DNA of 33,576 nt. Origin: Promicromonospora iranensis. GTDB lineage: Bacteria > Actinomycetota > Actinomycetes > Actinomycetales > Cellulomonadaceae. Of this stretch, positions 1 to 33,576 are shown piece by piece. The notes below the pieces were generated by a model, which did no database searches, was not told the DNA's origin, and saw only the letters and a list, made by a program, of their open reading frames with translations. The position numbers and the translations under genes were made by a program. Numbering within the stretch: the first letter of the stretch is position 1; every line of letters begins with the position of its first letter. Where the stretch lies: NCBI RefSeq assembly GCF_028994805.1, contig NZ_JAJQQP010000013.1:153075-186650 (forward strand), read 5' to 3'.

Positions 1-486
1 AGCTGCAGCACGAACTCGACCGGGATCGTGATCCGCGCTGCGTCATCGGTGAGCCACTCGCTTCCGATGAGGCCGAGGACCGCGGCTGTGATACGCGGTT
101 CGGTCGCGACGAGGCGGATGCCCATCTCACCGCCCTGGGACAGGCCGTAGTACCCGACGGGCTGATCGTCGCCGACGGAGTCCAGTTTCTGGAGTGCGTC
201 CAGGGTGGTCTGCCAGTCGGGCACGAGCTGTGACGCCACGGTTTCGCAGAGAGCAGGCCACGCTGGGCCGGCGGGCTCGCCGGCGGCCTCTCGTTCCTGG
301 AGGATCGCGACCAGCCGCTGGATCTCGGCGTGCTCCGGTCTGTCGCCGGTTCCCGGCGCGTCGATCGCGGCGACCGCGAAACCGCAGGTAGCGACGTAGG
401 GGATTGCTCGGGAGAGAACGCCCCATTCCTTCTTGTGCTGGCCACCGCCGTGCCCGATCAAGACCAGCGGCCGGGGGCCGGTGCTA
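1..486 (-). pseudogene. alpha/beta-hydrolase, 5' end cut by an IS element, 3' end outside window
   Basis: Reading leftward from 486 there is an open frame with no start codon. It contains PRPLVLIGHGGGQHK (oxyanion-hole strand and HGGG-type loop) and, about 110 codons later, the nucleophile elbow GYYGLSQGGE with its serine. Both are hallmarks of the alpha/beta-hydrolase (dienelactone-hydrolase-like) fold; the substrate cannot be told. The C-terminal part with the catalytic histidine lies beyond position 1. The frame stops at the CTAG site where the IS element sits. Joining the bases right of the element (1743 onward, read leftward) to this frame through one TA keeps the frame open (…GSRGFASTGPRPL), so the element interrupted a continuous reading frame. 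Few codons precede that point, so the original N-terminus may have been lost earlier. Hydrolase identity is secure; the interrupted state is very likely. Confidence 0.8.
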
Positions 487-503
487 GGGCGTGTTTTGGA
501 TTG
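487..503 (+). repeat. left terminal inverted repeat of IS copy 1
   Basis: GGGCGTGTTTTGGATTG is repeated exactly in inverted orientation at 1724-1740. The preceding TA (485-486) and the TA after the right end (1741-1742) are the probable target duplication. Confidence 0.85.
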
Positions 504-539
504 TGGTTCTGACCTGCGGGTTCGGCATGATGCGGGGTC

Positions 540-1383
540 GTGAGCGGGGTCATTGGTCGGCATGATCTGACGGATGAGGCGTGGTCGGTGCTGGCGCCGT
601 TTCTTCCGGTGCGAGCGCGGGGCCGGCGGGCGAGGTTTCTGCGCCGGCAGATCGATGGGATCCGGCACCGGGTCCGGGCCGGTTGCCCGTGGCGGGACGT
701 GCCGCAAGAACGCTACGGGCCGTGGTCGAGCGTGTATGGGTTGTTCCGTCGGTGGCAGCGTGACGGCACCTGGGAGCGGATCACCGACCGGTTGCGCACC
801 CAGGCGGACGCGGCAGGCCTGATCGAGTGGGATCTGAACATCGACTCGACGATCGCCCGGGCGCATCAGCACGCCGCTGGTGCTCGTAAGCATCCCGAGC
901 TGCAGAAGGAACCGCCAGACGGGCCCACGGCCGAGCCTGCTGACCACGGGCTGGGCCGTTCCCGAGGCGGGTGGAGCACGAAGGTGCATGCTGTGGCCGA
1001 GCAGGGGCAGAAGTTGATGGGCATGATCGTCACGGCCGGGCAGCGTGGCGACAGCCCGCAGTTCGCCCCGGGTCCGTAGTGACAAGGCTTACGCCTCGGC
1101 CGCCAACCGGGCCCTGCTGCGCCGGCGGGGCATCGGCACGACGATCCCGGACAAGAAGGACCACGCCGCCCACCGGCAGGCGAAGGGCTCGGCCGGTGGG
1201 CGGCCACCAACGGTGGACTACGAGGACTACAAGAAGCGGCACGCGGTGGAGTGCATGTTCAACCGCCTCAAACGCTGGCGGGCGGTCGCCACCAGGTTCG
1301 ACAAGTTGCAGGTCCGCTACGAGACCACCGTGACGGTCGCGGCGATCGATGACTGGGTAGCCGCGCTCGTGCGTGCGGGATGA
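540..1383 (+). pseudogene. IS5-family DDE transposase, frameshifted by a 65-bp deletion
   Basis: Starts at GTG 540 (MSGVIGRHDLTDEAW). The first frame stops at 1079 after GDSPQFAPGP; homology resumes in another frame at RVRSDKAYAS and runs to 1383. Against the intact transposase at 29995-30903, 28 residues (84 nt) between SPQ and DKAYA are reduced to 19 nt, and total lengths (844 versus 909 nt) agree with a 65-nt loss. The DDE residues survive in pieces (NIDSTIARAH, SDKAYA, HAVECMFNR) but in two frames, so the protein should be inactive. The intact copy could in principle mobilise this one, though the inner bases of the two sets of ends differ. Confidence 0.9.
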
Positions 1384-1434
1384 GTGCTGGCATGCTGTGC
1401 CGGTTCCCGTGACCTGAACGAGAGGGCTGACCTG

Positions 1435-1743
1435 GTGCGGTACTACGCGGACTCCGAGGGCGGCGACTACATCGAGGACCCCACCCATGCCGACCTCGTT
1501 GCTCTCGTGCGCGCGTTGAACCGCGACGACAACACCTTCTTCATCGTGTTCCCCGACGATGACGATCTGGAGTGGTCGATCGCTGTGCTCACCCGTCGAG
1601 GTGGTCTCGGCGGCTACGAGATCGAACGGTCCGACTCACGCACCGGCGAGAACAGCACGGTCCCTGCCGCCGATCCCGTCGCTATCGCGACCGAAGTCCA
1701 GGCCTGGGCCGAGACCACAGCCGCAATCCAAAACACGCCCTAG
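1435..1743 (+). CDS. IS-borne accessory protein, unknown function (intact copy)
   Basis: Predicted 102-residue protein between the transposase stop (1383) and the right inverted repeat. The start chosen is GTG 1435 with GAGAGG about 10 nt upstream; an in-frame ATG at 1393 would extend it. Key stretches are VRYYADSEGGDYIEDPTH, RDDNTFFIVFPDDDD, LEWSIAVL and GGLGGYEIERSD. A clear homologue lies at the same place in the second IS element (VEFYADAEGG, DSDNTFIVVHPP, GAFGGYELHRYD), so this is not a chance frame. The gene runs through the inverted repeat and its TAG stop uses the duplicated target TA plus the next genomic G. No signal peptide or membrane segment. I do not recognise the family; a small acidic accessory or regulatory protein is only a guess. 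Confidence 0.65.
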   Translation: MRYYADSEGGDYIEDPTHADLVALVRALNRDDNTFFIVFPDDDDLEWSIAVLTRRGGLGGYEIERSDSRTGENSTVPAADPVAIATEVQAWAETTAAIQNTP

Positions 1744-1774
1744 CGAAGCCGCGAGAACCCATGAAGGAAGTACC

Positions 1775-3013
1775 GTGACCTCATTAGGGGCCGACTACCG
1801 CAGGATCTGGTTCGGCAATGCCTCGTCGAACCTTGCCGACGGCGTCACATTCATCGCTATCCCCTTGCTGGCGGTGACGCTCACGGACAATCCGCTCGCT
1901 GTCTCCGGGCTAGCGATCGCCCACTCCGCGCCGCGCGTGCTGTCGGTGCTCGGCATCGGCGTGCTCATCGACCGGTACGACAGGCGGCGGCTGCTGTTCT
2001 TGGCTAACTTTTCCCGCGCCGCCGTGTTCGCGCTTCTCGCTGCCCTCGTCATGACCGACGCTGCCCCGCTCGTCGCCTTGTACGCCGTGTACGCCGTCAT
2101 GGGGGTCATCGAGACTCTCTCTGACAGTGCCGCGTCGGCGGTCCTTCCGCAGGCGGTCGAGCCGCGGGGCCTCGATCGGGCGAACTCCCAGATCGCTGGC
2201 ACGCAGACCGTGGTGGACGAGTTCGTCGGCCCTCCGCTGGGCGGCCTTCTATTCGCGGCGGCGGCCTTCGCGCCGTCCGCGCTCACCGCTGTGGCATTCC
2301 TCGTGGCAGGCCTTGCCTACTGGCGCCTGCGGGGTTCGTACACCGTCCCGCTCACCGACCGGACGGCGGCCTCACACGGCGTACTCTCGTCGATCCGGGA
2401 GGGGGCCGCCTGGACGTGGCGCCATCGGCTCGTGCGGCTGCTCGTGATCATCGGGGCACTGGCGTGCGTCGCCTACATGATCCCGTTCTCCTACCTCGCC
2501 CTCTATGCCACCAAGGAACTCGGCTTGAGTCCGGCCGGATACGGCTTCCTGCTCTCCTTCTCCGCGCTCGGTGGCCTCTTGGGCGCCTTCGTCGCGGCTC
2601 GACTACGCCGTTGGCTCGGGTACGGCTGGACCATCGTCGCGGCGCTCAGCGTGGGGGCCATGTCCTTCATCGCCATCTCGCTGACGACGAATGTCGTGGT
2701 CGTGGCGGTCGCTCTCGCGGCGTACATCGCGCACGCCGTCGTGTGGAACGTGATGGCTGCTTCCGTGCGTCAGAAAGCCACGCCCGCCGCGATGATGGGA
2801 CGTGTGGGATCGATGAGCCGCCTTCTCAGCCTGACCGGCCTGGGCGTAGGCGCAGCTCTGGGAGGGCTTCTCGCGTCGGGTGTCGGGTTTCTGATCCCCT
2901 TTGCGGTCGCCGGCGGCTTGTTTGCGGTCGCCGCAGTGGTGTGCGCAGTCCGGATCCGGTTGTTCCGCGCTTGGGAGGCTGAGCAGGCCCCGGTGGCTGC
3001 GGAGGCTGGGTAG
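1775..3013 (+). CDS. MFS transporter, DHA3/EntS-like exporter
   Basis: 412 residues from GTG 1775, with AAGGAAG about 5 nt upstream. The open frame continues upstream through the IS, but homology begins only at SLGADYRRIWFGNASSNLADG. About 12 hydrophobic segments and the MFS loop 2-3 signature (GVLIDRYDRRRLLFLANF) place it among the small-molecule/siderophore exporters related to EntS; the substrate is unknown. The start lies only 34 bp from the IS right end, so its native promoter has probably been displaced and transcription may come from within the IS. It converges on the phosphopantetheinyl transferase (8 bp between stop codons), a pairing common in siderophore or other NRPS/PKS clusters. 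Confidence 0.85.
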   Translation: MTSLGADYRRIWFGNASSNLADGVTFIAIPLLAVTLTDNPLAVSGLAIAHSAPRVLSVLGIGVLIDRYDRRRLLFLANFSRAAVFALLAALVMTDAAPLVALYAVYAVMGVIETLSDSAASAVLPQAVEPRGLDRANSQIAGTQTVVDEFVGPPLGGLLFAAAAFAPSALTAVAFLVAGLAYWRLRGSYTVPLTDRTAASHGVLSSIREGAAWTWRHRLVRLLVIIGALACVAYMIPFSYLALYATKELGLSPAGYGFLLSFSALGGLLGAFVAARLRRWLGYGWTIVAALSVGAMSFIAISLTTNVVVVAVALAAYIAHAVVWNVMAASVRQKATPAAMMGRVGSMSRLLSLTGLGVGAALGGLLASGVGFLIPFAVAGGLFAVAAVVCAVRIRLFRAWEAEQAPVAAEAG

Positions 3014-3021
3014 CGGTGATG

Positions 3022-3663
3022 TCAGGATTCTTTGGAATGCTCCAGTGTTACCGCCGTGAGAACGAGGCCGTCGATGACGGCCCATCGTCCGTGCAGTGCC
3101 TGCGTCCCAAGACCGGAGGGGGCGACGTGCGCAATGAAGGTCTTTCTGCTCAGGATCACATAGACATCTTCAAATCCTAACCAGGTGTGCATGATGGGTG
3201 ACCAGGTTTTGTACACCGCCTCCTTTGCTGAGAAGAGCACTCGGTCCACACACACGTCGCTCACGCGCCTGGACGCGTCAGCGATTTCATCCGAGGTGGC
3301 CACGAGTGGAAGGATCCCCGGCGGCAGCGGCGCATGGACCTCTGCGTCGATACCGATGCCCGCCCAGCTACGGCTGAGCCCGACCGCGGCAGCCCGATAT
3401 CCCTCGCAGTGAGTAATGCTGCCGACCACGCCCAACGGCCAGACCGGTGCGCGGTCTGGACCCGAATCCACCGGGACGGGACCGATGCCCAGATCGGTGA
3501 GAGCCGCTCGGGCGCACCCCCGCGCAGCAGCGAACTCGTCCCGTCGCGCTGGTACTGCGTTCGAGATCGCGGACTCTTCGCTGGGGAAGAGAGGTACAGC
3601 TCGAGGTACACCGACATGTTCAACGGAGGAAATACCATCGGGGAGGAGGGGTCCCATGCGCAT
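3022..3663 (-). CDS. 4'-phosphopantetheinyl transferase, EntD/PptT type
   Basis: About 213 residues from ATG 3663 (or 3657). The frame is open for another 167 codons upstream, but that part lacks family features. Family motifs are ordered as expected: RRDEFAAARGCARAAL (about 41-55), GVVGSITHCEGYRAA (78-92), the Mg-binding GIGIDAE (D106, E108) and LFSAKEAVYKTW (E148, K152). The enzyme transfers phosphopantetheine from CoA to a serine of carrier proteins, activating polyketide, nonribosomal peptide or fatty-acid synthases. An acyl-carrier fragment lies about 900 bp away at 4574-4777, so it may be a survivor of a decayed biosynthetic cluster, or it may be the genome's housekeeping Sfp-type enzyme. 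Confidence 0.88.
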   Translation of the reverse strand: MRMGPLLPDGISSVEHVGVPRAVPLFPSEESAISNAVPARRDEFAAARGCARAALTDLGIGPVPVDSGPDRAPVWPLGVVGSITHCEGYRAAAVGLSRSWAGIGIDAEVHAPLPPGILPLVATSDEIADASRRVSDVCVDRVLFSAKEAVYKTWSPIMHTWLGFEDVYVILSRKTFIAHVAPSGLGTQALHGRWAVIDGLVLTAVTLEHSKES

Positions 3664-4150
3664 CAGCACAGTGTGCCCGGCTGGTGCAAACGGACACGAT
3701 GCATGATGACGAGAAGGCATGACGCTTGAGGTGCTGCGGCACCACACGGTGTGGAAGAGCCTGGTCAGGACGAACGTGACTGCGCTGTAGCTCAGCGAGA
3801 CAACGACCGCATACGTTGATGCGGAACGGATCGCGAAGTACACGCCATGGAAGTACGGGGCTGACATGGTGCCGCGCAAGAGACAGCAGGAAGTCCGAGG
3901 CGTCGAACTTGAGCGAGGCGCTACCCATGTCGGGATCAGTGCCGAGCATGTGACCGTGACTGACTGCTGGAGCGACTGGGCCCCGCGGACATGACCCGGC
4001 CGCAGGTCGAAGACATCTCGAGCAAGGACCTGCGGTTGCGGGACGTGGCACTCAACGGAGCAGCCCTCAAGGACGTGACGATCGACGGGCTGGCCGCCGA
4101 CGGGCAGTCGATGCTCTTCGACGCCCTCCAACTGGAGCACGTGACGTTGC
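3664..4150. other. stretch without a recognisable gene, probable degraded DNA
   Basis: Between the transferase and the YbhB remnant there are only short broken frames. One plus-strand frame (about 3719-4000, interrupted by a TAG near 3790) gives VELERGATHVGISAEHV-like text. Another (3991-4194) starts MTRPQVEDISSKDLRLRD and has a pentapeptide-like rhythm, but it changes frame before the YbhB homology. A minus-strand frame includes a hydrophobic run (TYAVVVSLSYSAVTFVL). None can be assigned. The lower local GC and frame switching fit accumulated deletions. Confidence 0.5.
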
Positions 4151-4573
4151 GAGGAGGGAACCAAGAGCTATGCCGTCACCGTCTACGACCCTGATGCTCC
4201 GACGGGGTCGGGCTTCTGGCACTGGGTGGTGGCTGACATCCCGGCCGACGTCGTGGAGCTGTCCGAGGGAGCGGGCGACGAGGCGGGCTCGGGCCTCCCG
4301 GAGGGCGCGTTCCACCTCCCGAACGACGCAGGTGCCGCACGCTTCATCGGCGCCGCGCCGCCTGCCGGCCACGGTGAGCACCGTTACTTCGTGGTGGTGC
4401 ACGCCCTTGACGTCGAGTCGATCGGCGTCCCCGCCGGGTCCACGCCCGCGTTCCTGGGTTTCAACATGTTCGGTCACACTCTCGGCAGGGCGTATCTCAA
4501 GGTGACCGCCGAGATATGGGGCACCGGTGGCGACCACCCCCCGTTCCTGTTCCGAAGCGGACCGGACCTCTGA
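4151..4573 (+). pseudogene. YbhB/YbcL (PEBP, Raf-kinase-inhibitor-like) protein, 5' truncated
   Basis: The frame opens just after a TGA at 4142-4144 and reads [20 protein letters not shown], the conserved phosphatidylethanolamine-binding-protein core. It continues through [38 protein letters not shown] and [12 protein letters not shown] to TGA at 4571. Full YbhB proteins have about 50-60 more residues before this core (beta strands and the SP.L.W motif), absent here in every frame. A start at GTG 4226 would lose still more, so this is most likely a remnant fused to foreign DNA at about 4150. Confidence 0.8.
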
Positions 4574-4777
4574 CTGGCCGCCCGCACGACGTCTCCGACA
4601 CCGGTGACACTCGCACATCACGGTGCCGACTCACTGGTGATGATGGAGCTCATCACCAGGCTTGAGAAGAATCTCGGCATCACCATCGGGTGGGCGGACG
4701 TATCGAAGATGGCCGACCTGAGCGGCGTCTACGACGTCGTCGAAGACGCACCGCGCCAGAAGAAGCACCATCTCTGA
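4574..4777 (+). pseudogene. acyl/peptidyl carrier protein domain fragment
   Basis: The frame directly after the YbhB stop reads HHGADSLVMMELITRLEKNL, then GITIGWADVSKMADLSGVYDVV, and ends at TGA 4775. GADSL followed by an amphipathic helix is the phosphopantetheine attachment site (the serine) and recognition helix of carrier proteins. The segments before the DSL motif do not look like carrier helix 1 and no good start is present, so this is a C-terminal piece of a PKS/NRPS carrier domain or a free ACP. It would be a substrate type for the transferase at 3022-3663. Confidence 0.7.
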
Positions 4778-4923
4778 CCACGGCGTGATGGACTTGCGCG
4801 GATCGATCACACCGGTGATCAGCAGGTCGGCCGACACCTCCCGCTGACAGAGGAGCCGCCGAGGGTGTGAGCGCTCCCTGTACTCCTGATGCTCCGCTCA
4901 CCGCCTCGCGGGCACCGCCGACG

Positions 4924-7050
4924 TCACGGGAGGTCGGTGACCGGCGTACCCCCGAGAGCGGCGTCCATGTAGTCCTTCCACAGTGGCGCCGCGACGCTCG
5001 ACCCGTACAGCGGCTGCATCCGCACCCCGCCGACGGTGACATCGAGGTGGGGGGTGTCGCCGGAGACCTCACCGACCCACACCGCGGTCGAGACCTCGGC
5101 GGTGAAGCCGACGAACCATGTCTGCGCGGACAGCTGGCTGGTGCCCGTCTTGCCGGCCGCTGGGCGCCCGCCGTCGAGTCCGTTGCCGCTCGCGCTGCCC
5201 TCGGTGAGGACGCCCTGCATCGCGTCGACGACCGTCGCGGACACGTCGGCGGGCAGAGCGCTCGGGTCGCAGTTGTTCGAGGGGAGATCGATGTGTGTGC
5301 CGTCCGCCATGGAAACCTGGTCGATCGCGACGGGGTCACAGTAGGTGCCGTTGCTGGCCAGGGTCGCGTACGCCGCGGACATCTGCAGCGGGGAGGTGTT
5401 CTGGGTTCCCAGGACCATCGACGGCGTGACCTGGACGTCCTCCTTGGTGGGCTCGGCAAGGGCTGTTCCGTCGGACGACAGCGTCGGTCGGAACCCCATG
5501 TCCCACGCCGTGTCCCGGATACCGCACAGGTCGAGCTGCGTGGCCATGTCGACGAACGCGGTGTTGGCCGACTGCTCGGTCGCCTCGCGGACGGTGACCG
5601 ATCCGCCGGCTGCTCCCTCCGTGTTGGCGGGAGACCATGCCTCGGAGCCGATGTCGACCGAGGTGCACGACGAGTCGAAGTCACTGCTGTACCGCGCGAT
5701 ATTGTCGGCATCGACGTACTCGTCGAGGGTGTGGCCCTCCATGAGCCACTCGGCGAGCACGAACGGCTTGAAGGTCGACCCGGGTTGCATCCCCCGCGAA
5801 GCCCCGCGGGCGGGTCCGGCCGCATAGTTGATCGACGTCGCGCCCTCCTCGACCCCGTACGGCACGTTCTGCGCCATCGCGAGGATGCGACCGGTTCCCG
5901 GCTCCACCGAGACCACGGCGGCATCCAGCCCCGAGCCGTCGTCGGATGGCAACTTGTCCGCGAGCTGCTGCTCCGCCGCTTCCTGCATGGTGGGGTCGAG
6001 CGTGGTGGTGATCGAGAGGCCACCGCGGTACAGGAGGTCCCCTCGCTCGTCCTCGGATGCGCCGAACGCAGGATTCGAGAGGATCTCGTCCACGACGTAG
6101 CCGCAGAAGAATGCAGCGTCCTCAGCGCTCTGGCAACCGAGCTCGACGGGCGTGATGTCGAGCGTCTCCGGGACCGGTGCGGCAACCGCGTCGTCGTGCT
6201 CGGACCGGCTGATGTCGCCGAGCTCGAGCATCTTGGCCAGCACCACGTCGCGACGGTCCTGAGCGGCCTGTGGGTGACGCGTCGGATCGAGTGCGGACGG
6301 CGACCGGGTGATTCCTGCGATCGTGGCCGCCTCGACCACGTCGAGCTCCGCCGCAGACTTGCTGAAGTAGTGCTGCGCCGCCGCTTCCACTCCGTAGACA
6401 CGGGGGCCGAAGGGAGCCACGTTCAGGTAGCCCTCGAGGATCTCGTCCTTGGTCATCTCCTGTTCGACCGAGACGGCGATCGCCGCCTCGCGCAGCTTGC
6501 GTTCCATCGTGCCCTCGCGCGCCTCGATGGCCGCAAAAGGGTCGTCCGACCACGCTGCCTGATCGATCAACGCATTCTTCACATACTGCTGGGTGAGCGT
6601 GGACGCGCCCTGCGTATCCTCCCCTGAAAGATTGTTGATCCCGGCACGCACGATGGCCTGGGGGTCGACCCCTCCATGCTCGTAGAACCGCTCGTCCTCG
6701 ATGGCGACCACTGCCTCCCGCATGGGCTCGGAGATATCCTCCAGCGGCACCACGACCCGGTTCTTCGCAGAGACCGTTGCCAGCACCGACCCGTCAGCGG
6801 CATACACGAACGACGACTGCGACACACGGTCCGGTAGGAACTCGTCGGTCGGGACGTCGGTCAGCTCGGCCGCGCTCTCTGTCGCCGCCCGTGCGACACC
6901 GGTCAGCGGGACCGCCATGCCGGCCACGATGAGTCCTCCGGTCACGGAGACGAGAACGAAGGCGAGCACCAGTATCAGGAGCTGTCGTCCTGACATGGTG
7001 CGAGAACTTCCGGTTTGACCCAGGCGAACGGCAGAACGGTGACCCAACAT
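4924..7050 (-). CDS. class A penicillin-binding protein (transglycosylase-transpeptidase)
   Basis: 708 residues from ATG 7050; ATG 6996 (MSGRQLLILVLAF) just before the membrane anchor (about 22-46) is an alternative start. The GT51 glycosyltransferase domain contains EDERFYEHGGVDP (catalytic Glu118), GASTLTQQYVKN (148-159) and EGYLNVAPFG. The transpeptidase domain has all three motifs: S425-T-F-K428, S494-A-N496 and K634-T-G. It polymerises and cross-links peptidoglycan outside the membrane. It lacks C-terminal PASTA domains, and the extra cysteines in the outer domains are typical of some actinobacterial PonA proteins. It stands alone, with remnants on both sides, so it may be a secondary PBP. 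Confidence 0.95.
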   Translation of the reverse strand: MLGHRSAVRLGQTGSSRTMSGRQLLILVLAFVLVSVTGGLIVAGMAVPLTGVARAATESAAELTDVPTDEFLPDRVSQSSFVYAADGSVLATVSAKNRVVVPLEDISEPMREAVVAIEDERFYEHGGVDPQAIVRAGINNLSGEDTQGASTLTQQYVKNALIDQAAWSDDPFAAIEAREGTMERKLREAAIAVSVEQEMTKDEILEGYLNVAPFGPRVYGVEAAAQHYFSKSAAELDVVEAATIAGITRSPSALDPTRHPQAAQDRRDVVLAKMLELGDISRSEHDDAVAAPVPETLDITPVELGCQSAEDAAFFCGYVVDEILSNPAFGASEDERGDLLYRGGLSITTTLDPTMQEAAEQQLADKLPSDDGSGLDAAVVSVEPGTGRILAMAQNVPYGVEEGATSINYAAGPARGASRGMQPGSTFKPFVLAEWLMEGHTLDEYVDADNIARYSSDFDSSCTSVDIGSEAWSPANTEGAAGGSVTVREATEQSANTAFVDMATQLDLCGIRDTAWDMGFRPTLSSDGTALAEPTKEDVQVTPSMVLGTQNTSPLQMSAAYATLASNGTYCDPVAIDQVSMADGTHIDLPSNNCDPSALPADVSATVVDAMQGVLTEGSASGNGLDGGRPAAGKTGTSQLSAQTWFVGFTAEVSTAVWVGEVSGDTPHLDVTVGGVRMQPLYGSSVAAPLWKDYMDAALGGTPVTDLP

Positions 7051-7074
7051 GGCGCCAACCTAGGCACTGCTCCT

Positions 7075-7340
7075 GAGACGAACCTGCAAGCGCCTTCGCG
7101 GCCAGCAGTGCCCATCGTGGTGTCGAGGCTGCCGGGGGAGACGGACAGGACACGTGCGCCCTTGTCACCGAACCGTGCTGCCATCTCCGGGGGAGTACCA
7201 CATGACGAAGTTCTTGCTCAGGGCGTAGGCCGGCCCGGAGCGCAGGTTGCGCGGCAACAGGTTGGCCCGGGCCGTGAGCCGGGACGCCAGCAGGCCGGGG
7301 TCCGTGAGCGCCAGCCGGTAGGCGCGGTGCAGTGCCGTGG
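7075..7340 (-). pseudogene. short-chain dehydrogenase/reductase remnant, frameshifted
   Basis: Read leftward, one frame gives RLALTDPGLLASRLTARANL and then LRSGPAYALSKNFVMWYS, the SDR active-site helix with YxxxK. It ends at a TGA. In another frame the homology continues as MAARFGDKGARVLSVSPGSL followed by DTTMG, the SDR segment after the active site (SPG.IDT.M). The N-terminal Rossmann TGxxxGIG part is missing upstream and the frame is broken near 7185, so the gene is dead. It ends against the PBP start region. Confidence 0.75.
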
Positions 7341-7364
7341 CTGCATCTGCGCAGCGAGAGTTTA

Positions 7365-7378
7365 TCGAAATATTTCGA
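7365..7378. promoter_or_regulatory. perfect palindrome, probable LacI-family operator
   Basis: TCGAAATATTTCGA is a perfect 14-bp palindrome 92 bp before the GTG of the LacI-type gene. Its core recurs at 7477-7488. CGAAA…TTTCG palindromes are known operators of xylan/cello-oligosaccharide LacI regulators in Streptomyces, so autoregulation of this operon is a reasonable inference. Confidence 0.65.
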
Positions 7379-7469
7379 CAACAAGCCGCCCCAAATGGCG
7401 GCGATATTTCTGCACATCTCCCTTCAAAAACGTTGCATCCGCCATTCGAGCGGCACTAGAGTCGAAGAT

Positions 7470-8549
7470 GTGCCAGCGAAATATTTCGAAAGAACTGCGG
7501 GCAAGAGACCTACTCTCGCCGACGTTGCCGGGACCGCGGCCGTCTCGATGCCGACCGTCTCCAAGGTGCTCAACGGGCACCCCGACGTCGCTACGGAGAC
7601 GCGGCGGCGAGTCAAGGCCGCGATCGAGGAGCTTGGCTACGTCCGTCGCGGCACCCGTGGCCTGCTCGCGCAGCGCAGCATCGAGGTGATGGCGGACCAG
7701 CTCGCCACGCCGTACGCGATGGAGGTGCTGCGCGGGGTGACCGACGCCGCCGAGGCTGCCGACGCCGATATCGTCGTCAGCCGCTTCCACCGGGCCGCGC
7801 CCGACGCCGGCTGGCTGGCACCCGGCGATTGGGCGCGCCGCCTGTCGGGCGCCGGCCGCACCGGGGCGATCATCCTCACCGCGGACCTCAGCCCCGAGCA
7901 CGTCGCCGGGCTGAGCCAGGCACACCTGCCCGTCGTGGTGATCGATCCGCTCGACCTGACCAACCCGGACGTGCCGAGTGTGGGCTCGACAAACTTCACC
8001 GGCGGCATGTCGGCCACGGAGCACCTGCTCGGGCTGGGCCACCGGCACATCGCTGCGCTCGGCGGTCGCCCCCAGTCGGTCGCCGCCGCGGCGCGCGTCC
8101 ACGGCTTCCGGGCCGCCCTCGCCTCGGCGGGCGTTCCGGTCGACGAGGAGCTCGTGGAGTTCGCGGGCTTCGACTACGACTCGGGCTTCGCCGTCGCCGA
8201 CCGCTGGTTCCGGTCCGGCCTGCGTCCCACTGCGCTCTTCGCCGCCAGCGACACCCAGGCCCTCGGCGTGCTGGAGGCCGCCCGGCAGCACGGGCTGGAC
8301 GTGCCCGGCGACCTGAGCGTCGTCGGCTACGACGACACCTACATCGCCGCATGGTCCACCCCGCCGCTCACCGTCGTGCGCCAGCCGCTGTGGGAGATGG
8401 GGCGCGTCGCGCTGGACAGTGTCCTGGCCCTCGCAGCGGGCAGGGAGCCGGTCTCCCGCCACATCGAGCTCGCGACCGAGCTGGTGGTCCGCGGGTCCAC
8501 CAGGCCGCCGCGTGGGTTCGGGACCGGCACGGGCGGGGGCCCCGCGTGA
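7470..8549 (+). CDS. LacI-family transcriptional regulator (operon head)
   Basis: 359 residues from GTG 7470; the upstream in-frame codons overlap the operator region and add nothing recognisable. The helix-turn-helix is KRPTLADVAGTAAVSMPTVS followed by KVLNGHPDVATETRRRV. The periplasmic-binding-like domain follows (VIDPLDL, GGMSATEHLLGLGHRHIAAL, SVVGYDDTYIA, PPLTVVRQPLWEMG). It should repress in the absence of a sugar ligand. Its stop overlaps the GH3 start (GTGA), so regulator and pathway are co-transcribed and translationally coupled. The codons after the start contain the second palindrome (7477-7488), so the protein may bind within its own reading frame. Confidence 0.92.
   Translation: MPAKYFERTAGKRPTLADVAGTAAVSMPTVSKVLNGHPDVATETRRRVKAAIEELGYVRRGTRGLLAQRSIEVMADQLATPYAMEVLRGVTDAAEAADADIVVSRFHRAAPDAGWLAPGDWARRLSGAGRTGAIILTADLSPEHVAGLSQAHLPVVVIDPLDLTNPDVPSVGSTNFTGGMSATEHLLGLGHRHIAALGGRPQSVAAAARVHGFRAALASAGVPVDEELVEFAGFDYDSGFAVADRWFRSGLRPTALFAASDTQALGVLEAARQHGLDVPGDLSVVGYDDTYIAAWSTPPLTVVRQPLWEMGRVALDSVLALAAGREPVSRHIELATELVVRGSTRPPRGFGTGTGGGPA
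7477..7488. promoter_or_regulatory. second operator half-pair inside the lacI 5' coding end
   Basis: CGAAATATTTCG repeats the core of the palindrome at 7365-7378; centre-to-centre spacing is 111 bp. It lies in codons 3-7 of the regulator gene. Two identical sites at this spacing would suit repression looping, or roadblock control by the downstream site. Confidence 0.6.
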
Positions 8550-10897
8550 CCACCACGGAACCTGTCGCCACGACGGCGTGGCAGGACCCGGGCCTGCCCG
8601 CGGCGGAACGCGTCGAGGACCTGCTCGCCCGGCTCACCCTGGCGGAGAAGCTGGCGCAGCTGGGCAGCTACTGGGACGACAAGCGCGGCAGCGACGAGGT
8701 CATCGCACCGATGCAGGACGTGTTCTCCCAGGGGCGGCCCACGTTCGACCAGGCCATAGCGCACGGCATCGGGCAGCTCACCAGGACGCTCGGGACGCAC
8801 CCCGCCCCTGCGGAGGAGGGCGCGCGACGCCTGGCCACGGCACAGCGCGCGGTGCAGGCCGCGAGCCGCTTCGGCATCCCCGCCGTCGCCCACGAGGAGT
8901 GCCTCACCGGCTTCACCACCCTCGGCGCCACCGTCTACCCCGCGCCGCTCGCCTGGGGCGCCTCCTTCGACGTCGAGCTCGTCGAGCGGATGGCGCACGC
9001 GATCGGCGACGACCTGCGCTCCGTCGGCGTGCACCAGGGCCTGGCACCCGTGCTCGACGTGGTGCGCGACTACCGGTGGGGCCGCGTCGAGGAGACCGTC
9101 GGCGAGGACCCGTACGAGGTGGCCGAGATCGGCTCCGCGTACGTGCGTGGCCTCGAGTCGGCAGGCGTCGTCGCGACCCTCAAGCACTTCGCGGGCTACT
9201 CGGCCTCCCGTGGCGGGCGCAACCACGCCCCGGTCGCCGCCGGCCCCCGGGAGGTGGCCGACGTCTACCTGCCGCCGTTCGAGATGGCGGTGCGCGAGGC
9301 GGGCGCACGGTCGGTGATGAACTCCTACGCCGAGATCGACGGGCTGCCCGCGGCGGCCGACCGGGGCCTGCTCACCGAGGTGCTCCGGGACCGGTGGGGG
9401 TTCACCGGCACCGTGGTGTCCGACTACTGGTCCGTGCCGTTCCTGCGCTCCAAGCACGGCCTCGCCGAGACGGTCGCGGACGCCGGTGCGCTCGCGCTGC
9501 GCGCGGGCCTCGACGTCGAGCTCCCCGACACCGGCGGGTTCGGGCTGCTGGCCCCGCTCGTGGAGTCGGGCAAGCTCGACGAGGCCGATGTCGACCGCGC
9601 GGTCCGGCGCGTGCTGCTGCAGAAGGTGGAGCTCGGCCTGCTCGACCCAGGGTGGAGCCCTGACATCGACGTGGACGCGGTGGACCTAGACAGTCCGCGC
9701 AACCGCGGGATCGCCCGCGAGCTCGCCGAACGGTCGGTGGTGCTCCTGGCGAACGACGGCGACGCCCTGCCGCTCGCGGAGCCCGCGACGGTCGCCCTGG
9801 TGGGGCCCTGCGCCGACGACCCCCGCGCGTTTCTCGGCTGCTACTCCTACCCGGTGCACGTGCTGCCGCGGCACCCGCACCTCGGCCTCGGCATCCCTGT
9901 CGCCACCCTGCCAGAGGCCCTTCAGGACGAGCTGCCCGGCGCCGCGATCCTCGTCACCCCCGGGGTTCCCCTCGTGGAGCCCGACCGGTCCGGCATCCCG
10001 GACGCGGTACGGGCGGCGCACGACGCCGACGTCGTCGTCGCCGTGGTGGGGGACCGGGCGGGGATGTTCGGGCGCGGCACCTCCGGGGAGGGTTCGGACG
10101 CCCCGGACCTCGATCTGCCCGGGGCCCAGGGTGACCTGGTCGAGGCACTGCTGGAGGCGGGCACGCCCGTCGTCCTCGTGGTGCTGTCCGGACGGCCGTA
10201 CGCGCTCGGCCCGTATGTCGGCCGGGTCGCGGCGATCGTCCAGGCGTTCTTCCCGGGCGAGGAGGCGGCGGCCGCCATCGCGGGCGTGCTCGGCGGTCGG
10301 GTGAACCCGAGCGGGCACCTGCCCGTGCAGGTGCCCACGACGGGCGCGGCACTGCCCCACACCTATCTCGCGCCCCCGCTCGGGCAGGACGGTGACCGCA
10401 TCAGCGCGGTGCGCATCGGTCCCGCCTTCCCGTTCGGGCACGGACTGTCGTACACGACGTTCGAGACCGGGCCGCTCGGGCTGGACCGCGAGCGCATACC
10501 GACCGATGGCCGTATCGAGGCGACCCTCGACGTCACCAACACCGGCGACCGGGACGGCGCCACCGTGGTCCAGCTCTACGCGAGCGACCCCGTGGCGTCC
10601 GTGACCCGGCCGGTACGACAGCTCGTGGGCTTCGCCCGCGTGGCCCTGGCAGCCGGGCAGACCGCGACCGTGCGGTTCGGGCTGCACGCCGACCGGTTCT
10701 CCTTCACGGGGCGCGACCTCGCACGGGTCGTGGAGCCGGGACGCATAGATCTCGCGGCGGGGCTGTCGAGCACCGACACGCCCGCGACCGCGATGTTCAC
10801 CATCGAGGGCACGACACGGCTCACCGGAGACCGTCGCGTGCTCAGGACGGAGGTCAGAGTTGACCACGGAACAGACGACCGGGACCACCACGCCTGA
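8546..10897 (+). CDS. glycoside hydrolase family 3 (beta-xylosidase/beta-glucosidase type)
   Basis: 783 residues from GTG 8546, overlapping the regulator stop by 4 bp. No signal peptide, so cytoplasmic. The N-terminal barrel has AHEECLTGF (115-123), GRVEETVGEDPYEVAEIGSA, TLKHFAGY (211-218) and the nucleophile Asp293 in GTVVSDYWSVPF. The C-terminal alpha/beta sandwich includes a GRGTSGEGSDAPDLDLPGAQ-type loop (candidate acid/base region). A fibronectin-III-like end begins FPFGHGLSYTTFE. GH3 enzymes remove terminal beta-linked sugars with retention. The HEE motif is closer to the xylosidase branch, but specificity cannot be fixed from sequence. Its place ahead of an isomerase and kinase set suggests it frees the pathway substrate from an imported glycoside. 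Confidence 0.92.
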   Translation: MTTTEPVATTAWQDPGLPAAERVEDLLARLTLAEKLAQLGSYWDDKRGSDEVIAPMQDVFSQGRPTFDQAIAHGIGQLTRTLGTHPAPAEEGARRLATAQRAVQAASRFGIPAVAHEECLTGFTTLGATVYPAPLAWGASFDVELVERMAHAIGDDLRSVGVHQGLAPVLDVVRDYRWGRVEETVGEDPYEVAEIGSAYVRGLESAGVVATLKHFAGYSASRGGRNHAPVAAGPREVADVYLPPFEMAVREAGARSVMNSYAEIDGLPAAADRGLLTEVLRDRWGFTGTVVSDYWSVPFLRSKHGLAETVADAGALALRAGLDVELPDTGGFGLLAPLVESGKLDEADVDRAVRRVLLQKVELGLLDPGWSPDIDVDAVDLDSPRNRGIARELAERSVVLLANDGDALPLAEPATVALVGPCADDPRAFLGCYSYPVHVLPRHPHLGLGIPVATLPEALQDELPGAAILVTPGVPLVEPDRSGIPDAVRAAHDADVVVAVVGDRAGMFGRGTSGEGSDAPDLDLPGAQGDLVEALLEAGTPVVLVVLSGRPYALGPYVGRVAAIVQAFFPGEEAAAAIAGVLGGRVNPSGHLPVQVPTTGAALPHTYLAPPLGQDGDRISAVRIGPAFPFGHGLSYTTFETGPLGLDRERIPTDGRIEATLDVTNTGDRDGATVVQLYASDPVASVTRPVRQLVGFARVALAAGQTATVRFGLHADRFSFTGRDLARVVEPGRIDLAAGLSSTDTPATAMFTIEGTTRLTGDRRVLRTEVRVDHGTDDRDHHA

Positions 10898-11903
10898 CCC
10901 GACGCCTCCTGGCGGCGCGACGGACGTGCGCCTCCTGGCGGCCGACTGGCCGATCGCGGCCAGCACGTTGCCCTTCCCCGCGGTGACACCGGACGGCCGG
11001 GCCGTACAGGAGGACCCGACGGTGTGGCACGAGGTGCTCACCGAGATCGTCGACGCCGGTTTCGACCACGTCGACCTCACGGACTCCTGGCTCCGGCCGG
11101 GCGATCTGGACGGTCCGGCGCTCGACCGGCTCGCCGCCACGGCGCGTGACCTCGGCCTCGGCCTGGCCTCGGTGTCGGCGATCCGGCGCAGCGTGATCGA
11201 CGCGAAGGACGGGTCGGCCAACCTTGCGTACAGCCACCGCACGATCGACGCGGCGGCCGCGCTGGGCATCGGCGTCGTCTCGGTCGGTCTGCACCAGGCA
11301 CTGACGGCGCAGCAGAAGGAACAGCTGTGGTTCTGGACCGCCCCCGGGCATCACGACGACCCGGACGACTGGCCCCTGGCCGTGGCCCGCTTCCAGGAGC
11401 TGGGCCGGCACGCCGCCGAGGTGGGTGTGCTGCTGTCGCTGGAGATGTACGAGGACACGTTCCTCGGCACCGCCGACTCCGCCGTGCGCCTGGTCGAGGA
11501 GATCGGTCTGCCCGAGGTGGGCCTCAACCCGGACATCGCCAACCTGGTGCGCCTGCACCGGCCGGTCGAGCCGTGGCGGGAGCTGGTCGAGAAGACGCTC
11601 CCGTACACGAACTTCTGGCACGTCAAGAACTACGCGCGCGACGAGGACCCGGAGCGCGACGCCTACTTCTCCGTGCCCGCCCCGATGCAGTTCGGCCTGA
11701 TCGACTACCGGTCGGCGTTCCGTACGGCGCTCGCGAGCGGTTTCCAGGGCGTGATCTGCACCGAGAACTACGGCGGGGACGGGCTCAGCGTGTGCGCGGC
11801 CAACCGCGACTACCTGCGCGCGTACGTGCTGCCCAAGCGGCCCGGCTACGCGCTCGGCACCAGCCGGGTGCGTCAGCACGATCTGACGGGAGCGGCCCGA
11901 TGA
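10860..11903 (+). CDS. sugar phosphate isomerase/epimerase, xylose-isomerase-like TIM barrel
   Basis: 347 residues from TTG 10860, with GGAGG about 7 nt before it; it overlaps the GH3 end by 38 bp. Barrel signatures are EIVDAGFDHVDLTDSW, ALGIGVVSVGLHQAL, VGVLLSLEMYEDTFLGTADS (metal-site glutamate E), EVGLNPDIANLVRL (D), FWHVKNYARDE (H/K) and GVICTENYGGDGL (E). These match the AP-endonuclease-2/xylose-isomerase-like superfamily, which holds ketose-aldose isomerases and epimerases using a divalent metal. It probably interconverts the free sugar before phosphorylation by the next gene; the actual substrate is unknown. ATGA overlap with the kinase. Confidence 0.8.
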   Translation: MTTEQTTGTTTPDPTPPGGATDVRLLAADWPIAASTLPFPAVTPDGRAVQEDPTVWHEVLTEIVDAGFDHVDLTDSWLRPGDLDGPALDRLAATARDLGLGLASVSAIRRSVIDAKDGSANLAYSHRTIDAAAALGIGVVSVGLHQALTAQQKEQLWFWTAPGHHDDPDDWPLAVARFQELGRHAAEVGVLLSLEMYEDTFLGTADSAVRLVEEIGLPEVGLNPDIANLVRLHRPVEPWRELVEKTLPYTNFWHVKNYARDEDPERDAYFSVPAPMQFGLIDYRSAFRTALASGFQGVICTENYGGDGLSVCAANRDYLRAYVLPKRPGYALGTSRVRQHDLTGAAR

Positions 11904-13636
11904 CGCGCGTGCTCGACACCGCGGAGGACTTTGTCCGGGATGCCTTGGCAGGGTTCGCCGCCGTGCACGGCGACCTGGTCCGGCAGGTCGACGGCGGGGT
12001 GGTGCGTGCCGAACCGTTGCCGACCGGTCGGGTGGCGGTCGTGGTGGGCGGCGGATCGGGGCACTACCCAGCCTTCGCCGGCGTGGTCGGCACGGGGCTG
12101 GCAGCCGGCGCCGTCTGCGGCAACATCTTCACGTCGCCGTCCGCCGGCCAGGCGTACCGGGTGGCCGCGGCGGCGGACTCCGGTGGCGGCGTGCTGTTCA
12201 GCTACGGCAACTACGCGGGCGACGTGCTGCACTTCGGTGCGGCGCAGGAGCGCCTGCGCGCCGAGGGGATCGACGCCCGCACGGTCTTGTGCACGGACGA
12301 TGTCGCGAGCGCCCCGCCCGACCGGATCGACGACCGACGGGGGATCGCCGGGGACTTCGTGGTGTTCAAGGTGGCCGGCGCGGCTGCGGAGCGGGGCGAC
12401 CCGCTCGACGAGGTGGAGCGGCTGGCGATCGCGGCGAACCACCGAACGCGGACCCTGGGGGTCGCGTTCGGCGGCTGCACGTTCCCCGGGGCCGACGGCC
12501 CGCTCTTCACGGTGCCCGACGGCGTGATGTCGGTGGGGCTGGGTATCCACGGTGAGCCGGGCATCCGCGACGTGCCGATGGGCTCGGCCGACGAGATCGC
12601 GGAGATCCTGGTCTCCGAGCTGCTGGGGGACGTGCCGGTGGACCGTGGCGACCGGGTGGCCGTGGTCGTCAACGGGCTCGGCACCGTCAAGTACGAGGAG
12701 CTCTTCGTGCTCTACGGCCAGGTCGCCGCCCGGCTCGGGGCCGCCGGCCTGACCGTCGTCGAGCCCGAGTGCGGTGAGCTGGTCACCAGCCTCGACATGG
12801 CGGGCGTGTCGGTCACGCTGTTCTGGCTCACGGAGGAGCTCGAGGAGCTCTGGCGGGCCCCCGCCTACACCCCCGCGTACCGCAAGGGGCGGGTCGAGCG
12901 GCCCGCCGCCACGGGCATACCCGACGATGCGCACGCCGTAGCCGACTCGGTGCCAGGGCCGGCCGTCCCCCGGCGGGCCGAGAACGCGTCCGCCGCATCC
13001 GTCGAGCGGGCCGACCGCGCGCTGGAGCTGCTGACCGCGGTGCGCGCCACGCTCCACGAGCACGAGGAGGAGCTGGGCCGCATCGACGCGATAGCCGGCG
13101 ACGGTGACCACGGCGTCGGCATGCGTCGCGGTGTGGACGCCGCGCTCGATGCCGCGACCGTGGCGCGGGCTGACGGCCTGGGCGCTGTGCTCCGGGCCGC
13201 CGGTGAGGGCTGGAGCGAGGTCGCGGGCGGTACGTCGGGCGCCCTGTGGGGCGCCGCGCTGGTCTCGCTCCCGCCGTCGCTCGACCGGGGCGACCTGACC
13301 GTGGCGCAGGCGGCGGCCGCGGCGCGCGCCGCCCTGGACACGGTGGTCCGGCTCGGCCGGGCGAAGGTCGGTGACAAGACCATGGTCGACGCCCTCGTGC
13401 CCTACGTCGAACGGCTGGAGTCCGCGGACGCTACCGGGCTGCCGCTGGCCGAGGCGCTCGCGGCCGCGGCCGCGGACGCCATGGCGGCGGCCCGGGCGAC
13501 GTCGGCGCTGCGGCCCGCGCTCGGCCGGGCCCGGCCGCTCGCCGAGCGCAGCCTCGGCCATCCCGACGCCGGCGCCACCTCGCTGGCGTTGGTGCTGTCC
13601 ACCATCGCCCACGCAGAAGAAGGACGGAACCCATGA
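11900..13636 (+). CDS. DhaK-DhaL fusion, ATP-dependent dihydroxyacetone/erythrulose-type kinase
   Basis: 578 residues from ATG 11900. The DhaK domain (about 1-330) has [41 protein letters not shown] and [13 protein letters not shown]; His217 corresponds to the histidine that covalently binds the keto-sugar. The DhaL domain (about 370-578) has the Mg-ATP aspartates in [17 protein letters not shown] (D396, D401, D403), GGTSGALWG and [10 protein letters not shown]. Single-chain DAK kinases phosphorylate dihydroxyacetone or C4 ketoses such as L- or D-erythrulose. Here the RpiB-like neighbour favours a tetrulose or a related ketose over dihydroxyacetone. Four-bp overlaps with both neighbours. Confidence 0.92.
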
Positions 13637-14148
13637 CCGACCGGCTACGGCTCGTCGTCGGTAGCGACGACGCAGGACTCGAGTACAAGGACGTGCTGAA
13701 GGCGCAGCTCCTGGCCGACCCGCGGGTGGAGTCGGTGACCGACGTCGGGGTGACCGACGAGGAGCACACCGACTACCCGCACGTGGCGGTGGACGCCGCG
13801 CGCCGGGTCGCGGCAGGAGAGGCCGACCGGGCTCTGCTGTTCTGCGGCACGGGTCTCGGCGTCGCCATCGCGGCGAACAAGGTGCCGGGTATCCGGGCGG
13901 TCACCGCGCACGACAGCTACTCGGTGGAGCGCGCCGTCCTGAGCAACAACGCCCAGGTGCTCGCCATGGGGCAGCGCGTGATCGGGCTGGAGCTCGCCAA
14001 GCGGCTCGTCGGCGAGTGGCTCGACTACCGCTTCGACGAGGCTTCGCCGTCGGCTCAGAAGGTGGCGTCGATCAGCACGTACGACCGGTCCGAGGGACGG
14101 CCGGCCACGGACCGGAGAGCAACACCGAGCACGGAGGAGAGCGCATGA
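13633..14148 (+). CDS. RpiB/LacAB-family sugar-phosphate isomerase
   Basis: 171 residues from ATG 13633. It begins with the family strand [20 protein letters not shown]. The active-site segment [20 protein letters not shown] (Cys71) and [12 protein letters not shown] match RpiB. RpiB usually has GxDHAG; here it is GSDDAG, so one substrate-contact histidine is replaced. Length is slightly above the usual ~150 owing to a loose C-terminal tail. The family includes ribose-5-phosphate isomerase B and the D-erythrulose-4-phosphate and L-erythrulose-phosphate isomerases of tetritol pathways (DerI, EryI). Beside a DAK kinase the latter kind of role is the best guess. Confidence 0.88.
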
Positions 14149-15095
14149 GCGAGCACGTCGCGATCGTGGGGTCGGGCTACATGGGTGGCGGGATCGGCCA
14201 GGTGCTCGCGCTGGCGGGCAACGAGGTGCGGCTGGCCGACGTGTCGGCCGAGGTGGCGGTGGGCAACCTGGACCGGATCCTGCGCGAGACCGAGGAGTTC
14301 GAGGCTGCCGGGCTGTTCCCGGAGGGCGCCACCGAGACTGTCCGCGCCAACCTGAGCGCCGCGGCCTCCGTCGAGGAGGCGGTGGCAGGTGCCCGGTTCG
14401 TGGAGGAGGCGGTGCCGGAGATCCTGGAGCTCAAGCACGCGACGCTCGCCCGGATCAGCGCGGCCAACCCGACGGCGATCATCGGCAGCAACACCTCTAC
14501 CATCTCGATCACCCGGCTCGCCGAGCAGGTCAGCGCGCCGGAACGGTTCCTCGGCGTGCACTTCAGCAACCCGGCGCCGTTCATCCCGGGCGTCGAGCTG
14601 ATCCCGCACGCGGGGACCGACCCGGCGGTGCTCGAACCGGTCGAGGCGCTGCTGGCGCAGGTGGGCAAGCGCAGCGCACGGCTGACCGACGCCACCGGGT
14701 TCGTGCTCAACCGCCTGCAGTACGCCCTGTTCCACGAGGCGACGAAGCTGGTCGACGAGGGCGTCGCCTCGGTAGAGGACATCGATATGATCGCGCGGAC
14801 CACGTTCGGGTTCCGGCTCCCGTTCTTCGGGCCGTTCGCGATCGCCGACATGGCCGGGCTCGACGTGTACGCGTTCTGCTACCGCTCGCTGCAGACGACG
14901 TTCCCCGAGCGGTTCGCGACGCCGCCGATCCTCCAGGAGCGGATCGACGCCGGGAAGCTGGGCACCAAGAGCGGTGGCGGCTTCCGCGAGATCGACCCGG
15001 AGCGGACGGCGGAGCTGGTTGCCTATCGCAACAAGGCGTACGCGAAGATGCAGCAGCTCCTGGACGAGCTGGGTCCGTCTCCGCTCGACGACTGA
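14145..15095 (+). CDS. 3-hydroxyacyl-CoA dehydrogenase-like NAD oxidoreductase
   Basis: 316 residues from ATG 14145 (GGAGGAGAG upstream, ATGA overlap with rpiB-like gene). Rossmann motif [13 protein letters not shown] (6-18), acidic D32 at the end of strand 2 (NAD preference), GSNTSTISI and [17 protein letters not shown] with catalytic His139. The C-terminal helical domain starts at [16 protein letters not shown]. The length matches the lambda-crystallin (L-gulonate 3-dehydrogenase) and carnitine-dehydrogenase branches rather than 285-residue hydroxybutyryl-CoA enzymes. As the only gene here of apparent fatty-acid type, in a sugar operon, it more likely oxidises or reduces a hydroxy-acid or polyol intermediate. 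Substrate is unknown. Confidence 0.85.
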
Positions 15096-15099
15096 TCCC

Positions 15100-15160
15100 G
15101 GGGGCGGATCGCCCCCACGACGGCGCCGTGGCTGACCAGTCGGTCTGCCACGGCGCCGTC
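15100..15160. terminator. bidirectional terminator between convergent operons
   Basis: Two hairpins follow the dehydrogenase stop. GGGGGC/GCCCCC pairs 15100-15105 with 15111-15116. Then a perfect 14-bp stem GACGGCGCCGTGGC (15119-15132) pairs with 15147-15160 around a 14-nt loop. There is no clear T-tract, as is common in high-GC actinobacteria. It separates the plus-strand operon from the minus-strand ABC genes. Confidence 0.75.
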
Positions 15161-15200
15161 GAGGCTGTCGTCCGCGCACCGTGCCGGGTGTCGCCCGGTA

Positions 15201-16076
15201 TCAGCCCTTGACCGCTCCGGTCAGGCCGCCGACGATGCGCCGCTCGAACAGCGAGAAGAAGATCAGCGCGGGAATCATGGACAGAGACGTGAACGCCAGC
15301 ACCCGTGCCGTGTCGACCGAGTACTGCGAGGCAAACGCCTGGACGCCCAGCGGCAGCGTGTACGACAGCTCGTCGTTCAGGATGAACAGCGGCAGCATGT
15401 ACGAGTTCCACGACGCGACGAATGCCAGGATGCCGACCGTGATCACGCCGGGGAGCGACAGCGGCACGACCATCCGGAAGAAGAACCCGATACGGCTCGC
15501 GCCGTCGATCGAGGCGGCTTCCTCGATCTCCTGGGGGATGGCGCGCAGGAACGGCACCAGGATGATGATCGTGACCGGGAGCGCGAACGCGATCTGCGGC
15601 AGGACGATGCCGCCGAGGGTGTTCATCAGACCGAGGTCCCGGATCAGGATGTACAGCGGGGTGATCGCCACCGTCATGGGGAACATGAGGCCGGCGGCGA
15701 ACAGCGAGTACATCGCCCCGTTGAGCCTGAAGTCGTACCGTGCCAGCACAAAGCTCGCCATGAGGCCGAGCACCACCACACCGAGCGTGGTGAGGATGCC
15801 GGCTACCGCGGAGTTGGCGACCTGGCGCCAGAACACATCGCTCACCAGCACGCTGACGTAGTTCTCGAGCACCCACGGACCCGGCAGCCCCGACGGGTCC
15901 ACGGTGATCTGTGCGTTCGTCCGGAAGCCGCCCAGGATGATGAAGAGAACGGGGGCGATGCAGACCCCGACGAAGAAGAACGCGATGACATAGGTCATCG
16001 GGTTTCCCCAGGCGACCTTCGGGAGCCGGCGGAGCCTCTGACCGGTCGCCGTGGGAGCTTCGAGCAACGTCGCCAT
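15201..16076 (-). CDS. ABC sugar importer permease, MalG/AraQ type
   Basis: 291 residues from ATG 16076, whose first base is the last base of the upstream permease stop codon. Six predicted membrane segments begin at PMTYVIAFFFVGVCIAPVLF. The EAA loop, IPQEIEEAASIDGASRIGFF (about 190-210), contacts the ATPase. It forms a heterodimer with the 16076-17098 permease. No ATPase gene is present, as expected for CUT1 importers that share an MsiK-type ATPase encoded elsewhere. Confidence 0.93.
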   Translation of the reverse strand: MATLLEAPTATGQRLRRLPKVAWGNPMTYVIAFFFVGVCIAPVLFIILGGFRTNAQITVDPSGLPGPWVLENYVSVLVSDVFWRQVANSAVAGILTTLGVVVLGLMASFVLARYDFRLNGAMYSLFAAGLMFPMTVAITPLYILIRDLGLMNTLGGIVLPQIAFALPVTIIILVPFLRAIPQEIEEAASIDGASRIGFFFRMVVPLSLPGVITVGILAFVASWNSYMLPLFILNDELSYTLPLGVQAFASQYSVDTARVLAFTSLSMIPALIFFSLFERRIVGGLTGAVKG

Positions 16077-17098
16077 CAGTTCTTCCCTTCCGTGAGCGCG
16101 CCTGCGGTGTCCCGGCGCAGCACATAGCGCTGGTAGGTCAGCGCGATGACGAGCGAGATCAGGAACAGCACGACCGCGACGGCGTTGCCGTAGCCGAAGT
16201 TCCCGGCCAGCCGCCCGTTCAGGACCATGTAGGTCGCCATCGTCGAGGTGCCCGCCGTCGCGGAGACGTACTGGCCCCAGATGATGTAGACGAGGTCGAA
16301 CAGCTGGAGCGAGCCGATGATCGACAGGAACGCCCAGATGCGGAGCGTCGGGCCGAGCAGCGGCAGGGTGATGGTGCGCTGGATCTGCCAGTACGAGGCG
16401 CCGTCGATCGCGGCCGCCTCGGAGAGCTCCTCCGGAATGCTCTGCAGGCCCGCGAGGAACAGGATCACAGCGAAACCGATGTACTTCCAGCTGATGATGA
16501 CCATCAGCGACCACAGGGCGATCCTGGGATCGGACAGCCAGTCGACGGCGAGGAACCCGAGGCCCATCTTCTCGAACAGATCGTTGACCGCGCCCGAGGA
16601 CTGGAGCATCAGGCTCCACCCCGTGCCGACGATGACCTCCGAGATCACGTACGGCACGAAGATGAGGATGCGGATGACGGAGCGCCCGCGGATCTTTTGG
16701 TTCAGCAGGAGGGCCAGGGCGACGGCCGCGGGCCCCTGGAGGATCAGGGAGAGCACCACGATGTAGCCGTTGTGCAGGAGCGCCTCGTGGAAGGCGGAGT
16801 CCCGGAGGATGATCAGGTAGTTGTCGAGCCCGACGAACTCTGTCGGCGGCCCGTAGCCCTTCCACTTGAAGAACCCGTAGTAGGCCGCCAGGAAGACGGG
16901 GAAGATCACGAACGCGAGGAACACGACGATGGCAGGACCGGAGAGCAGGGTGATCTCGAGCGTCTTGCGCCGGTCGATCCTCTTCCCCCGCCGCGGCCCA
17001 TGGGCCGGGGACGGCGTCCGCACGCCGGCCGCGTCCACCACGGGCCCCTCGGGCGACGTCGTCCGGGTCGCTCTGCTCTCGCCCAGGGAGTGAGTCAT
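16076..17098 (-). CDS. ABC sugar importer permease, MalF/AraP type
   Basis: 340 residues from ATG 17098, 8 bp after the binding-protein stop. A basic, proline-rich cytoplasmic N-terminus of about 48 residues precedes the first membrane segment (LLSGPAIVVFLAFVIFPVFL). The EAA loop is IPEELSEAAAIDGASYWQIQ. Together with the next permease it forms the channel for the ligand of the 17107-18396 lipoprotein. The operon converges on the GH3/kinase operon, suggesting that this importer supplies its substrate. Confidence 0.93.
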   Translation of the reverse strand: MTHSLGESRATRTTSPEGPVVDAAGVRTPSPAHGPRRGKRIDRRKTLEITLLSGPAIVVFLAFVIFPVFLAAYYGFFKWKGYGPPTEFVGLDNYLIILRDSAFHEALLHNGYIVVLSLILQGPAAVALALLLNQKIRGRSVIRILIFVPYVISEVIVGTGWSLMLQSSGAVNDLFEKMGLGFLAVDWLSDPRIALWSLMVIISWKYIGFAVILFLAGLQSIPEELSEAAAIDGASYWQIQRTITLPLLGPTLRIWAFLSIIGSLQLFDLVYIIWGQYVSATAGTSTMATYMVLNGRLAGNFGYGNAVAVVLFLISLVIALTYQRYVLRRDTAGALTEGKN

Positions 17099-17106
17099 GG
17101 GGATCG

Positions 17107-18396
17107 CTACTCCATCGCGGCCGCGGCGTCCACGGCTTCGACGATGCTCTGGGGGTCGCCGTCGCCGGCCAGCATCTCCACGACGCCGGCGTTGAGCGCG
17201 TTGCCCACGTTCTGGCCGTAGAGCGTGTCCAGCCAGACGGAGACGTACGGAGCCTCGTTGTAGGCCTCGAGGACGGACTGCAGGGCGGGGTCGGTCACGA
17301 CGCCCTGCGCCTCCTTGTTGGCCGGCAGCGTCACGAACGCCTCGGCGTAGTTCTCCTGGTACTCCGTCTGCATGAAGAAGTTCAGGAACTGAGCACACTC
17401 CGGCGGAGCCTCGACGAAGCAGGAGTAGCCGTCGACGCCGCCCATGAACGCGCCCGGTTCGCCGTCGCCGCTGTCCGTGGCGGGGAACGGGAACCAGCCG
17501 AGGTCCTGCAGCGGCTGCTCGTCCGGGGTCAGGCCCGCGATCACGCCAGGGTTCCACGCCCCCATGAGCTCCATCGCGGCCTGGTGGTTGGCAAGCAGAC
17601 CCGCCGAGGAACCGGCCCCCTGCTGGGCCGTCGCGGTGAGGTAGCCGTCCTGGAACGGTTCGGTCTCGGCGAGAGCCTGCAGGTTCTCGCCCGCTGCCAG
17701 CCAGCACCCGTCGTCGAAGCTGCGGGACGTGGCGGCTGCCTCCAGGGTCTCCTGCGAGCACTCGCGGAGCGCGAAGAAGTAGAACCAGTGCGCGGCGGGC
17801 CAGGCGTCCTTGGCCCCGAGCGCGATCGGCGTGATGTCGGCGGCCTTGAGGTCGGCCACCACGTCGTTCAGCTCGTCGACGGTGGTGGGGGTCTCGGTGA
17901 CGCCGGCGTCGGCGAAGAGGTCCTGGCTGTAGAAGATGCCGCCCGGAAGGATGGCGGTCGGCATACCGTAGATCGCGCCGTCCACGGTGAAGGCGCTCAG
18001 TCCGGCGTCGCCGACGGCGGCCCGGGTGCCCTCGTCGATCGTGTCGGTGAGGTCCATGATCTGGCCGGCCTCGACGACGTCGGCGAGCTTGCCGCCGCCC
18101 CTGGCCATGAAGATGTCCGGAGCGTCGCCGGAGTTCAGGGCGGTCTGCAGCTTGCCGTCCATGTCTTCGTTCTGGATGGACTGGACCTCGATCGTCACGC
18201 CGGGGTTGGCCGCCTCGAAGGCGGCGACCGTGTCCTGCCAGTACGCCTTGCCCGGCCCGGTGGTCGAGTTGTGCCAGAAGGTCATCGTGACGTCGCCGTC
18301 CGAACGTGCTTCGTTGCCGCCGGAGCAGCCTGCGGCCACCAGAGCGACCGTGGTGCCCAGGGCGAGAATGCCTGCGGCCCGAGTTTTCCTCATCAT
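17107..18396 (-). CDS. ABC sugar importer substrate-binding lipoprotein (family 1)
   Basis: 429 residues from ATG 18396 (MMRKTRAAGILALG), with AAGGGA before it; the longer upstream frame is rejected because the lipoprotein signal begins here. Lipobox LVAAGC at residues 18-23. Mature features are VTMTFWHNSTTGPGKAYWQD, LNSGDAPDIFMARGGGKLAD and YGMPTAILPGGIFYSQDLF, standard for CUT1 oligosaccharide binders. It captures the sugar outside the membrane and delivers it to the two downstream permeases. The ligand is unknown. Confidence 0.92.
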   Translation of the reverse strand: MMRKTRAAGILALGTTVALVAAGCSGGNEARSDGDVTMTFWHNSTTGPGKAYWQDTVAAFEAANPGVTIEVQSIQNEDMDGKLQTALNSGDAPDIFMARGGGKLADVVEAGQIMDLTDTIDEGTRAAVGDAGLSAFTVDGAIYGMPTAILPGGIFYSQDLFADAGVTETPTTVDELNDVVADLKAADITPIALGAKDAWPAAHWFYFFALRECSQETLEAAATSRSFDDGCWLAAGENLQALAETEPFQDGYLTATAQQGAGSSAGLLANHQAAMELMGAWNPGVIAGLTPDEQPLQDLGWFPFPATDSGDGEPGAFMGGVDGYSCFVEAPPECAQFLNFFMQTEYQENYAEAFVTLPANKEAQGVVTDPALQSVLEAYNEAPYVSVWLDTLYGQNVGNALNAGVVEMLAGDGDPQSIVEAVDAAAAME

Positions 18397-18428
18397 CGTG
18401 GAATCCCTTGCGAAGTTGTTTTCGACCG

Positions 18429-18447
18429 TCGGCAGAATCTCTGCCGA
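18429..18447. promoter_or_regulatory. inverted repeat in the binding-protein leader
   Basis: TCGGCAGA and TCTGCCGA flank a 3-bp centre, 33 bp upstream of the ATG. The site could be an operator or a leader hairpin of the importer transcript. Confidence 0.35.
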
Positions 18448-18502
18448 TCGACGGACGACGGCGTCCGCCACGGAGGAGAGTGGCAGGCCCGCAATTGCGG
18501 TG

Positions 18503-18515
18503 TCAAACGGTTTCA
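18503..18515. promoter_or_regulatory. LacI-type near-palindrome upstream of the first ABC importer
   Basis: TCAAACGGTTTCA is palindromic apart from its centre and one position. It lies about 107 bp upstream of the binding-protein start. It differs from both palindrome families of the neighbouring LacI genes, so the importer may answer to another LacI-type repressor. Confidence 0.4.
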
Positions 18516-18561
18516 ATATCGATTTCAGAACGCCGAGAACAAAGGGGCGCGCGCCGAACAG

Positions 18562-18583
18562 CCGGGAGGGCGAATCCTCCCGG
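18562..18583 (-). terminator. hairpin downstream of the GH51 gene
   Basis: CCGGGAGG (18562-18569) pairs with CCTCCCGG (18576-18583) around a 6-nt loop, about 64 nt beyond the GH51 stop. A probable transcript end before the importer promoter region. Confidence 0.5.
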
Positions 18584-18646
18584 CCGTTCGCTCCTAGCCG
18601 GTATTTGTCCGCGGTATTCACCAGCGGATTCTCGCTATGAAGTTGG

Positions 18647-20158
18647 TCAGATGCGTTCCAGGCGGAGGATCGACCAGGACACCGGCGGCAGCTCTACGTG
18701 CGCGTGGTCGTCGGCGACCTTGGCGGTCGTGTTGGTACGCGGCAGCACGGAGGTAGCGTCGTCGGCGGTCGCCGACCAGCTGTGGTCGGGGTTGGAGAGC
18801 GTGAGCGCCTCGGCGACCCGGAGCCCCGGGAAGCCGCGCAGGTCCACTCCGAGTGCCACGTCGTCGGTGAGCGACCGGTTCACCGCGAGCAACACGACGC
18901 CACCTGTCTCCGTGTCGTGCGTGGCGACGGCGTCGAGCACCGGGACCGGGCCGAACTTCGCCGTCTCCTGGACCGGCGCGTCGACGGCCAGACGCAGCAC
19001 CTCACCCGCCGCGTGCCGGGCGGTCAGGGCGAAGGGGTGGAAGGTCGTCTGCCGCCAGGACCGTCCGCCGGGCTCGGTCATGATCGGCGCGATCACGTTG
19101 ACGAGCTGCGCGAGCGACGCGGCGTGCACGCGGTCGGTGTGCCGCAGCAGCGAGATGAGCAGGTTGCCGACGACCACCGCGTCGGCGACGTTGTAGCGGT
19201 CCTCGAGCAGCACGGGTGCCACCGGCCAGTCGTCGCCGGACGGCGGACGGGACTCAGCGCGCTTCTGGTACCAGACGTTCCACTCGTCGAAGGAGACGTG
19301 GATCCGCTTGGTGTGCTTGCCCGCCGCCCGCACGGCGTCGGCGGTGGCGGACACCGAGTCGACGAAGTGGTCCATGTTCACCGCGGACGCGAGGAATGAC
19401 GCGAGGTCGCCGTCCTCCTCCCAGTAGTAGGCGTGCGCCGAGATGTGGTCGACGTGCTCGTACGCCTCGGTGAGGACCGTGTGTTCCCACTCGCCGAACG
19501 TGGGCATCTGGGACCCCGACGAACCGCATGCCACGAGCTCGATGTCCGGGTCGACCATGCGCATGGCGCGGGCGGTCTCGGCCGCGAGCCGCCCGTACTC
19601 GTGCGCGGTCTTGTGGCCGATCTGCCAGGGGCCGTCCATCTCGTTGCCCAGGCACCACATCTTGATCCGGTACGGCTCCTCCGCGCCGTTCGCCCGGCGG
19701 CGGTCACTCCATTCCGTGCCGCTGGGGACGTTGCAGTACTCGAGCAGGTCCAGGGCCTCCTGCACGCCGCGCGTACCGAGGTTGACGGCCATCATGGGCT
19801 CGACGCCGGCCCGAGCGCACCAGCGCACGAACTCGTCGACGCCCACGAGGTTCGGGTCGGTCGAGTGCCACGCGAGGTCCAGGCGCCGGGGCCGCTGGCC
19901 GACCGGTCCGATCCCGTCCTCCCAGCGGTACCCCGAGACGAAGTTGCCGCCCGGATAGCGCACCGTCGAGACGCCGAGCTCGCGCGTGAGCTCGACGACG
20001 TCGCCTCGGAAGCCGTCGTCGTCGGCGGTCGGATGGCCGGGATCGTGCAGGCCCGTGTACACGCTGCGGCCCAGGTGCTCGACGAACGAGCCGAACGTGC
20101 GGGGGCGCACGGGTCCGACGACGAACGCCGGGTCGATGGTGACGGAAGCGGACAGCAT
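18647..20158 (-). CDS. alpha-L-arabinofuranosidase, GH51, intracellular
   Basis: 503 residues from ATG 20158 (GAGGAG upstream). No signal peptide. The clan-A barrel shows SVYTGLHDPGHP, STVRYPGGNFVSGYRWEDGI, the acid/base in KMWCLGNEMDGPWQ (Glu173) and the nucleophile in HVSFDEWNVWYQ (Glu292). A C-terminal beta domain ends VSWSILRLERI. It removes terminal alpha-L-arabinofuranosyl units from short arabino- or arabinoxylo-oligosaccharides in the cytoplasm. It is the last gene after two permeases and a binding protein on the same strand, so the importer very likely supplies its substrate. Confidence 0.95.
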   Translation of the reverse strand: MLSASVTIDPAFVVGPVRPRTFGSFVEHLGRSVYTGLHDPGHPTADDDGFRGDVVELTRELGVSTVRYPGGNFVSGYRWEDGIGPVGQRPRRLDLAWHSTDPNLVGVDEFVRWCARAGVEPMMAVNLGTRGVQEALDLLEYCNVPSGTEWSDRRRANGAEEPYRIKMWCLGNEMDGPWQIGHKTAHEYGRLAAETARAMRMVDPDIELVACGSSGSQMPTFGEWEHTVLTEAYEHVDHISAHAYYWEEDGDLASFLASAVNMDHFVDSVSATADAVRAAGKHTKRIHVSFDEWNVWYQKRAESRPPSGDDWPVAPVLLEDRYNVADAVVVGNLLISLLRHTDRVHAASLAQLVNVIAPIMTEPGGRSWRQTTFHPFALTARHAAGEVLRLAVDAPVQETAKFGPVPVLDAVATHDTETGGVVLLAVNRSLTDDVALGVDLRGFPGLRVAEALTLSNPDHSWSATADDATSVLPRTNTTAKVADDHAHVELPPVSWSILRLERI

Positions 20159-20212
20159 GAGCGATGTACTCCTCGAGGGTTCGTGCGGTGGTTGGTTCGC
20201 GGGGGAGGGCGT

Positions 20213-20257
20213 GCGCAGGAGGGGCGGCCGCCGTGGCAGTGGCCGTCCCGCCTGCGC
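20213..20257 (-). terminator. GC-rich hairpin between binding protein and GH51
   Basis: GCGCAGG (20213-20219) pairs with CCTGCGC (20251-20257), with an inner GGGCGGCC/GGCCGTCCC extension. It lies just beyond the binding-protein stop and may partly terminate or stabilise the importer transcript ahead of GH51. Confidence 0.5.
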
Positions 20258-20275
20258 GCTCACGGGGGCCAGGGC

Positions 20276-21604
20276 CTACTGCCCCAGCTGGTTCTGCAGG
20301 TCGGCCTGCGTCTGGTCCAGGGCATCTTGGGCCGACGTGCCGTTCTCGTAGATCTCGTTGAGCGTGACCGTGCGGAACGTGTCGTCGACGGTGGGCCAGT
20401 TCGGGTCGCTGAACGACTCGAAGTGCCCGATCCCGTCCTTCACCTCGCCCAGCACGTCGAACAGGTTGGTCTGGAAGTACTCGTTGAACTTGTTCTCCGG
20501 GTCCTTGGTGACGTCCTCGTCCTCCCAGACCGCCATGTTCACGGGGTCGAAGCCCAGCACCTGCCACACGGCGACGTTCGCCTCGGGGGAGAGCTTCGCG
20601 AACGCCAGCCACTCGGCAGCGAGGTCCTTGTTCGGCGAGACGGCGGGGACCGACGCGCCGGTGCCGCCACCGCCGATGGTCTGCACCACTGCGTCGTCGG
20701 TGACCGGCGCCGGAGCGATGGCCACCTTGCCTGCGAGGTCGGGCATGTAGTCGACGAACCGGGACGTGTACCACGCCGGGTAGACGATCGCGGCGTAGTC
20801 GCCGTCGTTGATCGCGCCGTACGCCTCCTCGGAGTCGGGGCTCCCACCGGGGATCGTGGAGATCGCGCCGGCGTCCTGCATGTCCTTCATCAGTGCGAGG
20901 GTCTCGACGACCTCGGGGCTGTTCACCTGCACGTTGCCGTCGGCGTCGAAGAACTTACCGCCGAGCTGCGCCGTGATGAGCGGCTCGAGGAACATGACGC
21001 TGGTGCTGGCGACACCGAACGCCTTGCCGGTCTCCTCGTTGTACCTGACCCCGGCCTCCTTGAAGTCGTCCCAGGTCTTGATGGTCGTGTAGTCGATGCC
21101 CGCACCCTCGAGCGCCTCCGTGTTGTAGAACGTGGTGAACGCGCCCACGTGGGTCGGGAACCCGTAGACCTTTCCGTCCTTGCTGTACAGGTCGAGGCGG
21201 GCCTGGACGACGTCGTCCTGGTACGGGGCGGCCGCCTCGGTCAGGTCGACCAGGGGTGGGTTCTCGCCCTTGACGAAGTTGGCGAACTTGTTGACCTCGA
21301 TGTCCACGACGTCCGGCAGGCCCTCACCGGAGTTCACCGCGAGCTGCAGCTTGTTGTGCATGTCGTCGTAGGGGTAGACGGTGACCTCGAGCTTGATCTC
21401 GTTGTCGGGGTTGGCCTCGTTCCACCGCTCGGCCATCTCCTCGTAGTACGTGGCGTGCACGTCGGCGAACGTCCACATGTCGAGCGTGGTGGATCCGTCG
21501 GCGTTCTTGGCGGGTGCTTCCTGCTGGCTGCCGCCGCATGCGGTCAGCGCCGTCACCGCAAGTGCGGCGACCACCGTGGACACCCTCGTCCGTAGCCTTG
21601 TCAT
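20276..21604 (-). CDS. ABC importer binding lipoprotein, AraN-like
   Basis: 442 residues from ATG 21604 with GGAGA upstream. Signal and lipobox are TVVAALAVTALTACGG (Cys at about 23). Mature features are TTLDMWTFADVHATYYEEMA, LQLAVNSGEGLPDVVDIEVN, YGFPTHVGAFTTFYNTEAL and GFDPVNMAVWEDEDV. The pattern resembles arabino-oligosaccharide binders of the AraN type. It sits between AraPQ-like permeases and a GH51 gene, which supports arabinan/arabinoxylan oligosaccharides as ligand (inference from context). Confidence 0.9.
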   Translation of the reverse strand: MTRLRTRVSTVVAALAVTALTACGGSQQEAPAKNADGSTTLDMWTFADVHATYYEEMAERWNEANPDNEIKLEVTVYPYDDMHNKLQLAVNSGEGLPDVVDIEVNKFANFVKGENPPLVDLTEAAAPYQDDVVQARLDLYSKDGKVYGFPTHVGAFTTFYNTEALEGAGIDYTTIKTWDDFKEAGVRYNEETGKAFGVASTSVMFLEPLITAQLGGKFFDADGNVQVNSPEVVETLALMKDMQDAGAISTIPGGSPDSEEAYGAINDGDYAAIVYPAWYTSRFVDYMPDLAGKVAIAPAPVTDDAVVQTIGGGGTGASVPAVSPNKDLAAEWLAFAKLSPEANVAVWQVLGFDPVNMAVWEDEDVTKDPENKFNEYFQTNLFDVLGEVKDGIGHFESFSDPNWPTVDDTFRTVTLNEIYENGTSAQDALDQTQADLQNQLGQ

Positions 21605-21632
21605 GATTTTCTCCGTTCGATCTGGGGAGGGG

Positions 21633-22529
21633 TCAGCCCTTGACCGCTCCCGCGGTGATTCCTTCGATGAAGAACCGCTGGAATGCGAGGAAAAGAATGA
21701 GGACCGGGATCAGCGAGAAGAATGCGCCGATGATGAGCAGCTCGTAGTTGTTGCCGTACGGCGTGAGCAGCGTGTTGAGCCCGATCGGGAGCGTGAACTT
21801 CTCGGGGCTGCGCAGCACCAGCAGCGGCCAGAGAAAGTTGTTCCAGCACAGCATCCCGTTGAGGATCGCCATGGCGGCCATCGCTGGTTTCGTGATGGGC
21901 AGGACCAGGCGGAAGAAGATGCCGAACTCGCTCACCCCGTCGACCCGCCCGGCCTCGAGGATCTCTTTCGGTATCCCCAGGAAGTACTGGCGGAAGAAGA
22001 AGATCGTCACGGCCGACGCGAGGAAGGGGAGCACGATCACGGTGTAGGTGTCCGCCAGTCCCATGTCGTTGACCTGGACGTACAGGGGGAGCATGAGCAT
22101 CTCGAACGGCACCGTCATGACGAGCAGCACCATGATGAACCACAGGGTCTTGGTCCTGAACTCGTACATCGCGAACCCGTAGGCCACGAACGAGCTCACC
22201 AGGAGCGTGCCGACGACCTGTCCGACCGTCAGGAGCAGGGTGTTGGCGAACCACCGGAAGTACGGCCCCGAGTCCGTGAACAGCAGGACATAGTTGTCCA
22301 GGCTGAGCGAGCCGAGGTCGACGTCGAACGACACCCCGCGTCGGATCACCTCGTTGCCGTCCTGGAACGTGCCCACGAAGATCGCGATGAGCGGGATCAG
22401 GGAGATCAGGGCCATCACGAGGAGGAGGACGCCCTGGACCCACGCCCCGGTGGATGGCCTCGTACGGCGTTCGGCCGGGGCGGGACGAGCGGTCGCCGCC
22501 TGTGCATTTTCCTGGAGCGCGGCCATCAT
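21633..22529 (-). CDS. ABC importer permease, AraQ-like
   Basis: 298 residues from ATG 22529, ATGA-overlapping the preceding permease. Six membrane segments begin at WVQGVLLLVMALISLIPLIA. The EAA loop is IPKEILEAGRVDGVSEFGIF, with glycine replacing the second alanine, a common variant. It pairs with the 22526-23422 permease. Confidence 0.93.
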   Translation of the reverse strand: MMAALQENAQAATARPAPAERRTRPSTGAWVQGVLLLVMALISLIPLIAIFVGTFQDGNEVIRRGVSFDVDLGSLSLDNYVLLFTDSGPYFRWFANTLLLTVGQVVGTLLVSSFVAYGFAMYEFRTKTLWFIMVLLVMTVPFEMLMLPLYVQVNDMGLADTYTVIVLPFLASAVTIFFFRQYFLGIPKEILEAGRVDGVSEFGIFFRLVLPITKPAMAAMAILNGMLCWNNFLWPLLVLRSPEKFTLPIGLNTLLTPYGNNYELLIIGAFFSLIPVLILFLAFQRFFIEGITAGAVKG

Positions 22530-23422
22530 GCGGCCTCCTTCTTGAAGGTGCCGCTGGCGACGAGATAGGAGATGTTGATCGCCATGATGACGGCGAGCAG
22601 CACCACACCGACGGCCGATGCGAAGCCGAGGTCGTTCTCCTCGATGCCCTTGCGGTAGAGGTAACCCACGACCGTGAGGCCCTGGTTGTTGGGGGAGTTG
22701 TTGCCGGCGTAGAGCATGAAGCTCTCGAGGAACATCGAGAGGCCGCCGTAGACGCTGATCGTGACGACGTAGACGATGGTCGGTCGGATGTTCGGGATCG
22801 TGATGTGGATGAACTGCCGGACCTTGCTGGCCCCGTCGATCGATGCCGCCTCGTAGTACTCGGTCGGGATCGCCTGCATGCCGGCCAGGAAATACATCGT
22901 GTTGACCCCGGTCCACCGCCAGAGCGCGATGGCCAGCAGGGCCACGAGCCCGGTGGCGTCGCCGCGCAGCCAGCGCACGGGGCCGAACCCGAGGAAGTCC
23001 GCCACCTGGTTCATGATCGCGACGTCGGACTCCGCGAAGATGAGGCGGAAGACGATGCCCGCGACCACCACGGAGGTCAGCGCGGGAACGAACATCGAGG
23101 CCTTGAAGAAGGTCTTGATGCGAGTGCTGCCGATGTTCGAGTTGATCAGTGCCGCCAGGACGAGCGGGATGGGGATGAGGAGCACCAGGGTCAGGACCGT
23201 GTAGCGCAGGCTGTTGTACAGCGCCTGCCAGAAGATGCGGTCGCGCCAGAGCCGTTCGTAGTTGTCGAGCCCGATGAACGTCGCCTGCCCGTAGAGCACC
23301 TCCTGGGTGCTCATCACGAACGACCGGCCCAGCGGAACGATCCAGAAGACCGCGAGAGTCACGAGGAACGGCAGGATGAACAGGTAGGGCGCGAGCCTCT
23401 TGGAGTACAGGAGCTGCTTCAC
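22526..23422 (-). CDS. ABC importer permease, AraP-like
   Basis: 298 residues from GTG 23422, with GAGGAGG about 11 nt upstream. It begins with APYLFILPFLVTLAVFWIVP as first membrane segment and has the EAA loop IPTEYYEAASIDGASKVRQF. First gene of a four-gene operon (permease, permease, binding protein, GH51), divergent from the LacI gene at 23500. No ATPase gene is present. Confidence 0.93.
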   Translation of the reverse strand: MKQLLYSKRLAPYLFILPFLVTLAVFWIVPLGRSFVMSTQEVLYGQATFIGLDNYERLWRDRIFWQALYNSLRYTVLTLVLLIPIPLVLAALINSNIGSTRIKTFFKASMFVPALTSVVVAGIVFRLIFAESDVAIMNQVADFLGFGPVRWLRGDATGLVALLAIALWRWTGVNTMYFLAGMQAIPTEYYEAASIDGASKVRQFIHITIPNIRPTIVYVVTISVYGGLSMFLESFMLYAGNNSPNNQGLTVVGYLYRKGIEENDLGFASAVGVVLLAVIMAINISYLVASGTFKKEAA

Positions 23423-23499
23423 GGCGTTCTGGATCCTCCTCGATCAGAGCCATGGGTGACACCGGCGCGACGGGACGTGGTCGTCGATCGCGGGGTGCC

Positions 23500-24537
23500 A
23501 TGATGGGCGGCGTGGTGAAGATGAGCGATGTGGCCCGCGAAGCCGGTGTCTCGAAGATGACCGTCTCGAACGTCATCAACGGGCGGCCAGGTGCGAGCGA
23601 GGACACGCGGGCCCGTGTGCTCGAGGCCGTGGCACGGCTCGGCTACCAGGTGAACGCAACGGCGCGCCAGCTCCGGGCCGGTCGCAGCGGCGCGATCGGC
23701 CTGCTGGTCCCGCACCTGGACGGGCCCTACTACTCCCACCTCGCGGCTCGCCTGGACACCCTGGCGCAGTCGCGGGGCTACCACGTCATCATCGAGCGCA
23801 CCGGGGCGAGCCGGGAGGGAGAGCTCGCCGCGATCTCCGCCGAGCGGGTACGGCCCTACGACGGCGTGGTGTTCAGCCCCGTGCAGATCGACTCCGCGGA
23901 CGTGCGCCGCGCCGGCGTCGAGGTCCCGGTCGTCCTGCTCGGCGAGCGGCGGCTGTCCGGCGAGTTCGACCACGTGATGATGGACAACGTCGGTGGTGCG
24001 GAGCTCGCCACGTCGTACCTGCTCGAGCGCGGCGCGCGGCGCATCGCCCTGATCGGCGGGCGCCCGGAGACAGGCGTCGACAGCATGGCGACCCTGCGCA
24101 GCCGTGGCTACCGTGGCGCGCACGCGAAGGCCGGAGTGCCCGTCGATGAGCGGCTCGTCGTCGATGCCGCCTCGTTCACCACGAAGGACGGCTACGAGGC
24201 GGTGATGCGACTTCATCGCGACGGCATCTCGTTCGACGGCTCCTTCGCCCTGACCGACGCCGCGGCGATGGGCGCCCTGCGTGCGCTCGCGGACATCGGC
24301 CTTCGTGTCCCGGACGACGTCCAGGTGGTCGGCTTCGACAACGACGCGGAGAGCGAGTACCTCGTCCCGCGGCTGACCACCATGGACCCGGACAACGACT
24401 CGATGGCCGAGCGCATCATGGAGCTTCTCCTGCGCCGGGTCGAGGCCGGTACGTCGGAGGTGGGGGACGTGGTGGAGTCGGTGATGTCGGCCCGGATCGT
24501 GGTGCGCGAGTCGACGCTCGCTCACATGCCGGGGTGA
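23500..24537 (+). CDS. LacI-family regulator of the arabinoxylan locus
   Basis: 345 residues from ATG 23500; ATG 23452 and GTG 23512 are alternatives and no start has a strong ribosome site. The helix-turn-helix is KMSDVAREAGVSKMTVSNVI. The ligand-binding domain has GLLVPHLDGPYYSHLAARLD, ERGARRIALIGGRPETG, DVQVVGFDNDAESEYL and LTTMDPDNDSMAERIMELLL. It divides divergently from the AraPQ/AraN/GH51 operon and lies next to four TTTATCGATAAA-like palindromes, so it probably controls the GH62 and esterase genes. No such palindrome was found in the 77 bp before the importer operon, so control of that operon is less certain. Confidence 0.92.
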   Translation: MMGGVVKMSDVAREAGVSKMTVSNVINGRPGASEDTRARVLEAVARLGYQVNATARQLRAGRSGAIGLLVPHLDGPYYSHLAARLDTLAQSRGYHVIIERTGASREGELAAISAERVRPYDGVVFSPVQIDSADVRRAGVEVPVVLLGERRLSGEFDHVMMDNVGGAELATSYLLERGARRIALIGGRPETGVDSMATLRSRGYRGAHAKAGVPVDERLVVDAASFTTKDGYEAVMRLHRDGISFDGSFALTDAAAMGALRALADIGLRVPDDVQVVGFDNDAESEYLVPRLTTMDPDNDSMAERIMELLLRRVEAGTSEVGDVVESVMSARIVVRESTLAHMPG

Positions 24538-24607
24538 TCGTCGATCGGTCACAGCTTCTCTTCCTCGAGTAGCCCATCACTGGCCGTGATGTTTATCGAT
24601 AAAGTAG
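24513..24607 (+). repeat. 95-bp direct repeat, copy A (lacI 3' tail plus operator)
   Basis: Matches 26586-26680 without gaps at 80 of 95 positions (about 84%, counted by eye). It covers the last eight codons and stop of the lacI gene, then untranslated DNA, then the perfect palindrome at 24592-24603. Confidence 0.8.
24592..24603. promoter_or_regulatory. perfect palindrome TTTATCGATAAA, probable LacI operator
   Basis: Perfect 12-bp palindrome in the gap between two convergent genes, where no intact gene starts nearby. Variants occur at 26444, 26665 and 26777. Its odd placement is explained if a gene once started here. Confidence 0.6.
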
Positions 24608-24748
24608 GTGTGATCGATGAGGGTGTCAACGCTCCGGGCGTGACTGGGCGCGGGTGAGATCCAGCGGGACGTCGGCGAGGGGCACCGTCCGGTGACCAGA
24701 GGGCTGTCGACAAGATGCCGGGGCGAGGCGTGCCCTCACGCGATCGAC

Positions 24749-24797
24749 GACGGCCCGGCGTCACGCGCCCCGAGGGGGTGTGTGACGCCGGGCCGTC
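24749..24797 (-). terminator. terminator downstream of GH62
   Basis: Perfect 16-bp stem GACGGCCCGGCGTCAC (24749-24764) with 24782-24797, 17-nt loop, immediately after the GH62 stop (24804). It probably also ends transcripts coming from the lacI side. Confidence 0.8.
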
Positions 24798-24803
24798 CCG
24801 GCG

Positions 24804-26273
24804 CTATCGCTGGAGCGTCAGCAGGCCCGGGCGGTACGGGAGCAGGCCGTAGTCCACCCCGTCCGAGCTGGGCGAGCGGCCCTGGTACAGCAGCTGCAGG
24901 TTGCAGGGATCGATGGTCATGGTCTGGTCGGCCGTGGTGCGCAGAAGCTCACCGTGGCTGATGTCGTTGGTCCAGGTGGCCCCGCTGTTGGCCCTGCCTG
25001 CGAACGGGTTGCTCTCCGTGGCGGCCTGCGGCGTCCAGGACCCGGAGAGGCTGCTTGCCGTGAACGAGCGGAAGTACCGTCCGTTGGCGCCGATGGCCTC
25101 GACGATCATCAGGTACTTGTTCCGGTCCTTGAGCTTGTAGACCTGGGGGGCCTCGAACAGGTTGTTCGCGGTGTCGCTCATGATGGTCTGGTACGAGCTG
25201 CCGAAGTTCCCCGGGAAGTTCCCGATCGGCATGCTGGCGCGGTAGATCTTGCCGTTGTCCCCGGCGAAGAACAGGTACATGTTCGTGCCGTCGCCGATGA
25301 TCGTCTGGTCGATAGGTCCGGTGTTGGACCCGGAGATCGTGCCGGTGAACAGCGGGCTTGCGGCCGACCAGCCGTTCGGGTTCGTGGGGTCGCTGGAGGT
25401 GCGGTACATGAACGGTGACGGGCCCCACTGGTAGGTGAGCACCCAGATGTTCTTCGGCGCGAAGTAGAAGAGCGAGGGCGCCACCGTCCCGGAGGACATG
25501 GCGTTCTGCGAGGCGCTCCCCATCTGCGAATAGCTGGAGAAGAGGCTGAAGTTCATCGAGCCCCAGGAGGTGCCGAAGTCGTGCGTCGTGGCGTAGACGA
25601 GCTGCTGACCGTTGTACGGGGCCACGGTGAAGTCCTTGAGCGAGGCCCAGCCGGACCTCGGGCTCGCCAGGACGCCCGTGGACGACCAGCGGTAGGTGGA
25701 CGGCAGGTCGCACGACGTCGACGTGTTGCTGACGAGCGAGGCGTCGTCGATGTAGAGGCTGTCGGTGCCCGCGGCCGTCTCCACGTAGAACGACGCGGAC
25801 GACAGCGTCCCGGTCCAGGACACGGTCGCGGTGCCGGTCAGCTGCGTCCAACCCGAGGAGCTCACCGTCCCCTGAGCCAGGTTGAGGTAGTTCGTCGTGC
25901 CGCCCGCGGTCACCGCCAGCGTGACCCGGCCGGTCGGCGTCCCGCTGTGGGAGCGCACCCACACGCTCGCCGTGTAGCTGGTGTTGTTCGTCAGTGCCGA
26001 GGTCACGACCTGCGCGGGGCCGTGCCACGAGGCCGTGCGGCCGGTCCGGGAGAGGGCGCGGCTGCCGCCGTGCACCGGGCTGGTGCTGGACGCCAGCGTG
26101 CCGGCGCCGAACACCGACCAGCCGGTGGTGCCGTTCTCCATGTCACCGTTCGCGAGCAGGTTGCTGCTCGCCGCCGTTGCGGGAGGGGCCTCGGCGGTCG
26201 GCAGCACGGTGGCGCCGGCCAGTGCCAGCGCTGCGGCCAGCCCGAGTGCGAGACGTGCGATGGACTTCGTCAT
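24804..26273 (-). CDS. secreted GH62 alpha-L-arabinofuranosidase with N-terminal CBM-like domain
   Basis: 489 residues from ATG 26273 (AGGAG and AAGG upstream). Signal peptide about 1-35 ([20 protein letters not shown] … ATAAS). Residues 36-185 form a jelly-roll of the CBM4/9 type ([30 protein letters not shown]). GH62 catalytic domain 189-489: general base Asp214 (SLKDFTV), pKa modulator Asp322 (TGPIDQT), general acid Glu374 ([11 protein letters not shown]), and [51 protein letters not shown]62 enzymes remove arabinose from singly substituted xylose in arabinoxylan. A CBM of this type, rather than the more usual CBM13 or CBM2, may target xylan or glucan. Expressed away from the duplicated operator block; an operator-like site lies about 170 bp upstream. 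Confidence 0.95.
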
Positions 26274-26443
26274 CCTTCGCTCCTGGTTCTGTCGGGGGCA
26301 CGACCTGGGGCGGCGGTGCCCGGGTGCGGAGTGGTGCCCTACCTGCGGCGTGATCAGTGCCACGGCTCATCGGGAGCCGCCTGCACCGGACGGGGTGTGA
26401 GCGCTAACATCCTTGTCGCGACGAGCGCCGGTGCAGCGATAGG

Positions 26444-26455
26444 TTTACCGATACA
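26444..26455. promoter_or_regulatory. operator-like site upstream of GH62
   Basis: TTTACCGATACA differs at two positions from TTTATCGATAAA and lies about 170 bp upstream of the GH62 start, in a plausible promoter zone. Confidence 0.45.
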
Positions 26456-26585
26456 GTACCGAGGGCAAACGCCTCATGCAAGGCATCTCGGGCGTTTCGT
26501 CGACTGATGTGCGGGAAGGTTTCCGAGCGGCAGGGTGCCAGGCGTCACCACACTCCGCGACGTCCAGGCCGTCGGCGCACCACGG

Positions 26586-26680
26586 GACGCTCGCTCGCAT
26601 GCCCGGGTGGTCGTCGATCGGGCACGGCCGCTCTTCCTCGAGCGGCGCATCACCGGCCCTAATGTGGATCGATAAAGTAG
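26586..26680 (+). repeat. 95-bp direct repeat, copy B (orphan lacI tail plus operator)
   Basis: Ungapped match to 24513-24607. Here the homology to the lacI C-terminal codons is not preceded by an intact lacI gene, so this is the stump of a second or displaced copy. The operator in this copy is TGGATCGATAAA (26665-26676). Confidence 0.75.
26665..26676. promoter_or_regulatory. decayed operator in repeat copy B
   Basis: TGGATCGATAAA matches the perfect palindrome in 10 of 12 positions; the left half is damaged and the right half intact. Confidence 0.4.
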
Positions 26681-26776
26681 AAGACCTCGGCGCGAGCACC
26701 CATGGTGTGGGCCATGGGCTTCTGTGGACCGGAATCGCTCGCCTTTGACGATGGACAGGCTTGTCGTTGTTGCGCA

Positions 26777-26788
26777 TTTAACGATAAA
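26777..26788. promoter_or_regulatory. operator-like site upstream of the esterase
   Basis: TTTAACGATAAA differs from TTTATCGATAAA at one position and lies in the leader region of the 41-codon ORF and esterase gene (start 27025). Probably the functional operator for esterase expression. Confidence 0.5.
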
Positions 26789-26830
26789 GTTGGATTCGAC
26801 CGGACCGTACTCGTGCAAGGGAGCACGCAG

Positions 26831-26956
26831 GTGGCTCGAACGCTCCACACCGTCGTTCAGCTGGACCCCGGAGACCCCGTGACCACGCTGATGCAGGCCT
26901 CGTCGAGATCGGGGGAGCAGGTCGTCTACGACGTCGGCTACTGGCAGAACCAGTAG
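26831..26956 (+). CDS. small ORF ahead of the esterase, unknown
   Basis: 41 codons from GTG 26831, with GGGAG about 7 nt upstream: VARTLHTVVQLDPGDPVTTL … SGEQVVYDVGYWQNQ. It ends 68 bp before the esterase start and follows the operator at 26777. Codon use looks normal for the genome. It could be a leader peptide or a remnant of a lost gene; no family is recognised. Confidence 0.3.
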   Translation: MARTLHTVVQLDPGDPVTTLMQASSRSGEQVVYDVGYWQNQ

Positions 26957-27024
26957 GCGAGCTGCGCGGCATGGTGCCGGTCCTCGTGCTCGAAGACATC
27001 GAAGTCCGAACGAGAGGCAAGTCA

Positions 27025-29253
27025 ATGGCGATGGAATCTCAGGCAAGGCCCGCGCACCCGACCCGACGAGGACGACAGACGGCTGCGGCCGCGGTGGTGA
27101 CGGGGGCGATGCTCGTCGCTCCGCTCGCTGCCGCGCAAGCGGTGAGCACTGACCCGTGGGTGAGTGAGGTGCCGAACAACCCGATCTCGGACGTCTACCG
27201 GTTCACGGTTCCCCGGGCGGCGGTGACCGACGCGACCGGCATCGGGGACGGCCCCGTCGCGGTGCAGGGGAACTTCGGCCCGGGCAAGGCGTGGACCGAC
27301 CTCAACATGGGGACCAGCGGGTCGAACCTGACCGCCACGCTCGGCCCCCTCGAGCCCGGCCTGTACTACTACCAGTACGCCGCGCGTCCCGCTGCGAACC
27401 AGGACGCGGTCGCCTTCCGCAACCCCGGCACTCCCCAGGAGGTGACGTCGAAGCCCACCTACAGCACCATGTTCGTCCCCGGACCGGGTGCCGAGTGGCT
27501 CGACGACGTGGCCGGCGGCGGTGAGCTCGAGACGCTCGAGTACGGCAAGGGACCGAACCGCGAGAAGGAAGCGCTGGTGTGGACGCCCCCGGGCTACGAC
27601 GCGGATCGCGCGGAGCAGTACCCGGTGCTGTACCTGCTGCAGGACGAGGAGCAGAGCCACCGTGAGTGGGTGGAGCTGGGCCGCCTCGGCCAGATCATGG
27701 ACAACCTCACGCTCGACGGGGACGCCGAGCCGATGGTGGTCGTCATGGGCGACGCCGACGTGCCGGGTCCTGCCGGCGTGACGAAGGAGCTGTTGCCCGC
27801 CGTCGAGCGTGCGTTCAACGTCTCCGACGACGGATCGGGCCGCGCGATCGCCGGAATCGGCCGCGGTGGAGAGCTCGCCCTGAGCGCCGTGGTCGCCAAG
27901 CCGCGAGAGTTCACAGGCGTCGGCTCGTTCTCGGGCGGCTACGACAAGGCGATCTCCCGGGGCAGGGCCAAGCAGATCAACGACTCCACCGACCTCGTCC
28001 GCCTGTACGCGGGTAACGTCACCGACCCCGCGTACAACGACACGGTCGCGCTGGCCGACACGCTGACGAACGCCGGCGTGGAGTTCCAGTCTGACGGGTC
28101 GGACCCCGTGACGGGCGGCGCGTGGGACACGTGGCAGAAGAACCTGCACGACTTCGCCGGTCGCATCTTCCAGGAGGTCGACGACGAGGGCCCGAGCGAG
28201 GGGCACCTGCCGTTCGCGCAGCACGAGCTGCCGGCGGCGGGCACGACCCCGGCGCCGTGGATCGACGAGAACAGCGTCGTCACCTTCGAGGTCGGCCCCG
28301 AGTTCGCCGACGCGAACAACATCACCGTCTGGGGCAACTTCGGTCCGGCCGGAAGCTGGCCGCGTACCCACATGGTCAGGCAGGCGGACGGTTCGTGGCG
28401 GCTCTCGATGGCCCTCGAGGGCGGCTCCTACTACTACAAGTTCGTGGTCGACGGCGTCGACCACAAGGACGCAGGCAACCCCACGACGGTGCTCTCGGAG
28501 CCGATGTGGAGCACCTTCACCGCCGAGGGCGACACGGTGCGCGGTCAGTACACCGCAGAGGTGCCGGCCGAGGCACGGGGCGAGGTCAGCGTCATGAGCT
28601 ACCCGAGCACCGCAGGCGGGGGCGAGCAGCGCTCGGCGAACGTGTGGACGCCCCCGGACTATGACGCGGACCGTGCCGAGGAGTACCCGGTCTTCTACCT
28701 GCAGCACGGCGGCGGGCAGACGTGGAGCGACTGGGTCGAGGTGGGGTACGTCCAGCGCATCCTCGACAACCACTACCTGCGGGGCACCATGGAGCCGATG
28801 GTGGTCGTCATGGCCAACGGAAACGGCGTGGACTTCCCCACGGAGATCACCACGCGCATCGTGCCGGCTGCGGAGGAGCAGTTCAACATCAGCTCCCAGG
28901 GTGATCAGCGCGCCCTGGCGGGCCTTTCGATGGGCTCGGGCCACACGCTCAGCACGCTCTGGGCACACCCGGGGGAGTTCGGCTACATCGGCGCCATGTC
29001 GGCGTTCGGCGCGCCGCCGGCCGACGCGGACGTCGAGGCCATCAACGACGGCACGGAGCTGCTGCGCGTCTACTCGGGTGACGTGCAGGACTTCACCTAC
29101 GGCGCGACGCTGCAGCTGATCGCGGCCATGGAGAGCCGCGGGGTGAACCACGAGTTCGCGCCCATCGTCCCGGGTCCGCACAGCTGGGACGTCTGGCAGA
29201 AGTCGCTCATCGACTTCCTTCCCCGACTGTTCACGGAGGGTGCCGACGCATAG
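27025..29253 (+). CDS. secreted tandem CE1-type esterase, N-terminal half catalytically dead
   Basis: 742 residues from ATG 27025 (GAGAGG upstream); signal peptide about 1-38 with a twin-arginine-like RRGRQTAAAA start. Two homologous units each have an E-set/CBM48-like domain (QGNFGPGKAWTDLNM at 81-95; WGNFGPAGSWPRTHM at 436-450) followed by a CE1-like esterase domain (WTPPGYDADRAEQYP at 186; WTPPDYDADRAEEYP at 541). The second unit has the nucleophile GLSMGSG (Ser635), YSGDVQDF (Asp686) and GPHSWDVW (His719). In the first the matching positions are GIGRGG (Gly279), YAGNVTD (Asn331) and TGGAWDTW (Gly365), so all three triad residues are gone. CE1 enzymes of this kind release ferulate or acetate from arabinoxylan. 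It fits next to GH62; the substrate is inferred. Confidence 0.85.
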   Translation: MAMESQARPAHPTRRGRQTAAAAVVTGAMLVAPLAAAQAVSTDPWVSEVPNNPISDVYRFTVPRAAVTDATGIGDGPVAVQGNFGPGKAWTDLNMGTSGSNLTATLGPLEPGLYYYQYAARPAANQDAVAFRNPGTPQEVTSKPTYSTMFVPGPGAEWLDDVAGGGELETLEYGKGPNREKEALVWTPPGYDADRAEQYPVLYLLQDEEQSHREWVELGRLGQIMDNLTLDGDAEPMVVVMGDADVPGPAGVTKELLPAVERAFNVSDDGSGRAIAGIGRGGELALSAVVAKPREFTGVGSFSGGYDKAISRGRAKQINDSTDLVRLYAGNVTDPAYNDTVALADTLTNAGVEFQSDGSDPVTGGAWDTWQKNLHDFAGRIFQEVDDEGPSEGHLPFAQHELPAAGTTPAPWIDENSVVTFEVGPEFADANNITVWGNFGPAGSWPRTHMVRQADGSWRLSMALEGGSYYYKFVVDGVDHKDAGNPTTVLSEPMWSTFTAEGDTVRGQYTAEVPAEARGEVSVMSYPSTAGGGEQRSANVWTPPDYDADRAEEYPVFYLQHGGGQTWSDWVEVGYVQRILDNHYLRGTMEPMVVVMANGNGVDFPTEITTRIVPAAEEQFNISSQGDQRALAGLSMGSGHTLSTLWAHPGEFGYIGAMSAFGAPPADADVEAINDGTELLRVYSGDVQDFTYGATLQLIAAMESRGVNHEFAPIVPGPHSWDVWQKSLIDFLPRLFTEGADA

Positions 29254-29271
29254 CGCCGCTGGGCGCCGAAC

Positions 29272-29310
29272 ATGGTGCGGTCGGCGGGTTCACCCCGTCG
29301 GCCGCACCAT
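29272..29310 (+). terminator. terminator after the esterase
   Basis: ATGGTGCGGTCGGCGGG (29272-29288) pairs with 29294-29310 around a 5-nt loop, with two wobble pairs. It lies 19 nt after the stop codon. Confidence 0.8.
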
Positions 29311-29664
29311 CGCTCCTGGGCGAAGCCGCCGCAATGTGGATCCCACGACGAAGTGCTGGACGTTCGCGTCAGCACGGCGCTAACAGCCCGCATGCCGGGG
29401 TCCTAGTTCTCGCGCTCGCGGGATCACGAAAGGAGCGGTCTCCACTACAGGCCGCTAGCCTGAGCCAGCGAGGCAACCGCCTCGAACACCGATGACTCGG
29501 CCCACCTGGCTGCCGTCATCGCGCCCACCAGCTCAGTCTGGTGGTAACGACAACCGATCGACGAAACCCCCACTGGTGCCCAATCTGGCGTTTGTCAGGG
29601 CATCGGACCAGGTCAGCGCGGTGAAGCGCGTTCATGGGCAGAAGGTACTGCTCTGCCCGTTCTA
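29311..29664. other. intergenic stretch, no gene seen
   Basis: No frame here looks coding on either strand. Bases 29563-29607 weakly resemble 31052-31094 on the other side of the IS (shared GAAACCCC, GGTGCCC and GGGCATCGG blocks). It may be an older mobile-element remnant. Confidence 0.4.
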
Positions 29665-29684
29665 GGGCCTGTTTGAGAATGGGG

Positions 29685-29974
29685 TCAGCGTCGGCTGACC
29701 CAGTCCAGGACGTCGTCGGCGATGGTGTTCGGTGCGGCGGCGGTGGTCTTGGCGCGTTCGTCGGCGTCGGGGTCGTAGCGGTGTAGTTCGTAGCCGCCGA
29801 ACGCGCCGACGTTCTTGGCGACCGAGAAGAACCAGTCGGCCTCGTCGACGGGCGGATGGACGACGATGAAGGTGTTGTCGCTGTCGTTCAGGTCGTCGAT
29901 CAGACCGATCAGATCGGCGCGGGTCGGGTTCGGGGCAGGCGGGTGCCGCCCTCGGCGTCGGCGTAGAACTCCAC
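29685..29974 (-). pseudogene. IS-borne accessory ORF, frameshifted copy
   Basis: Starts at GTG 29974, just after the transposase stop: VEFYADAEGGTRLP. It then shifts frame between about 29925 and 29950. The next frame reads NPTRADLIGLIDDLNDSDNT, FIVVHPPVDEADWFFSVA, GAFGGYELHRYD and DDVLDWVSRR, ending at TGA 29685. The 290-nt span is not a multiple of three, which confirms the shift. Homologous to the intact 1435-1743 ORF. Confidence 0.7.
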
Positions 29975-29994
29975 GGGCCCCAGGGTGCCAGTCC

Positions 29995-30903
29995 TCAGAC
30001 GGCCTTCACCAACGCCCGAGCCCAGTCGTCGATCACCGCGACCGTCACGGTGGCCTCGTAGCGCAGGGCAAGCTTGTCGAACCTCGTTGCGACTGCCCGC
30101 CAGCGTTTGAGCCGGTTGAACATGCACTCCACCGCGTGCCGCTTCTTGTATCCCTCGTAGTCGACCTTCGGTGGGCGCCCACCCGCCGAGCCGTTCTTGA
30201 GGCGGTTGGCGCGGTGGTCCTTCTTGTCCGGGATCGTCGCGCGGATGCCACGCCGGCGCAGCAGGGCCCGGTTGCCCGTCGAGGCGTAGGCCTTGTCACC
30301 ACGGACCCGGTCCGGGGTCGTGCGCGGGCGCCCCACCCCACCGGGCCGCGCCACGCGCACCTGGTCGAGCACCGGCCGCAGCTGAGGGCTGTCACCGCGC
30401 TGCCCGGCCGTGACGACCATGCCCATCAGCTTCTGCCCCTGCTCCGCGGCGGCGTGGACCTTGGTCGTCCACCCGCCGCGGGACTTACCCAGCCCGTGAT
30501 CCGCCGGCTCCTTGCGGGTCGGGCCGTGCGGCGGCTGGACTTGCGCGTCGCCGTCCCGGCGTGCGCCGTCAGCGTGCTGATGAGCACGAGCGATCGTGGA
30601 ATCGATGTTCAGGTCCCACTCGATCAACCCCGCACCGTCAGCCAGGGTGCGTAACCGGTCGGCCAGCAGGTCCCACGACCCGTCCAGCTGCCAGTCCCGG
30701 AACCGGTAGTAGACGCTCTCCCACGGCCCGTAGGCGTCCTCGGGAACGTCGCGCCACGGGCACCCCGTACGGGTGCGAAACCGGATCCCGTCGATCTGGC
30801 GACGCAAGTCCCGCGGCCTGCCGCCGCAGGACTTGACCGGCAACAACGGCTCCAGCACCGCCCACATCTCGTCGGACAGGTCATGGCGTCCCGCATCACT
30901 CAC
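29995..30903 (-). CDS. IS5-family DDE transposase, intact
   Basis: 302 residues from GTG 30903. An N-terminal DUF4096-type segment (HDLSDEMWAVLEPLLP, RRQIDGIRFRTRTGCPWRDV) precedes the catalytic domain with Asp101 (NIDSTIARAHQH), Asp203 (RVRGDKAYAS) and Glu259 (HAVECMFNRLKRWRAVATRF). All three catalytic residues are present, so the protein should be active. It cuts and joins the terminal repeats at 29665 and 30956. Confidence 0.94.
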   Translation of the reverse strand: MSDAGRHDLSDEMWAVLEPLLPVKSCGGRPRDLRRQIDGIRFRTRTGCPWRDVPEDAYGPWESVYYRFRDWQLDGSWDLLADRLRTLADGAGLIEWDLNIDSTIARAHQHADGARRDGDAQVQPPHGPTRKEPADHGLGKSRGGWTTKVHAAAEQGQKLMGMVVTAGQRGDSPQLRPVLDQVRVARPGGVGRPRTTPDRVRGDKAYASTGNRALLRRRGIRATIPDKKDHRANRLKNGSAGGRPPKVDYEGYKKRHAVECMFNRLKRWRAVATRFDKLALRYEATVTVAVIDDWARALVKAV

Positions 30904-30956
30904 GACACCGCATCATGCCGAACCAGCAGGTCAGGAACACAATCCCAAACGGGCCC

Positions 30957-31340
30957 TAGGTCGACTACCTCGGCGTGCGCGGCGTTTACCTGTGCCGGTG
31001 CTTCACCGTGTTGGGACAGGGGTGGACAGGAACGGTCTCCAGGGGCCACCTGAAACCCCACCGGTGCCCCACAGATTCGTGCCGGGGCATCGGGAGAATC
31101 GCTCGGGTGTCGTAGCTGCCGGCGTGCTGTGGGCGCGGTCGACACCTGCCCTGGCCGAGCGCGCCGCCTACCCGCACGCAGCGGCCGAGCGACCGATCTA
31201 CGTGGTGGGCCCAGACCGGGCGGGACGCCGTCGTGCAACTGCGACACGCACCGGGGCATGCCTGCGACTGAGGCCACCCGAGGCCACCGAGCCGGTCAGG
31301 ATCGATGGTGTTGGAGACGCCTGGCGCGTGATCGGCAGCT
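30957..31340. other. intergenic stretch right of IS copy 2, no confident gene
   Basis: Several open frames exist but overlap on both strands and have no ribosome site or recognisable motif. One plus frame gives LAERAAYPHAAAERPIYVVG. Near 31030-31095 the DNA resembles the left flank of the IS. Probably remnants. Confidence 0.4.
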
Positions 31341-31484
31341 GTGAACTGGGACGATCAGTTCGAAGAACTTGGGCCGGTTGGCGCGGACGAGCTCGTCGCG
31401 TACCTCGTCACCTGTGGCCGTGTCTCCGTCACGGCCCAGCTTCTCGAGGACAACGGTGTCGCGACCCGCTACTCACCGGTCTGA
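31341..31484 (+). CDS. small hypothetical protein
   Basis: 47 codons from GTG 31341: MNWDDQFEELGPVGADELVA, then YLVTCGRVSVTAQLLEDNGV. Amino-acid composition looks coding, with an acidic start and a helix-like middle, but there is no strong ribosome site. May be the intact start of a truncated gene. No family recognised. Confidence 0.3.
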   Translation: MNWDDQFEELGPVGADELVAYLVTCGRVSVTAQLLEDNGVATRYSPV

Positions 31485-31601
31485 TTGACGGGCCGCCGAG
31501 ATCCAGGTGGCCGAAGCCCGGGTGCTGGCCGAGCGCACGGACTGAGTCCGCCGCGCCGTGATCGTGCGCGACTTCGCGGCAGCATCGCTCTACCGTCGGT
31601 G

Positions 31602-31721
31602 ATGACCGTGGCGTCGCCGTCGGGGTTCCTGCGGTGGCCCGACGGCGGCAGTCTGATCGCGCTCTGGCTTGTCCTGGACGTGGGGTACGACGCGCTGGTG
31701 CGAGCGTCGGGCTGGGAGTAG
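31602..31721 (+). CDS. very small ORF, doubtful
   Basis: 39 codons from ATG 31602: MTVASPSGFLRWPDGGSLIA, then LWLVLDVGYDALVRASGWE. It has a short hydrophobic middle and could be a micro-membrane protein, but no clear ribosome site is visible. Confidence 0.2.
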   Translation: MTVASPSGFLRWPDGGSLIALWLVLDVGYDALVRASGWE

Positions 31722-31780
31722 CGTCGGAGGTCCGCCGGCGGCGCGAGCCGCCGGCCTACGGGCAGCGGAAGGAGCACACG

Positions 31781-31996
31781 ATGAGTGAGAAGGATCGCGA
31801 GGGCGAGTCCTCGGGTGGCGACGTCGAGTCCTCAGGTGGCGACGTCGAGTCCGGACCGGGCGCGACCGAGGTGTCGAAGGAAGACGCGGACCGTCTGAAG
31901 CCGGGCGCGACCGACGCGGCCGGCGAGGCCATCCCTGGCGAGAACCCGGAGGACAATCCCGACCAGGACGGTGAGGACCGGTTCGACGCGGGCTGA
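31781..31996 (+). CDS. small acidic disordered protein with a heptad-like repeat
   Basis: 71 residues from ATG 31781 with GGAAGGAG 7 nt upstream, the best ribosome site in this region. Composition is mostly D, E, G, S and P. ESSGGDV occurs twice in tandem (residues 9-15 and 16-22), from two 21-bp DNA repeats (one base differs), followed by ESG. It then continues EVSKEDADRLKPGATDAAGE. No membrane segment or fold is seen. Short acidic disordered proteins like this are common in actinobacteria; no function can be assigned. Confidence 0.6.
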   Translation: MSEKDREGESSGGDVESSGGDVESGPGATEVSKEDADRLKPGATDAAGEAIPGENPEDNPDQDGEDRFDAG

Positions 31997-32056
31997 TCCG
32001 GGACCGTCGGGTGCGAGCGGTGATCACCCGGGTATGCGGGGATGTAGTTCCGTGAC

Positions 32057-32341
32057 ATGCCGATCATCCCGCCCGCTTCAATCCCGACGCTCGCCGGCCT
32101 CGCGGAGCTTCACATTCGCCGGCTCCGCGACGCTGACACCGGGCTGGCCGAGATCTCTGAGGCGTAGGACGCCTACCACGGTCCGGCAGATGTGACGTTC
32201 GAGCCGCGGATCGACGATGTGATGAGAGCTGTCGAACACGTCGCCAGGATCTCCGCCCGTGACGGCGACAGTGCGGCCGCTCTGGTCAGGACGGGATGGA
32301 TGAGACTCCTCGGTGAAACCGCGCTGGTCCTCAGGTACTGA
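32057..32341 (+). pseudogene. hypothetical protein interrupted by an in-frame amber codon
   Basis: ATG 32057 opens MPIIPPASIPTLAGLAELHI … LAEISEA, then TAG at 32165-32167. The same frame continues DAYHGPADVTFEPRIDDVMR … LVRTGWMRLLGETALVLRY to TGA 32339. The two halves read as one 94-codon protein, so a point nonsense mutation is likeliest. Its end overlaps the anti-sigma gene by 11 bp, tail to tail. No family is recognised. Confidence 0.45.
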
Positions 32342-33173
32342 GGACCAGCACCGGATCGCTGGTCGGCTGCTCGGACCCGGACTCGGGCTCGACCGATACG
32401 GCCATGCCGACGCCGTCAGAGCCCCGCACGAGCGACGTCGTCTCGCCGTCCGTCACGGACAGGACGCCTGCGGAAGAGACGCTGCCGTCCGCCGCGACCA
32501 CCCAGAGCTGGTAGGCCCGTCCCGGGTCGGGCGCGGGCAGGTTCTCTGCCCGGAAGAGCATGTCGCCGTCGGCAACCAGCACTGAGGCCTCGCCGCCGCC
32601 CTCGACAGCGCCTCGCACGAGCGAGGCGTCAGGGTCGGCGAGCATCTCCGAGACGATCTCGCTCTGCTCCCGCAGCTGTTCACGCTCAGCGGTCACCTGT
32701 ACGGCGATCGTCGTCGGTACGGCGATCGCTGCCGCCGCTGCCACGGCGACGGCGGCCATGCCCCAGCGTCGTGGCCGACGGCGAGCGGCGAGGTCCACGA
32801 CATCGCCGTCGTCGCCCGACGCCGCACCCGTCTGCGGCGAGTCTGGCGCCACCGTTGCGCGCGCATCAGCGCCAGGTGTCCGACCAACCGGCGGGGGCAC
32901 AGAGTGAGGGCTCACCACCGGGTACTGGGGCGTGCTCCGCACGCGCTCCAGCACGCTCGCCCGCAAGCCGGCCGGCGGTTCGGTCTCGACGGTGAAAGCA
33001 GCTACCACCTCGTGGTACTCGTCCACAGCGCGGCGTGCGTCGGCGTCCGACTCCACCAAGCGCTCCACGGCGCGCCGGTCCAGGTCGTCGAGGGCTTCCA
33101 TGGCGTAGCCGGGCAGCAGGTCCCAGGCGCCCGAACGCAGGCTTCGGGCGCCGGTGCTCGTCTCGTCAGACAT
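32331..33173 (-). CDS. rskA: anti-sigma factor, RskA type
   Basis: 280 residues from ATG 33173, overlapping the sigma gene by 8 bp. The N-terminal cytoplasmic anti-sigma domain (about 13-85; AWDLLPGYAMEALDDLDRRA, VERVRSTP-like end) lacks the zinc HXXXCXXC motif, as in RskA. A linker rich in P, D and A leads to one membrane segment (about 137-158: MAAVAVAAAAAIAVPTTIAV). The extracytoplasmic domain has AYQLWVVAADGSVSSAGVLS. RskA holds SigK at the membrane until it is cleaved by regulated proteolysis in two steps. The gene symbol rests on family and partner. Confidence 0.88.
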   Translation of the reverse strand: MSDETSTGARSLRSGAWDLLPGYAMEALDDLDRRAVERLVESDADARRAVDEYHEVVAAFTVETEPPAGLRASVLERVRSTPQYPVVSPHSVPPPVGRTPGADARATVAPDSPQTGAASGDDGDVVDLAARRRPRRWGMAAVAVAAAAAIAVPTTIAVQVTAEREQLREQSEIVSEMLADPDASLVRGAVEGGGEASVLVADGDMLFRAENLPAPDPGRAYQLWVVAADGSVSSAGVLSVTDGETTSLVRGSDGVGMAVSVEPESGSEQPTSDPVLVLST

Positions 33174-33576
33174 GGCGCGCCACCCCCAGGCAGTCCCGCA
33201 AGCGGATGAGTCCGTCGCGGATGCGGCTCTTGACGGTCGGGAGGGCCGCGCCGATCTGCTCGGCGACCTCGCGATAGGTGAGGCCGCCGTAGTACGCGAC
33301 CACCACCGCCTCGCGCTGGGTCGGGGTCAGTCCTTCGATGCAGCGGCGCACGGCGGAGCCTTCGAGACTGCGCTCGACGTCCTCGGCGACCACGTCGCGC
33401 GCGGACTCGCCGTTGCGCAGGTCGGTGTCCCGCTGGTCCCGGTCACGGCGAGACTGCTCCGAACGGACGCGGTCGACCGCGCGCCGTCGGGCGAGCGTCG
33501 CGACCCAGGTGCGGGCAGAGCCGCGAGCCGCGTCGAACCGTGCCGCTGTCTGCCACACCTCCACCATTACCTCCTG
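33166..33576 (-). CDS. sigK: ECF sigma factor, SigK type, N-terminus outside window
   Basis: The frame is open to the window edge, beginning QEVMVEVWQTAARFDAARGS (region 2.3/2.4, usual QEVF.EVW) and ending with region 4: LTPTQREAVVVAYYGGLTYR and EVAEQIGAALPTVKSRIRDG, then LIRLRDCLGVARHV. The full protein should have about 50-60 more residues beyond 33576. The overlap with an RskA-like gene supports SigK. Its own promoter lies outside. Confidence 0.9.
   Translation of the reverse strand, partial: QEVMVEVWQTAARFDAARGSARTWVATLARRRAVDRVRSEQSRRDRDQRDTDLRNGESARDVVAEDVERSLEGSAVRRCIEGLTPTQREAVVVAYYGGLTYREVAEQIGAALPTVKSRIRDGLIRLRDCLGVARHV

Follow-up and report, generated by a model that had tools for sequence, protein, structure and literature searches.

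An IS5-type insertion sequence lineage of actinomycetes with a conserved second gene between its terminal repeats

Insertion sequences are usually treated as transposase-only elements. A first-pass annotation of a 33,576-nucleotide stretch of the Promicromonospora iranensis genome (hereafter, the window) proposed that two IS5-family elements each hold a second open reading frame between the transposase stop codon and the far inverted repeat. We asked whether this ORF, here called acc, is a genuine gene of the element, how widely it occurs, and what its product might do. The relevant features of the window are:

484..1743, + strand: element 1 (IS5-type), 1260 bp from CTAG to CTAG, placed by its inverted arms and sequence
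540..1383, + strand: transposase of element 1, disrupted by loss of 65 bp (ORF calls, alignment with relatives, NF033580)
1435..1743, + strand: acc of element 1, intact, 102 aa (ORF calls, conservation in relatives)
29662..30959, - strand: element 2 (locus L003), 1298 bp from CTAG to CTAG, placed by sequence and terminal repeats
29995..30903, - strand: transposase of element 2, intact, 302 aa (NF033580 at 238.4 bits, cut-off 110; DUF4096 and DDE_Tnp_1)
29685..29974, - strand: acc of element 2, frameshifted by 2 nt extra relative to element 1 and two relatives

The boundaries of both elements place the second ORF inside the terminal repeats, as had been claimed. CTAG at 484-487 and 1740-1743 delimits element 1, whose arms (483-511 and 1716-1744) are 90% complementary, and CTAG at 30959-30956 and 29665-29662 delimits element 2. 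The acc gene of element 1 starts with GTG and ends at a TAG formed where the right repeat joins the flanking CTAG. Its transposase persists as two open fragments (540-1079 and 1045-1383), the first of which passes the NF033580 cut-off of 110 bits with 147.8. Aligning both elements with two relatives, L112 and L107, confirmed decay in each: a 65-column gap in the transposase of element 1, and 2 nt in acc of element 2 that are absent from the other three rows. In the same alignment, 31 nt between the transposase and acc of element 1 (window 1400-1430) are lacking in the other three. The reported common motifs VxYYADxEGG, DNTFxxVxP and GGYExxRxD are present, except that element 2 reads VEFYADAEGG, with F for Y. 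The description of the two as copies of one element did not hold: they are 72.8% identical over 1226 aligned bases and are therefore two distinct elements. In the window's own genome acc occurs at four places, at only one of which it is whole, and the transposase at two, being intact at one; the two acc places outside the window's elements are broken remnants without a transposase match. One such remnant, L002 (G000:C8:130412-130651), adjoins an ORF that resembles a different sort of transposase, IS4-like by eye. No promoter-like site was found in window positions 400-1850, and the one terminator-like site there lies inside the transposase (0.4 expected).

Searches of plasmids and genome contigs ruled out acc as a freak of this window. 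Plasmid matches by tblastn came from 16 records (15 Streptomyces and one Cellulosimicrobium), and an alignment-based scan of genome contigs gave 99 relatives, of which the best 80 were kept; scanning the contigs with the window's acc protein alone gave 52 pattern matches, none confirmed. Matches occurred in 5 of 396 genomes of the phylum, a count that includes L099, judged a chance match in an ABC-transporter region, and L098, which is another protein but has a related domain, and in 8 of 99 relatives including the window's own genome. By hand count, 38 distinct loci have acc and a transposase, or its remains, flanked by repeats that fit AGG.C.GT.TT and usually follow CT; seven rows with unrelated ends were dropped from this count as chance (L018, L049, L052, L062, L077, L085, L095), and duplicates L067 and L100 were left uncounted.

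These 38 elements are 1197-1355 bp long and share the terminal inverted repeats that are a trait of the IS5 family. Many Streptomyces elements have the TAA stop codon of acc within their right repeat, and in 31 of 36 elements acc follows the transposase on the same strand after 68-77 nt. CTAG, a candidate target-site duplication, abuts both ends of many elements, with CTTG at the left of one copy in genome G540. Genome G540 has two element copies of 1346 bp that differ at one base and sit in different flanks. Together, these observations support acc as a conserved gene that an IS5-type (NF033580) actinomycete lineage carries beside its transposase, within the terminal repeats, and that recurs across genera.

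We scored the state of both genes at 92 loci, after removing duplicates and 11 loci cut by contig ends. Both genes were intact at 35, acc only at 48, the transposase only at 2 and neither at 7, giving an intact acc in 83 of 92 and an intact transposase in 37 of 92, where an intact acc means no stop and a nearly whole match, with no start codon demanded (L080, with an altered tail, was scored intact). Searching by acc favors intact acc and leaves loci without it unseen, while each search pattern spans just 8 residues and most of the gene lies outside this bias. The reciprocal decay described for the window is thus a coincidence of two cases, as among relatives it is the transposase that is much the more often broken of the two genes. 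Although the loci were found through acc and not through the insertion sequence, a transposase or at least a remnant of one lies just upstream at 76 of the 92 untruncated loci; the homologs are not mostly outside insertion sequences.

Selection was estimated on 92 uninterrupted acc sequences, a set that includes the window and the contig-cut loci and omits L109. The median NG86 omega was 0.43 for acc and 0.147 for intact transposases. Lineage-private changes in acc gave 0.40 where the transposase is intact (36), 0.43 where it is broken or partial (31) and 0.41 where it is absent, a remnant or lost at a contig end (25), a last value that spans time before the loss and is no proof of selection in orphans; the pairwise median of this transposase-less group was higher (0.63 versus 0.41). 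Could acc nonetheless be a functionless shadow ORF, given that selection on it is weaker than on the transposase and that in some elements long ORFs run antisense across it? The frame control over aligned relatives rejects this: pN/pS was 0.59 in the acc frame and 0.79-1.41 in the other five, including 0.99 in the antisense frame with few stops (zero stops in this control arise by construction, as rows with an interrupted acc were left out beforehand). With its intactness at most loci and conservation across genera also counting against it, a shadow is very improbable, and the first-pass annotation was right to take acc for a real gene; it is under purifying selection.

We classed 26 loci as having no usable transposase, although at 8 of them a contig end simply intervenes or lies close (L015-L017, L026, L056, L063, L103, L110), and the right repeat, by the pattern used, is kept in 8 of the 26. 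A domestication test found no case of an orphan acc occupying one genomic position in more than one species, returning only same-locus duplicates and four one-sided flank matches; beyond such one-sided matches, no flanks common to different species were found among acc loci. The nearest upstream ORFs of 19 of the 26 loci are mutually unrelated by eye. This picture fits orphan acc genes as leftover insertions. Individual settings include an acc that follows a SUKH-family gene (L008), orphans behind a small ORF resembling DUF397 by eye (L021, L062), and a free-standing divergent homolog in another genus of the window's family with no IS5 transposase match adjoining (L109, 1459-1878, - strand). 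The match of L109 to the acc profile is circular, L109 itself being a row of that profile.

The acc protein is acidic, with a mean of 22 D/E against 7 K/R. Among known families, neither Pfam nor NCBIfam gave a match over cut-off; PHROGs matched 1 of 31 members (0.004) to an unnamed family and PADLOC reached 0.023 at best, nothing firm in either; and the PDB sequence search found no relative (best E 0.098, UvrA). We found no phage relatives. The N-terminal domain of the DUF6891 protein L098 (862-1788, - strand) is related to acc by profile, with E 1.1e-8 in a one-to-one comparison. Foldseek alone returned nothing at E <= 0.001 for the acc models, and the better model appears to match Imm1/DddI (PDB 6u08) over its whole length. 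This was not repeated with a second, poorer model, from whose list DddI is absent, an absence that proves nothing.

A transposase-based search gave 47 loci, 30 among the matches listed in 61 Streptomyces genomes and 17 among the 60 listed of 1237 plasmid records. Behind the transposase and inside matching ends, 18 carry cargo other than acc, 6 are empty, 5 have acc and 1 has part of acc; the remaining 17 were dropped for want of believable ends (L126, L128, L130, L132, L133, L135-L137, L139, L142, L143, L146, L147, L164-L167). Accepted ends match at 15-20 of 20 letters, against 11-14 for the best shuffles, the weakest being L149 (15 versus 14 shuffled), and those of L131, L140, L145 and L148 were accepted without a shuffle control. 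The contents are as follows:

L119-L123, L141: acc (five elements) or a piece of acc (one)
L124: Glyoxalase_6, over the Pfam cut-off
L125, L148: GNAT, over the Pfam cut-off
L131: SnoaL, over the Pfam cut-off
L140: NUDIX, over the Pfam cut-off
L145: possible DinB_2, below the Pfam cut-off
L150: possible Cupin_2, below the Pfam cut-off
L153: possible Zn_Ribbon_TF, below the Pfam cut-off
L149/L151 (2404-2685): unnamed 93-residue ORF in two related elements, no Pfam match
L160: PNP-oxidase, by record annotation
L162: alpha/beta hydrolase, by record annotation
L154, L157, L158, L159, L161, L163: unclassified ORFs

The non-acc cargo of these Streptomyces sisters lies mostly on the strand opposite to the transposase, and some of it is held in common (L149/L151; L153/L161/L163; L157/L158). 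Closely related transposases carry unrelated cargo (L124, L125, L149-L151, L153), and cargo therefore changes faster than the transposase there; acc elements show no such turnover. Elements are 1.2-1.36 kb with acc and 1.27-1.74 kb with other cargo, while the six without cargo are 899-1049 bp, with the right end 23-35 bp past the coding end.

Within acc elements the two genes have evolved together. Across 36 elements the protein distances of the two genes show a correlation of r 0.93, with 0.80 for the 31 of the Streptomyces group, and in neither set did any of 2000 permutations come as high. In a midpoint-rooted transposase tree of 56 rows, acc elements from Streptomyces, from Streptacidiphilus and from one Catenulispora group together (support 95/92), and those of Promicromonosporaceae fall beside other-cargo elements with weak support (87/45); one cargo-free Rhodococcus element lies outside, and the cargo-free L127 lies among other-cargo elements. 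A topology that keeps all acc elements together could not be rejected (p-AU 0.444 with 42 rows against 9, after exclusion of five long rows), so a single acquisition of acc is possible rather than established.

What, then, does acc do? The first-pass annotation offered regulation of transposition, protection of the host or an unrelated passenger, and we favor the passenger. On balance we think that acc is probably a passenger gene of this IS5-type lineage, encoding a small inhibitor- or immunity-like protein that acts on the host and not on transposition. As cargo it would occupy the interval from the transposase stop to the right inverted repeat, and the transposase would act on the terminal repeats and move whatever lies between them, because the two-gene unit has moved and, by comparison, sisters carry other genes or none. 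Co-transcription is likely, since the two genes share an orientation and most Streptomyces elements have acc about 70 nt downstream of the transposase. The product is predicted, with weak fold support, to be a small acidic alpha-beta4-alpha protein, and a benefit to the host may help the element persist.

Less probable, though a serious contender, is the idea that acc regulates or assists the element that carries it, for example as a trans-acting transposase repressor kept by dead copies because it damps active ones. The shared strand and nearly fixed spacing, the strict co-evolution and the acidity of the protein would all suit such a role, as would the finding that, among the matches listed in the 61 Streptomyces genomes, all six full-length transposase copies at >=79% identity (that is, at least 79%) are followed by acc. 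However, sister transposases move with other cargo or none, and neither Pfam, NCBIfam nor the PDB sequence search named a DNA-binding domain in acc. Host-directed cargo thus remains the most likely reading, with an element regulator second. A special case of the cargo reading, in which acc would be a mobile orphan immunity protein related in kind to Imm1/DddI and would protect the host from neighbors' deaminase toxins, draws on the fold match and seems to us unlikely, as that match was not repeated with the poorer model. There is also no sequence link: the Imm1 profile (PF14430) matched none of 10 acc members (E up to 5), nor a 119-aa ORF of the window (E up to 1). No deaminase toxin was annotated in the neighborhoods of nine plasmid loci, and by eye, short of a systematic search, no toxin was recognized in the nearest upstream ORF at 19 of the 26 orphan-class loci.

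Comparison with known systems places these elements more precisely. YkuJ, for which we know of no link to mobile elements, offers one comparison. Identity to it (PDB 2ffg) is 5%, and it differs in being shorter. Imm1/DddI (PDB 6u08, PF14430) may be alike in fold, by the whole-length match of the better model, but acc has no Imm1 sequence match and no recognized adjoining toxin, and is borne by an insertion sequence. IS427-group elements of the IS5 family likewise have a DDE transposase and short terminal repeats, the group label being that of the first-pass annotation and the literature; those described in Paracoccus are 832-865 bp (PMC3281130), whereas the elements here are longer and have a single-frame transposase. 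Tn3-family transposons are also reported to keep small passenger genes, there toxin-antitoxin pairs, but have another transposase class and a two-gene module, while acc has no partner gene (PMC7157771). That IS5 elements normally encode only a transposase stands as a rule; a passenger is less unusual than was suggested, since insertion sequences with passengers (tIS) form a known class (PMC7986276, PMC3129680), and sisters here carry other passengers. ISDsp3 of the IS6 family (PMC7986276) is likewise a single insertion sequence with an inner passenger gene of unknown function; the present elements differ in being IS5-type and in that some have one conserved passenger on the transposase strand, while the passengers of their sisters are exchangeable and lie mostly on the opposite strand. 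acc lies inside the repeats, and the sisters that lack it suggest that it may take no part in transposition. With its passengers and its conserved small protein, this IS5 lineage is probably a variant of tIS, and the openly accessible literature searched contained no earlier report of it.

A bolder possibility, which we hold only tentatively and consider improbable, is that the lineage comprises minimal gene couriers: an immunity-like acc fixed in some and spread across genera, vaccinating hosts against interbacterial toxins, and sisters that swap small protective genes (glyoxalase, acetyltransferase, Nudix, hydrolase). If true, such vaccination would explain why acc outlives its transposase. 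A conserved passenger in some elements and exchangeable ones in their sisters blur the boundary between insertion sequence and transposon, and the lineage offers a short natural system for dating and testing cargo capture. It also suggests that soil actinomycetes have a mobile reservoir of small and possibly protective genes, many of which are annotated today as 'hypothetical protein'.
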